Positions 1-59,987 of a stretch of DNA of 59,987 nt are shown piece by piece. The translations under genes were made by a program, and so were the position numbers. Within the stretch, counting starts at the first letter, position 1. The number at the start of each line of letters is the position of its first letter. The notes under the pieces were generated by a model. That model made no database searches. It worked only from the letters and a program-made list of their open reading frames with translations, and was not told the DNA's origin. The DNA comes from Burkholderiales bacterium (lineage in GTDB: Bacteria; Pseudomonadota; Gammaproteobacteria; Burkholderiales; Burkholderiaceae_C): contig CANFPU010000009.1 in the NCBI GenBank assembly GCA_947448955.1, forward strand, positions 1-59,987, given 5' to 3'.

Positions 1-2
1 AG

Positions 3-116
3 TACGACAAGATCGACGCGATTCGCGGGATGAACATCAGCTTCACCACGACGGCGCAATCCGATGACGAGTGCAAGGCGCTTCTGGCGGCCTTCCGTTT
101 CCCGTTCAAGAACTGA
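3..116 (+). CDS. rplE: 50S ribosomal protein L5, C-terminal end (partial)
   Basis: The window opens inside a gene whose last 37 residues end in [11 protein letters not shown], the typical L5 C-terminus, with a TGA stop. L5 binds 5S rRNA in the central protuberance of the large subunit. The start lies outside the window. It is followed after 8 bases by rpsN, the usual spc-operon order. The call rests on the C-terminal sequence and on the neighbours. Confidence 0.93.
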
Positions 117-124
117 GGTGACCT

Positions 125-430
125 GTGGCTAAACTTTCCCTCATGCAACGTGAAGAGAAGCGCGAAAAACTCGTCGCCAAGTTCGCTAAAAAACATGCCG
201 AACTCAAGGCGATATCCAACGACGCCAAGAAGTCCGATGAGGAGCGCTACCTCGCGCGCCTTGAGCTGCAAAAGCTGCCGCGCAACGCCAATCCGACCCG
301 CTTGCGTAACCGCTGTGGTTTGACCGGGCGTCCTCGCGGCACGTTCCGCACTTTCGGCCTCGGCCGCAGCAAGATCCGTGAACACGCCTTCAAAGGCGAA
401 ATTCCCGGCGTCACCAAGGCCAGCTGGTAA
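125..430 (+). CDS. rpsN: 30S ribosomal protein S14
   Basis: 101 residues, beginning [13 protein letters not shown] and ending GVTKASW, with the signature [14 protein letters not shown] in the C-terminal half. This is the long, zinc-free S14 type without paired CxxC motifs. S14 sits in the head of the small subunit near the decoding site. The start is a GTG preceded by GAGGTGA; an internal ATG at codon 7 would remove conserved residues. It lies between rplE and rpsH and is surely co-transcribed. Confidence 0.97.
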
Positions 431-454
431 GCGGCTCGAGCAGGAGAATTCACA

Positions 455-850
455 ATGAGTATGAGTGATCCCATCGCCGACATGTTGACGCGCATTCGAA
501 ATGCGCAGTTGGTTCAGAAGGCAATCGTCTCGATGCCTTCGTCGAAGGTCAAAGTAGCCATCGCCCAAGTCCTGAAGGACGAGGGTTATATCGATGATTT
601 CCGTGTCAAGGCCGAGGGCGCCAAGAGCGAGCTTGAGGTGACGCTGAAGTATTACGCCGGTCGCCCGGTGATCGAGCGAATTGAGCGCGTCAGCCGGCCT
701 GGCCTTCGGGTTTACAAGGGTTGCGAGGCGATTCCGCAGGTCATGAACGGCCTGGGTGTGGCGATTGTGACCACGCCCAAGGGTGTGATGACCGATCGCA
801 AGGCCCGTCAGACCGGTGTCGGTGGCGAAGTGCTTTGCTACGTGGCCTGA
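455..850 (+). CDS. rpsH: 30S ribosomal protein S8
   Basis: 131 residues, full length for S8, starting [18 protein letters not shown] and ending [10 protein letters not shown]8 binds helix 21 of 16S rRNA and, in enteric bacteria, represses the spc operon by binding its mRNA; whether that holds here is not visible. An AGGAGAA ribosome binding site precedes the ATG. The gene is followed after 20 bases by rplF. Confidence 0.97.
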
Positions 851-870
851 CCGGCGAAGGAGATAGCAGA

Positions 871-1404
871 ATGTCCCGCGTTGGAAAGATGCCGATTAAC
901 GTCCCCGCAGGTGTGGACGTACAGATTGCCTCCGATGAGATCACCGTCAAGGGTAGCCACGGCACCTTGACACGGCCAGCCAGTGCGCTGGTCACGGTGG
1001 TGAAAGAAGGTTCGATCGTCAAACTGGCTCCGGCCAATGACAGCACTGAAGCCAATGCCATGAGCGGCACGATGCGTGCGCTGATCAACAACATGGTCAA
1101 TGGCGTGAGTAAAGGTTTCGAGAAAAAGCTCAGTCTGATCGGCGTGGGTTATCGCGCGCAGGCTGTTGGCAGCAAGCTCAACCTGCAGATTGGTTTCTCG
1201 CACCCAGTGGTCAAGGACATGCCGGCCGGTGTCACGGTGGCCTGTGCCACCCAGACTGAGATCCTGATCAAAGGCGCAGATCGCCAGGTCGTCGGGCAGG
1301 TCGCCGCCGAAGTTCGTGCGATCCGCCCGCCCGAGCCCTATAAGGGCAAGGGGATCCGCTACGCCGATGAGCGCGTGGTGCTGAAGGAAACGAAGAAGAA
1401 GTAA
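871..1404 (+). CDS. rplF: 50S ribosomal protein L6
   Basis: 177 residues from [15 protein letters not shown] to VVLKETKKK, with the L6 motif [13 protein letters not shown] near the C-terminus. L6 lies near the sarcin-ricin loop and the factor-binding site. The ATG at 871 follows GAAGGAGATAGCAGA. Longer in-frame readings would run back through rpsH and are not credible. Standard spc-operon position. Confidence 0.97.
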
Positions 1405-1417
1405 GGAGCAACAAAAA

Positions 1418-1780
1418 ATGCTGACCAAGAAAGAACAGCGCCTGCGTCGCTCCCGTCAAACACGCATCCGGATCGCCAACCAAGGCGCGGTGCGTCTGTC
1501 GGTCTTCCGTTCGAACCTCCACATCTATGCCAGCGTGATTTCCGACGATGGGCAACGCGTCTTGGCGTCGGCGTCGACTGCCGAGAAAGAAGTGCGTGAC
1601 CAAATTGGTAAAGACAAGGGTGGCAACACCTCCGCTGCGGCTCTGGTCGGCAAGCGGGTGGCCGAGAAGGCCATTGCTGCCGGTGTCGGCAAGGTCGCTT
1701 TTGACCGCTCTGGTTTTGCGTACCACGGTCGCGTCAAAGCGCTGGCCGAAGCGGCACGTGAAGCTGGCCTGCAGTTCTGA
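1418..1780 (+). CDS. rplR: 50S ribosomal protein L18
   Basis: 120 residues. It starts [16 protein letters not shown], has the conserved [13 protein letters not shown] segment and the [26 protein letters not shown]-terminal region. L18 binds 5S rRNA together with L5. An AAGGAG site lies just upstream. It sits between rplF and rpsE as in other proteobacteria. Confidence 0.97.
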
Positions 1781-1817
1781 GCGCCGGGCGGCTCACTAAA
1801 GTACAGGAATAAGCAAC

Positions 1818-2336
1818 ATGGCAAAGTTTCAACCGCGTGCTCAGACCGAAGCCAACGAGGACGGTCTGAAGGAAAAGATGATTGCGGTCAACCGCGTCAC
1901 CAAGGTCGTCAAAGGCGGCCGCACGCTGAGCTTCGCGGCGTTGACCGTGGTCGGCGACGGCGATGGGCGCATCGGCATGGGCAAAGGCAAGGCCAAGGAA
2001 GTGCCGGTTTCGGTGCAAAAGGCGATGGACGATGCTCGGCGTGGTTTGTTCAAGGTTCAGTTGCGCAATGGCACTGTCCACCACAATGTTCGCGGAGAGC
2101 ACGGCGCTGCCAAGGTCTTGTTGGCACCAGCGCCTCCGGGAACGGGCATCATCGCCGGCGGCCCGATGCGCGCCGTGTTCGAAGTGATGGGTGTCACCGA
2201 CATCGTCGCGAAGAGCTTGGGTTCGAGCAACCCTTACAACATGGTGCGGGCCACCCTCGACGCACTCAGGCGATCAACCACTGCTGCTGATGTGGCGGCC
2301 AAGCGCGGCAAGTCAGTCGAAGAAATCTTCAACTGA
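1818..2336 (+). CDS. rpsE: 30S ribosomal protein S5
   Basis: 172 residues, with the S5 double-stranded RNA-binding N-terminal part ([17 protein letters not shown]) and the C-terminal fold carrying [20 protein letters not shown]5 helps in decoding accuracy and mRNA unwinding at the entry tunnel. The ATG follows AGGAATAAGCAAC. rpmD begins 22 bases after the stop. Confidence 0.97.
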
Positions 2337-2358
2337 TCTGGCGGCCACGGAGAATCTC

Positions 2359-2553
2359 ATGTCGGACACGATGCAAGAAAAGAAGACCCTCAAGGTCAAG
2401 CTCGTCAAGAGCCCGATCGGATGTAAGCAGTCTCACCGTGCGACCGTGCGAGGATTGGGTCTGCGCGGTGTCAACAGCGAGCGTGTGCTCGAGGACACCC
2501 CTGCCGTTCGCGGCATGATCAACAAGATCGCGTACCTGGTCGCGGTGCTCTAA
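2359..2553 (+). CDS. rpmD: 50S ribosomal protein L30
   Basis: 64 residues. The core [13 protein letters not shown], the central GLGLR and the tail [12 protein letters not shown] identify L30. The ATG at 2359 follows ACGGAGAATCTC. A second ATG four codons on (2371) would give a 60-residue form starting MQEKKTLKV, so the exact start is slightly uncertain. Position between rpsE and rplO is canonical. Confidence 0.95.
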
Positions 2554-2583
2554 GGCACGCGCCTACACGCTAGGACAGTCAAC

Positions 2584-3015
2584 ATGCAACTCAACACCAT
2601 CAAGCCCGCAGCTGGCGCCAAGCACGCCAAGCGTCGCGTTGGACGCGGCATCGGGTCGGGCCTGGGCAAAACAGCAGGCCGCGGCCACAAGGGCCAAAAA
2701 TCTAGGGCGGGCGGCTACCACAAGGTAGGCTTCGAAGGCGGGCAGATGCCGCTTCAGCGTCGGTTGCCCAAGCGTGGTTTCAAGTCCCATAACCTCAAGT
2801 ACAACGGCGAGATCAGCTTGACCGATCTGCAATTGCTGGATCAGGACGAGGTTGACTTGGTGATGCTCAAGGCAGCGCAGCTTGTTGGCCAGTTGATCAA
2901 GCATGTCAAGGTCATCAAGACCGGTGAGTTGACCCGCAAGGTGACGCTCAAGGGCATCGGTGCGACCGCTGGTGCCAAGGCGGCGATCGAAGCTGCCGGC
3001 GGCGTATTGGCCTGA
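2584..3015 (+). CDS. rplO: 50S ribosomal protein L15
   Basis: 143 residues. The glycine-rich basic N-terminal region ([22 protein letters not shown]) and the motif [18 protein letters not shown] are diagnostic of L15, a late-assembling 23S rRNA-binding protein. The C-terminal [17 protein letters not shown] is also typical. secY follows after 24 bases. Confidence 0.97.
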
Positions 3016-3039
3016 CCTTTAGTCTGAAGGGCATTTGTT

Positions 3040-4350
3040 TTGGCAACTTCGGCAAACCAGCTGGCCAAGAGCGGTAAGTTCGGTGACTTGCGTCGCCGAC
3101 TGGTGTTCTTGTTGCTGGCACTGGTGGTTTACCGGCTGGGTGCTCATATTCCGGTGCCGGGTATAGATCCCAACCAACTGCAGCAGCTCTTCAAAGGCCA
3201 GCAAGGCGGCATCCTGAACTTGTTCAACATGTTCTCGGGAGGCGCGCTCCAGCGATTCACGGTCTTCGCGCTCGGCATCATGCCTTACATCTCGGCATCG
3301 ATCATCATGCAATTGATGACCTACGTGGTGCCGACTTTGGAGTCATTGAAGAAGGAAGGCGAAGCCGGGCGTCGCAAGATTACGCAGTACACGCGCTACG
3401 GGACGCTCGGTTTGGCGCTTTTCCAGAGCCTAGGCATCGCATTGGCGCTGGAAGGCACAGCCGGTCTGGTGTTGAACCCCGGTTTTGGTTTTCGCATGAC
3501 CACGGTGGTGAGTTTGACCGCAGGCACGATGTTCTTGATGTGGTTGGGCGAGCAGATTACCGAACGTGGTTTGGGTAATGGAATTTCGATTTTGATTTTC
3601 GGCGGGATCGCCGCCGGATTGCCAGGGGCGATTGGGGGGTTGTTTGAGCTGATCCGCACCGGGGCCATGAGCATCATTGCAGCCATCATGATTATTGCGG
3701 TGATGATCTTCGTGACCTTTGCCGTAGTGTTCGTCGAACGCGGCCAGCGCAAGATTTTGGTCAATTACGCGAAGCGTCAAGTCGGTAACAAGGTCTACGG
3801 TGGGCAGTCTTCCCATCTGCCGTTGAAGCTGAACATGTCAGGTGTGATTCCGCCCATCTTTGCTTCATCCATCATCCTGTTACCGGCCACAGTGGTCGGC
3901 TGGTTTGCGACTGGCGAGGGCATGCGTTGGCTCAAGGACATTTCTTCCGCGCTGTCACCGGGCCAGCCCATTTATGTGCTGCTGTATGCGGCGATGATTA
4001 TTTTCTTCTGTTTTTTCTACACGGCGCTGGTGTTCAATAGCAGAGAGACGGCGGACAACCTGAAGAAAAGTGGTGCGTTCATTCCCGGAATACGACCCGG
4101 TGAGCAGACTGCTAAGCATATTGACAAGATCTTGTCTCGGCTGACTTTGGCCGGCGCCGCTTACATCACGGCAGTTTGTCTTCTGCCTGAATTTCTGGTT
4201 CTCAAGTACAACGTGCCTTTCTATTTCGGTGGCACTTCGTTGTTGATCATCGTGGTGGTCACCATGGATTTCTGGGCGCAAGTCCAGAGTTACGTGATGA
4301 GCCAGCAATATGAATCGTTGTTGAAGAAGGCCAACTTCAAGGCAAGTTGA
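3040..4350 (+). CDS. secY: Protein translocase subunit SecY
   Basis: 436 residues and about ten membrane segments. SecY is the channel of the Sec translocon in the inner membrane, working with SecE, SecG and SecA. Seen directly: the N-terminal segment [27 protein letters not shown], the plug region with FNMFSGGAL, and the cytoplasmic loop [22 protein letters not shown]. The start is a TTG at 3040 with AAGGGCA upstream. In spc operons secY closes the ribosomal set, as here. Confidence 0.97.
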
Positions 4351-4444
4351 CCCGACTGGGGTGCTTGGTGCTCGCACCACTGCCTTTCTATTGGAGTCGC
4401 GTTTGAACCCTGATCATTCGGGGCAAACGCTTAAGGAGAAGACG

Positions 4445-4558
4445 ATGAAAGTCTCTGCATCGGTCAAGAAGATGTGCCGCAATTGCAAGGTCATCCGCCG
4501 CAAAGGTGTCGTGCGCGTGATCTGCATCGACCCGCGTCATAAGCAGCGTCAGGGCTGA
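4445..4558 (+). CDS. rpmJ: 50S ribosomal protein L36
   Basis: 37 residues, [21 protein letters not shown] onward, with the zinc ligands in CRNC, a later Cys (VICIDPRH) and His. This is the zinc-binding type of L36, the smallest large-subunit protein. The ATG at 4445 follows AAGGAGAAGACG. infA, which often lies between secY and rpmJ in Burkholderiales, does not fit in the 94-base gap and is absent here. Confidence 0.96.
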
Positions 4559-4594
4559 TCCCTGGTCGCCGCACAAAGTAGATAGAGGACCACC

Positions 4595-4960
4595 ATGGCA
4601 CGCATTGCAGGCATCAATATTCCGCCTCACAAACACGCAGAGATCGGCCTGACCGCCATTTTCGGCATCGGTCGCAACACTGCGCAGAAAATCTGTGATT
4701 CCGTCGGCATCGCTTTCTCCAAGAAGATCAAGGATCTGACGGATGGCGATCTCGAGAAGATTCGCGATGAGGTCAACAAGCTGACCATTGAAGGCGATCT
4801 TCGCCGCGAGATTTCGATGAACATCAAGCGATTGATGGACCTCGGCTGCTATCGCGGGTTACGCCATCGTCGCGGCCTGCCGATGCGCGGCCAGCGCACG
4901 CGCACCAATGCCCGCACCCGCAAGGGTCCGCGCAAGGGTGCAGCAGCGCTGAAGAAGTAA
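4595..4960 (+). CDS. rpsM: 30S ribosomal protein S13
   Basis: 121 residues from [14 protein letters not shown] to KGAAALKK. The helix-two-turns-helix core ([16 protein letters not shown]) and the basic tail [27 protein letters not shown], which contacts P-site tRNA and forms the intersubunit bridge, are plain. First gene of the alpha-operon group. AGAGGACCACC precedes the ATG. Confidence 0.97.
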
Positions 4961-4992
4961 GCCCCGAACACAGCCTCTGATCGAGATACGAC

Positions 4993-5397
4993 ATGGCCAA
5001 AGCACCTGCCAATACTGCGGCGCGCCGCGTGAGCAAGAAGATCCGCAAGAATATTGCGGACGGCATCGCTCACGTTCACGCGTCGTTCAACAACACCATC
5101 ATCACGATCACTGATCGCCAAGGCGGCTCGCTCGCCTGGGCCTCATCGGGTGGCCAGGGTTTCAAAGGATCGCGTAAGTCGACGCCTTTTGCCGCCCAGG
5201 TTGCTGCTGAGGTCTGCGGTCGCGCCGCCCAGGAACAGGGCATCAAGAACTTGGATGTTCGGATCAAGGGCCCGGGCCCTGGGCGCGAGTCCTCGGTGCG
5301 TGCTTTGGCCGCGCTGGGCATCCGGATCAATTCGATCAGCGATGTCACCCCGGTGCCGCACAACGGCTGCCGGCCGCAGAAGCGCCGTCGTATCTGA
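4993..5397 (+). CDS. rpsK: 30S ribosomal protein S11
   Basis: 134 residues. The sequence [16 protein letters not shown], the [18 protein letters not shown] segment and the C-terminal [16 protein letters not shown] define S11, a platform protein at the mRNA exit. The 197-base gap that follows (to rpsD) is the longest in the ribosomal block and holds two RNA hairpins listed separately. Confidence 0.97.
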
Positions 5398-5405
5398 TGA
5401 CTTTT

Positions 5406-5423
5406 TGAGGCGTTTTTGCCTCA
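5406..5423 (+). other. Hairpin just after rpsK
   Basis: Perfect inverted repeat TGAGGC / GCCTCA around a GTTTTT loop, eight bases after the rpsK stop. No U-run follows, so it is a weak terminator at best; it may be an mRNA processing or protection hairpin. Confidence 0.4.
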
Positions 5424-5444
5424 TTGGTTGACCGTTCTCCCTCA

Positions 5445-5471
5445 GCCGGCGGGTGCTTAGCATCTGCCGGC
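5445..5471 (+). promoter_or_regulatory. Long hairpin in the rpsK-rpsD gap
   Basis: GCCGGCGGGTGC and GCATCTGCCGGC pair over 12 positions (two of them G-U) around a three-base TTA loop. The position, upstream of rpsD, fits an attenuator or an S4 feedback site, since S4 is the translational regulator of the alpha operon in E. coli. That function is inferred only from position. Confidence 0.35.
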
Positions 5472-5594
5472 GATTTCGTTGGGTTCAGGTGCTTGATCTG
5501 GCCTGAATCAGCGATGAAGCCCACCGTCTGAGCGAACTGACCGCCAGACTCGCGCGACCCGCCTCGCGTCAGATCTATACCAAGAGGAAATACC

Positions 5595-6218
5595 GTGGCA
5601 CGTTATCTCGGCCCCAAGGCCAAACTTTCACGCCGTGAAGGCACCGACCTCTACCTCAAGAGCGCGCGTCGGCCCATCGCCGACAAGTCTAAATTCGAGA
5701 CCAAGCCGGGTCAGCACGGCCGTACCTCGGGGCAGCGCACCTCTGATTTCGGGCTGCAACTGCGCGAGAAGCAAAAGGTCAAGCGCATGTATGGCGTCCT
5801 CGAGCGTCAGTTTCGCCGTTACTTTGCAGAGGCTGAGCGGCGCAAGGGAAACACTGGCGCGAACCTGCTGTTTCTGTTGGAGTGCCGGCTGGACAATGTG
5901 GTTTATAGGATGGGTTTCGGCTCGACCCGTGCCGAATCGCGCCAGTTGGTGTCTCACCAGGCGATCTTAGTCAATGGCAAAAGCGTGAACATTCCGTCCT
6001 ACTTGGTCAAGCCCGGAGACGTGATTGCGCTGCGCGAAAAGTCCAAGAAGCAATTGCGTGTGACCGATGCGTTCAAGCTGGCCGATTCGATTGGCATGCC
6101 GGGCTGGGTTCAGGTCGATGGCACCAAGCTGGAAGGTATTTTCAAGAAGATACCTGAGCGTGACGAGTTCGGCGCTGAGATCAATGAATCACTGATCGTC
6201 GAGCTGTACTCACGTTGA
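5595..6218 (+). CDS. rpsD: 30S ribosomal protein S4
   Basis: 207 residues. N-terminal [23 protein letters not shown] and the S4 RNA-binding fold ([28 protein letters not shown], then [13 protein letters not shown]) are clear. S4 nucleates assembly of the 30S body and is the usual feedback regulator of the alpha operon. The start is a GTG preceded by AAGAGGAAATACC. Confidence 0.97.
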
Positions 6219-6364
6219 TGCGATGCCGGCGCACGACCGTCTGGTCGTTGCGTCCGCCCCCTCGCACCGGCTTGCCGGGCACGGCGCGAGTTGATTTCTG
6301 CCCGGCATGGTCCGCCAGCCTTATCGGTGTAACGAGCCGAGGGTATTGAGAGGAACAGGATTCG

Positions 6365-7357
6365 ATGCAAACCAATCTGCTGAAACCCAAAGCCATACAT
6401 GTTGAGCCTCTTGGTAACAACCGCGCCAAGGTCACGCTCGAGCCCTTCGAGCGCGGCTATGGACATACTCTGGGCAATGCGCTTCGGCGCGTGCTGTTGT
6501 CGTCGATGGTCGGTTATGCGCCGACGGAAGTGACGATTGCCGGGGTGTTGCACGAGTATTCAACCGTTGACGGCGTCGCCGAAGACGTGGTCCACATGAT
6601 GCTCAACCTGAAGGGCGTCGTCTTCCGCCTGCACAACCGCGACGAAGTCACGCTGGTGGTCCGTAAAGAGGGTGAAGGCCCAGTCACTGCCGCCGACGTG
6701 CAGGTGCCGCATGACGTCGAAATCATGAATCCTGAGCATGTCATCGCGCACCTGGCGCATGGCGGCAAACTGGACATGCAGATCAAGGTCGAGAAAGGCC
6801 GCGGTTATGTGCCCGGCAGCATGCGGCGCTATGGCGACGAGCCGACCAAGTCCATCGGTCGTATCGTGCTCGACGCGTCGTTTTCGCCAGTTCGCCGTGT
6901 CAGCTACGCCGTTGAGAACGCCCGGGTCGAACAACGGACGGACCTGGACAAGTTGGTGATGGAGATCGAGACCAACGGCGCTGTGACGCCTGAGGAAGCC
7001 ATCCGTGCTTCGGCGCAGATTCTGGTTGATCAACTGGTGGTCTTCACGGGTCTGCAGCCCCATGAGACCGCCGGTGGTGCGTACGGCGGCGTCGAGCGAG
7101 CCAAAGAGATCCATGACCCGATTCTGTTGCGGCCTGTCGACGAACTCGAACTGACCGTCCGGTCTGCGAATTGCCTGAAGGCCGAGAACATTTACTACAT
7201 TGGCGATCTAATTCAACGCACCGAGACCGAGTTGCTCAAGACGCCGAATTTGGGCCGTAAGTCGCTCAACGAAATCAAGGAAGTGCTTGCGTCTCGCGGG
7301 CTGACGCTAGGCGCTCGTCTCGAGAACTGGCCTCCGCAAGGCCTTGACAAACGCTGA
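6365..7357 (+). CDS. rpoA: RNA polymerase alpha subunit
   Basis: 330 residues. The N-terminal domain (about 1-235) carries the dimerisation motif [20 protein letters not shown]; the C-terminal domain (about 250-330) holds the DNA- and activator-binding helices with [14 protein letters not shown] and [18 protein letters not shown]. It provides the platform for core polymerase assembly. GAGAGGAACAGG lies upstream of the ATG. A 146-base leader separates it from rpsD. Confidence 0.98.
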
Positions 7358-7367
7358 GATCAGCGTT
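7350..7367 (+). other. Hairpin overlapping the rpoA stop codon
   Basis: AACGCTGA and TCAGCGTT form an almost continuous palindrome around GA; the rpoA stop TGA (7355-7357) lies in its left arm. No U-run follows. Possibly an mRNA-stability element between rpoA and rplQ. Confidence 0.3.
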
Positions 7368-7379
7368 TGATCCGCAACC

Positions 7380-7407
7380 AGGGTGGGTGTTCGAAGAACC
7401 CCGCCCT
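7380..7407 (+). other. Stable hairpin between rpoA and rplQ
   Basis: AGGGTGGG(T)GTTC pairs with GAACCCCGCCCT around a GAA loop: twelve pairs, one bulged T and one G-U. It is followed by CTTGC rather than a U-run, so it is not a clear terminator. It could be a processing site or a partial attenuator that lowers rplQ relative to rpoA. Confidence 0.4.
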
Positions 7408-7462
7408 CTTGCAAACCCCGGTACCTGACACGGCCGAGGTTCTATAACGAAAGGAAAGCACC

Positions 7463-7861
7463 ATGCGTCACCGCCAAGGACTTCGCAAACTCAACCGCAC
7501 CAGCGCGCACCGCTTGGCGATGCTGCGCAATATGTGCGTATCGCTACTGCGCCACGAGGCCATCAAGACCACGGTCCCCAAGGCCAAGGAACTGCGTCGC
7601 GTCGTCGAGCCGCTGCTCACCATGGGGAAGACCCCCAGCCTGGCCAACCACCGTCTGGCGTTCGCCCGGCTGCGCGACCGTGAGATCGTTACCAAGCTGT
7701 TCAAGGAGCTCGGACCGCGTTACCAGACCCGCCCAGGCGGATACACCCGCATCTTGAAGATGGGTTTCCGGGTCGGTGACAACGCACCGATGGCCTTCGT
7801 TGAACTGGTTGACCGTCCGGATCCTACGGGCGCTGCGGCCATTGACGTCTCGGAAGATTGA
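7463..7861 (+). CDS. rplQ: 50S ribosomal protein L17
   Basis: 132 residues starting [17 protein letters not shown], with [24 protein letters not shown] and the later [30 protein letters not shown]17 surrounds the peptide exit tunnel. AAAGGAAAGCACC precedes the ATG. It ends the alpha operon and a terminator begins 40 bases after its stop. Confidence 0.97.
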
Positions 7862-7900
7862 TTGGCAGGGAAAGCGCGACGCGCGCTCTGCTGCAAGAAT

Positions 7901-7926
7901 GCCAGCCCCCGGGCTGGCTTTTTTTT
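7901..7926 (+). terminator. Rho-independent terminator of the alpha operon
   Basis: GCCAGCCC, a CC loop, GGGCTGGC (8 base pairs, all strong) and then eight T residues. It lies 40 bases after rplQ and ends 19 bases before the dsbD start, so it separates the ribosomal operon from dsbD and argues against longer dsbD start choices. Confidence 0.93.
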
Positions 7927-7945
7927 GCCCTGTCGCTGCCAAACC

Positions 7946-9754
7946 ATGAACACCACACCCGCTCTTTCTGTCTTGCCACGCTGCCTACATGGCTTGGTTG
8001 CCCTGTTTATCTTGGCGCTAGCGTTGGCCAGGGCTGTTCCGGCCTGGGCCGCTGATCAGTTTCTGCCGCCGGAGCAAGCTTTCGCGGTCAGCGCCAGCGT
8101 GGTGGCGCCTCAGCGCGTGGAGGTGCTGGTTCGGATCGCCAGCGGTTATTACGTTTATCGCGAGCCTTTTCGATTTACCGCCGAGGGGGCGACGCTCGGA
8201 CCCGCTGAGTTCCCGGCAGGGCAGATCAAATTCGACAACAATTTCCAGAAGAATGTCGAAACCTACCGGGGCGATTTGCGCATCTTGCTGCCGTTGGTGC
8301 CATCCAGTGGTCCTTTCAAGCTCCAGGTGGTGACGCAGGGTTGCGCCGACGCTGGCCTGTGCTACCCGCCCATGAGCACCGACTTACGGCTGGATTCTGT
8401 CGCCGTGGCCGGCACTGGGGCCCTCAAGGCCCGGCCGTCTGACGCTGGGCTGCAGGAGCCCGACGGTGCGATCGTTGACCGGATGCTTCGCGATGGACGG
8501 CTTCTGCCTGTGCTGGCTTTGTTTTTTGGGCTGGGTTTGTTGTTGTCGCTGACGCCCTGTGTGTTGCCCATGCTGCCCATCCTGTCGTCCTTGATCTTGG
8601 GCACGGGACAGCGGCCATCTCGTTGGCGGGGGCTCGCGTTGGCCGCGGCTTATTCCTTGGGCATGGCGCTGGTCTACACCTCACTGGGGCTGGCCGCTGG
8701 GCTGGCGGGCGAGGGCTTTGCCGCTGCGCTTCAGACTCCCTGGGCGATCGGTGCATTTTCAGCCCTGCTCGCGTTGTTCGCGTTGTCGATGTTCGATGTC
8801 TACGAACTGCGGCTACCCGCGCGTTTCACCGGCCACCTGAGCGGCCAAGCAAACCGTCTGCCTGCCGGTCAGTTCGCAGGCGTGTTCGTGATGGGTGGCA
8901 TCTCGGCGTTGATCGTTAGCCCCTGCGTGACGGCGCCCTTGGCGGGTGCATTGTTGTTCATCAGCCAGACCGGCGATGTGGTGTTGGGCGGCGCGGCGCT
9001 ATTTGCCATGGCGACCGGTATGAGTGTCCCCTTGCTGCTGCTGGGCGTGTCCGCAGGGCAGTGGCTGCCCAAAGCGGGCCCCTGGATGCAAGGCGTCAAG
9101 CAACTGTTCGGTGTGATGATGCTCGGCGTTGCGCTGTGGGTCGCCCGGCCAGTGCTGCCTGCGCCATTGGCCATGATGCTTTGGGGCTTGGTCTTGCTGC
9201 TGTCAGGCTTCATGCTGCAGCCCTTTGCGCCGTTGACGCACCACCGGCATGCGTTCCGCGTGGCCTTGCAACGAAGCCTGGGTGTGGCGCTGATCACGTT
9301 CGGGGTGATGCAGATCGTGGGCGCAGGCTCGGGCGGGCAGGACCCGCTACGCCCGCTGGGCGAATTCGCTGCGTCGACCGCCGATGCCAGGCCAGCGCCG
9401 GCGTTTCAGGTCATTCAGAGCGAGGCGGCGTTTGATGCGGCGCTGCAGTCCGCAGCGTCCCGTCCGGTGATGCTGGACTTCTATGCCGACTGGTGTGTTT
9501 CCTGCAAGGAGATGGACAAACTTACCTTCAGGGACGCCAGGGTGATTGCACGATTAGGTCAGGCCGTGTTGCTCAAGGCCGATGTCACCGCTAACACTGA
9601 AAGTCAGCGCGCACTGCTGCGGCGATTCAAGCTGTTCGGCCCGCCGGGCACTTTGTTTTTCGACGCGCAGGGCCGGGAGATCGTCGCTGCGCGGGTGATG
9701 GGATTCCAGGATGCAAGGCGCTTCGAGGACACGCTGTCCCGAGCGGGTCTTTGA
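7946..9754 (+). CDS. dsbD: Thiol:disulfide interchange protein DsbD
   Basis: 602 residues, usual length. DsbD carries electrons from cytoplasmic thioredoxin across the inner membrane to periplasmic DsbC/DsbG and cytochrome c maturation. Seen: a signal peptide (about 1-36), an N-terminal alpha domain with the cysteine pair C133/C139 (CADAGLC), a membrane beta domain with the two key cysteines in LTPCVLP (C205) and VSPCVTAP (C327), and a C-terminal thioredoxin domain with WCVSC (C517/C520). All six catalytic cysteines are present. The start at 7946 follows the terminator; an upstream in-frame start would run through the terminator hairpin. Confidence 0.96.
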   Translation: MNTTPALSVLPRCLHGLVALFILALALARAVPAWAADQFLPPEQAFAVSASVVAPQRVEVLVRIASGYYVYREPFRFTAEGATLGPAEFPAGQIKFDNNFQKNVETYRGDLRILLPLVPSSGPFKLQVVTQGCADAGLCYPPMSTDLRLDSVAVAGTGALKARPSDAGLQEPDGAIVDRMLRDGRLLPVLALFFGLGLLLSLTPCVLPMLPILSSLILGTGQRPSRWRGLALAAAYSLGMALVYTSLGLAAGLAGEGFAAALQTPWAIGAFSALLALFALSMFDVYELRLPARFTGHLSGQANRLPAGQFAGVFVMGGISALIVSPCVTAPLAGALLFISQTGDVVLGGAALFAMATGMSVPLLLLGVSAGQWLPKAGPWMQGVKQLFGVMMLGVALWVARPVLPAPLAMMLWGLVLLLSGFMLQPFAPLTHHRHAFRVALQRSLGVALITFGVMQIVGAGSGGQDPLRPLGEFAASTADARPAPAFQVIQSEAAFDAALQSAASRPVMLDFYADWCVSCKEMDKLTFRDARVIARLGQAVLLKADVTANTESQRALLRRFKLFGPPGTLFFDAQGREIVAARVMGFQDARRFEDTLSRAGL

Positions 9755-9782
9755 CGGCTTCCGTGCCGCTTCGCGGCTGCCG

Positions 9783-9814
9783 TTGCACTGGCCGCACGGC
9801 CGCTGTGCTATAGT
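9783..9814 (+). promoter_or_regulatory. Probable promoter of the initiator tRNA gene
   Basis: An extended -10 element, TGC followed by TATAGT (9809-9814), lies 12 bases before the tRNA 5' end. A TTGCAC -35-like box is at 9783-9788, at a rather long 20-base spacing that the extended -10 may offset. Confidence 0.5.
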
Positions 9815-9826
9815 CGCAGCTCCAGT

Positions 9827-9903
<77 letters not shown>

Positions 9904-9934
9904 AATATCAGCGTCGGCCTTGCGCCGAGCTTAG

Positions 9935-9958
9935 CGCCAACCGGGAGGTTGGCGTTTT
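9935..9958 (+). terminator. Terminator of the initiator tRNA transcript
   Basis: CGCCAACC, GGGA loop, GGTTGGCG (8 perfect pairs) followed by TTTT, 31 bases after the tRNA CCA end. Confidence 0.85.
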
Positions 9959-10347
9959 GCATTGCGGCGCGTAGAGCGCTACCCCCAGGCGCTGCGGGAT
10001 GCGACTTCAGGATTGACGCCTACCGATGCGTCAGACCATTGACGACATCCAACCCATTCGACTGGTTCTGGTCCTGCATGTCAAACGCACCGATTTGCTG
10101 GGCCAGGCACTGTTCGGCTGGCTAGCGGTCGCCTGCTGCTTCAGTTTGTTAGGCATTAAGAGAGCCATTGCAGTGCGTCCAATGGTTCAAATTCTTCGAA
10201 GCTTCGCCAACTCGTCGATCAACACTTTCTTGTTCTCGGAGTCATCCACAGGGATCTCAATCAGGTGTGAGCCCGACAGGCGTCGGTCTCCTGGTTCAGA
10301 GATTGGGACTGGTCAGCAGTCGCAAGCTCGCGCGCCGCGTCAGGTGC
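9959..10347. other. Intergenic stretch, no gene seen
   Basis: 389 bases between the tRNA terminator and the 3' end of the SulP gene. Short open frames exist but have no ribosome binding site and no recognisable protein character. No clear terminator for the SulP gene was found in it. Confidence 0.6.
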
Positions 10348-12561
10348 TCAGGCTTCGCGGATTTCCCGCAGTTCGGCATTGGTGTGGCGCAGACGGCCTG
10401 CGATGGCGAGCGCGATCGTCTTGACGATGCTGGCGCGAATCTTTTCATTGTCGGCAATGATCTCCTCGAACGCTTCGCGCTCGATGCAAATCAGCTCGGT
10501 CTCGGCGAGGGCGTGCACATTGGCCGAGTAAGGTTGACCGTCCAGAAAAGACATCTCGCCCAGAAACTGACCTCGTCCCAGCGTCGCGAGGTGAACGCTC
10601 TTGCCGTCGCCGAGTGACAGGCTGACCTTGAGCTCGCCCTTGGCAATCAGCATCAGTTGATGGCCGGCCTTACCGGACTCCACGATCAACTCACCGACCA
10701 CCGCGACGCGTGTATGGGCGCACTTTTTGAGCGCAGTGGTCGCATCCTGGGGCAGGTCCTTGAAGATCTCGAACTCGGAAAGCTGAAGGCTGTGTGGCGA
10801 GTCGACCTGGACGCCGGCGGCCTTCAGGATGTCGCCTTCTATCCATTCGAGCGCGTCGCTGAACTCGTCGAAGACCTGCGTGCGCTGGTCAGACAGCAAC
10901 CCGAGGCTCCCGACATAGGCGCGCAGATCCCGTCCACTGGGCAAACGTTGCGGCAAACGGCTCAACACTAGCGTGGCTTGCCGCGCCGCGAGCATTTTTC
11001 CGATGCGCTGGACCATGTGGCCCGCGGTCACATCGAGCGACTGAACCCTGAAAAAATCCAGCAGCAGGTAGCGCGCGTTCTGCAACTCGGCCTCGATCTC
11101 ACCGAATAGCTGATCGGTGGTGCCGAAGAACAGGCTTCCCTGTAGCTCGAAGACGACCGACTGCGCCCCTTCGCGTTCGAGAATCTCTCGCTCGCTGCCG
11201 CTACGAATGCGCTTGGAAAACCGGTGGTTGCCAAAGCTTTTTCTGCGCACCGGCGAGGAATGGATCTGCTCACTGATGAACATCGCCGCCGCCAGTGCAA
11301 TGCCCAAGCCCGAAGCAGCAATCAGGCTGACCGTGTTGGCCACCAGCACGACGGCGACGATGACCATGAAATCCAGCACAGTGTCCCGCCGGCGAACCAT
11401 CTGCAGCGATTTCCAGTCGATCATCCGGATGCCGATGACGATCAGCAGCGCAGCCAGCGCCGGCACCGGAACCCAGGCGATCAGCGGTGTGAGCGCCAGC
11501 ACCGCCAGCAGCGCCCACAAGCCCTGGAAAACCCCCGACAAATAAGTTGAGCCCCCGCTTGCCTTGTTGACCAGCGTTGCGCCCATGGTGCCGGCGCCCG
11601 GCAAACCGCCGATCAAGGTCGACGCGAGATTGCCCAGCCCCTGTCCGACCAACTCACGGTTGGAATTGTGTCGGGTCCCGGTCAGCGCGTCGAGCACGAG
11701 ACAGGTCTTGAGGGTGTCGATCGACAGCAGCACTGACAGCGTCAGTGCCGGCACTAGGACCAGATCCCAGCGGGGCAGAGAGGCTGAGGACAGGCTGGAC
11801 CAGGGACCGGTCAGCGTCGCCACGAACCCGCCGGCGTCGGCCGACAGCTTGCCGATGACCATGCTGTTGTTTTCGAGCGAGAGCAGTTGCGGCCAGCCTG
11901 ACAAGGCCAGCAACCAGTACATCGCGATGCCAGCGATCAAACCCTGGATCACTCCCGGAATGCGCTGCGAGATGCGTGGGGCCAGCAGCATCGCGCCGGC
12001 GGTGGCGCCACCGATCAGCAGCCCGGGCAATTGCCACAGCGAGGGGCTCATCAAGCCTTGCCACCAGCCCATGCCCTTGGGCAGCGCCAGCCACTTCGGC
12101 AATTGGCTCAGGATGATGATCAGGCCCACGCCGCTGAGGTAGCCGCTGATCACCGTGAACGGCATGTACTTGATCAGCCGGCCGATTTTCAGCACACCGA
12201 ACAGGATCTGTGCCACGCTGCTGGTCAGGGCCACCAGGAACAGCGTCAGCACGATCGCGCCAACCGGCAAGCCTTGCTGGCTCAGCTGCATCGTCAACGC
12301 TGAGAGCACGGCCGCGGCAGGCGCGCAGGGGGCCGAGATCAGCCGCTGGGTGCCACCAAAGATCGCGGCGATCAAACCCAGCGCCGTCACGCCGAGCATG
12401 CCCGCCAACGCGCCCTTGGCACCGAATTCGGCGCCTAGCGGCGAAAAAATGCTGACACCAAAGGCGATCGCCGATGGCAGTGCGACCAGCATGGCGGCAA
12501 ATCCACCCCAAACGTCGCCGCCAATCCGGTATGAGGACTTCACAGTGGCGCTGGGTGACAT
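10348..12561 (-). CDS. SulP-family anion transporter with STAS and cyclic-nucleotide-binding domains
   Basis: 737 residues. Residues about 10-425 form a SulP/SLC26 membrane domain of some 10-14 segments (opening GGDVWGGFAAMLVALPSAIAFG, then GLPGAGTMGATLVNKASGGST). About 450-560 are a STAS domain (VVFELQGSLFFGTTDQL). About 600-725 are a Crp-like cyclic-nucleotide-binding fold with RGQFLGEMSFLDGQPYSANV. SulP proteins move sulfate, bicarbonate or dicarboxylates; the substrate cannot be told. In the phosphate-binding cassette the usual Arg (P-R-S/T-A) is Tyr (PYSA), so nucleotide binding is doubtful. It stands alone, divergent from ggt. Confidence 0.88.
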   Translation of the reverse strand: MSPSATVKSSYRIGGDVWGGFAAMLVALPSAIAFGVSIFSPLGAEFGAKGALAGMLGVTALGLIAAIFGGTQRLISAPCAPAAAVLSALTMQLSQQGLPVGAIVLTLFLVALTSSVAQILFGVLKIGRLIKYMPFTVISGYLSGVGLIIILSQLPKWLALPKGMGWWQGLMSPSLWQLPGLLIGGATAGAMLLAPRISQRIPGVIQGLIAGIAMYWLLALSGWPQLLSLENNSMVIGKLSADAGGFVATLTGPWSSLSSASLPRWDLVLVPALTLSVLLSIDTLKTCLVLDALTGTRHNSNRELVGQGLGNLASTLIGGLPGAGTMGATLVNKASGGSTYLSGVFQGLWALLAVLALTPLIAWVPVPALAALLIVIGIRMIDWKSLQMVRRRDTVLDFMVIVAVVLVANTVSLIAASGLGIALAAAMFISEQIHSSPVRRKSFGNHRFSKRIRSGSEREILEREGAQSVVFELQGSLFFGTTDQLFGEIEAELQNARYLLLDFFRVQSLDVTAGHMVQRIGKMLAARQATLVLSRLPQRLPSGRDLRAYVGSLGLLSDQRTQVFDEFSDALEWIEGDILKAAGVQVDSPHSLQLSEFEIFKDLPQDATTALKKCAHTRVAVVGELIVESGKAGHQLMLIAKGELKVSLSLGDGKSVHLATLGRGQFLGEMSFLDGQPYSANVHALAETELICIEREAFEEIIADNEKIRASIVKTIALAIAGRLRHTNAELREIREA

Positions 12562-12605
12562 GAACAGGTCGACGCTGCTGAGCAGGCATTTGGGTGACGA
12601 AATTC

Positions 12606-12635
12606 ATATTAGCGTTTATTTATGACAAAAAACAA
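12606..12635 (-). promoter_or_regulatory. Probable promoter of the SulP transporter gene
   Basis: On the minus strand TTGTTT (12635-12630) and TAATAT (12611-12606) are spaced 18 bases apart, about 45 bases upstream of the start codon, in an AT-rich patch unlike the surrounding GC-rich DNA. Confidence 0.5.
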
Positions 12636-12644
12636 CACCTGCTT

Positions 12645-12655
12645 CGCATAATGCG
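12645..12655. promoter_or_regulatory. Small inverted repeat beside the SulP promoter
   Basis: CGCAT-A-ATGCG lies 9 bases upstream of the predicted -35 box. Candidate operator for an unknown regulator; short enough to arise by chance. Confidence 0.25.
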
Positions 12656-12911
12656 GAGTGTGATGTGACCGTCCATGAAGCGCGAAGCGCCTGCGGGCTG
12701 CCTCGGAGGATCCAAGGGTTTTCACCCAAGTCCAGATGGGGAGGCTTGGCATGATTGGGCCGCAGCGTCTCTAGGTTGAACGCTTGCATCGCGTGCAGTC
12801 GAAAGGCCTTGGCCTCTATCGGCCCAGTCGGGTTCACTCACTGGCTTCGTGCGGCTGGGTCGTCGATGAACCCACCATTTCGTCAACTTTTAAACTTTGC
12901 GAGGGACGCCC

Positions 12912-14873
12912 ATGTCCACCATTCGTTGGTTGCATTGCCTGGGGCCGGTTTTCGCGGCTCTGCTCGTCGCTTGTGGTGGCGCCGATGTCGCCGTTGCGCC
13001 GGATACCAGCTGCCAGGCTTTGTCGAGCGATGGCACTGGCGTGGTCGTCGGGTCGAATTTGCCGGGTGATCCGGCTCTTCCGGAAGCGGCTTCGGGGTAT
13101 CGTGCCGGGCTGAAGGTCATCTCGGCGCGCAGCTACATGGTGTCGACCTCGAACGCGCTGGCCAGCGCGGCAGGTTGCGCGGTTCTGAAGAAAGGCGGGT
13201 CGGCCGCTGATGCAGCGGTTGCAGTGCAAGCTGTTCTCGGCTTGACCGTACCCGAGGCGACCGGTTTGGGCTCAGGCGGGTTCATCGTCTATTACGACGC
13301 CGCCTCAAAGTCTGTGCTGGCCTATGACGGTCGCGAGTCGGCACCCGCCGCCGCCACCGAAAACTACCTGCGCTACATTGACGACGATACCGACAAGACC
13401 ACGCCCAAGCCCAGCGCGCGAGCCAGCGGCCGTTCGATCGGCACCATCGGCGTGCCGCGCTTGATCGAGGCCGTTCAGAAAGACCACGGCAAGCTCGCCT
13501 GGAAAGACTTGTTCGGTGATGGCATCTCTTTGGCGACCAACGGTTTCAAGATCGGCGGGCGCCTCGCGGCGGCGATTGTTTCAAACGCCGCTTCGCTCAA
13601 GCGCGATGCCGAAGCGACGGCGTACTTCTTCAACGCCGATGGCACGCCCAAGGCGCTGGGAACCGTGCTGACGAATCCGGCTTACGCCAAGTCCTTGCAA
13701 GCCATGGCCGCTGGCGGTGCTGACGCGATCTACACCGGCCAGATCGGCGCCGACATCATTGCCAAGATCGCCAGCACCAGCGCCCCGGACGGTAGCCCGA
13801 CGACCCCAGGCAAAACGACGCTGGTCGACCTCGCAGCCTATGAAGTCAAGCGTCGCGAACCGGTGTGCACGACTTACCGCAACACCTATTGGGTCTGCGG
13901 CGCGCCACCGCCCACCTCTGGCGGCATCACCGTCGCGTCGGCGCTGGGCATCATCGAGAACTTCGACATGGCCGCACTCAAGCCAACAGCCATTGACCGC
14001 GAAGGCGGCAAGCCGACCGTGCAGGGCGTCCATCTCGTGACCGAAGCCGAGCGCCTGGCTTACGCTGACCGCGACAAGTACATCGCCGACACCGACTTCG
14101 TCCCCTTGCCCGGCGGCACCTGGAATACGATGCTCAACAAGACTTACATGAAGAGCCGCGCCGCGCTGATTGCCACCACCAAGAGCATGGGCACGGCACA
14201 GGCGGGCAATCTGGGTCCGATTCCGCTCGCCGCCGACAACACTGTCGAGCACGGCACGAACCAGTTCACCATCGTCGACGGCGCGGGCAACGTGTTGACC
14301 GCGACCACCACCGTCGAATCGAGCATGGGCTCGTTCCACATGACCAATGGATTCCTGCTGAACAACCAATTGACCGACTTTTCTGCGACGCCGACCGATG
14401 CTGCGGGCGTGCTGATCGCCAACCGGGTGGCGCCGCGCAAGCGTCCACGCAGCTCGATGGCGCCGACCTTGGTGTTCAAGGTCGCGGCCGACGGCGGCAG
14501 GGGCGACTTCGTGATGGCGACTGGCTCGCCGGGCGGCGGCACGATTCCGCAGTACGTTGTCAAAACGATTGTCGGCGCGCTCGATTGGGGGCTCGATGCC
14601 CAGCAAGCGGCCGGCCTGGTGGACTTCGGTGCGAGCAACAGCGCGACCACCACGGTCGGCGGCGAGCACCCGAATGTCGACGTCACCAATGGCAGCGCCA
14701 ACGATACGTTGATCGCCGGTTTGCGCGCGCTTGGCCACACGGTGTCGACCGCAGCGCAGGCCAGTGGCGTCAACACGATCATGCGGACCGTGCTCAATGG
14801 CGTGGCGATATTGACCGGTGGCACCGACCCGCGACGCGAGGGGGTCGTGCTCGGCGACACCTTTGTGCCCTGA
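12912..14873 (+). CDS. ggt: Gamma-glutamyltransferase, lipoprotein-type
   Basis: 653 residues. The enzyme cleaves or transfers the gamma-glutamyl group of glutathione and related compounds after self-cleavage into two subunits. The autocatalytic nucleophile is Thr449 in HGTNQFTIVD; upstream, GGSAADAAVAVQAVLGLTVPEATGLGSGG and YDGRESAPAAA are family signatures, and ATTTVESSMGS and LLNNQLTDFS follow. The N-terminus MSTIRWLHCLGPVFAALLVAC has a lipobox (LVAC, Cys21), so the protein is probably membrane-anchored in the periplasm or outer membrane. The ATG at 12912 has GAGGGA at good spacing. A Bug receptor gene follows after 45 bases. Confidence 0.93.
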   Translation: MSTIRWLHCLGPVFAALLVACGGADVAVAPDTSCQALSSDGTGVVVGSNLPGDPALPEAASGYRAGLKVISARSYMVSTSNALASAAGCAVLKKGGSAADAAVAVQAVLGLTVPEATGLGSGGFIVYYDAASKSVLAYDGRESAPAAATENYLRYIDDDTDKTTPKPSARASGRSIGTIGVPRLIEAVQKDHGKLAWKDLFGDGISLATNGFKIGGRLAAAIVSNAASLKRDAEATAYFFNADGTPKALGTVLTNPAYAKSLQAMAAGGADAIYTGQIGADIIAKIASTSAPDGSPTTPGKTTLVDLAAYEVKRREPVCTTYRNTYWVCGAPPPTSGGITVASALGIIENFDMAALKPTAIDREGGKPTVQGVHLVTEAERLAYADRDKYIADTDFVPLPGGTWNTMLNKTYMKSRAALIATTKSMGTAQAGNLGPIPLAADNTVEHGTNQFTIVDGAGNVLTATTTVESSMGSFHMTNGFLLNNQLTDFSATPTDAAGVLIANRVAPRKRPRSSMAPTLVFKVAADGGRGDFVMATGSPGGGTIPQYVVKTIVGALDWGLDAQQAAGLVDFGASNSATTTVGGEHPNVDVTNGSANDTLIAGLRALGHTVSTAAQASGVNTIMRTVLNGVAILTGGTDPRREGVVLGDTFVP

Positions 14874-14918
14874 GGCGGCTGATGCTCGCGCTGCCGACCA
14901 ACTACCCGGAGACAACCC

Positions 14919-15896
14919 GTGACCATGGTTGAACAATGGCTGCGCCGACTGCTGCCCGCGGCGGCGCTGGCACTTTGCGGGCCCGGCCCGGCGGCGTTGG
15001 CGGCCGATGCGAAGCCGCTGCGACTGATCGCGCCGGCTGCGCCGGGCGGCATCCTCGACCTGACCAGTCGCTTGATTGCCAAGGGTTTGCAGGACCTGAC
15101 CCACCAGACGGTGGTGGTCGAGAACGTCAGTGGTGCTGGCGGTACGCTGGGCATCATGGCCATGCTGAAGGCCGACCCGGACGGCAACACGCTGGTGATG
15201 GGCAGCCTGGGCCCCAATGCGGCCAATTACACGCTGCAGGACAAGCTGCCTTACAAACCCGAAGATTTGTCGCCGGTCATCCATGTGTTGTCGATGCCTA
15301 ATGTGCTGGTGGTTTCGCCCAAACTCGGCGTCAAAACGCTGGCCGAGCTGAAAGCGCTGTCCAAAGCCAGGCCATCCGGCTTGTCGATGGCGGTGTCGAC
15401 GAGCGGATCTTCCGGCCACCTGACCGGCGCGCTGATCAAGTTGCGCGCAGGCGTCAGCGCGGTCGACATCGTTTACCGGGGTGCTGCGCCGGCCCTGACC
15501 GACCTGGTCGGCGGGCAGGTCGATTTCATGGTCGACAACATGATCACTTCGCTGCCGATGGTTCGCGCCGGCAAGTTGGTGCCACTCGCCGTGACGTCTC
15601 GCGATCGCGTACCGGAGATGCCCGATGTGCCGACCATCGTCGAGTCAGGCTACCCTGACATTGAGGTCACGGTCTGGCTCGGCCTGTTCGTCTCAGCCAA
15701 GGTACCGCAGGACCGAGTTCGCCAACTCAATGCCGACTTGCAGAAGGTGCTTGCCATGCCGGAGATTCGGCAGCGCATCGCCGAGCAAGGTGGGCTGGGC
15801 GTTGGTGGCAGTCCTGAGGTTTTCAAGCGTTTCGTCGCGACCGAGAAAGACCGGTGGGAGCAGGTCATCAAGTCTGGCGGTATCAAGGTGGAGTGA
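14919..15896 (+). CDS. Bug/TctC-family periplasmic substrate-binding protein
   Basis: 325 residues with a signal peptide ending near PAALAADA. Family features are LRLIAPAAPGGILDLTSRLIA at the start of the mature part, VVENVSGAGGTLG, and DIVYRGAAPALTDLVGGQVDFMVDN. Bug proteins bind carboxylates or small amines, either for TctAB-type transporters or as sensors; no TctA or TctB gene is near. The GTG at 14919 is seven bases after GGAG; the ATG two codons later is spaced less well. It follows ggt and precedes an acyl-CoA dehydrogenase, so the three may be co-transcribed. Confidence 0.88.
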   Translation: MTMVEQWLRRLLPAAALALCGPGPAALAADAKPLRLIAPAAPGGILDLTSRLIAKGLQDLTHQTVVVENVSGAGGTLGIMAMLKADPDGNTLVMGSLGPNAANYTLQDKLPYKPEDLSPVIHVLSMPNVLVVSPKLGVKTLAELKALSKARPSGLSMAVSTSGSSGHLTGALIKLRAGVSAVDIVYRGAAPALTDLVGGQVDFMVDNMITSLPMVRAGKLVPLAVTSRDRVPEMPDVPTIVESGYPDIEVTVWLGLFVSAKVPQDRVRQLNADLQKVLAMPEIRQRIAEQGGLGVGGSPEVFKRFVATEKDRWEQVIKSGGIKVE

Positions 15897-16007
15897 CCTC
15901 GGTCGCACCCGTGTTTACACGCTCACCCACCGTCCACGGGTCGGGCTAATATCGCTGCCAGCCGGCCGCGGGCAGCCATCGCGTCCGGCTCGGACGAAAA
16001 ACAATCC

Positions 16008-17162
16008 ATGAGCGCCAGCATGCCTATCCGCGGATCCAGCCTCTACACCGCCGAGCACGAGGGCTTTCGCGACACTGTCAGACGCTTCCTCGAGCGCGAG
16101 GTGCTGCCCGATCACGCGCAGTGGGAGCAGCAAGGCCTAGTGCCGCGCGAGATTTGGCGCCGTGCGGGCCAAGCCGGATTGCTGCTGCCGATGGCACCGG
16201 TGGCCTATGGCGGTAGCGGTGGCGATTTTCTGTTCACCGCCATCGTTGTCGAGGAGATCGCACGCGTGATGGCGACCGGTGTCGCCGGCTTCACGACGCA
16301 TTCGGACATCGTTGCGCCCTACCTGGTCGAGTTTGGCACCGAAGCGCAGAAGCAGCGCTGGTTGCCTGACATGGCCAGCGGCGACATCGTCGCCTCGATT
16401 GCGATGACCGAACCCTCTGCTGGCAGCGACCTGAAAGCGATCCGAACGACGGCCACGCGGGCCAGTGGCGGCTACCGTCTCAAGGGCCAGAAGACCTTCA
16501 TCACCAACGGCTGGCATGCCGACTGGGTGCTGGTCGTCGCCAAGACCGACCCCGCGGCCGGCGCCAAAGGCATGAGCCTGCTCTGGGTCGACACCCGCAG
16601 CCCAGGTTTCAGCCGAGGCAAGCTGCTCGACAAGATTGGTCAACGCGCCCAAGACACTGCCGAACTCTTTTTCGATGACGTGATCGTGCCGGACGACTGC
16701 CTGATCGGCGAAGAGAACAAGGCTTTCGTTTACCTGATGCACGGTCTGGTCCAAGAGCGTCTGATGATCGCGCTGCGCTGCGCGACCTCGCTCGAGGCGT
16801 CACTGGACTGGACCATCGCCTACACCAAGGAGCGACAAGCCTTCGGCAGGCCCTTGATCCAGAACCAGCAGACGCGCTTCAGGCTGGCCGAGATCAAGAC
16901 CTTGGCGTTCGCCACGCGGGCTTTGGTCGACCGCTGTGTCGCTGACCACCTGGACGGCCAACTTGGCCCAGATGGTGCGGCGATGGCCAAGCTTTGGGCG
17001 TCTGATGCCACCCGCGCGATCGACGACTTGCTGCAGATGTTTGGCGGTTATGGCTACATGCGCGAGTACCCGATCGCCCGCATGCTGACCGACATTCGAG
17101 GCAACCGTATCTATGGCGGTTCGTCGGAGGTCATGAAAGAAATCATCGGCCGCACGCTGTGA
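16008..17162 (+). CDS. Acyl-CoA dehydrogenase family protein
   Basis: 384 residues, full length. It should remove two hydrogens from an acyl-CoA using FAD and pass electrons to ETF. Seen: EPSAGSDLKAIRTTA (FAD/substrate motif), GQKTFITNGWHADW, and the C-terminal MFGGYGYMREYPIARML then IYGGSSEVMKEII. The usual catalytic Glu of the YEGTSE motif is Gly here; instead Glu250 in VQERLMIA matches the base position of long-chain and isovaleryl-type enzymes. Flanked by two Bug receptor genes; the substrate is unknown. Confidence 0.92.
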   Translation: MSASMPIRGSSLYTAEHEGFRDTVRRFLEREVLPDHAQWEQQGLVPREIWRRAGQAGLLLPMAPVAYGGSGGDFLFTAIVVEEIARVMATGVAGFTTHSDIVAPYLVEFGTEAQKQRWLPDMASGDIVASIAMTEPSAGSDLKAIRTTATRASGGYRLKGQKTFITNGWHADWVLVVAKTDPAAGAKGMSLLWVDTRSPGFSRGKLLDKIGQRAQDTAELFFDDVIVPDDCLIGEENKAFVYLMHGLVQERLMIALRCATSLEASLDWTIAYTKERQAFGRPLIQNQQTRFRLAEIKTLAFATRALVDRCVADHLDGQLGPDGAAMAKLWASDATRAIDDLLQMFGGYGYMREYPIARMLTDIRGNRIYGGSSEVMKEIIGRTL

Positions 17163-17283
17163 CCGACCCCCGCCTGCGAGCGCCGGGTTTGAGTTGGACG
17201 TCTGCCAGCCTGCCAGATTGCGGGTTTGCAAACTTCGCGCCGCAGGCCTGTACCGCACCACACCCTTGGCACTGAGAGAACTC

Positions 17284-18276
17284 ATGAAAACTAGTCCTGA
17301 CGCGGCCGCCCGCCGTCAAATCCTCACCGCTGCCGGTTCGGCCGCTTTGGGCGCGGCGCTGCCTGGCTTGGCGTTTGCCCAGTCCGACTGGCCGAACCGG
17401 CCGATCCGCTTCTTCGTGCCCTTCCCGGCTGGTGGCGGCGCAGACCTGGGCGCGCGTGTGATTGCTGCGCACATGGGCAATGCCTTCGGCAAACCGGTGC
17501 TGGTGGAGAACCGGGCGGGCGCCGATGGCGCGCTGGCCGCGCTGGAGGTGCTCAAGGCGCCGCCCGACGGCCACACCATGTATTTCGGCACGGCTACCTC
17601 GATGTCCTATGTGCCTTCCCTGAAAAAGGTCCCACCCTATGACCCGGTCGCCGATTTCACGCCGATCTCCAATCTCTGCATCTTCACTTTCTATCTGGCG
17701 GTGGCGCCCAGCCTGCCGGTCAATACCTTGGCCGAGTTGGTCGCTTACGCGCGGGCCAACCCTGGCAAGCTGAGCTACGCCACGGGCAATAGCACCGGCA
17801 TCGTGTCGATGGCCTCGCTGATCGAGGCCAACAAACTCGACATGGTCCGCGTGCCCTACAAGGGCGAGGCGCAGGCGGTTGTCGACATGGTCGGCGGACG
17901 GGTGCCTTTGATGTTCGTGACGCCCGCGGTGCTGCCGCAGTTGCTCAAGGAGAAGTTCCGGCTGATTGCCGTGCTCCTGCCGGAGCGCACCCGGGCCTTT
18001 CCCAATGTGCCGACGATGGCCGAGGCGGGCCAGCCGCTGGTCAATATCCGTCCCTGGGGCGGTTTGCTGGGACCGGCCAAGATGCCCAAGGATCTGGTCG
18101 ATCGCATCTCGAAAGACTTCAACGTGATCATGCGCAAGCCCGATGTGGTCGAGCAGTACGACAAGCTCGGGCTGCTGCCCACGCCGTCGTCGCCCGAGGT
18201 CCTGGGGGCGCAGGTCAAGGAGCAGTTGGGGATCTGGACCCGCACGATGCGCGCTGCGGGCATCGAGCTGGAGTGA
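17284..18276 (+). CDS. Bug/TctC-family periplasmic substrate-binding protein
   Basis: 330 residues. The N-terminus MKTSPDAAARRQILTAAGSAALG has a twin-arginine-like RRQIL start and cleavage near AFAQSD. The mature part has PIRFFVPFPAGGGADLGAR, VENRAGADGALAALEVL and RVPYKGEAQAVVDMVGGRV, all family hallmarks. The start at 17284 follows GAGAGAACTC; a longer reading from 17194 has no signal-peptide character at its N-terminus. It stands between the acyl-CoA dehydrogenase and selD with no membrane partners nearby. Ligand unknown. Confidence 0.88.
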   Translation: MKTSPDAAARRQILTAAGSAALGAALPGLAFAQSDWPNRPIRFFVPFPAGGGADLGARVIAAHMGNAFGKPVLVENRAGADGALAALEVLKAPPDGHTMYFGTATSMSYVPSLKKVPPYDPVADFTPISNLCIFTFYLAVAPSLPVNTLAELVAYARANPGKLSYATGNSTGIVSMASLIEANKLDMVRVPYKGEAQAVVDMVGGRVPLMFVTPAVLPQLLKEKFRLIAVLLPERTRAFPNVPTMAEAGQPLVNIRPWGGLLGPAKMPKDLVDRISKDFNVIMRKPDVVEQYDKLGLLPTPSSPEVLGAQVKEQLGIWTRTMRAAGIELE

Positions 18277-18382
18277 CACTGACGCGCCGTGGCGCGTCGA
18301 GCGACCCTCTTGGCGTTGCACAGCAGTTTTGCGCCATGCCGGCAACGCTGGCTGCTGCGCCGCGGCGCAGCCTGCCGATCTG

Positions 18383-19474
18383 ATGACCTGGAGCAAGACT
18401 TTGACCCTCCCCCACAAGCCCAGCCCCGCGACCGAACCGCGCCTGACCTCGCTGTCTCATGGCGGTGGTTGTGGCTGCAAGATCGCCCCCGGTGTGTTGT
18501 CCGAGATTCTCAAGGGCACTGCGGCGATGCCGATGCCGCCCGAGCTGATGGTGGGCATCGAGACTGCCGACGACGCGGCCGTCTACCGACTCAATGACCA
18601 TCAAGCGCTGATCGCCACGACCGACTTTTTCATGCCCATCGTCGACGACCCGTACGACTTTGGCCGTATCGCCGCCACCAACGCGATCAGCGATGTTTAC
18701 GCGATGGGTGGGCGACCCATCATGGCGCTGGCGCTGGTGGGCATGCCGATCAATGTGCTGTCCACCACCACGATAGGTCGGGTGCTCGAGGGCGGTGCGT
18801 CGATGTGCAAGCTGGCGGGCATCCCGATTGCCGGCGGCCACACCATCGATTCGGTCGAGGCAATCTATGGGCTGGTGGTGATGGGCTTGGTGCACCCCGA
18901 CCGCGTCAAGCGCAATGCCGACGCCCGCCCTGGCGATCTGTTGGTACTGGGCAAGCCGGTCGGCGTGGGCGTCATGAGCGCGGCGCTCAAGCAGGGCCAG
19001 TTGGGCGAGGTGGGCTATGCGCAGATGATCGCCACGACCACCGCCCTCAACACACCAGGGCCTGACCTGGCCGAACTACCGGGCGTGCATGCGATCACCG
19101 ATGTCACCGGCTTCGGCCTCGCTGGCCACGCGCTGGAAATGGCGCGTGGTGCCCGCTGCGAGTTGCGGATCGATTGGTCCGCTGTTCCCCTGCTGCCGGG
19201 CGTTCGCGCGTTGGCTGCGCGCGGCTTCATCACCGGCGCCTCGGGTCGCAATTGGGCTGGCTACGGCGCCGATGTGCAGCTGTCCTCGTCGTTGGACGCC
19301 GAAGACCGTGCGCTGTTGACCGACCCGCAAACCAGCGGTGGTCTGCTCGTGGCCTGCGACCCATCGGCGCTGGATGCCGTGCTGGCCACCTTTGGTCGCC
19401 ACGGCTTCGCCCAGGCCGCGGTGGTGGGTCAGGTGTTGGCTGCCAGCGGACCACCGCGGCTGGTGGTCCGATAG
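18383..19474 (+). CDS. selD: Selenide, water dikinase
   Basis: 363 residues. SelD makes selenophosphate from selenide and ATP, the selenium donor for selenocysteine tRNA and for 2-selenouridine tRNA. The active-site segment HGGGCGCKIAPGVL is present with Cys30 (Cys rather than Sec) and Cys32, followed by DDAAVY, TTDFFMPIVDDPYDFGRIAA, and GGHTIDS. The C-terminal DPQTSGGLLVACDP is typical. No selA, selB or mnmH gene lies nearby. The ATG at 18383 lacks a clear ribosome binding site, so a slightly different start is possible. Confidence 0.93.
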   Translation: MTWSKTLTLPHKPSPATEPRLTSLSHGGGCGCKIAPGVLSEILKGTAAMPMPPELMVGIETADDAAVYRLNDHQALIATTDFFMPIVDDPYDFGRIAATNAISDVYAMGGRPIMALALVGMPINVLSTTTIGRVLEGGASMCKLAGIPIAGGHTIDSVEAIYGLVVMGLVHPDRVKRNADARPGDLLVLGKPVGVGVMSAALKQGQLGEVGYAQMIATTTALNTPGPDLAELPGVHAITDVTGFGLAGHALEMARGARCELRIDWSAVPLLPGVRALAARGFITGASGRNWAGYGADVQLSSSLDAEDRALLTDPQTSGGLLVACDPSALDAVLATFGRHGFAQAAVVGQVLAASGPPRLVVR

Positions 19475-19585
19475 GATGGAACGCTGTGCCTGGCGGGATG
19501 CGTCAGAATGAATGTCTGCGCTGGTGGCCCGTCCGGTTGACGGCTGGCGCCAGCGCTCAATCGGCTGCGGCCGCGAGGACGACTT

Positions 19586-20683
19586 ATGCGACAACTCGAG
19601 TTCGGCTGGTTCCTGCCCACGGCTGGTGACACCACGGCCTACGCTGATCGCGACGCGACCGTGCCGCCTTCGATGGCGATGTTCGACCGGGTCGTCGCTG
19701 CCGCCGAAAAGGCCGGTTTCGAGTACATGCTGGTGCCTGTCTCCTGGACTTGCTGGGACGCCTACATTTCCTCGGCGATGGTGTTGGCGCGGTCACGGAC
19801 GATCCGCATGCTGGTGGCAGCGCGTCCTGGCTACATGAGTCCGGTGCTGCTGGCCCGGATGATCGCGGCGATGGACCAGCTGTCGGACGGTCGGGTCGCG
19901 GTCAACCTGATCGCTGGTCAGAGCGAGGCCGAGGCGGTCCAGGACGGGATTTTGCTGCCCAAGGAAGAGCGCTACGCACTGATGGAAGAAGAGGTCAGCA
20001 TCCTCAAGGCGCTGTGGACCGAGCGCGGGGCGGTCACCTTCGAAGGCCGCCACCACCAGATCAACGGCGCGCGGATCTCGCCCAAGCCGCTGCAGCGACC
20101 TCACCCGCGCTTCTATCTCGGCGGTGGCTCGCCTGAAGCCTGGGAGCTGTCGGCCCGTCATGCCGATGTGCACCTGTTCTGGGGCGACACGACCGAGACG
20201 ATCGCCGCCAACATGCGCGATATCCGTGAGCGTGCCGCGCGTTACGGCCGTGAGCACGACATCGGCTTCGGCATGCGCCTGCAGATCGTCTGCCGCGAGA
20301 CCGAGGAGGAGGCTTGGGAGGCGGCCCATACCTTGGTGGCCGGGGTGACCGACTCGCAGACCACATTCATCCGCCAACACTACGGCGGCTCGGCGGCCAA
20401 CCGGCGAGTCCAGGAACTCGCGCTGACCCATGGCGAACTGATCGCGCCGCATCTTTGGACTGGCATCACAAAGGTTCGCCCAGGCGCAGGCATCGCGGTG
20501 GTCGGCAATCCGCAGCAATGCGCCGACACGCTGCAGCAGTTCATCGATCTGGGCTGCCACTCTTTCTGCCTGTCAGGCTATCTGCACGACGAAGAGGCCG
20601 AGCGCTTTGCCCGCTGGGTTCGTCCGCTACTGGCCGAGCGCAACGGCGCGCGCATGCCGACGCCGGCGCTGCCACTGGTCTGA
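19586..20683 (+). CDS. LLM-class flavin-dependent monooxygenase, SsuD-like
   Basis: 365 residues. The sequence follows alkanesulfonate monooxygenase SsuD through most of its length: FGWFLPTAGDTT, VAARPGYMSPVLLARMIAAMDQLSDGRVAVNLIAGQ, LYxWGDTTETI-like LFWGDTTETIAANM, and the C-terminal HSFCLSGYLHDEEAERF. Such enzymes use reduced FMN from a partner reductase to oxidise sulfonates or related substrates. No ssuE reductase or ssuABC transporter is near; the next gene is a Bug receptor, which might supply its substrate. GAGGACGACTT precedes the ATG. Confidence 0.87.
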   Translation: MRQLEFGWFLPTAGDTTAYADRDATVPPSMAMFDRVVAAAEKAGFEYMLVPVSWTCWDAYISSAMVLARSRTIRMLVAARPGYMSPVLLARMIAAMDQLSDGRVAVNLIAGQSEAEAVQDGILLPKEERYALMEEEVSILKALWTERGAVTFEGRHHQINGARISPKPLQRPHPRFYLGGGSPEAWELSARHADVHLFWGDTTETIAANMRDIRERAARYGREHDIGFGMRLQIVCRETEEEAWEAAHTLVAGVTDSQTTFIRQHYGGSAANRRVQELALTHGELIAPHLWTGITKVRPGAGIAVVGNPQQCADTLQQFIDLGCHSFCLSGYLHDEEAERFARWVRPLLAERNGARMPTPALPLV

Positions 20684-20749
20684 AACCTAACGCTGCCGTG
20701 AATCGAGGGTTTCTCGGCGTAGCCCATCATCTCTGAAGGAAACCAAGCC

Positions 20750-21736
20750 ATGAATCTGCTCAAACACCTTCTGCTGGCCGTCTCGTTGTTGGCGGCTTTG
20801 CCGGCATCCGCGCAGAGCGCAGCCACCAGCGCGCAGGCCGCTGCGTTCCCCAGCCGCCAGATCAAGGTGCTGGTGCCTTTCAATGCCGGCAGTGGCGCCG
20901 ACTCCTCGTCGCGCTTCTATGGCGAGCAGCTCGGGCGGATGTTCAACCAGCAGGTGCTGGTCGAGAATCGTCCAGGTGGCAGCGGGTTGATCGCGGTGCA
21001 GGCCACACGCCAGGCGCCGGCAGACGGCCACACCATCCTGATGGGCAGCAATTCGCCCGCGGTGGTCAACGCCGTGACGATGAAAAACCTGCCCTACGAC
21101 CCCTTCAAGGACCTGCGGCCGCTCTACGGACTGGCGATCAGTCCGGTGGCTTTCGTGGTGCGGGGCGATTCACCCCACAAGACCATGGGCGACTTGGTGG
21201 CCGCTGCGAAAAAGGACAAGCGCGCGCTGCAGCTCGGCGACTACTCGGCCGGCTACAAGCTGGTGGCGGCCTGGCTGGGGACGGCCAGCGGCCTGCGCGT
21301 CGATCACATCCCCTACAAAGGTGGCGCGCAGATGCTGACCGATGTCGTCGGCGGTCAGCTTGAGGTTGGCGTGATCGACTTCACCGGCACCATAGAGTTG
21401 TTGAAGGGCGGCCGCCTGCGGGTGCTGGCCATCACCGCCGACAAGCGTGAAGCGATGTTCCCGGAGATCCCGACCATGAAGGAGAGCGGCTTCGCCGACT
21501 TCGAGACCTCGGTCTGGTCGGCCTTCTTCGTGCGCGGCGAAACGCCGGACGACGTGGTCGAGAAGCTGGCAGCGGCGATCCAGAAGGTGATGAACTCCGA
21601 GGCCGGCAAGGCCTACCATGCCTCGCTGCCTTCTGCGCCGATGATGATGGGTCCGAAGGCCTTGGGGGAATTCCAGCGCCGCGAATACGAGCGCTTCAAG
21701 CGTGTCGCTGAGCTCGCAGGCATCAAGCCCGAGTGA
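20750..21736 (+). CDS. Bug/TctC-family periplasmic substrate-binding protein
   Basis: 328 residues. Signal peptide MNLLKHLLLAVSLLAALPASAQSA. The mature protein has QIKVLVPFNAGSGADSSSRFYGEQL, VENRPGGSGLIAVQATRQAPADGHTILMGSNS and DHIPYKGGAQMLTDVVGGQLEVGVID. AAGGAAACCAAGCC precedes the ATG. It lies 66 bases after the SsuD-like gene and is probably co-transcribed with it. It is the third receptor of this family within 7 kb; the three differ clearly from each other, so they are not recent duplicates. Confidence 0.88.
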   Translation: MNLLKHLLLAVSLLAALPASAQSAATSAQAAAFPSRQIKVLVPFNAGSGADSSSRFYGEQLGRMFNQQVLVENRPGGSGLIAVQATRQAPADGHTILMGSNSPAVVNAVTMKNLPYDPFKDLRPLYGLAISPVAFVVRGDSPHKTMGDLVAAAKKDKRALQLGDYSAGYKLVAAWLGTASGLRVDHIPYKGGAQMLTDVVGGQLEVGVIDFTGTIELLKGGRLRVLAITADKREAMFPEIPTMKESGFADFETSVWSAFFVRGETPDDVVEKLAAAIQKVMNSEAGKAYHASLPSAPMMMGPKALGEFQRREYERFKRVAELAGIKPE

Positions 21737-21902
21737 TTCGCCAGGGCGTCGCATGCGGCTGCGAAAGCGCAGCAGCGGCGTGACTTGTTCGAGCTGGGCC
21801 GACCCACTCCAGGCTGCACCGCTGTCGCGCCGACAGGAACTGCCCCTACAGGGTCTGAACCCACAAGCGATGAACCGGCAGGCTATGCGCTATTCCAAAA
21901 AA

Positions 21903-21922
21903 GCACTTTCTGTGTAAAGTGC
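21903..21922. promoter_or_regulatory. Inverted repeat upstream of gnd-zwf
   Basis: GCACTTT-CTGTGT-AAAGTGC, seven perfect pairs, in a short AT-rich patch 33 bases before the gnd start. It may be an operator for a sugar-responsive regulator or overlap the gnd-zwf promoter (a TAAAGT -10-like box lies inside it). No known consensus recognised. Confidence 0.4.
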
Positions 21923-21954
21923 CCTAAATAATTTATCAACTCTAAGGAAGCGCC

Positions 21955-22935
21955 ATGCAACTCGGCATGATCGGATTGGGTCGCATGGGCGGCAATATTG
22001 TCAGGCGCTTGATGCGCGACGGCCACCACTGTGTGGTCTATGACAACAACCCAGCGGCGGTGCTTGCCCTGGGTGGCGAGGGGGCTGTCACCAGCCAGGA
22101 CCTGGCCGACTTGGTGCGCCAACTCAGCGCGCCACGTGCGGTCTGGGTGATGCTGCCGTCGGGTGCGATCACCGAGGCGGCAGTCACCGCCTTGGGCGAT
22201 CTACTGTCCGCTGGGGATGTCATCATCGACGGCGGCAACTCCAACTACAAAGACGACGTTCGCCGGGCCCAGGAACTGGCGGGCAAGGGCATCCGCTACA
22301 TCGACGTCGGTACCAGCGGCGGGGTCTGGGGTCTGGAGCGAGGCTATTGCCTGATGATCGGCGGCGACCGCGATTCGGTGCAGCGCTTGGATCCGATCTT
22401 CAAGACCTTGGCGCCAGGTATTGGCGAGATCGACCGCACACCGGGACGTGCCCAGCGTCAATCGACCGCTGAGGAGGGTTACCTCTACACCGGTCCTGCC
22501 GGGTCGGGTCACTTCGTCAAGATGGTGCACAACGGCATCGAGTACGGGCTGATGCAAGCCTATGCCGAGGGCCTGGACATTCTCAAGGGTGTTGCTCAGG
22601 AGGTGATCCCTGCCGAGCGTCGTTACGACCTGGACCTGGCCGATATCACCGAACTGTGGCGGCGTGGCAGCGTGGTCTCGTCCTGGTTGCTCGACTTGAG
22701 TGCCGTTGCGCTGGCCGAAGACCCTCAGCTCAAGGGTTATTCAGGCCATGTCGAGGATTCCGGCGAGGGCCGCTGGACCATCATGGCGGCAATTGAGGAA
22801 GCGGTGCCGACCGATGTGCTGTCGGCCGCGCTCTACACGCGCTTCCGTTCGCGCCAGGACCACACTTTTGCAGAAAAGCTGCTGTCGGCGATGCGCAAGC
22901 AGTTCGGTGGCCACCAAGAACCTCAGAAAGGATGA
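21955..22935 (+). CDS. gnd: 6-phosphogluconate dehydrogenase (decarboxylating), short type
   Basis: 326 residues, the short form (about 300-330) rather than the 470-residue enteric form. It oxidises 6-phosphogluconate to ribulose 5-phosphate and CO2. Seen: nucleotide-binding [54 protein letters not shown], and the catalytic region [21 protein letters not shown]. Residues about 160-175 form an arginine/glutamine-rich insertion. AAGGAAGCGCC precedes the ATG. Its stop overlaps the zwf start by four bases (ATGA), so the two are translationally coupled. Confidence 0.94.
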
Positions 22936-24491
22936 CCGTGGCCAAAGCCAATGATGTCGAACACGACACGATCCCCCACGGCCAGCAGGCACCCGCCTGC
23001 ATCATGGTCATCTTCGGCGCCGCCGGCGACCTCACCAAGCGCTTGCTGATCCCGGCGCTGTACAACCTGGCGCGCACCGGGCTGCTGCCTGAGAAGTTCG
23101 CGTTGATCGGGGTCGACCGACTCGAGATGACCGACGCCGCATTCCGCCTGCACCTCGATGCTGCGGTACGCGCATTCGCTGCTGACAAGCATTACTCGCA
23201 GGCACTCGACGAGCTGCACTGGAACGAGCTGCTGCAGCGCATCAGCTACCTGCCGGGCGACTTCGGCGACCCGCTGGCCTATGGCCGGCTGGCTGACCGG
23301 CTCGGCGAAGTCAGCGAAGCCCAACCCGACGGCGGCAGCGTGTTGTTCTACCTGGCGGTGGCGGCACGGTTTTTCGGCGGCATCGTCGACCAGCTTGGCG
23401 CCGCCGGTCTCGTCACCGAAGCGCCGGGCCGCTGGCGCCGGGTGGTGGTCGAGAAGCCTTTCGGTCACGACATGGCCTCGGCGCGCGCACTCAACACCCA
23501 GTTACGGCGCAGCCTGGCCGAGCCCCAGATTTACCGCATGGACCATTTCCTGGGCAAGGAGACGGTGCAGAACATCATGCTGATGCGCTTTGCCAACAGC
23601 ATTTTCGAGCCGCTGTGGAACCGCGATCACATCGACCATGTGCAGATCACCGTGGCCGAGACCGTGGGCGTCGAGAGCCGGGCCGGCTTTTACGAAAGTA
23701 CCGGCGCATTGCGCGACATGGTGCCAAACCATGTGTTCCAGCTGCTGGCGCTGACCGCGATGGAGCCGCCCGCGTCGTTCTCGGCCGACGCCATCCGCAA
23801 CGAGAAGACCAAGGTGCTGAACTCGGTGCACCGGGTCGATGCGGCCAGCGACAGCGTGCGCGGCCAGTACGCAGTCGGCCAGCGCGACGGCCAACTGCTG
23901 ACGGGCTACCGCGAAGAAGCTGGCGTGGCAGCCAGCAGCATGACCGAGACCTATGTGGCGATGAAGCTCGGGGTCGACAACTGGCGCTGGTCCGGCGTGC
24001 CTTTCTACCTGCGAACTGGCAAGGCGATGGCCAAGCGCAGCAGCGAGATCGTGATCCAGTTCAAGCGCCCGCCGCTGTCGCTGTTCCGCGATACCGCGAC
24101 CGAGGCGCTGACGCCCAACGCGTTGGTGCTCAAGCTCCAGCCCGATGAAGGCGCAGCGCTGATGTTTGGCGCCAAGATTCCTGGGCCCAGCATCTCGATC
24201 GGTCAGGTGCACATGGATTTCCACTACAAGGACTACTTCCAGAACGCACCGAGCACCGGCTACGAGACGCTGATCTACGACTGCATGATCGGCGACGCGA
24301 CGCTGTTCCAACGTTCGGACAGCGTGATCGCGGGCTGGCAGATCGTCCAGCCCTTGCTTGACTATTGGGCCGCGGCTCCAGCCGAGGGTGAGACGGCCCC
24401 GCTGGCGAACTACGCGGCCGGTTCCGAAGGCCCTGCCGCTGCGGACGCTTTGCTGCAGGCAAGCGGACGGTCCTGGAAGCACTTGGTCTGA
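22932..24491 (+). CDS. zwf: Glucose-6-phosphate 1-dehydrogenase
   Basis: 519 residues. First enzyme of the oxidative pentose phosphate and Entner-Doudoroff routes, giving NADPH and 6-phosphogluconolactone. Seen: [22 protein letters not shown] (nucleotide binding), [14 protein letters not shown], the active-site [21 protein letters not shown], and [11 protein letters not shown]. It overlaps gnd by four bases. An acyl-CoA ligase follows after 25 bases, an unusual partner, perhaps just sharing the transcript. No pgl or edd gene is in the window. Confidence 0.95.
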
Positions 24492-24516
24492 GCCCAGCGA
24501 CTCGACAGGAGACATC

Positions 24517-26124
24517 ATGACGTGGAATTTCGGGGATATCTTGGATGTGGTCGGCTCGCAGGTCCCACCGCAGTCGCCGGCATTCATCCACGGCCAGCGT
24601 GTCATTGCCTGGGGTGAAGCGAATCAGATGACCAACAAGCTGGCCCGGGCGCTGATGGCGCGTGGCTCGCAGCCTGGTGACAAGATCGCGATCTACATGC
24701 GCAACCGCCCGGAATACCTGCTCGCGCTGGCCGCAGGTTGGAAGGCGCGGCTCACCCATGTGAACGTCAACTACCGCTACACGCCCCAGGAGGTCTGGTA
24801 CATCTTTGACAATTCCGACGCGCAGACGGTGGTCTATGCGTCGGAATTCCGCGATGCAGTGGCCGAGATCCGGCCCCGCCTGCCTCGGGTGAAGACCTGG
24901 ATCGAGGTCGGTGCCACGGGCGACATCGCGCCGTTTGCCGAGTCCTTCGACGATCTGGCCCAACAAGGCAGGGGTGATCCCCTGGACATTGAGCGCTCGG
25001 GTGACGACCAGTTCTTTATCTACACCGGCGGTACCACCGGCATGCCCAAGGGGGTGATGTGGACCCATGACGACCTTCGCGAGATTTCATTGCAAGCGGC
25101 CCGGCTGCTGGGCCCGGTGCCTGAAACGCTGGACGAGTTGGCCGCGTTCACCCGGCAGGCCGGTCCTGGCGGCTGCATCCTGCCGGCGCCGCCGCTGATG
25201 CACGGCACAGGCTTGTTGACATCGATGGGCGCGATGATGGCCGGTGGTTGCGTCGTCACGCTTGAGGGCCAGACCTTCGATCCGGTAGAGATGTTGAACG
25301 CCGCACATCAGCACCGACCGCAGACGCTCGTGATCGTCGGCGACGCCTTTGGCAAACCGCTGCTCAATGCGCTCAACGCCGCACCCGGCGTCTACGACCT
25401 GTCCAGCGTCGCGGTCATCATTTCATCGGGTGTGATGTGGAGCCTGGAGGTCAAGTCGGGTTTGCTGGCGCACATGCCCAACGCAGTCCTCAACGATGGA
25501 TTCTCTTCGTCCGAAGCGCTGGGCATGGGCGCGTCGTTGATGACCAAGGACGCGCAAGTCCAGACCGCCAAGTTCGTGCTGGGCAGCCGCTGCAAGGTGT
25601 TTGATGAAAACGACCAGCCGGTCGCGCCGGGTTCCGGCTTGCCGGGCATGGTCGCCATCGCGCCACCCAATCCGATCGGCTACTACAAAGACGAGGAGAA
25701 GTCGGCGCGTACTTTCCGAGTGATCGATGGGGTGCGCTATTCAATTCCCGGCGACTGGTGTGTGGTCGAGACCGACGGCAGCCTGACCTTGTTGGGTCGC
25801 GGTAGCGCCTGCATCAATACCGCTGGCGAGAAGGTTTTTCCGGAAGAGGTCGAGGAAGCGCTCAAAACCCATCCCTGCGTCGAAGACGCGCTGGTGATTG
25901 GACTGGCCGACGACAAGTGGGGCCAGTCGGTCACGGCGGTGGTCCGGCTGGTCGATGGCGCGGCGCTGGTCGAAGACGCCTTGCGTGCCCATGTCCGCAA
26001 GGCGCTGGCGGGTTACAAGACCCCGAAACGCGTCTTCGCCACCACCGAAGTTTTGCGTGCCAGTAATGGCAAGGCCGATTACCCGACCGCCAGGAGGATC
26101 GCCCAGGATGCCGCGGCGGGTTGA
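24517..26124 (+). CDS. AMP-dependent acyl-CoA synthetase
   Basis: 535 residues, ANL superfamily. It activates a carboxylic acid with ATP and joins it to CoA. Seen: the AMP-binding loop FIYTGGTTGMPKGVMWTH, DGFSSSEALGMG, the hinge-like GRGSACINTAGEKVFPEEVEEAL, and the C-terminal lysine region GYKTPKRVF...SNGKADYPTAR. Residues around 230-290 (PAPPLMHGTGLL) suit fatty or alicyclic acyl substrates. ACAGGAGACATC precedes the ATG. Gap of 25 bases after zwf suggests one operon gnd-zwf-ligase. Confidence 0.9.
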   Translation: MTWNFGDILDVVGSQVPPQSPAFIHGQRVIAWGEANQMTNKLARALMARGSQPGDKIAIYMRNRPEYLLALAAGWKARLTHVNVNYRYTPQEVWYIFDNSDAQTVVYASEFRDAVAEIRPRLPRVKTWIEVGATGDIAPFAESFDDLAQQGRGDPLDIERSGDDQFFIYTGGTTGMPKGVMWTHDDLREISLQAARLLGPVPETLDELAAFTRQAGPGGCILPAPPLMHGTGLLTSMGAMMAGGCVVTLEGQTFDPVEMLNAAHQHRPQTLVIVGDAFGKPLLNALNAAPGVYDLSSVAVIISSGVMWSLEVKSGLLAHMPNAVLNDGFSSSEALGMGASLMTKDAQVQTAKFVLGSRCKVFDENDQPVAPGSGLPGMVAIAPPNPIGYYKDEEKSARTFRVIDGVRYSIPGDWCVVETDGSLTLLGRGSACINTAGEKVFPEEVEEALKTHPCVEDALVIGLADDKWGQSVTAVVRLVDGAALVEDALRAHVRKALAGYKTPKRVFATTEVLRASNGKADYPTARRIAQDAAAG

Positions 26125-26259
26125 GCCTGCGCGACCTTTGGTGCGGATCAAACCTGCCGTGATTTGCCCGACCCTGCCACTGCGGGCAAGCTTTCACTGC
26201 GCTGGGCCGATGCTGGCACGCGCCCAAACCAACGCCCCGAGCGTCTCTATCGGCCCTGG

Positions 26260-27132
26260 ATGATCGACAGCAAAAAACCGGTGTACCGCCCGCTGATGGG
26301 CGTCTTGTTCATGTGCATGGCCTGCACATTCTTTCCCGTGATGAACGGCTTGGCCAAATTGATGAGCCAACGCTACTCGTCCGAGCAGGTGGTCTGGGCG
26401 CGAACACTCAGCCATCTGATTCTGGTGCTGCTGGTGCTGTTGCCGCGCTACGGGCCGGACATCGTCAAGACCCAGCGCCCCGGCTTGCAGATCCTGCGCT
26501 CTTGCATGCTGCTGGCGTCGACGATGCTTTATTTCACGGCGATCAAATACATCTCGATTGCCCAGGCGTCATCGATCTCTTTCCTTGCGCCGCTGCTGGT
26601 GTTGGTGCTGGCTGGACCGATGTTGAATGAAAAAGTCACACCGGCGCGGGTCGTGGGCGTGGTGGTCGGCTTCATCGGTGTGCTGGTGGTCGTCAGACCG
26701 GGATCCGCCGTGTTCCAGCCCGCATCGCTGCTGATCGTCGTCAGCTCATTGTGTTACGCGATCTACCAGTTGCTGACTCGACGAGTTGCAGGCACGGATC
26801 GCCCGGAAACGTCGGTGGTTTACTCGGCCTTGGTCGGTTCTGTGCTGATGAGCCTGGCAGTGCCTTTTTCGTGGACCACACCGACGGGGTGGGTCGACTG
26901 TTTGCTGCTGGGCAGCCTGGGCGCGCTCGGCGCTTCGGGACATTACTGCTTGGCGCGTGCGATGACGTACGCCCCCGCCAACTTCGTGTCGCCCTTCAAT
27001 TACTGGCAGATGGTCGGATCGGTGGTTGTGGGCTATTTGATGTTTACCGAAATTCCGGATTTCTTCACCTGGGTCGGCACCGCGATGATCATCGCCGCGG
27101 GCTTGTACGTGGGCTTGAAGTCCAACAAGTAA
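26260..27132 (+). CDS. EamA/DMT-family membrane transporter
   Basis: 290 residues with ten hydrophobic segments in two EamA repeats (about 10-135 and 150-285). Members of this drug/metabolite family export amino acids, metabolites or drugs; the substrate cannot be told. The ATG at 26260 gives the usual length and starts just before the first membrane segment (PLMGVLFMCMACTFFPVMNG); a longer form from 26164 would add 32 polar residues. The ribosome binding site is weak. It converges on nasA. Confidence 0.85.
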   Translation: MIDSKKPVYRPLMGVLFMCMACTFFPVMNGLAKLMSQRYSSEQVVWARTLSHLILVLLVLLPRYGPDIVKTQRPGLQILRSCMLLASTMLYFTAIKYISIAQASSISFLAPLLVLVLAGPMLNEKVTPARVVGVVVGFIGVLVVVRPGSAVFQPASLLIVVSSLCYAIYQLLTRRVAGTDRPETSVVYSALVGSVLMSLAVPFSWTTPTGWVDCLLLGSLGALGASGHYCLARAMTYAPANFVSPFNYWQMVGSVVVGYLMFTEIPDFFTWVGTAMIIAAGLYVGLKSNK

Positions 27133-27152
27133 GTTCGCGGCCGAGCGACGTC

Positions 27153-27192
27153 CAGCCGCTGAAATCTTCAGGCCGCTGGCCAACAGCGGCTG
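27153..27192. terminator. Candidate bidirectional terminator between EamA gene and nasA
   Basis: CAGCCGCTG (27153-27161) pairs with CAGCGGCTG (27184-27192), and an alternative inner stem CCGCTG/CAGCGG is possible. It lies between two convergent genes. No real U-run is present on either strand, so its strength is uncertain. Confidence 0.35.
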
Positions 27193-27197
27193 TTGTG

Positions 27198-29942
27198 TCA
27201 AACGCCGACCGGCGCGGTTTGCACCATGGCCTTCAGCGCCGGGAGACAGGAGCCGCATTCGGTGCCGCAGCGCAGTCGCTCCTGCAGAGTCTGCAGCCGT
27301 TGCTGCGCGCTGCCGCTGCAATGTGCCAATGCGGCAGCGATGCTGTCCTCGCTGACATCGTGGCAGGCGCAGACCTGCCGGCTGTGGCGCGAAACCGCCA
27401 GCGGTGGTAGCGCGGTGGCCGCCAGCAAGGCGCGACCGAACCCTGCCGCAGGCTGGCCTTGCTGCAGCAGATCGAGGATCCAGCCCTGGGATGCCAGATC
27501 GCCAGCCAACATGAAAGCCTGCAACGAACCGTCGGCCTGCAGCCGCACAGCCCGGCGCTGGCCGCTGCGCGTATCGGCATAGCGCAGTACCGGACCCTGC
27601 GCCAGTTGCAGCGCGTCCTCGATGTCGTCGAGCAGGGCCGCATCCGCTGGCCCACCTAGCGCTGCGCGCAGCAGCAGACCGGTCGCCGGCTCGCGGCCGA
27701 AGAGCACGCAGCTGCCATAGCCCATCCGACCGAACATGGCGCGCAGCCGCTCGCGCGTGGTCAGCACGCAGTCTTCAGGTAACCATGCCGCGGCCACCAG
27801 CTGCCAAGGCAACTCGGCCTTGACCAGCCGAACGGCCGTGTGTTTGAGTTCGGGCTGACCCGACTGCGGGCACCGCGCACCGCTGGTCAGCGCGTTGACG
27901 CCCAGCCCGGTCATGTACTCGGGACCCCAGTGCATGGCAATGAAGGCCTGTGCTGGCAGTACCGATTCGCTGGGTTGGACCGGCAGCACCAGCTTGCCTT
28001 GGCGTGAGCTCACTTGCACCAGGTCGCCGGCCTGCCAGCGCTGGCGTGTCAACTCTTGTGGATGCAGCTCGAGGGCGGGCTCGCTGGCGTGGGCGAACAG
28101 GCGGCCCAGCGTGCCGGTGCGGCTCATGCCGTGCCATTGGTCGCGCAGCCTTCCGGTGGTCAGTGAAACCGGGAAGCGAGCTTCGCGCGGCTCGGCTGTT
28201 GGACGCCACAGCGGCGCTGCAAAACGAGCGCGGCCGTCGGGTGTGGCGAAGCGGCCGTCGCCATACAGCCTGGTCTGGCCGCTGGTGGCGCCGCTGGGGT
28301 ATGGCCACGGCTGAGGCTGCTCCAATCGGGCGTAGCTCAGACCGGTGATGTCGAGGTCGCGGCCTCGGGTGCTTTCGCGGTGCTCGTTCCACACCTGCTC
28401 TGCCGTTTCATAGGGGAACATTGTGGTGCCGTCGAGGCTGCGCGGCGGCAGGCGCCGTTCCAGGCGCCGCGCCAAGTCGCGTGCGATGACCCAGTCGGCA
28501 CGGGCCTGGCCGGGGGCCGGCACTGCGGCGCGTACCCTGCTGATGCGGCGCTCGCTGTTGGTGACGCTGCCTTCCTTTTCGCCCCAGGTGCTGGCCGGCA
28601 ACAGCAGGTCGGCGTGCTCGCCACTGGCGGTGTGGGCATAGGCCTCTTGGACGACGACGAACTCGCAGCGCTGCAGCGCGCGACGCACCGTGGTCTGGTC
28701 GGGCATCGACTGTGCCGGGTTGGTACAGGCGATCCACAGCGCGCGTATCTCGCCGTCGGCAGCCGCTTGGAACATCTCGACCGCTGTCTTGCCCGGCTTG
28801 GCTGGCACCTCGGCCACACCCCATAGCGCAGCCACTTCGGCGCGGTGCGCCGGGTTGCCCAGATCGCGGTGTGCGCTCAGCAGGTTTGCCAGGCCGCCAA
28901 CTTCTCGCCCGCCCATCGCGTTGGGCTGGCCGGTGAGCGAGAACGGGCCCGCACCGGCTTGGCCAATCTGGCCGGTGGCCAGGTGCAGGTTGATCAGCGC
29001 GGTGTTTTTGTCCGTGCCGCTGCTGCTCTGATTTAGCCCCTGGCAGTACAGCGACAGTGTTGGCGTGTGGCCGCCGAACCAGCGCGCGGCCTGGACGATG
29101 TCGTCCTCCCGCAGACCGCAGACCTGGGCCACGTGGCGTGGCGTGAATTCGCGCACCCGGTCTCGCAGTTCGGCAAAGCCGCTGGTGTGGGCAGCGATGT
29201 AGCTTGGGTTGGTCATGCCTTCCCAGAGCAGCAGGTGCATCATGCCGTGGAACAGGGCGACGTCGGTGCCCGGCAGCAGCGGGAGGTGAAGATCGGCCGC
29301 AGCAGCGGTCTCGGTTCGGCGTGGGTCGGCGACGATCCACTTCTGATCCGGATGGATGCGCTTGGCGTCCTCTAGACGCCGCATCAACACCGGGTGGGCC
29401 CAGGCCAGATTCGATCCCGCGATGAAGACCGTCTGCGCAAATTGCAAATCTTCATAACATGAAGGTGGCGCGTCTGATCCCAATGTCGCTTTGTAGCCAG
29501 CGACGGCGCTGCTCATGCACAGGCGCGAGTTGGTGTCGACGTTGTTGCTGCCAATCAGACCTTTGACCAGCTTGTTGAAGACGTAGTAGTCCTCGGTCAG
29601 CAGTTGGCCCGACAGGTAAAAGCCGACGGCTTCTGGGCCGTTCGCCTGGACGATGCTGCCGATGCGATCGGCCGCCAGGTCGAGTGCCGTGTCCCAGCCT
29701 ATCGCGTGAGTCGGGCCACCTCGCGCCAGGCGCTGCAAAGGCTGCAGCAGTCGGGTCTGGCGCGCCAAATGAGGTGCTGCGCTCAGGTGCAGCGTGCTGC
29801 CTTTGGTGCAAAGGCGGCCGAAGTTGGCGGGGTGATCCGGGTCGCCACGAATGCCGGTGATGGTCGGGCCATCGCTGGCGATGATCACACCACAGCCCAC
29901 GCCGCAGTAAGGGCAGGTCGACCGCGTCTCGCGGGTCGCCAT
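27198..29942 (-). CDS. nasA: Assimilatory nitrate reductase, catalytic subunit
   Basis: 914 residues, cytoplasmic molybdenum enzyme that reduces nitrate to nitrite. N-terminal [4Fe-4S] motif CPYCGVGCGV...LCTKG; then the molybdopterin domains with NVDTNSRLCMSSAVAGYK, SNLAWAHPVLMRR, GLNQSSSGTDKNTALINLHLATGQIG and NAMGGREVGG. The last about 60 residues (CACHDVSEDSI...CGTECGSCLPALKAM) form a BFD-like [2Fe-2S] domain, as in Klebsiella-type NasA that takes electrons from a separate or internal reductase. It has no signal peptide. It is the last gene of the operon and starts one base after nirD ends. Confidence 0.95.
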   Translation of the reverse strand: MATRETRSTCPYCGVGCGVIIASDGPTITGIRGDPDHPANFGRLCTKGSTLHLSAAPHLARQTRLLQPLQRLARGGPTHAIGWDTALDLAADRIGSIVQANGPEAVGFYLSGQLLTEDYYVFNKLVKGLIGSNNVDTNSRLCMSSAVAGYKATLGSDAPPSCYEDLQFAQTVFIAGSNLAWAHPVLMRRLEDAKRIHPDQKWIVADPRRTETAAAADLHLPLLPGTDVALFHGMMHLLLWEGMTNPSYIAAHTSGFAELRDRVREFTPRHVAQVCGLREDDIVQAARWFGGHTPTLSLYCQGLNQSSSGTDKNTALINLHLATGQIGQAGAGPFSLTGQPNAMGGREVGGLANLLSAHRDLGNPAHRAEVAALWGVAEVPAKPGKTAVEMFQAAADGEIRALWIACTNPAQSMPDQTTVRRALQRCEFVVVQEAYAHTASGEHADLLLPASTWGEKEGSVTNSERRISRVRAAVPAPGQARADWVIARDLARRLERRLPPRSLDGTTMFPYETAEQVWNEHRESTRGRDLDITGLSYARLEQPQPWPYPSGATSGQTRLYGDGRFATPDGRARFAAPLWRPTAEPREARFPVSLTTGRLRDQWHGMSRTGTLGRLFAHASEPALELHPQELTRQRWQAGDLVQVSSRQGKLVLPVQPSESVLPAQAFIAMHWGPEYMTGLGVNALTSGARCPQSGQPELKHTAVRLVKAELPWQLVAAAWLPEDCVLTTRERLRAMFGRMGYGSCVLFGREPATGLLLRAALGGPADAALLDDIEDALQLAQGPVLRYADTRSGQRRAVRLQADGSLQAFMLAGDLASQGWILDLLQQGQPAAGFGRALLAATALPPLAVSRHSRQVCACHDVSEDSIAAALAHCSGSAQQRLQTLQERLRCGTECGSCLPALKAMVQTAPVGV

Positions 29943-29943
29943 C

Positions 29944-30324
29944 TCAATCCCCGCCGGTCGCGGCGATCGCGATCACGCCAGCGTCGCGGGCATGGTGGCG
30001 CAACTCGCTCGCATCCAGCATCACGATACCGTCTTCGACCTTGACCGCAAAGCGAGCGGCGCAACCGCTGTCGGGCGCGCGGGCTTGGCCGTCAGCCAGT
30101 GCGATGGACCAGTTGTGCAGGGGGCAGGCTACGGCGTGGCCGAAGACGATGCCCTGGCTCAGCGGACCGCCTTTGTGTGGGCAGCGGTCGAGCAGCGCAA
30201 AGATCTGGTCGTCGTCGGTGCGAAACAAGGCCACCGCCGTGGCACCGGCTCGCGCCACGCGCCGCGCGCCGGCACGTGGGATGTCGTCGACGCGGCAGAT
30301 CGCCGTCCAAGGTTGGTCGGTCAT
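29944..30324 (-). CDS. nirD: Nitrite reductase (NAD(P)H) small subunit
   Basis: 126 residues, Rieske-like fold. The cluster-binding motifs are CPHKGGPLSQG and CPLHNW, with full C-x-H and C-x2-H ligands; many enteric NirD proteins lack them, so this copy probably binds a [2Fe-2S] cluster. It partners NirB in reduction of nitrite to ammonium. It overlaps nirB by four bases (ATGA-type coupling) and is followed directly by nasA. Confidence 0.94.
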   Translation of the reverse strand: MTDQPWTAICRVDDIPRAGARRVARAGATAVALFRTDDDQIFALLDRCPHKGGPLSQGIVFGHAVACPLHNWSIALADGQARAPDSGCAARFAVKVEDGIVMLDASELRHHARDAGVIAIAATGGD

Positions 30325-32792
30325 GCCGAATGCTCCGAGCTCAGCGCTTGGAACTGCCGCAGGTCGACCTGGGCCTTGTCGAAGTCAAACCAGGGGTCGG
30401 GTTCGCCGTCCAGGCTGAACTGCAGCCGTTCCCAAAGCGCTTGCCGGCCCGGTGCGTCGTCGAGGATGCGCTGTTTGATCCGGTCGAGTCCGACCCTGGC
30501 GATGTAGTGAACCGTCCGCTCCAGGTACCAGCCTTCTTCGCGGTAAAGCTGCAAGAAGGCGCCGCTATAAGCCAACACCTCCTCGGCGGTTTTGACCTTG
30601 ACCAAGAACTGCGCCACCTCGGTCTTGATGCCGCCGTTCCCGCCGATATGGATCTCCCAACCCGAGTCGACCCCGATCACGCCGACGTCCTTGATGCCCG
30701 ATTCGGCACAGTTGCGTGGGCAGCCGCTGACCGCGAGTTTGACCTTGTGCGGCGCGTACATGCGCCACAGCGCGCGCTCCAGGTCCTTGCCCATCTGCGT
30801 GCTGTCCTGGGTGCCGAAGCGGCACCATTCCGACCCAACGCAGGTCTTGACGGTACGCAGTGCTTTGGCGTAGGCATGGCCGCTGGGCATGGCGATGTCG
30901 CGCCACACGCCGACCAGGTCCTCTTTCTTAACGCCCAGCAAATCGATGCGCTGGCCGCCCGTGACCTTGACGGTCGGGATCTGGTACTTGTCGACAGCGT
31001 CGGCGATGCGGCGCAGTTCGGCTGCACTGGTTTCGCCGCCCCACATGCGTGGGATCACGCTGTAGCTGCCGTCTTTCTGGATGTTGGCGTGAGACCTTTC
31101 ATTGATGAAGCGGCTCTGCGGGTCATCTTTGGCCTGTTTGGGCCAACTGCTGAGGAGGTAGTAGTTGACCGCTGGGCGGCAACTGGCGCAGCCATTGGGT
31201 GTCCGCCAGGCCAGCGCGTTGTAGACCGCCGCGATGCTCAGCAGCCGCTGGTCACGGATCGCCTCGCGCACGGCCTGGTGGCTCAGGTCGGTGCAGCCGC
31301 ACATGGCTTTGAGCCCCGGCGCAGCGCTGTAATCGCCGCCGGCGGTGGCCATCAGCAACTGCTCGACCAGGCCGGTGCAAGAGCCGCAGCTGGCGCTGGC
31401 CTTGGTCTGTTTGCGCACCTCCTCGAGGGTGAACAATCCCTTGTCCTTGATCGCTTTGCAGATGGTGCCCTTGGTGACGCCATTGCAGCCGCAGACCTCG
31501 TCGCTGTCGGCCATGGACGCGGCTCGACTGTGGCCCTGGTGGCCGGTGTCACCAATATTGCTCTCGCCGAACATCAGCTTGTCTCGGATGTCGGCGATCG
31601 AGCGTCCATCGCGCAACAACTTGAAGTACCAGCTGCCGTCCACCGTGTCGCCATACAGGCAGGCGCCGACCAGCTTGTTGCCGGCGATCACCAGTTTTTT
31701 GTAAACCCCGCCCGCAGGGTCGCTCATCACGATCTCGTCGAAGCCGTCGCCACCTTCGAAGTTGCCGGCCGAGAACAGGTCGATACCGGTGACCTTGAGC
31801 TTGGTGCTGGTTTGGCTGCCGGTATAGCGCCCGATACCCAGCTGCGCCAGGTGGGTGGCGCAGACCTTGGCCTGCTCGAACAACGGGGCGACCAGGCCGT
31901 AGGCGATGCCGCGGTGGGCCGCGCATTCGCCGACCGCGTAGATGCGAGGATCGGTGATGGTTTGCAGCGTGTCGCTTACCACCACGCCGCGTTGGCAGTG
32001 CAGTCCCGCTTGCTCGGCCAGCGCGGTGTTGGGGCGAATGCCCGCGGCCATCACCACCAGATCGGCGGGAATTTCGCGGCCGTCGGCCAGTTGCAGCGCC
32101 ATCACCCGACCGCTGGTGCCGTCTGCCTGGTCGCCGATCAGCGCCTGGGTCTGGGCGCCGAGCATGAACCTCAGGCCGCGGTCTTCCAGCGACTTTTGCA
32201 GCAGCCTGGCTGCGGTGCTGTCGAGCTGGCGCTCCATCAACCAGGGCATCAGGTGCACCACGGTGACCTGCATGCCGCGCCGCATCAATCCGTTGGCGGC
32301 CTCCAGCCCCAGCAGGCCGCCGCCTATGACCACCGCATGGCGGTATTTCCCGGCCGCCGCAATCATCGCCTCGGTGTCGGCGATGTCGCGATAGGCGATG
32401 ACACCGGCCAGGTCCCTGCCCGGCACCGGCAGCATGAAGGGCGTCGAGCCAGTGGCCAGAAGCAGCCGATCGTAGTGCGCCTGCGTGCCATCGTCGGCAT
32501 GGACGATTCGCCGAATGCGGTCGATCCGGGTCACGGCCTTGCCGATGTGCAGCGTGATGCCTTGTTGCGCGTACCAAGCCAGCGGGTTAAGCACGATCTC
32601 GTCGATCGTTTGCTCGCCGGCCAGCACTGGACTCAGCAAGATACGGTTGTAGTTGGGATGGGGCTCGGCGCCGAACACGGTGATGTCATGCAACTGCGGC
32701 GCGAGCTTGAGCAACTCCTCGACCGCGCGCACTCCGGCCATGCCGTTGCCCACCACCACGAGGCGAGGGCGCTGCGGCAGATCGTTTTTCAT
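30321..32792 (-). CDS. nirB: Nitrite reductase (NAD(P)H) large subunit
   Basis: 823 residues. Six-electron reduction of nitrite to ammonium in the cytoplasm. N-terminal FAD/NAD domain (LVVVGNGMAGVRAVEELL, later AVVIGGGLLGLEAANGL), BFD-like [2Fe-2S] region (CGCNGVTKGTICKAI...SASCGSCTGLVEQ) at about 425-480, then the siroheme and [4Fe-4S] domain with TCVGSEWCRFGT and SGCPRNCAES. Length and order are standard. It overlaps nrtD upstream and nirD downstream by four bases each. Siroheme synthesis genes are not in the window. Confidence 0.96.
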   Translation of the reverse strand: MKNDLPQRPRLVVVGNGMAGVRAVEELLKLAPQLHDITVFGAEPHPNYNRILLSPVLAGEQTIDEIVLNPLAWYAQQGITLHIGKAVTRIDRIRRIVHADDGTQAHYDRLLLATGSTPFMLPVPGRDLAGVIAYRDIADTEAMIAAAGKYRHAVVIGGGLLGLEAANGLMRRGMQVTVVHLMPWLMERQLDSTAARLLQKSLEDRGLRFMLGAQTQALIGDQADGTSGRVMALQLADGREIPADLVVMAAGIRPNTALAEQAGLHCQRGVVVSDTLQTITDPRIYAVGECAAHRGIAYGLVAPLFEQAKVCATHLAQLGIGRYTGSQTSTKLKVTGIDLFSAGNFEGGDGFDEIVMSDPAGGVYKKLVIAGNKLVGACLYGDTVDGSWYFKLLRDGRSIADIRDKLMFGESNIGDTGHQGHSRAASMADSDEVCGCNGVTKGTICKAIKDKGLFTLEEVRKQTKASASCGSCTGLVEQLLMATAGGDYSAAPGLKAMCGCTDLSHQAVREAIRDQRLLSIAAVYNALAWRTPNGCASCRPAVNYYLLSSWPKQAKDDPQSRFINERSHANIQKDGSYSVIPRMWGGETSAAELRRIADAVDKYQIPTVKVTGGQRIDLLGVKKEDLVGVWRDIAMPSGHAYAKALRTVKTCVGSEWCRFGTQDSTQMGKDLERALWRMYAPHKVKLAVSGCPRNCAESGIKDVGVIGVDSGWEIHIGGNGGIKTEVAQFLVKVKTAEEVLAYSGAFLQLYREEGWYLERTVHYIARVGLDRIKQRILDDAPGRQALWERLQFSLDGEPDPWFDFDKAQVDLRQFQALSSEHSA

Positions 32793-33613
32793 GCGCTCAC
32801 CGCCTCCACATGGGCTTGCTTGCGATACAGGAATTCGAGCACCGCTTCGCGCGCGCCCAGGTAGCCGGCGTGGTGGGCCATCTCCAACCGGTTGCGAGGC
32901 AATTCGCGCACCGGCGGCAGTGGCACGGTCAGCAATTCGCCGACGGTGGCGGCGGGACCGTTGCTCAACATCACGATGCGGTCGCTCAGCAGCACCGCCT
33001 CGTCGACGTCGTGCGTGACCATCATCACGGTGGAGCCGGTGGCCGCGACGATCTTCATCAGCTCGTCCTGCAGCCTGGCGCGTGTCAGCGCATCGAGCGC
33101 CCCGAATGGCTCGTCCATCAGCAGCATCTTGGGCGCCATTGCCAATGCCCGGGCGATGCCCACACGCTGTTTCATCCCACCAGAGATTTCGCCCGGCAGC
33201 TTGTCTGCGGCATGGCTCAAACCCACCAGGTCGAGCGCGGCTAGCGACCGCTCGCGCAGCTGCGACCGGTTCTCGGTCGCGCCGAACACCCGCTCGACCG
33301 CCAGATGCACGTTGCCCAGGCAGCTCAGCCAGGGCAGCAGTGAGTGGTTTTGAAACACCACGCCCCGGTCAGGCCCCGGTCCGCTCAACTCGCGGTCGTC
33401 GAGCAGCATCAGGCCGCTGCTCGGTGTGGTGAGCCCGGCCACCAAGTTGAGTAGCGTGGATTTGCCGCAACCCGAGTGGCCGATCAACGTGACGAACTCG
33501 CCGCGCTGAACCTGGAGCGTGATGTCACGCAGTGCGACAAAAGGCCCGCGCGGGGTTTGGAAGACCATGCCGACATCGGTGATCTGCAGCATGGGTTTAC
33601 GCTGGATGCTCAT
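32789..33613 (-). CDS. nrtD: Nitrate ABC transporter, ATP-binding protein
   Basis: 274 residues. Walker A GHSGCGKSTLLNLVAGL, signature LPGEISGGMKQRVGIARAL, Walker B MLLMDEPFGALD and the switch His in MVTHDVDEAV. It belongs to the nitrate/sulfonate/taurine type and has only one ATPase domain, without the NrtA-like extension of cyanobacterial NrtC. With NrtA and NrtB it forms the nitrate importer. It overlaps nirB by four bases and begins 13 bases after nrtB. Confidence 0.94.
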   Translation of the reverse strand: MSIQRKPMLQITDVGMVFQTPRGPFVALRDITLQVQRGEFVTLIGHSGCGKSTLLNLVAGLTTPSSGLMLLDDRELSGPGPDRGVVFQNHSLLPWLSCLGNVHLAVERVFGATENRSQLRERSLAALDLVGLSHAADKLPGEISGGMKQRVGIARALAMAPKMLLMDEPFGALDALTRARLQDELMKIVAATGSTVMMVTHDVDEAVLLSDRIVMLSNGPAATVGELLTVPLPPVRELPRNRLEMAHHAGYLGAREAVLEFLYRKQAHVEAVSA

Positions 33614-33626
33614 CTCAGGGCTCCTG

Positions 33627-34541
33627 TCAGCGGTGGTCGAAGCGCTGCGCCAGTGCGATCAGCGCCCATTCGAGCATCAGGCCGACGCCGCCGATGACGA
33701 AGATCGCGATGATGATGTGGGCGACATTGAGGTTGTTCCATTCGTCCCAAACCCAAAAGCCAATGCCCACGCCGCCGGTCAGCATCTCGGCCGCGACGAT
33801 CACCAGCCAGGCCGTGCCCACTGACAGCCGCACGCCGGTCAGCAGATAGGGCATCACCGCCGGCAACAGGATGCGGGTCGCGACCTTCCATTCGCTGAGA
33901 TTGAGCACCCGGGCGACATTGAGGTAGTCCTGCGGCACCCGTTGCACGCCGACAGCGGTGTTGATCACCATCGGCCAGATCGAGCAGATGAAGATGGTCC
34001 AGATCGCCGCCGGGTTGGCCGACTTGAACACCAGCAGGCCTATCGGTAACCAGGCCAGCGGTGACACCGGTTTGAGCAGGCTGATCAGCGGTGAGACCAT
34101 GCGGTCGAGCAGCGCGAAGCGTCCGATCGCGAAGCCCAGCGGAATACCCACCAGCGCAGCCAGTCCGAAACCCAGACCGACGCGTTCGAGCGAGAACAGC
34201 AGGTTCCAGCCGATACCTTGGTCGTTTGGCCCGTTGCGATAGAAAGGATGCGCGAACAGCTTGCACGCTGCCTCGAAGGTGGTCAGTGGGCTTGGAAAGG
34301 CACCTGGCTTGAGCGTTAGCAAGGCCCAAATGCTGACCAGCAGCGCCATCCCGACCAGCGGCGGCACCCAACGCCCCATCCATCGAACCAGGCGCTGGCC
34401 TGGTCGGCCACCGGCGGGTGGGCTGATCTGGTCCGGCTGGACCTTCGGCTCGCTCTTCGGCCTGGCAGCTGCCGCGTCCGGCGCAGGGTGTGTGGCAGGC
34501 AGGCGCGGCGCGGTTGGGGAGTGGAAAACGGCACTGACCAT
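33627..34541 (-). CDS. nrtB: Nitrate ABC transporter, permease
   Basis: 304 residues. A proline-rich cytoplasmic N-terminus (about 1-55) precedes six or so membrane segments. The loop typical of the family, PVSPLAWLPIGLLVFKSANPAAIWTIFI, and the EAA-like motif region VARVLNLSEWKVATRILLPAVMPYLLTGVRLSVG are clear. AGAGGACCCAAT precedes the ATG. Located between nrtA (23-base gap) and nrtD. Confidence 0.94.
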   Translation of the reverse strand: MVSAVFHSPTAPRLPATHPAPDAAAARPKSEPKVQPDQISPPAGGRPGQRLVRWMGRWVPPLVGMALLVSIWALLTLKPGAFPSPLTTFEAACKLFAHPFYRNGPNDQGIGWNLLFSLERVGLGFGLAALVGIPLGFAIGRFALLDRMVSPLISLLKPVSPLAWLPIGLLVFKSANPAAIWTIFICSIWPMVINTAVGVQRVPQDYLNVARVLNLSEWKVATRILLPAVMPYLLTGVRLSVGTAWLVIVAAEMLTGGVGIGFWVWDEWNNLNVAHIIIAIFVIGGVGLMLEWALIALAQRFDHR

Positions 34542-34564
34542 ATTGGGTCCTCTGCTGGTTGGGC

Positions 34565-35812
34565 TCAGCCCGCGGCGTTGATCTTGAAGCTGTCGGCGTA
34601 GCGGGCCGGGTCTTTGCCGTCCCAGGCCACGCCGTCGATCAGCTTGCTGCTGCGCATCGCTGTCTTGGGCAGGCTGACCTTGAGCTGCGAAGCGGCCTGC
34701 TGGTAGAGCTCAACCTGGTTGACCTGCTTGGCCACGGCCAGGTAGTCGGGGTGTTCCTTGAGCAGGCCCCAGCGTTTGTGCTGGGTCAGGAACCACATCC
34801 CATCGCTGAGGTACGGGAAGTTGACCGCGCCGTCATTGAAGAACTTCATGTGGTTGGTGTCGTCCCAGGTCTTGCCCAGGCCGTTCTGGTAGCGGCCCAG
34901 GATGCGCTGGTTGATCGCATCGACGCTGGTGTTGACCCAGGCCTTCTCGGCGATCGTCTCGGCCATCCGGTTCTTGTTTTGTAGCCCGGCGTCGATCCAC
35001 CGGCTGGCCTCGAGCACGGCCATGATCACGGCGCGTGCAGTGTTGGGGTTTTTCTTGGCGAACTCGCCAGTGCAGCCCAGCACTTTTTCCGGATGATCGC
35101 GCCAAATGTCCTGGGTCGTGGCCGCGGTGATGCCGATGCCGTCGATGATCGCGCGGTGGTTCCAGGGCTCACCGACGCAGTAGCCGTCCATGTTGCCGAC
35201 CCGCATGTTGGCCACCATCTGTGGCGGTGGCACGGTGATGACCTTGGCGTCCTTGACCGGGTTGATGCCCGCCGATGCGAGCCAGTAATACAGCCACATC
35301 GCGTGGGTGCCGGTGGGGAAGGTTTGGGCGAAGGTGTACTCACGCTTGTCAGTTGCCATCAGTTTGGCCAGCGAATGCGCGTCGACCGCGCCTTTGTCGG
35401 CGAGTTTTTTCGACAGCGTGATCGCCTGGCCGTTGTGGTTGAGCGTCATCAGCACCGCCATGTCCTTTTTGGGCCCACCCAGTCCCAGGTGCACGCCGTA
35501 GACCAAGCCGTACAGCACATGGGCCATGTCCAGGTCGCCGTTCACCAGTTTGTCTCGTACGCCGGCCCAGGAGGCCTCCTTGGTCGGGATGATCTTGATG
35601 CCGTATTTCTCATCAAACTTCAGCACTGAAGCCATCACCACGGACGCGCAGTCGGTCAGCGGGATAAAGCCGATGCGAACTTCCTTCTTTTCGGGTGCGT
35701 CGGAGCCGGCTGCCCAGACCGCCGGGTTGACCGCCGCCCCGGCTGCCAGGGTTGCTGATCCTTTGATGAACTGTCTGCGTTCCTGACTCACCAGACCTCC
35801 TGTTTTGGCCAT
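34565..35812 (-). CDS. nrtA: Nitrate ABC transporter, substrate-binding protein
   Basis: 415 residues, NrtA/CmpA family. A twin-arginine signal (RRQFIKGSATLAAGA, residues 12-26) puts it in the periplasm, which separates it from the cytoplasmic nitrate sensor NasS of the same fold. The mature part starts KKEVRIGFIPLTDCASVVMAS and has GYCVGEPWNHRAI and CTGEFAKKNP. The ATG at 35812 follows GGGAGCGATAC; a longer open frame upstream runs through the leader hairpins and is not used. First gene of nrtA-nrtB-nrtD-nirB-nirD-nasA; its leader carries the NasT control elements. Confidence 0.94.
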   Translation of the reverse strand: MAKTGGLVSQERRQFIKGSATLAAGAAVNPAVWAAGSDAPEKKEVRIGFIPLTDCASVVMASVLKFDEKYGIKIIPTKEASWAGVRDKLVNGDLDMAHVLYGLVYGVHLGLGGPKKDMAVLMTLNHNGQAITLSKKLADKGAVDAHSLAKLMATDKREYTFAQTFPTGTHAMWLYYWLASAGINPVKDAKVITVPPPQMVANMRVGNMDGYCVGEPWNHRAIIDGIGITAATTQDIWRDHPEKVLGCTGEFAKKNPNTARAVIMAVLEASRWIDAGLQNKNRMAETIAEKAWVNTSVDAINQRILGRYQNGLGKTWDDTNHMKFFNDGAVNFPYLSDGMWFLTQHKRWGLLKEHPDYLAVAKQVNQVELYQQAASQLKVSLPKTAMRSSKLIDGVAWDGKDPARYADSFKINAAG

Positions 35813-35831
35813 GTATCGCTCCCAAAAAGAC

Positions 35832-35893
35832 AAAAAAAAGGCGTCGCGACTGCAATCGACGAGCCGATGCTCGAAGCCTGCGAGTCGGACGCC
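35832..35893 (-). terminator. Intrinsic terminator in the nrtA leader (antitermination target)
   Basis: On the minus strand GGCGTCCGACT (35893-35883) pairs with AGTCGCGACGCC (35851-35840; one bulged base), enclosing a smaller CGAGC/GCTCG hairpin, and is followed by eight T (35839-35832). It stands 20 bases before the nrtA start, where a normal operon would not end, so it is a conditional terminator. Confidence 0.8.
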
Positions 35894-35933
35894 ATTGCCC
35901 GAACCTGATGTCCCCGGATCGCCATTGATCGGG
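35885..35933 (-). promoter_or_regulatory. Two-hairpin ANTAR-binding RNA element (NasT target)
   Basis: Minus strand: hairpin 1 is GATC-AATGGC-GATC (35930-35917, extended by CC/GG past a mismatch); hairpin 2 is TCGGGC-AATGGC-GTCCGA (35902-35885). Both hexaloops are identical, with A at position 1 and G at position 4, which is the known ANTAR recognition pattern. Hairpin 2 shares bases 35893-35885 with the 5' arm of the terminator, so the two structures exclude each other. Confidence 0.82.
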
Positions 35934-35949
35934 CACTTGGAGCGGTTCA

Positions 35950-35965
35950 TGCACTCTTCGTGCCA
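35950..35965 (-). promoter_or_regulatory. Sigma-54 (-24/-12) promoter of the nrtA operon
   Basis: Minus strand TGGCAC-GAAGA-GTGCA: the GG and GC dinucleotides have the required 10-base spacing and only one base differs from TGGCAC-N5-TTGCA. The start point would be near 35939, so the transcript begins just before ANTAR hairpin 1. The position relative to the leader elements strongly supports it. Confidence 0.75.
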
Positions 35966-35995
35966 GCTGAATTTGCGGGCTTGGAGCCGCTCGAT

Positions 35996-36033
35996 GCACC
36001 AGCGCCGCGCGGTACCTGGTGCTATTTTGGTGC
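35996..36033 (-). promoter_or_regulatory. NtrC-like half-sites upstream of the nrtA promoter
   Basis: Minus strand: GCACCA (36033-36028), GCACCAG (36022-36016) and CTGGTGC (36002-35996). The half-sites match the NtrC consensus (GCACCA/TGGTGC), but the inverted pair is 15 bases apart instead of about 4-5, so binding as one normal dimer site is doubtful. They lie about 57-95 bases upstream of the predicted start point. Confidence 0.4.
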
Positions 36034-36059
36034 GATGCAGCAAAAATGCTTCAAAGCGA

Positions 36060-36644
36060 TCAGGCTGGCGGGCGCAGCAGGTCTCTGGCTTCGATCACCC
36101 GCTCGGCGGCCTGGGCCAGGCGCTGGCCGCGGTCCATCGACAGCTTGCGCAGGTGGCGGTGCGCCTGGTCCTCCGACAAACCGACCTCGCTGATCAGGAT
36201 GGCTTTGGCGCGATCGATCAGCTTGCGTTCGGCCAGCTGTTGCTGTGCATCGTCGAGTTGGCCGCGCAGCGCGTGATCCTGTTCGAAGCGTGCGATCGCC
36301 ACTTGCAGCACCGGCATCAGCCGTTCCGCTTGCAGCCCGGCGATCACATAGGCACTGACCCCTGCGCGCAGGGCTTGTTGCATCGGGGCCTGGCTGGCGT
36401 CCTCGCTGAACACCACCACCGGCCGTGGGCAGGTCGATGACATCGCCGACAGGTTCTCCAGAGTGTCTCGCGAGGGCGACTCGCTGGCCACGATCACCAC
36501 GTCGGGCTGCAACCGCAGCACGCAGTCGTGGATCAGCAATGCAGAGTCGACCACACCGACCACCAGATGGCCCTGATGCGTGAGTTCGTCGTGAATGAGG
36601 CTGATACGGTGTGCGCCGTCGTCGATCAGCAGCACCCGCAGCAT
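36060..36644 (-). CDS. nasT: ANTAR-domain antitermination regulator NasT
   Basis: 194 residues from MLRVLLIDDGAHRISL. Residues 1-120 form a receiver-like domain in which the usual phosphorylation Asp is not obvious, as in known NasT; about 130-190 form the ANTAR RNA-binding domain (LAERKLIDRAKAILISEVGLSEDQAHRHLRKLSMDRGQRL). GVSAYVIAGLQAERLMPVLQVAIARFEQD is a typical NasT link. NasT binds leader RNA and prevents termination of nitrate-assimilation operons; its target lies 130 bases downstream. Longer starts exist (36692, 36707), but homologues begin at MLRVLL. NasS, the usual nitrate-sensing partner, is not in the window. Confidence 0.92.
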   Translation of the reverse strand: MLRVLLIDDGAHRISLIHDELTHQGHLVVGVVDSALLIHDCVLRLQPDVVIVASESPSRDTLENLSAMSSTCPRPVVVFSEDASQAPMQQALRAGVSAYVIAGLQAERLMPVLQVAIARFEQDHALRGQLDDAQQQLAERKLIDRAKAILISEVGLSEDQAHRHLRKLSMDRGQRLAQAAERVIEARDLLRPPA

Positions 36645-36935
36645 TGGCGGTGCCGGGTCTGGCTCGGCGCTCGGTCGGGGGGTAGGGCCCATGCCAAAGT
36701 GCAGCAACTTCCATACCGCCCAGTCAGCGGGCTGCCAACGGCATCGCCGGCCTGCGAAGTCCGGGTCGCTAGGGCATTCCCGCGGGTCATCGCAGCCTTG
36801 AAACCTCTAAAGTCAGCGGTGTTGCTCGGCGCGGACCGATCGCACTGCTGCTCCAAAACTCTCGCCAGACTCTCACGAGACACATTCGAGACCTTTGCCG
36901 CATGCGCCCGCGTGGGCGCCAACTCAAAACTGCCC

Positions 36936-38042
<1,107 letters not shown>

Positions 38043-38066
38043 CAGCCCCAGCCTTGCGACCGCGGC

Positions 38067-38080
38067 TTGATCTAACTCAA
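38067..38080 (+). promoter_or_regulatory. FNR/Anr-type box upstream of the patatin gene
   Basis: TTGAT-CTAA-CTCAA, one mismatch from TTGAT-N4-ATCAA. The centre is about 31 bases upstream of a TGATAC -10-like box (38105-38110), close to the spacing of class II FNR-activated promoters. Confidence 0.5.
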
Positions 38081-38145
38081 GGCCGGCGGCGCTTCCAGCG
38101 CACCTGATACGGGCCTGGCCTGTGCAGGCCCGATTTGGAGCCGCC

Positions 38146-39159
38146 ATGGTCAATGAAGAACAACAGGATCCGCCCCGACCTACCGGGCGGCCGGTCGACG
38201 CCTCGACGGGCAAGCCTCGGGCAATGCCTTTCCGCATCCTGGCCCTGTCCGGAGGCGGTTTCTTGGGTCTGTACACCGCGGCGCTGCTGGCGGCGCTGGA
38301 GAAGAGATCGGGCGAGCCGATCGGCCGGCGCTTCGATCTGATTGCCGGCACTTCGGTGGGCGCGATCCTGGCCTCTGCCGTCGCGCTTGAAGTGCCGTTG
38401 CGCGAGATCGTCGAGTTGTTCCAGCAGCATGGCGCCAAAGTCTTCTCGCCTCGGGCGATGCCGAGCGGCGCGCTGGGTCGCTTGCTGGACCTGACGCGGT
38501 CGGTGTTGGGTCCGAAGTACAGCGGCCAGGTGCTGCGTGAGGCCTTGACCGCTCGCTTGGGCAAGCGCACGCTGGCCGAGGTTCGCCACCCGGTGCTACT
38601 GCCGGCGGTCAACGTCAGCCGCAGCCAGACCAAGGTGTTCAAGAGCCCGCATGGGGCGGCGTCCAAGGGTGACGAGGCGACGCTGATCGTCGATGCAGCG
38701 ATGGCCAGTTGCGCCGCGCCAGCCTACTTTCCGGCGGTGCGCATCGGCGACCAGCTCTATGCCGACGGCGGACTGTTTGCGGTGGCGCCGGACCAGGTGG
38801 CGCTGCACGAGGCCGAGCACTTCATGGCCATCGACGAGGCCAGCGTGCGCATGCTGTCGATAGGCACCGCCACGGCGGGATACCAACCCAGCCAGGCCCC
38901 GGTCGAGGGCGCTGGCGCAGTGGGTTGGCTGTCCGACGGGCGATTGATCATGACGATGGTGTCGGTGCAGCAGCAGCATGTGCAGGCGATGATGGAAGAC
39001 CGCTTGGGCGATCGCTACCTGCGGCTCGATGCGCGCTGGCCAGCGCAGGCCGGGCTGGGCATCGACGTCGCCACGCCAGAGGCTTCTAAGCGGCTGGTGG
39101 CGATGGCCGAACAGACGCTGCGCGACACCGATCTGGCGCTGCTGCGTGGCTTCGTCTGA
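38146..39159 (+). CDS. Patatin-like phospholipase, CapV-type
   Basis: 337 residues. Catalytic dyad parts are all present: oxyanion loop SGGGFLGLYTA, nucleophile Ser in GTSVG, and Asp in YADGG. The arrangement LALSGGGFLGLYTAALLAALE...PIGRRFDLIAGTSVGAILASAVALEVPLREIVELFQQHG closely resembles CapV, the phospholipase effector of CBASS anti-phage systems, yet no cyclic-dinucleotide synthase gene is adjacent. GGAGCCGCC precedes the ATG at 38146. A housekeeping lipid role in low-oxygen or stress conditions is equally possible given the FNR-like box. Confidence 0.87.
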   Translation: MVNEEQQDPPRPTGRPVDASTGKPRAMPFRILALSGGGFLGLYTAALLAALEKRSGEPIGRRFDLIAGTSVGAILASAVALEVPLREIVELFQQHGAKVFSPRAMPSGALGRLLDLTRSVLGPKYSGQVLREALTARLGKRTLAEVRHPVLLPAVNVSRSQTKVFKSPHGAASKGDEATLIVDAAMASCAAPAYFPAVRIGDQLYADGGLFAVAPDQVALHEAEHFMAIDEASVRMLSIGTATAGYQPSQAPVEGAGAVGWLSDGRLIMTMVSVQQQHVQAMMEDRLGDRYLRLDARWPAQAGLGIDVATPEASKRLVAMAEQTLRDTDLALLRGFV

Positions 39160-39297
39160 GCGCTACGAGGCCGGCCTGCCCCCATTGAGTCCGGCCAAGT
39201 GGCCACAACCCATTTGCTGTAGCGCGCGCCCAAGCGCTGAGGCCGCGCAAGCAATGTGGGTTGCAGCGCTCGTCTGGGGTCCAGGGCCCTGCCGACA

Positions 39298-39311
39298 TTG
39301 ATATCGATCAA
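39298..39311 (+). promoter_or_regulatory. FNR/Anr box upstream of the universal stress protein
   Basis: TTGAT-ATCG-ATCAA, a perfect match to the FNR consensus. Centre at 39304.5; a TACTGT -10-like box at 39333-39338 has the spacing of a class II activated promoter, putting the start near 39346, 18 bases before the GTG start codon. Confidence 0.8.
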
Positions 39312-39363
39312 CCCGCTGTGGAGGCCTGCTTTTACTGTCAGGCATCGCTTCTGGAGGTCTGTC

Positions 39364-40188
39364 GTGACTGCTATCAAATCCATCTTGGTTCATCTGGACT
39401 CTTCGCCTCGCTGCACCGCGCGACTGCGGTTGGCCCACCAAATCGCTGAATTGCATGATGCTGCGGTGACTGCGCTGTACGCGGCCACGCCAGCCGATCT
39501 GCAGTTCCCGTTTGGCTTCGGTCCGGGCATGGAGGCGGCGTCGGTGCTGCGTGACCTGGAAGCCACCCGGCGCGACCGCGCCAGGACGCTGTTCAAGGAA
39601 TCGGTGGCGTCGGGCTTGTTTCGTCTGCAATGGCTTGAATTGACGCGTGAGCAGCCGCTGTACGTTTTTGCCCAGCGCGCGCTTTACGCTGACCTGATGG
39701 TGCTCGGCCAGCACGAACCCCATCAGGCGCGGGACCAGGATGTGCCGGCCGACTTTGTCGAATCGACCTTGATCGATAGCGGCAAGCCGGCACTGGTGCT
39801 GCCGTTCATCGGCACCCCGTCGTTACCCATCCGTAACGTGTTGGTGGCGTGGAAAGAGTCACGGGAATCGGCACGTGCGCTGGGGTCAGCGCTGCCGCTG
39901 CTGCAGTCGGCTGAGCAGGTGCACGTGGCCTGCTGGGGTAGGCCTGAGTCCGGCACGGCGCCGGTGTTGGCTTACCTCCAACAACACGGCGTGTCGGCGA
40001 CATTGCACCACTATGGCGAGGCCACGCCCAACATCGGCGAGTTGCTGTTGTCGTTGGCCAGCGACCTTGATGCCGGGGTGCTGGTGATGGGTTGCTATGG
40101 CCACAGCCGTGCGCGCGAGTGGGTGCTGGGCGGGGTGTCGCGAACGGTGTTGTCGTCGATGACCTTGCCGGTGCTGACCTCTCATTGA
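39364..40188 (+). CDS. Tandem universal stress protein
   Basis: 274 residues with two UspA folds (about 1-145 and 150-274). The first has SILVHLDSSPRCTARLRLAHQIAELHDAAVTALYA; the second ends with the ATP-binding pattern GCYGHSRAREWVLGG-VS (G-x2-G-x9-G). Tandem Usp proteins of this kind are often induced by oxygen limitation in proteobacteria. The start is a GTG with GGAGG at good spacing (39353-39357). A perfect FNR box precedes it. It converges on lon. Confidence 0.9.
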   Translation: MTAIKSILVHLDSSPRCTARLRLAHQIAELHDAAVTALYAATPADLQFPFGFGPGMEAASVLRDLEATRRDRARTLFKESVASGLFRLQWLELTREQPLYVFAQRALYADLMVLGQHEPHQARDQDVPADFVESTLIDSGKPALVLPFIGTPSLPIRNVLVAWKESRESARALGSALPLLQSAEQVHVACWGRPESGTAPVLAYLQQHGVSATLHHYGEATPNIGELLLSLASDLDAGVLVMGCYGHSRAREWVLGGVSRTVLSSMTLPVLTSH

Positions 40189-40327
40189 AGTGGCCGTTTG
40201 GCCAAGGTTTGGCCAATGAAGCGTCGGCAGCGCAGACTTTTTGCACCGGGCACGGTGCTGGCTCGGCAAGACACCACACGGACCGCGCCGGTACTGCGCT
40301 GACTTTCGCCAGCGGCTGCCAAGGGGT

Positions 40328-42700
40328 TCAGATCAGCGAGAAGTCGCTGGCGCCGCGGTATTTCCGCCGTTCCAGCGCGGCCTCGATCGCGCCATCGACA
40401 TGGTCCAGCCAGACGAATCGCAGCGCTTGCCGGGTCGATGTGGGCACCTCGTGCAAGTCCTTGCGGTTGCGCGCAGGCAGCAGCACCGTGGTGACGCCGG
40501 CGCGCTGGGCTGCCAGCACCTTTTCCTTGATGCCGCCCACCGGCAACACCAAGCCGCGCAGGCTGATCTCGCCGGTCATGGCGACGTCGTGGCGCACCGG
40601 CCGGTCGCCAAACAGCGATGCCAGCGCGACAAACATCGCCACCCCGGCGCTGGGACCGTCCTTCGGGATCGCGCCCGCCGGCACATGCAGGTGCACGTCG
40701 ACATGCTCGAACAAGTCAGCGGCCAGGTTCAGGCTGGTCGCCTGAGACTTGACCAGCGTCAGCGCGGCCTGGGCGCTCTCCTTCATCACGTCGCCGAGCT
40801 GGCCGGTCAGGATCAGCCGTCCGCTGCCTGCGACGCGCATGGCCTCGATGAACAGTATGTCGCCACCCATCGGCGTCCAAGCCAGGCCAGTGGCGACGCC
40901 GATTTGGCCACTGCGCAGCGCGACTTCGTGCTCGGCGGTCGCCGGGCCCAGCAGCGATTCCAGGTCGTCCTCTTCGACCCGCACACGGGTCGTCGTGCCT
41001 TCTGCGACTTGCAGAGCGACGGCGCGCATCACCCGGCCGATCTCGCGCTCGAGTTGGCGCACACCGGCCTCCCGGGTGTAGGTCGCGGCGATCGCGCGCA
41101 GCGCGGGCTCGCCGATCTCGCACTGGTCCTCGCGCAAGCCGTTGTGCTCGCGCTGGCGTCGCACCAGATAGCGGCGCGCGATCTGCAGTTTTTCCTCCAG
41201 CGTGTAGCTGGGCAGGTCGATCACCTCCATGCGGTCGCGGACCGGTGCCGGGATGTTGTCGAGGACGTTGGCGGTGGCGATGAACAAGATCCGGCTGAGG
41301 TCGAATGGCAGGCCGAGGTAGTTGTCGCGGAAGCTTGAGTTCTGCTCCGGATCCAGCACCTCGAGCAGGGCAGCCGAGGGGTCGCCGCGCAGGCTGGCGG
41401 CCATTTTGTCAACCTCGTCGAGCATCATCACCGCGTCGCGCGCACCCGCCTTGCGCAGTCCTTGCAGGATGTTGCCCGGCATGGCGCCGATGTAGGTGCG
41501 GCGGTGGCCGCGGATCTCGGCTTCGTCGTGCACGCCACCCAGCGACACCCGCACGAAGGGCCGGCCGATCGCCCGCGCCACGCTCTGACCCAGCGAGGTC
41601 TTGCCCACGCCTGGCGGGCCGACGAAGCACAAGATCGGTGCCCGACCCTGAGGGTTGAGCTTCTTGACGGCGAGAAACTCGACGATGCGGCGTTTGACGC
41701 GGTCGAGCCCAAAGTGCTCGGCCTCGAGCGTGCTGCGCGCGGCGCCGATGTCGATACTCAGCGCTTCGGGTGTGGCCCAGGGCAGCTCGGTCATCCAGTC
41801 CAGCCAGGTGCTGAGCATCGAGTACTCGCCCGCAGCGTCCTGCATGCGCTCCAGCCGGTGCAACTCCTTGCGCACCTGGGCATCGACTTCTGGAGGCATC
41901 TTCGCCGCCGTGATCGCTGTGTCGATGCGCGCGATCTCCTGGGCATTGCCGCCGTCCTCGCCGAGCTCTTTTTTGATCGTCTTGAGCTGCTCCTGCAGCA
42001 GGTAACGGCGTTGCCGGTCGTCGATATGCTCTTTGGTGCGGGCGCCGATCTCGCGCGACAGGCGCAGCACTTCCAGGCGCTGGCCGACGATCTGCAGCAC
42101 CTTGGTCAGCCTCAGCTCGGTGGCCAGGGTTTCGAGCAGCATCTGCTTTTCGGCCGGCTCGATGTCGACCAGGCTGGCCGCCAAGTCCGCGAGCTGAGAT
42201 GGTGACCGCGTGGCTTGCAGCACATGCGCCAGCTCGGCCGGCATGCCCGGCATCATCGACAGGATCTCGACGCCGCGCTCGCGCAACTGCAGCGCCAATG
42301 CTTGCGACTCGGTCGTGGGGTTGGAGGGCTCGTCTATGCGCTCGATGCGAGCGGTCAGGAAGCCCTGTTCCGACTGCAGCGCGAGGAGCCGCACGCGCTG
42401 CAAGCCCTGGCAGACGGCGTGGATCTGTCCATCCTCACCAGCCCGGTGTTGAACGATGCTGGCCAGCGTGCCAATGCTGCACAGGCCGTCGAGACCGGGG
42501 TCATCGTCCTGGGGGTCCTTTTGCAGGCTGATCGCCAGCACCGTCTTGTGCGTCAGCGCGTGCTCCAGCGCCGCGACCGATTTGGGCCGACCGACGGTGA
42601 TCGGCATCAGCAGGTGCGGAAACAGCACCACGTTGCGCATGGGCACCAGTGCGACGACGTCGTCGGGCAAGGGGACGGGATGGGTCTTGGCTTCGATCAT
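40328..42700 (-). CDS. lon: ATP-dependent protease Lon
   Basis: 790 residues. N-terminal substrate domain (VALVPMRNVVLFPHLLMPITVGRPKS), AAA+ module with Walker A GPPGVGKTSLG, Walker B DAVMMLDEVDKM, and a C-terminal protease domain with Ser684 (KDGPSAGVAM) and Lys725 (GGIKEKVL) as catalytic dyad. It degrades misfolded and regulatory proteins. The ATG at 42700 has GGAGG five bases upstream. Because it lies beside chaperone genes cbpM/cbpA, it is probably a second, stress-linked Lon; the main copy (usually beside clpX) would be elsewhere. cbpM ends 113 bases upstream. Confidence 0.94.
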   Translation of the reverse strand: MIEAKTHPVPLPDDVVALVPMRNVVLFPHLLMPITVGRPKSVAALEHALTHKTVLAISLQKDPQDDDPGLDGLCSIGTLASIVQHRAGEDGQIHAVCQGLQRVRLLALQSEQGFLTARIERIDEPSNPTTESQALALQLRERGVEILSMMPGMPAELAHVLQATRSPSQLADLAASLVDIEPAEKQMLLETLATELRLTKVLQIVGQRLEVLRLSREIGARTKEHIDDRQRRYLLQEQLKTIKKELGEDGGNAQEIARIDTAITAAKMPPEVDAQVRKELHRLERMQDAAGEYSMLSTWLDWMTELPWATPEALSIDIGAARSTLEAEHFGLDRVKRRIVEFLAVKKLNPQGRAPILCFVGPPGVGKTSLGQSVARAIGRPFVRVSLGGVHDEAEIRGHRRTYIGAMPGNILQGLRKAGARDAVMMLDEVDKMAASLRGDPSAALLEVLDPEQNSSFRDNYLGLPFDLSRILFIATANVLDNIPAPVRDRMEVIDLPSYTLEEKLQIARRYLVRRQREHNGLREDQCEIGEPALRAIAATYTREAGVRQLEREIGRVMRAVALQVAEGTTTRVRVEEDDLESLLGPATAEHEVALRSGQIGVATGLAWTPMGGDILFIEAMRVAGSGRLILTGQLGDVMKESAQAALTLVKSQATSLNLAADLFEHVDVHLHVPAGAIPKDGPSAGVAMFVALASLFGDRPVRHDVAMTGEISLRGLVLPVGGIKEKVLAAQRAGVTTVLLPARNRKDLHEVPTSTRQALRFVWLDHVDGAIEAALERRKYRGASDFSLI

Positions 42701-42813
42701 GGGATCCTCCAAGACCCAGGCTAGGGCTGGACTTGCAGGTGGCGTTGAGGCTGCGCAAACGTGCCACCAGGACCCCGCCGGATGAGCGGTCCCGCTGCGG
42801 CCGGCGCTGCGAC

Positions 42814-43110
42814 TCAGCCGACCGCGCGCTGCAATTCGCTGCGCAGCCGGTCGATTTCTTCGAGCAGGTCGAGCATCAAGGCCACACTGGGCAGACTGGC
42901 CTCAAAGTCGCGCTGCAATCGGTGGATGCGGCGCGTCCGTGCCAGCGCTGAGCCGCCGAAGCCCCAGCGTGGTTCGGTCCGCGTCGGCTCGAGCAAACCC
43001 TCGACCACCAGTTGAGTGATCAACTCGGGCTCGACACCACAGGCCTGCGCCAATTCTTCGAGTTCCAACCAGCCTTCGTCGCCGAGGTACACGGTGGTGA
43101 GGATCGTCAT
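42814..43110 (-). CDS. cbpM: Chaperone modulator CbpM
   Basis: 98 residues. MerR-like helix-turn-helix core (LGDEGWLELEELAQACGVEPELITQLVVEGLLEP) and a helical C-terminal part (RIHRLQRDFEASLPSVALMLDLLEEIDRLRSEL), as in CbpM, which binds the J-domain of CbpA and blocks its activation of DnaK. It begins three bases after the cbpA stop, so the two are co-transcribed. Confidence 0.9.
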   Translation of the reverse strand: MTILTTVYLGDEGWLELEELAQACGVEPELITQLVVEGLLEPTRTEPRWGFGGSALARTRRIHRLQRDFEASLPSVALMLDLLEEIDRLRSELQRAVG

Positions 43111-43113
43111 CGG

Positions 43114-44103
43114 TCAGGCCTCCTGGCCAGGGCGGGGGTTGAACGCCAGGTCCTGGGCCATCCTGCGGTAAGCCGCTTTGGCGGGCTCGGTGTCGGCTGG
43201 CGGCAGCCGCACGGCCAGCATCAGGTACAGGTCGCCAGCGCTGCCTGTTGCGCCGGCGGCTGGGATACCGCGTCCCTTGAGCCTGAGTTTGCGGCCGGCT
43301 TGTGAGCCCGCTGGCACCGTGAGCTCGACCCTGCCACCGGGTGTGGCCACCGGCACGGTGGCCCCGAGCGCGGCCTCCCAGGGTGCGACCGGCAACGTCA
43401 CCTGCAGGTCGCGGCCATCGACCCGGTAACGCGCGTCGACCTCGAATTGCAGTTCCAGGTAGAGGTCGCCCGGCACGCCGCCGCCGAACCCGGGGCTGCC
43501 TTGACCGACCAGACGGATCTGCTGCCCTGCGCAGAGGCCTTTGGGGATCGTCACGCTGAGTTGGCGCTCTTGCAACACGGGGTGGCCTTGGGCGTCGAGC
43601 GCTGGGCTTTGCAGCGTCAGCGTGCGGGTCGTGCCGGTAAAGGCGTCTTGGAGGGGCACGACGATCTTGGCGTGGTGGTCTTCACCGCGACCCGAAGCAG
43701 CACCCTCGCCCTTGCGCTGCCGAGGTCCGGCGTGACCTGCTGGACGGCGACCGCGTCCGAGAGAGCCGAACAAGGCCTCGAAGAACGCACTGTGGTCGGC
43801 CGGCTCCGCACCCCAGCCCTGCGGCGCGCCGGAAAACTCGAAACCCGCGTCCCAATCGGGCGGTGGCTGGAAATCGCCCCCGCCTTGCCAGCGTTGCCCC
43901 AACCTGTCGTAAGCGGCGCGCTTTTCGGGGTCTTGGAGCACCTCCCAGGCCTCATTGATCTCCTGCATGCGGACTTGCGCATCGGCGGCCTTGCTGACGT
44001 CCGGGTGGTGCTTGCGAACCAAGCGCCGGTAGGCCTTCTTGATCTCGGCTGCTTCGGCCAGGCGCTCGACGCCGAGCACCTGGTAATAGTCCTTGAACTC
44101 CAT
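43114..44103 (-). CDS. cbpA: Curved-DNA-binding protein / DnaJ-class co-chaperone CbpA
   Basis: 329 residues. N-terminal J-domain (about 2-70) with the essential HPD in VRKHHPDVSK, a Gly/Phe-poor linker, and two C-terminal substrate domains (KIVVPLQDAFTGTTRTLTL, RLVGQGSPGFGGGVPGDLYLELQF, LKGRGIPA). No zinc-finger cysteines, which separates CbpA from DnaJ. The start at 44103 (MEFKDYYQVLGV) matches the family and has GAGAGAGCCGACG before it; ten extra residues from 44133 are unlikely. First gene of cbpA-cbpM-lon. Confidence 0.92.
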   Translation of the reverse strand: MEFKDYYQVLGVERLAEAAEIKKAYRRLVRKHHPDVSKAADAQVRMQEINEAWEVLQDPEKRAAYDRLGQRWQGGGDFQPPPDWDAGFEFSGAPQGWGAEPADHSAFFEALFGSLGRGRRPAGHAGPRQRKGEGAASGRGEDHHAKIVVPLQDAFTGTTRTLTLQSPALDAQGHPVLQERQLSVTIPKGLCAGQQIRLVGQGSPGFGGGVPGDLYLELQFEVDARYRVDGRDLQVTLPVAPWEAALGATVPVATPGGRVELTVPAGSQAGRKLRLKGRGIPAAGATGSAGDLYLMLAVRLPPADTEPAKAAYRRMAQDLAFNPRPGQEA

Positions 44104-44158
44104 CGTCGGCTCTCTCGCGCTGTGCCGGGCCATCGTGGCAGGCGCAGGCGGTCAGCAC

Positions 44159-44172
44159 TTGACATTCATCAA
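44159..44172 (-). promoter_or_regulatory. FNR/Anr-type box upstream of cbpA-cbpM-lon
   Basis: On the minus strand TTGAT-GAAT-GTCAA, one base from the FNR consensus and a common Anr variant. The centre lies about 62 bases upstream of the cbpA start codon, similar to the distances at the Usp and patatin genes. Confidence 0.6.
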
Positions 44173-44240
44173 CCAGGTCTGCCGACGCTGCGATCGTTCC
44201 GGTCGGGCTTTCAAGCCCCCGCTGCGCGGCGCTGGCCGGA

Positions 44241-45206
44241 TCAGGGCGGCGCGCTGAGGTGGCAGGCCGTGAAGTGGCCTGGCCCGGTCGGTCGCAGCAG
44301 CGGCACCTCGACCCGGCAGCGGGGCAGGGCATGCGGGCAACGGGTGTGGAAGCGGCAGCCTGCGGGCGGGTCCAGCAGGCTGGGCACCTCGCCGCCGATC
44401 ACCGCTCGCCGGATGCGGTCGGGGTCGGGTCGAGGCACCGCGTCGAGCAAGGCTTGGGTGTAGGGATGCTGCGGGCGTCGGTACAGCGCGGCGCGCGGCG
44501 CGACCTCGACCAGCGAACCCGCGTACATCACCGCGACCCGCTGCGCCACCGCTCGCACCACCGCCAAGTCGTGGGCGATGAACAGATAGCCCAGCCCTAG
44601 CCTGGCCTGCAGATCCTGCAGCAGGTTGACGATCTGGGCCTGCATCGACACGTCCAACGCCGACACGGGTTCATCGCAGACCACGAAGTCGGGCTTGAGC
44701 GCCAGTGCACGCGCGATCACGATACGCTGGCGCTGGCCGCCCGAGAACTCGTGTGGAAAGCGATCGGCGCTGTCCTTGGGCAGGCCGACCATCTCGAGCA
44801 ACTCGCGGACACGCGCCTGGCGATCGCTGCGGCCACCCGCGATGTCCAGCGGCTCGGCGATCGATGCACCGACCCGCATGCGCGGGTTCAGCGCGGCCTG
44901 CGGATCCTGGAAGACGAATTGCAGTCTGGCCCGAACGGCTGCCAGGTTGGCCTTGCGATCTGCGCCGGTGATGTCCCGGCCGAACAGCTTGACGCTGCCA
45001 GCGGTAGGCTCGAGCAGCCCGACCAGGATGCGGCCGATGGTCGACTTGCCGGAGCCTGATTCGCCGACCAGCCCCAGGGTTTCGCCCTGGGCGATGTCGA
45101 AGGACAGCTGCTTGAGTACCTGCATCATCACCGGCCGACCCCCGGCTTTGCCGACGGGGAAAGCCATGTCCAGATCGCGTACTTCGACCAGCGGGGTGTC
45201 GGCCAT
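44241..45206 (-). CDS. Dipeptide/oligopeptide-type ABC transporter, ATP-binding protein (DppF/OppF-like)
   Basis: 321 residues. Walker [18 protein letters not shown], signature SGGQRQRIVIARAL, Walker B FVVCDEPVSALD, and the C-terminal oligopeptide-transporter extension with CRFHTRCPHALPRC, typical of DppF/OppF. The ATG at 45206 shares one base with the stop of the upstream gene (TGATG). Last gene of the transporter set; cbpA's promoter region lies beyond its stop. Confidence 0.92.
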   Translation of the reverse strand: MADTPLVEVRDLDMAFPVGKAGGRPVMMQVLKQLSFDIAQGETLGLVGESGSGKSTIGRILVGLLEPTAGSVKLFGRDITGADRKANLAAVRARLQFVFQDPQAALNPRMRVGASIAEPLDIAGGRSDRQARVRELLEMVGLPKDSADRFPHEFSGGQRQRIVIARALALKPDFVVCDEPVSALDVSMQAQIVNLLQDLQARLGLGYLFIAHDLAVVRAVAQRVAVMYAGSLVEVAPRAALYRRPQHPYTQALLDAVPRPDPDRIRRAVIGGEVPSLLDPPAGCRFHTRCPHALPRCRVEVPLLRPTGPGHFTACHLSAPP

Positions 45207-46195
45207 CAAACGCTCCCGCTGCTGCGTGGTGTGCAGCGCAACCGGTGACCGTCGGCGATGGTCACCAGCGCAGGCGCTGCGGTGTGGCAACTGGCCTGGG
45301 CGTGGCGGCAGCGCGGGCCGAAGCGGCAGCCGGCGATCGGCTCGCTTGGGTCGGGGATGCGGCCCGGGATCGCCTGCAGCCGCACGGGCTCGTCGTCCGG
45401 ACCGGCGTCCAGCGCGGGCATGGCCGCCATCAGGCCTTCGGTGTAAGGGTGGCGCGGCGCGCGGAATAGCGGACCGACCGGCGCCTCCTCGACGATACGG
45501 CCGGCGTACATCACGATCACCCGGCGCGCGAACTCGGCGATCACGCCCAGGTCGTGCGAGATCAGCAGCACCGCCATGCCGAGCTCGGCGCGCAGTTCGC
45601 GCAGCAACTCGAGCACCTGGGCCTGGATCGTCACGTCGAGCGCGGTGGTCGGCTCGTCGGCGATCAACAGCCGCGGCCGGCAGGCGATCGCGATGGCGAT
45701 CATCACGCGCTGGCGCATCCCGCCCGACAGCCGATGCGGGTAGTCGTCGACCCGGCGCCTGGCGTCGGGGATTCGCACCAGGTCGAGCAGTTCGATCGCG
45801 CGCTGGCGCGCTTGCGGCCGCGACAGCCCTTGGTGCAGCTGCAGCGTCTCCGAGATCTGGTCGCAGATCGTCAGCACCGGGTTCAGCGAGGACATCGGGT
45901 CCTGGAACACCATCGCGATGTCGCGTCCACGGATGCGTCGCAGCTCGGCCTCTTCGGCCTGCAGCAAGTCCTGGCCGGCGTGGACGATGCGGCCGCTGAC
46001 GATACGCGAACTGCCCTTGGCGTGCAGCCGCAGCATCGACAGCGCGGTCACGCTCTTGCCGCTGCCCGACTCGCCGACCATGCCCAGGCAGTCGCCTTCG
46101 GCGATGTCGAACGAGACATCCTCGATCGCCGTGATCCAGCCGCGGTCGGTTCGGAACTGGACCGTCAGGTCCTGGATCGAGACCAGCGCGGTCAT
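45206..46195 (-). CDS. Dipeptide/oligopeptide-type ABC transporter, ATP-binding protein (DppD/OppD-like)
   Basis: 329 residues. Walker [18 protein letters not shown], signature [15 protein letters not shown], Walker [19 protein letters not shown] and the C-terminal [14 protein letters not shown] that may bind an iron-sulfur cluster in this family. It overlaps the upstream permease gene by four bases and the downstream ATPase gene by one, so the set is one operon. Confidence 0.92.
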
Positions 46196-47079
46196 CCGAC
46201 GCCTTTCAGCCGCGGGTCGAGCACGTCGCGCAAGCCGTCACCCAGCAGGTTCAGGCCGAGCGCGGCCAAGCTGATGCCCAGCCCCGGGAACAACATCACC
46301 CACCAGGCTTGGGTGGCGTAGTCGCGGCCTTCGGCGATGATGTTGCCCCAGCTCGAGGTCGGCGGTTGCACGCCGACGCCGAGAAAGCTCAGCGCGGCCT
46401 CGGCCAGGATCGAGTAGGCGAAGACGAAGCTCATGTGCACTAGCAGCGGTCCGACGCTGTTGGGCAGGATGTGGCGCAGCATGATCCGCAGCTGGCTCGC
46501 CCCAGCGATGCGCGCGGCCTGCACGTAATCGAGCTCGCGCACCACCAGCGCGCTGGCGCGAACCAGGCGCACGCCCGCCGGCACATAGGCCACCGACAGC
46601 GCGATGATCACGCTCTCCATGCGGGGTCCTAGCGCAGCGGTGATGCCCAGCGCCAGCAGGATCGCCGGGAAGGACATCAGCGCATCCATCAGCCGCATCA
46701 CCAGCGCATCGAGCGCGCGGAACTGCGCCGCCAGGATGCCGATCACCGCACCCAGCAAGCCCGAAACGCAGGCCACCACCAGCCCGACCCAAAGCGACAC
46801 GCGTGCGCCGTACAGCACCCGGGTGAAGATGTCGCGGCCGAACATGTCGGTGCCGAACAGATAGGCCTGCGATGGTGGTTTGAAGCGGGCCCGCACCTTC
46901 ATCGCCGACGGATCGAGCCCGCTGAGCAGCGGCGCGAAGACTGCGGCTAGCGCCAGCAGCAGCACGACCGCGAAGCCGATCTGGAACGAGCGGTGTGTCG
47001 CCAGCCGGCGCAGCAGCATGAAGCGGCGGCGTGGCGCGAGGGTGCCGCTGCCCGATGCCGCCACCAGCGCCTCAGTCAT
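46192..47079 (-). CDS. Dipeptide-type ABC transporter, permease (DppC-like)
   Basis: 295 residues, about six membrane segments. The N-terminal segment after a basic stretch ([23 protein letters not shown]), [22 protein letters not shown], and the EAA-type loop [22 protein letters not shown] are DppC hallmarks. It overlaps the partner permease gene by eight bases. Confidence 0.92.
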
Positions 47080-48016
47080 AGCGCACCCGCGGGTCGGCGT
47101 AGGTGTAGGCCAGGTCCACAGCCAGGTTGATCGCGACGAAGGTGAAGCCGTAGATCAGCATCACGCCCTGGACCAGCGGATAGTCGCGTGCCAGGATCGC
47201 CTGCACCACGAGGCGGCCGATCCCGGGCAGCGCGAAGACTTGCTCGATCACCACTGAGCCACCGATTGCCGCTGACAGCAGGATGCCGGTGGCGGTGATC
47301 ACCAGGATCAGTGCGTTGCGGAACGCGTGCTTGCCAACGGTGACCCACTCGCTCAGTCCCTTGGCGCGGGCGGTGCGTATGAAGTCCTGGCTCAGCACGT
47401 CGAGCATCGCCGAACGGGTCATGCGGGCCAGAAAACCGATCTGGAACAGCGACAGGATGCCGGCTGGCAGCACCAGCGATCGCAGCCACAGTGCAGGGTC
47501 TTGCAGCAGCGGCACATAGCCGCTGGACGGGAACCAACCCAGGATCACGCAGAACAGGATCACCGCCAGGATCGCGATCCAGAAAGCCGGGATCGACACG
47601 CCGACCAGCGCCACCGACATCACCAGCGAATCGACCCAGGTCTGGCGGTGGTAGGCGGCGATCGCGCCGATCGCGATGCCGACCGGCAAGGTGATCGCCA
47701 GCGACAACCCGGTCAGCGACAGCGTGACCGGCAGCCGCTCGGCCACCGCTGACAGCACGGTCTGGTTGAGCACCAGCGACGAACCGAAATCGCCTTGCGC
47801 CAGGTGGCCCAGCCACAGCCCGAGCTGGGCCAGCACCGGCCGGTCCAGGCCCAGGCTGCGTCGCACCGCGGCGATCGCCTCGGGGCTGGCCTGCTCACCC
47901 GCGATCACCACCGCCGGGTCGCCCGGCAACAGCAGCATCAGCAGGAAGGCCAGCACCGACACCAGCAGCACCACCGGCACGGCTTGCGCGATCTTGTAGG
48001 CGATCAGGCGGTTCAC
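47072..48016 (-). CDS. Dipeptide-type ABC transporter, permease (DppB-like)
   Basis: 314 residues, about six membrane segments. [34 protein letters not shown] is the usual DppB N-terminus, and the EAA loop [25 protein letters not shown] is standard. It lies 75 bases downstream of the substrate-binding protein gene and overlaps the DppC-like gene. Confidence 0.92.
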
Positions 48017-48091
48017 GGCGAGCTCGTCCGAGGCAAGCGCTGGGTCACAAGAGCAGGGTCAGGCGCCGAGCAGTGCTTGCAGCCGGGTCAT

Positions 48092-49651
48092 TCACTCGAG
48101 GTGGAGGTCCCAGAGCTGCAGGATGCCGGCGTAGTCTGACTGGCCCTTGAGCCGCTTGGCATAGCCTGTCAACCGACCCGAGTCGGCGATCTTGATCATG
48201 TAGGCATTGCCCAGCACCTGCTGCTGGATCTTGAGCCAAGCGCCGCGCCGCTTCTCGAGCTCGGGCTCGGCGAAGAAGCTCTTGTACGCGGCGTCGAGCG
48301 CGTCATTGCCCTTGATGCTGGGGAAGGCGTAGACCAGCGGGCGCCACTGCTGCGGCCCGAGGATGTGGTCGGGGCCGAACAGCGTGGTCGACAGGTTCCA
48401 CTCGCCGGTGCCTTGTTGCATGTGGGCGGCGTTGGTGGTCCAGTCCACGACCTTGACCTCGACGTTGAAACCGGCCTCCTTGAGCTGCTCGGCGACCACC
48501 AGCATGGTGGTGCGCATCCACTGGTAGTTGCTGTTGGTCTCGATGATGATCTTCTCGTTCTTGTAGCCAGCCTTCTTGGCCATCTCCTTGGCCTTGGCGG
48601 GGTTTTTTTGGTCGTACCAGGGCGTCGGTGCGGTGTTGCCCAGGTAGTACGGCGTGTTCGGGAACGACATCCACGGGTTGGGCTTGTTGATGCCGCCGGT
48701 GGCCTCGGTGATCTCGCCGATGTTGATCGCCGCAGCGATGGCCTGGCGGATGCCGACATTGGCCGTGACGCCGAACTGTGAGTTGACGATCACATAGCTG
48801 CCGCCGACCGGGAACACCTCGCGAATCGCCAGCGTGTTTTTCTCCTCGATGCGCGCCCGCAGCTCGCTCGGGATGCTGCCCGCGAGTTGGGCCTCGCCGG
48901 TCTGCAGGGCGGCGATCCGTGTGGTCGCCTCGGGCATGAAGCGGAACCGCACCGCGTCCACATGCACGGTCTTGCGCCCGGCATAACCGTCGCGGCCGGC
49001 GGCGCTGGTGTCGGCGACATAGCCGTCGAAGCGCTTGATCACCAGGTGGCTGTCCTTGACCCATTCGCCCAGCGAATAAGGCCCGGTGCCGACCACGTCG
49101 ATGCCGCGCGCGGGTTTGTCCTTTTGCGCAGCGGGCAGGATCATCAGAGGGAAGATCGGCGACTTCAGCACGTCGAGCAGCACGACGTTGGGTTCTTTGA
49201 GCCGGATGATGAAGGTCTGCGGGTCGGGCGTGTCGTAGCGTTCGACCCCCGACAGGTTGCTGGCATTCGGGCTGACGCGCTGGTAGCGCTCAAACGACGC
49301 CCGGACGTCGGCCGAGGTCAGCTCGTCGCCGTTGTGGAACTTCACGCCGCGGCGCAGCGTGAACGAGTAGGTCTTGGCGTCGGCCGAGGCTGTGGCCTTG
49401 CTCGCGAGCATCGGCTTGGTCGCGTTCTGGTTGTCCAGCGCGACCAGCCCTTCGAAGACGTTGTGGATGACCTCGAGTTCGACCGCGCTCGACGAGACAT
49501 GCGGGTCGAGTGTGCCGGGCCCTGAGACCGAGGCATAGACCAGCGTGCCGCCCTTCTTGGGCTGGGCCTGCGCGGGGCCAGCGGCCCACAACGCCGCAGC
49601 GACCAGACCGATCGCGCCAGCGCGCCACGACAGCCATGTTTGATTGCTCAT
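48092..49651 (-). CDS. Dipeptide-type ABC transporter, periplasmic substrate-binding protein
   Basis: 519 residues, family 5 (DppA/OppA). Signal peptide MSNQTWLSWRAGAIGLVAAALWAAGPAQA; mature part with GGTLVYASVSGPGTLDPHVSS, LRRGVKFHNGDELTSADVRASFERY and VGTGPYSLGEWVKDSHLVIKRF. Such proteins bind peptides, nickel chelates, glutathione or amine-containing compounds. The ATG at 49651 follows AAGGAGACCCGG. The neighbours (acylase, aminotransferase, monooxygenase) suggest a non-peptide organic amine or acylated amine. Confidence 0.92.
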   Translation of the reverse strand: MSNQTWLSWRAGAIGLVAAALWAAGPAQAQPKKGGTLVYASVSGPGTLDPHVSSSAVELEVIHNVFEGLVALDNQNATKPMLASKATASADAKTYSFTLRRGVKFHNGDELTSADVRASFERYQRVSPNASNLSGVERYDTPDPQTFIIRLKEPNVVLLDVLKSPIFPLMILPAAQKDKPARGIDVVGTGPYSLGEWVKDSHLVIKRFDGYVADTSAAGRDGYAGRKTVHVDAVRFRFMPEATTRIAALQTGEAQLAGSIPSELRARIEEKNTLAIREVFPVGGSYVIVNSQFGVTANVGIRQAIAAAINIGEITEATGGINKPNPWMSFPNTPYYLGNTAPTPWYDQKNPAKAKEMAKKAGYKNEKIIIETNSNYQWMRTTMLVVAEQLKEAGFNVEVKVVDWTTNAAHMQQGTGEWNLSTTLFGPDHILGPQQWRPLVYAFPSIKGNDALDAAYKSFFAEPELEKRRGAWLKIQQQVLGNAYMIKIADSGRLTGYAKRLKGQSDYAGILQLWDLHLE

Positions 49652-49666
49652 CCGGGTCTCCTTGAA

Positions 49667-49690
49667 AAATTGCACCGGCTTGATGCCGGT
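49667..49690 (-). terminator. Attenuator-like hairpin between aminotransferase and transporter genes
   Basis: Minus strand ACCGGC-ATCAA-GCCGGT (49690-49674), then GCAA and a run of five T. Six strong pairs plus a short displaced U-run resemble a weak intrinsic terminator just before the substrate-binding protein gene. Confidence 0.35.
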
Positions 49691-49733
49691 TGTCAAAAGA
49701 TGCGTCGCCTGGCCTGCAGCGCCAGGCGCTGCT

Positions 49734-50963
49734 TCAACGGACGCTGGCCAGCACCTCGAAGGCCTGTGCCGTGGCTTGCAGCGCCTCGTCGATGTCTGCG
49801 TCGCTGTGCGCCATCGACAGGAACATGTTGTGCCGCGGGTGCAGGTAGACGCCGCGCTTGAGCGCTTCCTGGCAGAAGCGGTAGCCCTTGGCGCCATCGG
49901 GGTCGTCGTCGAACAGCAGCGTTGGCATCTGCGGTGGGCCGCTCTGGCGGATGCCCAGGCCTACGGCGGCTGCCTGCGCGGCCAGGCCATCCCGCAGGCG
50001 CTGGCCGGCGGCTCGCATCCGCGCCGGGCCGTCGCCTTGTTCCAGCGCGTCCAGCGTCGCCAGCGCAGCGGCCATCGGCACTGCGCCGCACCAGAACGAG
50101 CCGGTGACGAACAGCTTGGCGGCGGCGTCGCGGTAGCGCTCGTTGCCGGTCACCGCGGCGAGCGCGTGGCCGTTGGCAATCGCCTTGCTCCAGGCGCTGA
50201 GGTCGGGCTGCACGCCGACCAGGTCCCAACTGCCGTGCAGCGTCAACCGGAAACCGGCCCGCACGTCGTCGAGGATCAGCGCCGCATCGGCGGCGTCGCA
50301 CAGTGCCCTGGCGCGGCGCGCGAACGCCGCATCGGGCAGTTCCTGGTCCAGCCCGTAGTCGTGGCGGAATGCCGACGCGACGATGCCGGCGAGGTCGCTG
50401 CCGGCCTCGTCGACCGCCGCTTCCAGGCTGGCGATGTCGTTGTAGCGGTAGCTGATCAGGTGGGCGCGGTCCTCGGCGGTGACCCCCAGCGGATGCGGCG
50501 AGCACCAAGGCAGCGCACCGTGGTAAGCGCCCTTGGCGACCAGGATCTTGCGTTTGCCGGTCGCCGCGCGCGCCAGCGTCACGCAAGTCGTCGTCGCGTC
50601 GCTGCCGTTCTTGGAAAACATCGCCCAGTCGGCGTGGGTCACCAGGCCGACCAAGCGTTCAGCGAGCTCGACCATGCGCTCGGTCGGGCCGTTCAGGCAG
50701 TCGCCGGCGGCCATCTGCCGGTTCACCGCCTCGGCGACGCCGGGGTGCTGGTGGCCCAGCACGATCGGACCCCAGCTGCACATGAAGTCGATGTAGCGCC
50801 GGCCGTTGGCGTCCCACAGGTGGCAGCCCTGGCCGCGGTCAAAGAACTGCGGGTAATCGGGCGGCAGGCCTTCGGCGCGCATGTGGCCGTACATGCCGCC
50901 TGGCACGACGCGCTGGGCGCGCGCTCGCAACTGCTGATCGGGTGTGTCGGTACGGGCATTCAT
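49734..50963 (-). CDS. Class III PLP-dependent aminotransferase, glutamate-1-semialdehyde-aminomutase-like
   Basis: 409 residues. Fold type I enzyme: YIDFMCSWGPIVLGHQHPGVAEAV, FSKNGSDATTTCVTLARAATGK, the cofactor Asp in ALILDDVRAGFRL, and the PLP Lys in LSAWSKAIANGHALAAVTG. The overall pattern is that of HemL, but the second Asp in DDV (HemL has DEV) and the catabolic neighbourhood argue against tetrapyrrole synthesis. It probably moves an amino group of a substrate taken up by the adjacent transporter. AGGTGGCGCG precedes the ATG. Confidence 0.88.
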   Translation of the reverse strand: MNARTDTPDQQLRARAQRVVPGGMYGHMRAEGLPPDYPQFFDRGQGCHLWDANGRRYIDFMCSWGPIVLGHQHPGVAEAVNRQMAAGDCLNGPTERMVELAERLVGLVTHADWAMFSKNGSDATTTCVTLARAATGKRKILVAKGAYHGALPWCSPHPLGVTAEDRAHLISYRYNDIASLEAAVDEAGSDLAGIVASAFRHDYGLDQELPDAAFARRARALCDAADAALILDDVRAGFRLTLHGSWDLVGVQPDLSAWSKAIANGHALAAVTGNERYRDAAAKLFVTGSFWCGAVPMAAALATLDALEQGDGPARMRAAGQRLRDGLAAQAAAVGLGIRQSGPPQMPTLLFDDDPDGAKGYRFCQEALKRGVYLHPRHNMFLSMAHSDADIDEALQATAQAFEVLASVR

Positions 50964-50990
50964 CGCGCCACCTGTTCGTCCATGGTCTGC

Positions 50991-51005
50991 ATACATGATA
51001 TATCC
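50991..51005. promoter_or_regulatory. AT-rich candidate operator before the aminotransferase gene
   Basis: ATACATGATATATCC stands out from GC-rich flanks, 28 bases upstream of the aminotransferase start. It shares TATATCC with a tract in the acylase/monooxygenase intergenic region, so both may be sites of the local GntR protein or plain promoter -10 regions. Confidence 0.25.
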
Positions 51006-51078
51006 GCTCGGCACCGCGCTGAGCCCCATCGCGGCGGCGCGCCGGACCGGCTTGATCCAGCCTTCGCGCAGCGCTGGC

Positions 51079-51843
51079 TCAGCGCTTCGGTTTTCTGGTC
51101 GAGGGCTTTGCAGCCGGCGCGCGAAACTCGAGTTGCATCCCGCCCTGCGCGGTCTCGGCAACCACCGCGCGGCCGTCCTCGATCATCGCCAGCAGCTCGA
51201 TCAGCCTGGCGCCGCCTTCGACCATGTCGTGCTGGATCGCTTGCCGTGCCGCGTCGGCGTCGCCAAGCCGCAGTGCCTTGATCAGGTTCAGGTGCTGGTG
51301 CTTGCCCGGATAGCTCGGCGCGGCGTGCGGATAAAGGTACTTCAGCAGCGGTCCGTTGCGCAGCCAGACGCTCTCGAGGATCGCCACCAGGTCGGTCATC
51401 CCCGAGGCGCGGTAGATGCCGAAGTGGAACTGAAAATTGGCCAGCACCGCGGTCTCGTGGTCTGCGTGGTGCTCGGCGGCGACGAGCTGCTGGTGCCGCA
51501 GCTCGAGCGTGTCGATCTCAGCCGGCGTGATCAAGGGCGTGGCCTTCTCGGTCGCCAGGCCTTCAAGCAGCAGCCGAACTTCGCGCAGCTCCTGGTAGCG
51601 CGCCAGGCTGAGCTTGACGACCGTGATCGCCTGGCCCGATCGCATCTCCAGCCCGCCTTCCCGCACCAGCTGCATGATGGCCTCGCGCACCGGCGTGTCG
51701 CTGACGTCCATCGCGGTGGCGAGTTCGCGGATCCGCAGGCGTTGGCCGGGCCAGAAGCGGCCGGCCATCAGCGCCTCGCGCAACTGGCCATAGACGCGAG
51801 AGCTCAGGTTCTCGCGGCTGCTGGCGCTCAGACCTGCGGGCAT
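51079..51843 (-). CDS. GntR-family transcriptional regulator, FCD type
   Basis: 254 residues. Winged helix N-terminus (about 12-78: VYGQLREALMAGRFWPGQRLRIRELATAMDVSDTPVREAIMQLVREG) and a C-terminal helical FCD effector domain (about 88-230) with the metal-binding pattern (LANFQFHFGIYRASG, then HQHLNLIKALRLGDADAARQAIQHDM). FCD members respond to carboxylates or amino-acid-like ligands. It begins 25 bases after the acylase stop and probably regulates this cluster, with an organic acid or amine product as signal. Confidence 0.93.
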   Translation of the reverse strand: MPAGLSASSRENLSSRVYGQLREALMAGRFWPGQRLRIRELATAMDVSDTPVREAIMQLVREGGLEMRSGQAITVVKLSLARYQELREVRLLLEGLATEKATPLITPAEIDTLELRHQQLVAAEHHADHETAVLANFQFHFGIYRASGMTDLVAILESVWLRNGPLLKYLYPHAAPSYPGKHQHLNLIKALRLGDADAARQAIQHDMVEGGARLIELLAMIEDGRAVVAETAQGGMQLEFRAPAAKPSTRKPKR

Positions 51844-51868
51844 GGTGGTCTGCCGGTCGGGCGCGAGC

Positions 51869-54148
51869 TCAGCGCGCCGGGCTTGCGGGCCCGCGATCGG
51901 GGATCGCCTGGTGGCTCAGGGCTTCTGCCTTGATCCGGGTCCAGTCGTAAAGCATCGGCACCGTCTCGCCCGCTGCCCAAGCCTCGTTCTGGTTCATGTA
52001 CCAGGGGCTGTCGGGCTCGCCCGAGACGCCGTGAAACACCACCCAGCGGCAGTTGTCCCAGCCGCCGACATCGAAGACATAGCGGGCGAGCGAGCCGTAG
52101 ATCGCCCGGCTGCCGATCGTCGCCGCGCAGCCGGTTGCCATCACCGTGTCGTTGTCGCCACCGATTGGCGCCGACCAGCGGTCGAGCCGAGCAGCCTGGT
52201 CTGGGAACAGCGCTGACAACGCATGGCCCAGCCGTGGCCGGTGCGCCAGCCCCCAGGTCTGGTTCCAGGTCTCGGGCTGGGCCGCACAGGTAGCCAGCGC
52301 CTGCAGCAGCAGCTCGTCCCAGCTCGCGCCACGCAGCAGCACGCGGTCGTCGGACCGCAGCAGCCCGGGCAGCGCCCACCAGAGCTGGTTATCGGCCTGG
52401 GTGCCGGGCGGCACTTGGGCGTGGGGGTTCTGGCTGACCGCGCGCAGTCCGCTGCGCTCGGCCACCAGCCGGGTCAGCACCAGCCGCAGCGCGTTGTAAG
52501 CGGTCGCGCCGGTCGAGTCGGCCGTCATCCGGCCGTCCCAGCCCAGGATCAGCTGCTGCAGCGCTGCGGCAGCAGCATCGGTGACCGGCAGCCCGCGCAG
52601 CCGGTCGCGCAACGCCTGGCCCGGGATGGTCTCGAGGTCGCGGTGCACCGCGCCCATGTCGGCGACCGAAGCGCGTTGGAGCTCGGCCAGCCGCTGCCAG
52701 ATCCGGCGCGCCCGGTGCGGCGGCATCGCGTCGGTGCATAGGTAGTCCTCGCCCTCGGCCTGCACCCGGTTGTTGGCGGTGACCAGCTTGCCGCCGGCCG
52801 GGTTGATGCTCGCGGGCATGCGCTCCCAGGCCACCATGCCGTCCCATTCATGCTCGCCGGTCCAGCCCGGCACGGGCAGCCAGCCGTTGGACCTGGGACG
52901 CCTGGGCACCTTGGCCCGCACGCGGTGGCCGATGTTGCCCTGGGTGTCGGCGGCGACCAGGTTGTGGTCGATCAGCCCCCACTCGCGGGTGGACTCGTAC
53001 AACGCAGCGACGGTCTTGGCCTCCAGCATCGGGAGCAGGCAGTCGAATGACCGGTCCAACGGTGCGAACTGCACCGACCGCAGCGCCAGCGCGCTGCCCC
53101 GGCGCGGATCGCCGGCGATCACCGGGCCGTGGCGGGTCTCGACCACCTCGACCTGCACGCTGGCTTCGCCGCGCACCGTGATCGACTCGGTCCTGCGCCG
53201 CACCGGTTCCCATTGGCCCTGGTACAGGCTGGCCTGGGCATCGGCGTCGAATCGCTCTACATAGAGGTCGTGGATGTCCATGAAGGCATGGGTCACGCTC
53301 CAAGCCACCGAGCCGTTGTGGGCGAAATGCGGGAACCCCGGCACGCCCGGCACGGTCATTCCGATCACGTCAAAGCGGTCGCAGGCCAGGTGGACCTGGG
53401 CGTACATATTGGGCATCTCGAGCACCCGGTGCGGGTCACCCGCGACCAGCGGTCGGCCGGTCTCGGTGTGGCCCGGCGCCAGCGCCCAGTTGTTGCTGCC
53501 ACCGCCGCTGACATCGGGCGCGGCCGTTTCGAGCAGCGCGGCGACGCCGGGCTGCAGATCGGCCATCAGCGCCTGGTACGGCCCGGTCGACAGCCCCGGC
53601 GGCAGACACATCAATTCGTCGCCGCCGTCCTCGAAACGCAGCCTGGTCAGCGCCTCGGCGCCGACGATGGGCAGCGCAGCGGCGCGCCACAGCTTCCACC
53701 AGACCGAGCCCATCAGGAAACCGATCTGGCGCATCACCGCGATCGAATGCCAGGGCTCCCAGGCGCCGGGTTCGGTCTTGAGCAAGCCGTATTCGACTGG
53801 CCGCGCGCCGGTCGCGATGAAGTCGTTGACCCCGCGGGCATAGGCGGTCAGCATCGCCTGGGCCGGCGCCCCCAGCGCGGCGAAGTCACGTTGCGACGCG
53901 CCGAGTGTGTCGAGTTGCCGCGCCAGCGTATCGGCTTTGATCGCTGTCTTGCCGACCCATTCAGCGTGACGCCCGGTGCCGCGCCGCAGCAGCGACTCCA
54001 TCTGGAACAGCCTGTCCTGCGCATGGACGAAACCCAGCGCGCTGAAAGCCTGGTCGGGGTTGGCGGCCCGGATGTGCGGGATGCCCCAGGCGTCGCGCCA
54101 GACCTGAGCGCCCGTGGGGCTGTCGGTAGAGGATGCATCTGCACTCAT
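51869..54148 (-). CDS. Penicillin acylase-family N-terminal-nucleophile hydrolase
   Basis: 759 residues. Ntn hydrolases of this family are made as a precursor that cuts itself before a Ser which becomes the N-terminal nucleophile of the beta chain. Here that Ser is Ser218 in SGGGSNNWALAP, giving a chain of 217 and one of 542 residues. WGIPHIRAANPDQAFSALGFVHAQDRLFQME is the typical alpha-chain start. Substrates in the family are N-acyl amides (penicillins, acyl-homoserine lactones, cyclic lipopeptides). Unlike most relatives it has no signal peptide: the ATG with AGGAGACCC upstream gives MSADASSTDSPTGAQVW, so it should act in the cytoplasm on imported compounds. Confidence 0.93.
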   Translation of the reverse strand: MSADASSTDSPTGAQVWRDAWGIPHIRAANPDQAFSALGFVHAQDRLFQMESLLRRGTGRHAEWVGKTAIKADTLARQLDTLGASQRDFAALGAPAQAMLTAYARGVNDFIATGARPVEYGLLKTEPGAWEPWHSIAVMRQIGFLMGSVWWKLWRAAALPIVGAEALTRLRFEDGGDELMCLPPGLSTGPYQALMADLQPGVAALLETAAPDVSGGGSNNWALAPGHTETGRPLVAGDPHRVLEMPNMYAQVHLACDRFDVIGMTVPGVPGFPHFAHNGSVAWSVTHAFMDIHDLYVERFDADAQASLYQGQWEPVRRRTESITVRGEASVQVEVVETRHGPVIAGDPRRGSALALRSVQFAPLDRSFDCLLPMLEAKTVAALYESTREWGLIDHNLVAADTQGNIGHRVRAKVPRRPRSNGWLPVPGWTGEHEWDGMVAWERMPASINPAGGKLVTANNRVQAEGEDYLCTDAMPPHRARRIWQRLAELQRASVADMGAVHRDLETIPGQALRDRLRGLPVTDAAAAALQQLILGWDGRMTADSTGATAYNALRLVLTRLVAERSGLRAVSQNPHAQVPPGTQADNQLWWALPGLLRSDDRVLLRGASWDELLLQALATCAAQPETWNQTWGLAHRPRLGHALSALFPDQAARLDRWSAPIGGDNDTVMATGCAATIGSRAIYGSLARYVFDVGGWDNCRWVVFHGVSGEPDSPWYMNQNEAWAAGETVPMLYDWTRIKAEALSHQAIPDRGPASPAR

Positions 54149-54207
54149 GGCTCGGGTCTCCTGGCCGGATCGGCGGGTGGGGTGTCGCCGACGCCGGCGA
54201 CAATTCT

Positions 54208-54223
54208 TCTATATCCTATATTC
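54208..54223. promoter_or_regulatory. AT-rich tract in the acylase/monooxygenase divergent promoter region
   Basis: TCTATATCCTATATTC has partial dyad symmetry (TATA-TCC-TATA) and is surrounded by GC-rich sequence, midway between the two divergent start codons. Likely site of promoter -10 elements and possibly of the GntR operator. Confidence 0.3.
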
Positions 54224-54269
54224 TCATGCCGGCCGTGGATTGGCCACGACGCCCGAACCAGGACATCGC

Positions 54270-56072
54270 ATGACGACTCACGACGATTCCACAGCCGCAG
54301 TCGCCGACTGGCTGGCGAATTTTTCAGCCGCGCTGAGCCGGGGCGACGTCCCGGCCGCGTCAGCGCTGTTTGGCGACGAGGCCTATTGGCGCGATCTGAT
54401 CGCGTTCACCTGGAACATCGCGACGCTCGAGGGCCGGTCTGGCATCGCCGCGATGCTTTTGCACACGCTGGCGCGGGTGCAGCCCCACCATTGGGTGCTC
54501 GACGGCGCGGCGAGCGAAGGCCAAGGCGTCGCGCAGGGTGCGGTCCAGGCCTGGTTCAGCTTCGAGACCTCGGTCGGCCGCGGCAAAGGCCATGTCCGGC
54601 TCAAGGAGGGCCGCTGCTGGACGCTGTTCACGACCCTGCAGGAACTCAAGGGTTTCGAGGAAAAGCGCGGCGAGACCCGCGAACTCGGCGCCGAGCATGG
54701 CGCGATCCGTGGCCGACGCAACTGGCTCGACGCGCAGGCCGCCGAGGCCGCCGAACTGGGTTACCAGCGTCAGCCCTATTGCCTGATCGTCGGCGGCGGC
54801 CAGGGCGGGCTGGGTCTGGGCGCGCGGCTCAAGCAGCTGGGGGTGCCCACGTTGATCGTCGACCAGCACCCCCGCGCGGGCGACGCCTGGCGCAAGCGCT
54901 ACAAGTCGCTCTGCCTGCACGACCCGGTCTGGTATGACCACCTGCCTTACCTGCCGTTCCCAGACCACTGGCCGGTCTACACGCCCAAGGACAAGATGGG
55001 CGACTGGCTCGAGGCCTACACCCGGCTGATGGAGCTGAACTACTGGCCTTCGACCGAATGCCTGAAAGCGTCCTTCGACGAGGCCTCGCAGCAATGGACG
55101 GTGCAAGTCCTGCGCGAGGGCCAAGCGGTCACGCTGCGGCCGCGCCACCTGGTGTTGGCGACCGGCATGTCAGGCCGGCCCCGCGTCCCGGACTTCCCCG
55201 GCGCGTCGCAGTTCCGTGGCCGCCAGCACCATTCCAGCCAGCACAGTGGCGGCGAAGACTTTGCCGGCAAGCGCTGCGTCGTGGTCGGCTCGAACAACTC
55301 GGCGCACGACATCGCCGCAGATCTTTGGGAGCATGGCGCCGAGGTGACGATGCTGCAGCGCTCGCCCACGCTGGTGGTGCGTTCTGAGACCCAGGGCCGC
55401 TACGGCCGCGTGTTGTACTCGGAGGCGGCGCTCCAGGCCGGGGTTAGCACGGATCTGGCGGATCTGACGGTCGCATCGATCCCTTACCGGCTGGTGCCGA
55501 AATTTCAGATGCCCGTCTGCGCCCAGATCCAGCGCGACGACGCGCCGTTCTACGACCGGCTGCGCGCCGCGGGTTTCCAGCTGACTTTCGGCGAAGACGA
55601 ATCAGGACTGGGGCCGATGTACCTGCGCCGTGGCTCGGGCTACTACATCGATGTTGGCGCGTCCGAACTGATCGCCGATGGCCGCATCGCGCTGAAGTCT
55701 GGCGTCGGCGTCGACCGGCTGACCGAGGACTCGGTGGTGTTGAGCGATGGCAGCGAGCTGCCGGCCGACCTGGTCGTCTACGCCACTGGCTACGGCTCGA
55801 TGACCGGCTGGGCCGAGTCGCTGATCTCGCCCGAGGTCGCCGAGGCGGTCGGCCCCTGCTGGGGCCTGGGGTCGGACACGACCCAGGACCCCGGCCCCTG
55901 GGAGGGCGAACTGCGCAACATGTGGAAACCGACGCGCCAGACCGCGCTGTGGTTCCATGGCGGCAACCTGGCCCAGTCGCGCCACTACTCTCGCTACCTC
56001 GCGTTGCAGCTCAAAGCCAGGATGGAGGGCATCGACACGCCGGTCTACGGTTTGGGGCGGCCTGCAGTCTGA
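54270..56072 (+). CDS. Flavin-containing monooxygenase with NTF2-like N-terminal domain
   Basis: 600 residues. About 1-140 form a SnoaL/NTF2-like domain (WLANFSAALSRGDVPAASALFGDEAYWRDLIAFTW). From about 170 comes a two-dinucleotide flavoprotein monooxygenase: FAD motif LIVGGGQGGLGLGARL (175-180), KSLCLHDPVWYDHLPYLPFPDHWPVYTPKD, second nucleotide motif VVVGSNNSAHDIA, and the C-terminal VVYATGYG. Such enzymes oxygenate nitrogen, sulfur or ketones using NADPH. It is divergent from the acylase gene with 121 bases between them, so the two probably share control. AGGACATCGC precedes the ATG. Confidence 0.9.
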   Translation: MTTHDDSTAAVADWLANFSAALSRGDVPAASALFGDEAYWRDLIAFTWNIATLEGRSGIAAMLLHTLARVQPHHWVLDGAASEGQGVAQGAVQAWFSFETSVGRGKGHVRLKEGRCWTLFTTLQELKGFEEKRGETRELGAEHGAIRGRRNWLDAQAAEAAELGYQRQPYCLIVGGGQGGLGLGARLKQLGVPTLIVDQHPRAGDAWRKRYKSLCLHDPVWYDHLPYLPFPDHWPVYTPKDKMGDWLEAYTRLMELNYWPSTECLKASFDEASQQWTVQVLREGQAVTLRPRHLVLATGMSGRPRVPDFPGASQFRGRQHHSSQHSGGEDFAGKRCVVVGSNNSAHDIAADLWEHGAEVTMLQRSPTLVVRSETQGRYGRVLYSEAALQAGVSTDLADLTVASIPYRLVPKFQMPVCAQIQRDDAPFYDRLRAAGFQLTFGEDESGLGPMYLRRGSGYYIDVGASELIADGRIALKSGVGVDRLTEDSVVLSDGSELPADLVVYATGYGSMTGWAESLISPEVAEAVGPCWGLGSDTTQDPGPWEGELRNMWKPTRQTALWFHGGNLAQSRHYSRYLALQLKARMEGIDTPVYGLGRPAV

Positions 56073-56204
56073 GTCGGAGTCGGTTGACAACTGGCCGAAG
56101 GGCTGTCTGGCCAGAAGCGATCGCAGGCTGAGGTGGCTTGACGCGTGGCAGGGCTCGCGATTGAAAGCCAGATCCACGGTTTGCTGACGCTGTGGTAGAG
56201 TTTT

Positions 56205-56217
56205 CTTACCAAGTAAG
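56205..56217. promoter_or_regulatory. Inverted repeat before the VapB-like gene
   Basis: CTTAC-CAA-GTAAG lies 13 bases before the antitoxin start. AbrB-type antitoxins usually repress their own promoter, so this is a candidate operator. Confidence 0.4.
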
Positions 56218-56230
56218 AGGATTCGGAAAA

Positions 56231-56491
56231 ATGCAGACCGTCACTGTTTCAGACAAAGGTCAGGTTGTCATTCCGGTGCAGATTCGGCGTCGCCTGGGCA
56301 TTGCGCCGGGTTGCCAACTCAGTTTCAGCCTGGAAGGTCAGGTCATCCGTGTCGAGATGAAGCGTCAGGTGGTGCCCAGCCATGTCCAGGACGGCTTCGG
56401 CATGCTGGTCTGCAAACTGCCGGGCAAGCGTCGTCTGGCTGATTTTGATGTCTCCAAGGCCATGCGAGACCACGCCGATGATCGCGCTTGA
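56231..56491 (+). CDS. vapB: AbrB/VapB-type antitoxin
   Basis: 86 residues. The N-terminal swapped-hairpin AbrB fold is clear in VTVSDKGQVVIPVQIRRRLGIAPGCQLSFSLEGQVIRVEM; the C-terminal part should wrap the toxin. The gene overlaps the PIN toxin gene by 14 bases, the usual coupling. The ATG at 56231 follows AAGAGGATTCGGAAAA. Family name assigned by partner. Confidence 0.88.
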   Translation: MQTVTVSDKGQVVIPVQIRRRLGIAPGCQLSFSLEGQVIRVEMKRQVVPSHVQDGFGMLVCKLPGKRRLADFDVSKAMRDHADDRA

Positions 56492-56903
56492 CACCAACAT
56501 CCTGGCGCGTTTTTACGTCGATGATCCCTCCGACCCCGAAGCGGTCAAGCAACGCCCGCTGGCCCAGCGCCTGTTCACTGAATCCGCCCAGATCTTTGTT
56601 CCCTTGACGGTGATGTTGGAACTCGAATGGGTCTTGCGTGCTTTCTACGGTTTTGCGGCCAAAGACTTTGTACGCGTCGTCAGGCATTTGCTCGGGCTGC
56701 CTAACGTCAAAGTGGAAGAGTGGTCACGCATCTCCGATGCCTTGGCTTGCCATAGCGACGGCCTGGATTTTGCCGATGCTTTGCATTGGCTGGCCAGCAA
56801 GCACTGCACCGGATTCATGACGTTCGACGACCGCCGATTTGCGCGCCGTGCCGCAAGCTTGGGCCTCGTGCCGGCTGTTGCCGTGCCGCGCGGCGGGCGC
56901 TGA
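56478..56903 (+). CDS. vapC: PIN-domain ribonuclease toxin VapC
   Basis: 141 residues. The PIN acidic residues are in place: Asp5 (MIALDTN), Glu48 (LELEWVL), Asp97/Asp100 (GLDFADALH) and Asp117/Asp118 (TFDDRRF). VapC toxins cut tRNA or rRNA when the antitoxin is degraded. The start overlaps vapB. It appears intact. Confidence 0.9.
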   Translation: MIALDTNILARFYVDDPSDPEAVKQRPLAQRLFTESAQIFVPLTVMLELEWVLRAFYGFAAKDFVRVVRHLLGLPNVKVEEWSRISDALACHSDGLDFADALHWLASKHCTGFMTFDDRRFARRAASLGLVPAVAVPRGGR

Positions 56904-56968
56904 GCCACATCTCCGAGGCCTTATCGATCTGCCGCTGTCCCGCTTTCGAATAGGTTCGGGCGGATCCC

Positions 56969-57253
56969 ATGGCGCATCAGATCAGTCGAATACCCGGCAG
57001 TTTGGTCATCCGTCGATCAAGCAATATGGGCAACTCGCAGGGCGTACTGATCCCCAAGCCCATCCTGGCTCAACTGGGTTTGGCGGGAACGGTCGATCTG
57101 CAGGTGCGTGACGGGGTGATCGAATTCCGCCCGTCTCGCGCCAACCCGCGCGAAGGCTGGGCCGAGGACGCCCGCCGCATCGCTGCGTCCGACCCGGACC
57201 CGCTGGTGTGGCCGGCGTTCGCCAACCAGGACGACGCCGACCTGGTGTGGTGA
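56969..57253 (+). CDS. mazE: MazE-type antitoxin
   Basis: 94 residues. The core IRRSSNMGNSQGVLIPKPILAQLGLAGTVDLQVRDGVIEFRPSR is that of MazE/AbrB antitoxins; the acidic tail (WPAFANQDDADLVW) is the toxin-binding part. It overlaps mazF by one base (TGATG). The start at 56969 is reasonable, but an internal ATG at 57026 would cut into the conserved fold, so the longer form is preferred. Confidence 0.87.
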   Translation: MAHQISRIPGSLVIRRSSNMGNSQGVLIPKPILAQLGLAGTVDLQVRDGVIEFRPSRANPREGWAEDARRIAASDPDPLVWPAFANQDDADLVW

Positions 57254-57570
57254 TGAAGGCCGGCGACATCTGGCTGGCGCAACTGGACCCGATGCTGGGC
57301 AGCGAAATCCAGAAGACTCGCCCATGCGTGGTCATCTCGCCCGACGAGATCAATGCGCATCTTCGCACCGTCATCGTCGCGCCGATGACCACGGGTTCCA
57401 GGCCGGCGGCGTTCCGCATCCCGGTCACTTTCCAGGGCAAGCCAGGCCTGATTGTGCTCGACCAGATCCGTGCGCTGGACCGCGTGCGGCTCGTCAAGCG
57501 ACTCAGGGCGCTGCGCCCGGCCACCTTGGACAACACCTTGAAGACGCTGCAGGCGATGTTCTTAGCCTGA
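57253..57570 (+). CDS. mazF: MazF/PemK-type endoribonuclease toxin
   Basis: 105 residues. MKAGDIWLAQLDPMLGSEIQKTRPCVVISPDEIN shows the conserved GDIW, GSE and RP motifs, followed by VIVAPMTTGSRPA and GLIVLDQIRALDRVRLVKRL. MazF cuts mRNA at short sequences. It is the second toxin gene in 1.1 kb. Appears intact. Confidence 0.92.
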   Translation: MKAGDIWLAQLDPMLGSEIQKTRPCVVISPDEINAHLRTVIVAPMTTGSRPAAFRIPVTFQGKPGLIVLDQIRALDRVRLVKRLRALRPATLDNTLKTLQAMFLA

Positions 57571-57631
57571 GGGCCTGATGCGCCGGGTCAGCAGACCACT
57601 GGCCCGGTTCAGTCGCGGGCCATCGATATCG

Positions 57632-59182
57632 CTATAGGCAGGCTTGTGTCGTGCCGGACCTCGTCTTCCCGGTTGGGCAAGTCAACGAGCACGATGATGC
57701 ACCGGCTGCTGATAGGGTGCCTGGCAGGCAGGCTGTAGGGGTACTGCTGCCGGTGGGGCAATAGTTTCCAGCCAAGCATTGATAGGCTGACGACATTGAC
57801 ATGGTCCCGACAGGGCAGTAGTAACCCGCAGTGCAAACGGATGGAAATGAACTGCCGGTGGCGCAAGAGTAGCCGGCCGGGCATTTCTTGATGGTGGTGC
57901 TGGCATCCATCGCCGCAATAGTGGGTTCAGTGGCGGTGCTGCCCGTCGGGCAGTAGTAACCTGCCACGCAAGGATAGCTTGCGGCCGCGCCAGTGCCCGC
58001 CGGGCAGTAGAAACCCGCAGGGCAAACAGTCCCAATCCCAACCCCCGCTGTGCAGTAGTAGCCTGGTTCGCATTTGGTAGGCGCCGAGCTGCCCGCCGGG
58101 CAATAGGTAGTTGCTGCGCACTGATTCGCTGTTGCTGACATGGTGCCCGCCGGGCAATAGTATCCAGGAAGGCAGAGGTTCGATGTGTAGTTTGAAGTGC
58201 CGACCGGGCAATAATAGCCGGCTGGACATTTTTTGATGGTCGCGCTGGCGTCGAACGCCGTCGAATTGGTTCCCGCTGCTCCGCTGCCTTCTGGGCAATA
58301 GTAGCCCGGTGGGCATTGGTAGCTGGTCGGGCTGTAACTGCCCGGAAGGCAATAGTAGCCCGCTGCACATTTGTTTACGGTTCCGCTGGACTGGCCGGCG
58401 AGGCAGTAGTAATTCATCGGACATTGGGTGGGCGACGAACTGCCCTGTGGGCAGTAGCTGCCCAACGGGCATTGCGAAGCTGTCGATGAAAAACTGCCGG
58501 CACCGCAGAAATAACCGCCTGAGCAGGTGCCACTGCAGGCTGTGCTGGACGTCTGTCCGCTATTCGGGCCGAAGGTGCCAGCAGGGCAAGCGACTTTCGA
58601 TGTATAGCGACCATTGCTGTCTGCAGGGCAATAGCCGCCGGCTGTGCAATGCACTTGATACTGGCTTCCCGCCTTGTCGACATAAGCGCCAGCGGTGGCG
58701 GCGATACAGACAGTCTTCCCGATATCTGTTTGATAGTAGCCAACAGCGCAGGGGGTTGGCGATGTCAATCCTTCAGTTGGGCAAGAGTGGCCAACCGGAC
58801 AAATTGTGGCTGTGCTGCTGCCGGCAGCCATGTAGTAACCCACTTTCGCCTTATTGCATTCACTGCTTTTGGTGGCGGCTGCCGCGCTGGTCGTCCCAAT
58901 GGGGCAAGCGGTCTTCAGGGAGGTCGTCGTGCAGTACGAGCCTACTGGGCAGTCACTTGCCGCCGTTCCACCCGGGCAGTATTGTCCTTTGCTGCAGTCG
59001 CTGCAGACTGCATTGGCCTGCCCGCCGCCGGGGGATGTGGTGCCAGCAGAACAAGCTCTACAGCTTTTGTTGTTGGTCATGTAACTGCCGGCATCGCAGT
59101 TGGCAGCATTCGCTGCGCCATTCATGCCCAGCAAACCGACCATCAAAATGATGGAGAAAAATATCCTACTTAATATTTTCAT
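57632..59182 (-). CDS. Secreted cysteine-rich repeat protein, eukaryote-like
   Basis: 516 residues. A clear signal peptide (MKILSRIFFSIILMVGLLGMNGAANA) precedes a mature chain that holds about 50 cysteines, nearly all in short units such as CPAGYYCPVGT, CEPGYYCTAG or CLPGYYCPAGT, one every 15-35 residues. This is the style of GCC2/GCC3-like cysteine-rich proteins of protists and animals, rare in bacteria. Two larger units share DASATIKKCPAGY (DASTTIKKCPAGY), which suggests internal duplication. It has no membrane anchor or sorting signal at the C-terminus. Function unknown; adhesion, stalk/sheath or surface structure is possible. GGGAGACAATGAC precedes the ATG. The DNA is visibly less GC-rich than its neighbours. 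Confidence 0.88.
   Translation of the reverse strand: MKILSRIFFSIILMVGLLGMNGAANAANCDAGSYMTNNKSCRACSAGTTSPGGGQANAVCSDCSKGQYCPGGTAASDCPVGSYCTTTSLKTACPIGTTSAAAATKSSECNKAKVGYYMAAGSSTATICPVGHSCPTEGLTSPTPCAVGYYQTDIGKTVCIAATAGAYVDKAGSQYQVHCTAGGYCPADSNGRYTSKVACPAGTFGPNSGQTSSTACSGTCSGGYFCGAGSFSSTASQCPLGSYCPQGSSSPTQCPMNYYCLAGQSSGTVNKCAAGYYCLPGSYSPTSYQCPPGYYCPEGSGAAGTNSTAFDASATIKKCPAGYYCPVGTSNYTSNLCLPGYYCPAGTMSATANQCAATTYCPAGSSAPTKCEPGYYCTAGVGIGTVCPAGFYCPAGTGAAASYPCVAGYYCPTGSTATEPTIAAMDASTTIKKCPAGYSCATGSSFPSVCTAGYYCPVGTMSMSSAYQCLAGNYCPTGSSTPTACLPGTLSAAGASSCSLTCPTGKTRSGTTQACL
57760..58560 (-). repeat. Tandem degenerate repeats within the cysteine-rich gene
   Basis: Many copies of a GGGCARTAGTARCC-like unit (plus strand), coding for GYYCP, recur about every 45-105 bases. 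A longer duplication links 57881-57916 and 58226-58260 (both read CATTT-TTGATGGT-GCTGGC-TC). This marks expansion by internal duplication. Confidence 0.7.
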
Positions 59183-59584
59183 GTCATTGTCTCCCGTTAA
59201 AAGAGGGTTGATTTGCTGATAGCGCAGGCCGGCTCGCCGTTACTGATCCTGCCGGAGGCTAACATGGTGAAGCGTCGTAAGCTTGCAGAACCTTGCATCA
59301 GCCGATCGGACTGCGTTTAACGGCCAAGGTAACAGGTTGCCCAACTCGGCAATTGGCGCCATTGGGCTTGGCCCATGGCCATGACGCTGACCTGGCCTGC
59401 CGAGGAAGACCGGCGAACTCCGGTGGGTGCCGTGAGACCCGGCGCCGGGCTTTGAACCTTAGAGGGCGATGTGAGGCGGGGGTGGCGGCGGTGGTCATCG
59501 TGGTGGTAACGGTGGTGGTGGCGTTACCGAAGCTGAGGGTGCCAGCGGGCGCCTGCTGGCGTGCCAGGTTGACCGCTGCAGCCT
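59183..59584. other. Intergenic region with GGT-rich low-complexity tract
   Basis: 402 bases between the cysteine-rich gene and mgtA. A run of GGTGGT-type repeats lies at 59478-59522, and GGTAACG/CGTTACC (59505-59528) can form a hairpin 57 bases downstream of the mgtA stop. No U-run; no credible gene. Confidence 0.55.
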
Positions 59585-59987
59585 TCACTGCCAGCCGTAG
59601 CGCCGGCTGTAGAAGCGCTTCATCAGCGTCGTCAGCGTGCCGTAACCCAGCAGGATCGCCAGCAGCCAGCCGAAGTAGGCTGGCGGCAGCGCCTGCAGCT
59701 TGAAGTAGCCGGCCAGCGGCCCGAACGGCAGCCACAGGCCCAGCGCCATGATCGCGCCGGTCGTCAGCAGCAAAGGCGTGGCGGCGCGGGTTTCGATGAA
59801 GGGCAGCTTGGGGCTGCGGATCAGATGCACCACCAGCGTTTGCGTCAGCAGCCCGACGACGAACCAGCCCGACTGGAACAGCCCCTGGCTGGCCAGGCTG
59901 TTGGCGCCGAAGACCCACCACATCAGCGCGAAAGTGGCCAGGTCGAACAGCGAGCTGATCGGCCCGAAGAACAGCATGAAGCGGCCG
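59585..59987 (-). CDS. mgtA: Magnesium-translocating P-type ATPase, C-terminal end (partial)
   Basis: The last 134 residues of a larger protein that continues past the window edge. RFMLFFGPISSLFDLATFALMWWVFGA, LFQSGWFVVGLLTQTLVVHLIRSPKLPFIETRAATPLLLTTG and the ending LMKRFYSRRYGWQ match the final membrane segments of MgtA/MgtB, which import magnesium when it is scarce. The catalytic part and start lie outside, so whether the gene is whole is unknown. Confidence 0.9.
   Translation of the reverse strand, partial: GRFMLFFGPISSLFDLATFALMWWVFGANSLASQGLFQSGWFVVGLLTQTLVVHLIRSPKLPFIETRAATPLLLTTGAIMALGLWLPFGPLAGYFKLQALPPAYFGWLLAILLGYGTLTTLMKRFYSRRYGWQ

What the first reader, a model, noticed from the sequence alone, without database searches (positions are those of the whole stretch)
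35832..35933. Readable NasT antitermination switch: twin AAUGGC hexaloop hairpins overlapping a terminator
The minus-strand leader before nrtA has two hairpins with the same hexaloop (A1, G4) 14 bases apart, the second of which shares nine bases with the 5' arm of an intrinsic terminator with eight T. NasT, an ANTAR protein, is encoded just upstream. The structure alone predicts that NasT bound to the hairpins prevents the terminator from forming.
Basis: partly seen in the sequence, partly recalled or inferred. Interest (0 to 1): 0.7.

Follow-up and report, generated by a model that had tools for sequence, protein, structure and literature searches.

The report
NasT-type RNA switch before nitrate operon
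Just before this bacterium's nitrate-uptake genes sits a short RNA that can fold either into a stop signal or into two small loops that a neighbouring protein probably grips to let reading go on; the switch is of a known kind, but the usual nitrate-sensing partner protein was not found here.

Summary
The minus-strand leader 35933-35832 holds two AAUGGC hexaloop hairpins and an intrinsic terminator whose 5' arm shares nine bases with the second hairpin; 0 of 20,000 shuffles give such a layout. All 25 nasT relatives carry it behind nasT, with strong covariation. A covariance model built without the window finds this leader as the one strong hit in the 4.5 Mb genome (32.1 bits; next 17.6). The terminator fold is the more stable one in 26 of 26, so default-off, NasT-dependent antitermination is the best reading; NasT binding is inferred.

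It is an ANTAR leader of the Klebsiella nasR-nasF type with REC-ANTAR NasT in place of NIT-ANTAR NasR: a new member of a known kind. Less ordinary: no cytosolic NasS was found in this genome, nor among the related substrate-binding proteins read in 28 family genomes with the leader, so NasT's nitrate input is unknown; and the window NasT has Ala at the phospho-acceptor position. In passing: Rfam's P11 'sRNA' looks like the same kind of leader.

The parts
35951..35965 (-). sigma-54-type promoter: TGG at 35965-35963 (-24), GC at 35952-35951 (-12); expected start of transcription near 35939 (inferred from spacing)
   Evidence: letters; TGGCACG with a correctly spaced GC begins 36-41 nt before loop 1 in 26 of 26 (window plus 25 relatives). 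Consensus recalled.
35913..35933 (-). hairpin 1 (P1), loop AAUGGC at 35926-35921
   Evidence: covariation (7 of 8 pairs have changes on both sides, the eighth never varies)
35885..35902 (-). hairpin 2 (P2, antiterminator), loop AAUGGC at 35896-35891
   Evidence: 2 of 6 pairs with changes on both sides, 1 on one side, 3 never vary; closing C-G pair in 26 of 26
35840..35893 (-). intrinsic terminator stem-loop; 35893-35885 shared with hairpin 2
   Evidence: 99.6% of 283 pair cells formed over 26 rows
35832..35839 (-). run of eight T of the terminator
36060..36707 (-). nasT, REC-ANTAR protein (ATG at 36644 is the likelier start, by eye); Ala in place of the phospho-acceptor Asp
   Evidence: Pfam ANTAR 64.3 bits (cutoff 27.3), Response_reg 27.9 (cutoff 30.2); alignments
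34565..35812 (-). nrtA/nasF-type nitrate-binding protein with Tat-like signal (start ATG 35812 or GTG 35791)
   Evidence: NMT1_2 341 bits (cutoff 24.7), TAT_signal 20.9 bits just under its cutoff of 22.7; 61.5% and 57.1% identical to Erwinia and Klebsiella plasmid proteins
33627..34541 (-). nrtB, nitrate ABC permease
   Evidence: TIGR01183 238.2 bits over cutoff 209.05
32789..33613 (-). nrtC/D, nitrate ABC ATPase
   Evidence: TIGR01184 311.9 bits over cutoff 291.8
30321..32792 (-). nirB, nitrite reductase large subunit
   Evidence: TIGR02374 912.7 bits over cutoff 578.35
29944..30324 (-). nirD-like small subunit (named by eye from the translation, no family search)
27198..29942 (-). molybdopterin oxidoreductase, probably assimilatory nitrate reductase
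   Evidence: matches all below curated cutoffs (NasC model 456 bits, cutoff 1100; Fdh-alpha 502.2, cutoff 666.25)

Best explanation
The leader is a nitrate-operon antitermination switch. RNA polymerase with sigma-54 starts near 35939; hairpin 1 folds first; unless hairpin 2 is held, the stronger terminator forms and transcription stops at the T run ending at 35832. Free NasT, made from the gene just upstream, binds the A1/G4 hexaloops through its ANTAR domain and holds hairpin 2, which occupies nine bases of the terminator's 5' arm, so transcription runs into nrtABC-nirB and the genes behind it. Shown here: the sequence, both structures, their conservation and covariation, the promoter-like site, the gene order. 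Inferred: NasT binding, direction of regulation, response to nitrate. The nitrate input to NasT is unknown because no NasS was found.
For: Twin A1/G4 hexaloops in 25 of 25 near-full-length relatives found by nasT alone, each between nasT and an nrtA-like gene (loop 1 of L026 is AGCGTT, all other loops AANGGC). Hairpins: 91.5% of cells paired versus 75.4% shuffled, 9 of 14 pairs changed on both sides, 0 of 500 shuffles reach any of the five measures; terminator 99.6% paired, 4 of 11 pairs changed on both sides. Leave-window-out model R2: 32.1 bits, E 5.4e-5 over the whole genome, next 17.6 bits, E 0.41 (150 of 3496 first-look candidates were scored). Model R1 (window included) in 150 family genomes: the best 29 loci were read besides the window; 28 of 29 lie before an nrtA- or nirB-like gene; of the 25 not in the training set 24 have both hexaloops and a promoter-like site. 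The free fold contains the terminator base in 26 of 26 (all six GGCGTC pairs in 24, five in L024 and L025) and beats the state with both hairpins forced by 4.6-19.5 kcal/mol. Klebsiella nasR-nasF leader has the same parts. NasT binding to the nasA leader and NasT-dependent nas expression are published for Paracoccus (PMC3795266, PMC5424462, passages read); the A1/G4 and overlap rules for EutV (PMC3369931, passages; PMC8934654, passages).
Against: No Rfam family at gathering score. Hairpin 1 of the window is the weakest of the 26 (-2.0 kcal/mol for its 4-bp core). Hairpin 2's two outer pairs are each unpaired in 5 of 26. Two terminator measures are partly matched by shuffles: pairs with double change 29 of 500, further pair types 60 of 500. 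Five or more T directly after the stem in only 17 of 26; in the rest the tract is interrupted, shorter, or set off by one base. The distance between hairpins (10-14 nt here; loops 24-38 nt apart in relatives) tends to exceed the 5-12 nt of the eut leaders, and a 14-nt linker hurt EutV. R1 also returned many weak family hits (60 of 150 genomes at E <= 0.01) that were not read, and one of the 29 read (L078) is spurious. No binding or expression data exist for this organism.
Confidence: 0.86

Rival explanations
1. NasT without NasS is a constitutive antiterminator: control comes only from the sigma-54-type promoter and the NasT level, and the operon does not respond to nitrate. (A rival about the input, compatible with the leader working as described.)
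For: A nasS mutant of Paracoccus expresses nas genes with or without nitrate (PMC5424462 passages); no NasS found in the genome; the only NIT-domain hit in the genome is a 681-residue frame on another contig, and the only ANTAR match is NasT.
Against: The terminator and both hairpins are kept in 26 of 26, which is hard to explain if the switch were always open; about 5% of the genome is missing, so a sensor may have been missed.
Confidence: 0.3
2. A plain terminator between nasT and nrtA that insulates the two genes, the hexaloop hairpins having no function.
For: nasT and nrtA are on one strand, and the terminator sits between them.
Against: The terminator lies downstream of a conserved sigma-54-type site, inside nrtA's own leader; hexaloops with covarying stems in 25 of 25 relatives.
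Confidence: 0.05
3. The terminated RNA is itself a trans-acting small RNA, as claimed for P11 of Pseudomonas aeruginosa.
For: Rfam P11 is the best sub-threshold match at exactly this place (14.5 bits, E 0.45, cutoff 70); 10 of 10 P11 matches found in 274 genomes lie directly before a nirB- or nrtA-like gene.
Against: No target was sought; the conserved letters are those of promoter, hexaloops and terminator arms, while the terminator's apical part varies freely. Not exclusive of the switch.
Confidence: 0.08

Closest known systems
Klebsiella nasR-nasF antitermination leader
   Same: Same gene order (ANTAR gene, leader, SBP, ntrB, ATPase, nirB), sigma-54-type site, hexaloops AATGGC and AAAGGC, overlapping terminator (by eye); SBP 57.1% identical
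   Different: The Klebsiella protein is NIT-ANTAR with its own nitrate domain (PMC3369931 passages); here it is REC-ANTAR without NIT. R1 scores the Klebsiella leader only 11.9 bits, E 0.16
NasS-NasT systems (Paracoccus, Pseudomonas putida, Bradyrhizobium; Methylocella nasT plus signal-less SBP)
   Same: REC-ANTAR NasT controlling nitrate genes through leader hairpins (passages)
   Different: No signal-less NasS found here; nasT stands alone and the SBP behind the leader carries a Tat-like signal
EutV dual-hexaloop leaders (Enterococcus)
   Same: A1/G4 hexaloops, second hairpin overlaps the terminator (PMC3369931, PMC8934654 passages)
   Different: EutV is switched by phosphorylation of an Asp that is Ala in the window NasT; hairpins here tend to lie further apart
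Rfam RF00625 P11
   Same: Matches begin with a sigma-54-type site, hold an AAAGGC or AACGGC hexaloop over a terminator and lie before nirB- or nrtA-like genes in 10 of 10
   Different: Window scores 14.5 bits against a cutoff of 70, so it is not a member by Rfam's rule; Rfam types it as an sRNA gene

Membership tests
ANTAR dual-hexaloop antitermination leader | two hairpins of at least 3 bp with hexaloops, A at 1 and G at 4 | tested here: met
ANTAR dual-hexaloop antitermination leader | second hairpin excludes an intrinsic terminator with a U run | tested here: met
   Nine shared bases, eight T; folds compared
ANTAR dual-hexaloop antitermination leader | structure under selection (covariation) | tested here: met
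ANTAR dual-hexaloop antitermination leader | ANTAR protein in the genome | tested here: met
   One, the neighbour
ANTAR dual-hexaloop antitermination leader | hairpin spacing as in eut leaders (5-12 nt) | tested here: inconclusive
   10 or 14 nt in the window depending on where hairpin 1 ends; loops 24-38 nt apart in relatives
ANTAR dual-hexaloop antitermination leader | binding by the ANTAR protein and dependence of read-through on it | not testable with these tools
   Needs gel shift and reporter
NasS-NasT two-component system | NasT with REC and ANTAR domains | tested here: met
   ANTAR over cutoff; REC 27.9 bits just under its cutoff 30.2
NasS-NasT two-component system | cytosolic NasS, a nitrate-binding SBP without signal peptide | tested here: not met
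   Two NasS/NrtA-like proteins in the genome, both with Tat-like signals by motif and eye; genome 95.16% complete, 6.47% contaminated
NasR-nasF system | NIT-ANTAR regulator | tested here: not met
   The only ANTAR protein lacks NIT
Rfam RF00625 P11 | gathering score of 70 bits | tested here: not met
   14.5 bits
sigma-54 / NtrC nitrogen-controlled promoter | -24 GG / -12 GC with 10 bases between | tested here: met
   26 of 26; consensus recalled
sigma-54 / NtrC nitrogen-controlled promoter | NtrC sites upstream | tested here: inconclusive
   GCACCA in the 220 bases before loop 1 in 24 of 26, its inverse less regular; NtrC consensus recalled

The most novel reading that the evidence does not exclude
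In this Burkholderiales group NasT works without NasS, and the nitrate sensor is the transport protein NrtA itself: as a Tat substrate it folds in the cytosol, where the unexported, nitrate-free form could hold NasT until nitrate arrives. L003 and L014, which have a second NrtA with a Tat-like signal, would show the split of roles: there the protein behind the leader has lost its signal and looks like a home-made NasS.
Probability: 0.12. Interest if true: 0.7.

Novelty: new member of a known kind. Interest (0 to 1): 0.42.

Why it matters
It adds a well-supported leader, with an alignment and a covariance model, to a class for which the Rfam search named no family at gathering score here. More usefully it shows that one kind of leader and operon is served by different sensors in different bacteria (NIT-ANTAR in Klebsiella, NasS-NasT elsewhere, NasT with no visible NasS here), which makes a concrete question testable: what tells NasT about nitrate when NasS is absent? 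The P11 link would also recast an RNA discussed in worm behaviour as the terminated leader of a nitrate operon.

Tried and rejected
Rfam at gathering threshold: no match in the leader, nor at the leaders of ten relatives scanned. Promoter/terminator pattern scan: neither the promoter (it looks for sigma-70 only) nor the terminator (long apical part, bulge) is in its reach. A hidden NasS in the genome: seven NMT1_2 matches, two at E below 1e-50, the next at 4e-22; the second (contig C243, L032) has its own permease gene, a divergent sigma-54 activator-like frame and a Tat-like signal, so it was rejected as NasS; the other five were not read. A sensor gene cotranscribed upstream of nasT: none seen; in 24 relatives plus the window (L014 left out, its contig is short; frames of 120 residues or more, 6 kb) the most widely shared frame, in 10 loci, is a protein of about 1,100 residues on the other strand. 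Other leaders in the same genome: none convincing; the pattern's second hit was not examined further, and the control reading gave one hit. A NIT-domain partner: one NIT hit in the genome, not joined to ANTAR, and none in two of six genomes tested. Against a uniform 'NasT without NasS' picture, NIT-ANTAR proteins were seen by tblastn in at least 4 of the 29 leader-bearing genomes (G020, G053, G097, G122; held flanks only), and G022's ANTAR protein was not read. Two R1 matches in Burkholderia L080 (18.0 and 16.4 bits) score above the Klebsiella leader (11.9) and were not examined. The SBP tree carries long-branch warnings, so the place of Burkholderia's signal-less SBP (L080) is not relied on.

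Literature: the listings, several of them capped far below the number of matching papers (for example 20 of 4,359, 8 of 6,888), showed no paper by title or abstract on NasT without NasS, on P11 as an ANTAR leader, or on ANTAR-PilJ proteins. Marogi et al. 2024 is not held; Romeo et al. 2012 was not looked up. Priority cannot be judged.

Rows dropped: L010 gave no SBP row because its contig ends inside nrtA; the tree left out L087, L088, L089, L092, L103, L105, L106 (taken as duplicates or near-duplicates of rows kept) and L110 (start unreadable), and rows under 300 residues or with N stretches, among them the second NrtA of L003; L027-L030 (partial or distant nasT matches) were used in no leader count; G050 (L078, spurious hit) was left out of the 29 genomes.

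Full report
WHAT IS THERE. Of 20,000 dinucleotide shuffles of the leader, 124 contain two A1/G4 hexaloop hairpins at suitable spacing, 3 with the same loop, none with an overlapping terminator; the window passes the same test.

SURROUNDINGS. Upstream lies a REC-ANTAR protein (ANTAR 64.3 bits, cutoff 27.3; REC 27.9, cutoff 30.2). Downstream on the same strand follow nrtA (NMT1_2 341 bits), nrtB, nrtC, nirB, a nirD-like frame (by eye) and a molybdopterin oxidoreductase that matches nitrate-reductase and formate-dehydrogenase models below their cutoffs. It puts the start of transcription near 35939, about six bases before hairpin 1 (inferred from spacing).

CONSERVATION. A scan of genome contigs with NasT alone returned 29 loci, of which 25 (L002-L026: Rubrivivax, Roseateles, Paucibacter and other Burkholderiales) are near-full-length relatives at 63-81% identity. 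All 25 have two A1/G4 hexaloop hairpins behind nasT and an nrtA-like gene next (in L003 and L014 its signal-less form), and with the window 26 of 26 have the promoter-like site beginning 36-41 nt before loop 1. All loops are AANGGC except loop 1 of L026 (AGCGTT); the closing C-G pair is invariant in both hairpins. For the two hairpins 91.5% of cells form standard pairs (shuffles 75.4%), 9 of 14 pairs have changes on both sides, and none of 500 shuffles reaches any of the five measures; sliding the partner by one column drops pairing to about a third. The terminator is paired in 99.6% of cells with 4 of 11 pairs changed on both sides; two of its five measures are reached by 29 and 60 of 500 shuffles. 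Relatedness inflates such shuffles, so the slid controls weigh more. Five or more T follow the stem directly in 17 of 26; in the others the tract is interrupted, shorter or set off by one base.

INDEPENDENT SEARCHES. A covariance model built from the 25 relatives without the window (R2) finds the window leader at 32.1 bits, E 5.4e-5 over 4.5 Mb, next best 17.6 bits, E 0.41 (150 of 3496 first-look candidates scored). A model with the window (R1) matched 60 of 150 family genomes at E <= 0.01; most of these are weak and were not read. The 29 best loci besides the window were read: 28 lie before an nrtA- or nirB-like gene, one (L078) does not. Four of the 29 repeat training sequences; of the other 25, 24 have both hexaloops and a promoter-like site and 23 a run of four or more T within 80 bases.

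MECHANISM. In 26 of 26 leaders the free fold holds the terminator base (six of six GGCGTC pairs in 24, five of six in L024 and L025) and is 4.6-19.5 kcal/mol better than the state with both hairpins forced, so the default is stop. Hairpin 2 is completed before the terminator's 3' arm is made. A protein holding hairpin 2 would therefore let transcription pass. That ANTAR dimers do this through A1 and G4 of the hexaloops is shown for EutV (PMC3369931, passages; PMC8934654, passages); that NasT binds a nas leader and is needed for nas expression is shown for Paracoccus (PMC3795266; PMC5424462; passages). For this organism binding is inference.

CLOSEST RELATIVE. The window SBP is 61.5% and 57.1% identical to proteins on Erwinia and Klebsiella plasmids. 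There the order is nitrate regulatory protein, leader, SBP, ntrB, ATPase, nirB, and the leaders hold AATGGC and AAAGGC hexaloops and a sigma-54-type site; the overlapping terminators were seen by eye in the same output. R1 scores the Erwinia leader 24.7 bits (E 6e-5) and the Klebsiella one only 11.9 bits (E 0.16), below two unexamined matches in Burkholderia L080. So this is the Klebsiella-type nas layout with a different ANTAR protein.

WHERE IS THE SENSOR? NasR carries its own nitrate domain; NasT elsewhere is held by cytosolic NasS. The own genome has one ANTAR protein, and a search with Methylocella NasS found only two proteins, both NrtA-like with Tat-like signals. In 29 leader-bearing genomes of the family (own included) the same search at E <= 1e-30 gave one or two matches each, 37 in all. 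The start of each was read: 36 show an RR-plus-hydrophobic segment by pattern or eye (L083, L096 and L097 failed the script's motif but show one by eye); the one in G141 (L110) is not readable in frame. More divergent SBPs would be missed by this threshold. G081 (99% complete) has a single NMT1_2 match at E <= 0.001, the Tat-bearing one behind the leader. Eleven of the 29 genomes have a single ANTAR match; in G020 and G097 it is NIT-ANTAR, G022 was not read, leaving eight (own included) with NasT alone (nasT matches). Against a simple picture, at least four of the 29 have a NIT-ANTAR protein at this locus, and G007, G122, G144 and L013 have an extra ANTAR protein close by, with two PilJ stretches confirmed in G007 and G122 and matched by tblastn in the other two. 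Of the 24 relatives with a readable SBP, two (L003, L014) have lost the signal on the protein behind the leader, and a second NrtA with a Tat-like signal follows; the two group together (100/100 support) inside the Tat-bearing clade. This is what a split of a double role would look like, but other histories fit too. The phospho-acceptor Asp, placed by the alignment to EutV, is present in 25 of 25 relatives and is Ala in the window, so phosphorylation at that site cannot be the input here unless the base is an assembly error.

NOVELTY. ANTAR leaders before nitrate and nitrite genes were predicted widely in 2012 (PMC3369931, passages). The switch is therefore a new member of a known kind. The open and testable part is NasT without NasS. 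My paper listings (several capped) showed nothing on it, in a library that lacks most subscription journals.

P11. Rfam P11 matched in 10 of 274 genomes of the class at E <= 0.001, one above its cutoff. All ten lie directly before a nirB- or nrtA-like gene (31-69% identical to the window's), begin with a sigma-54-type site and contain an AAAGGC or AACGGC hexaloop over a terminator; an upstream A1/G4 hairpin of 4 bp or more was found in 7 of the 10. The Erwinia and Klebsiella nasF leaders match P11 at 31.0 and 25.7 bits, also under its cutoff. P11 of PA14 is described as a small RNA regulating the nirB nitrogen operon and read by worms (PMC12080996, passages; PMC10977744, passages). The simplest reading is that it is the terminated leader of that operon. 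I recall that antitermination in this P. aeruginosa operon was reported by Romeo et al. 2012; I did not see that paper.

Noticed in passing
L145-L154; window 35977-35840 minus: Rfam RF00625 P11, typed as an sRNA gene, spans a sigma-54-type site, an ANTAR-type hexaloop and a terminator, directly before a nirB- or nrtA-like gene in 10 of 10 matches: it looks like a cis-regulatory leader, and the worm-read P11 RNA of PA14 may be its terminated product.
   Followed up: partly
L164:1516-2838, L166:1042-2466; L165 and L013 about 10244-11263: A protein with an ANTAR domain followed by two PilJ stretches (related by recall to NarX-type nitrate sensors) lies near the nrt genes in four loci; possibly another nitrate-sensing antiterminator.
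   Followed up: partly
L003:6908-8115, L014 about 1470-2769: The SBP directly behind the leader has lost its Tat signal but keeps a remnant of the cleavage region, and a second NrtA with a Tat-like signal follows: a NasS-like protein apparently derived from NrtA.
   Followed up: yes
window 36707-36060, motif VVIVASESPSRDT: The window NasT has Ala where 25 of 25 relatives have the phospho-acceptor Asp; natural change or assembly error not decided.
   Followed up: partly
L032:1138-2532 minus, also L155-L160, L162: A second NrtA family has a long N-terminal stretch with a C-x-C-G...H-like motif before its twin-arginine segment, and in L032 a divergent NifA/NorR-like sigma-54 activator frame beside it.
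   Followed up: no
window 7380-7442 plus: L17 ribosomal protein leader, 38.0 bits over cutoff 34.9.
   Followed up: no
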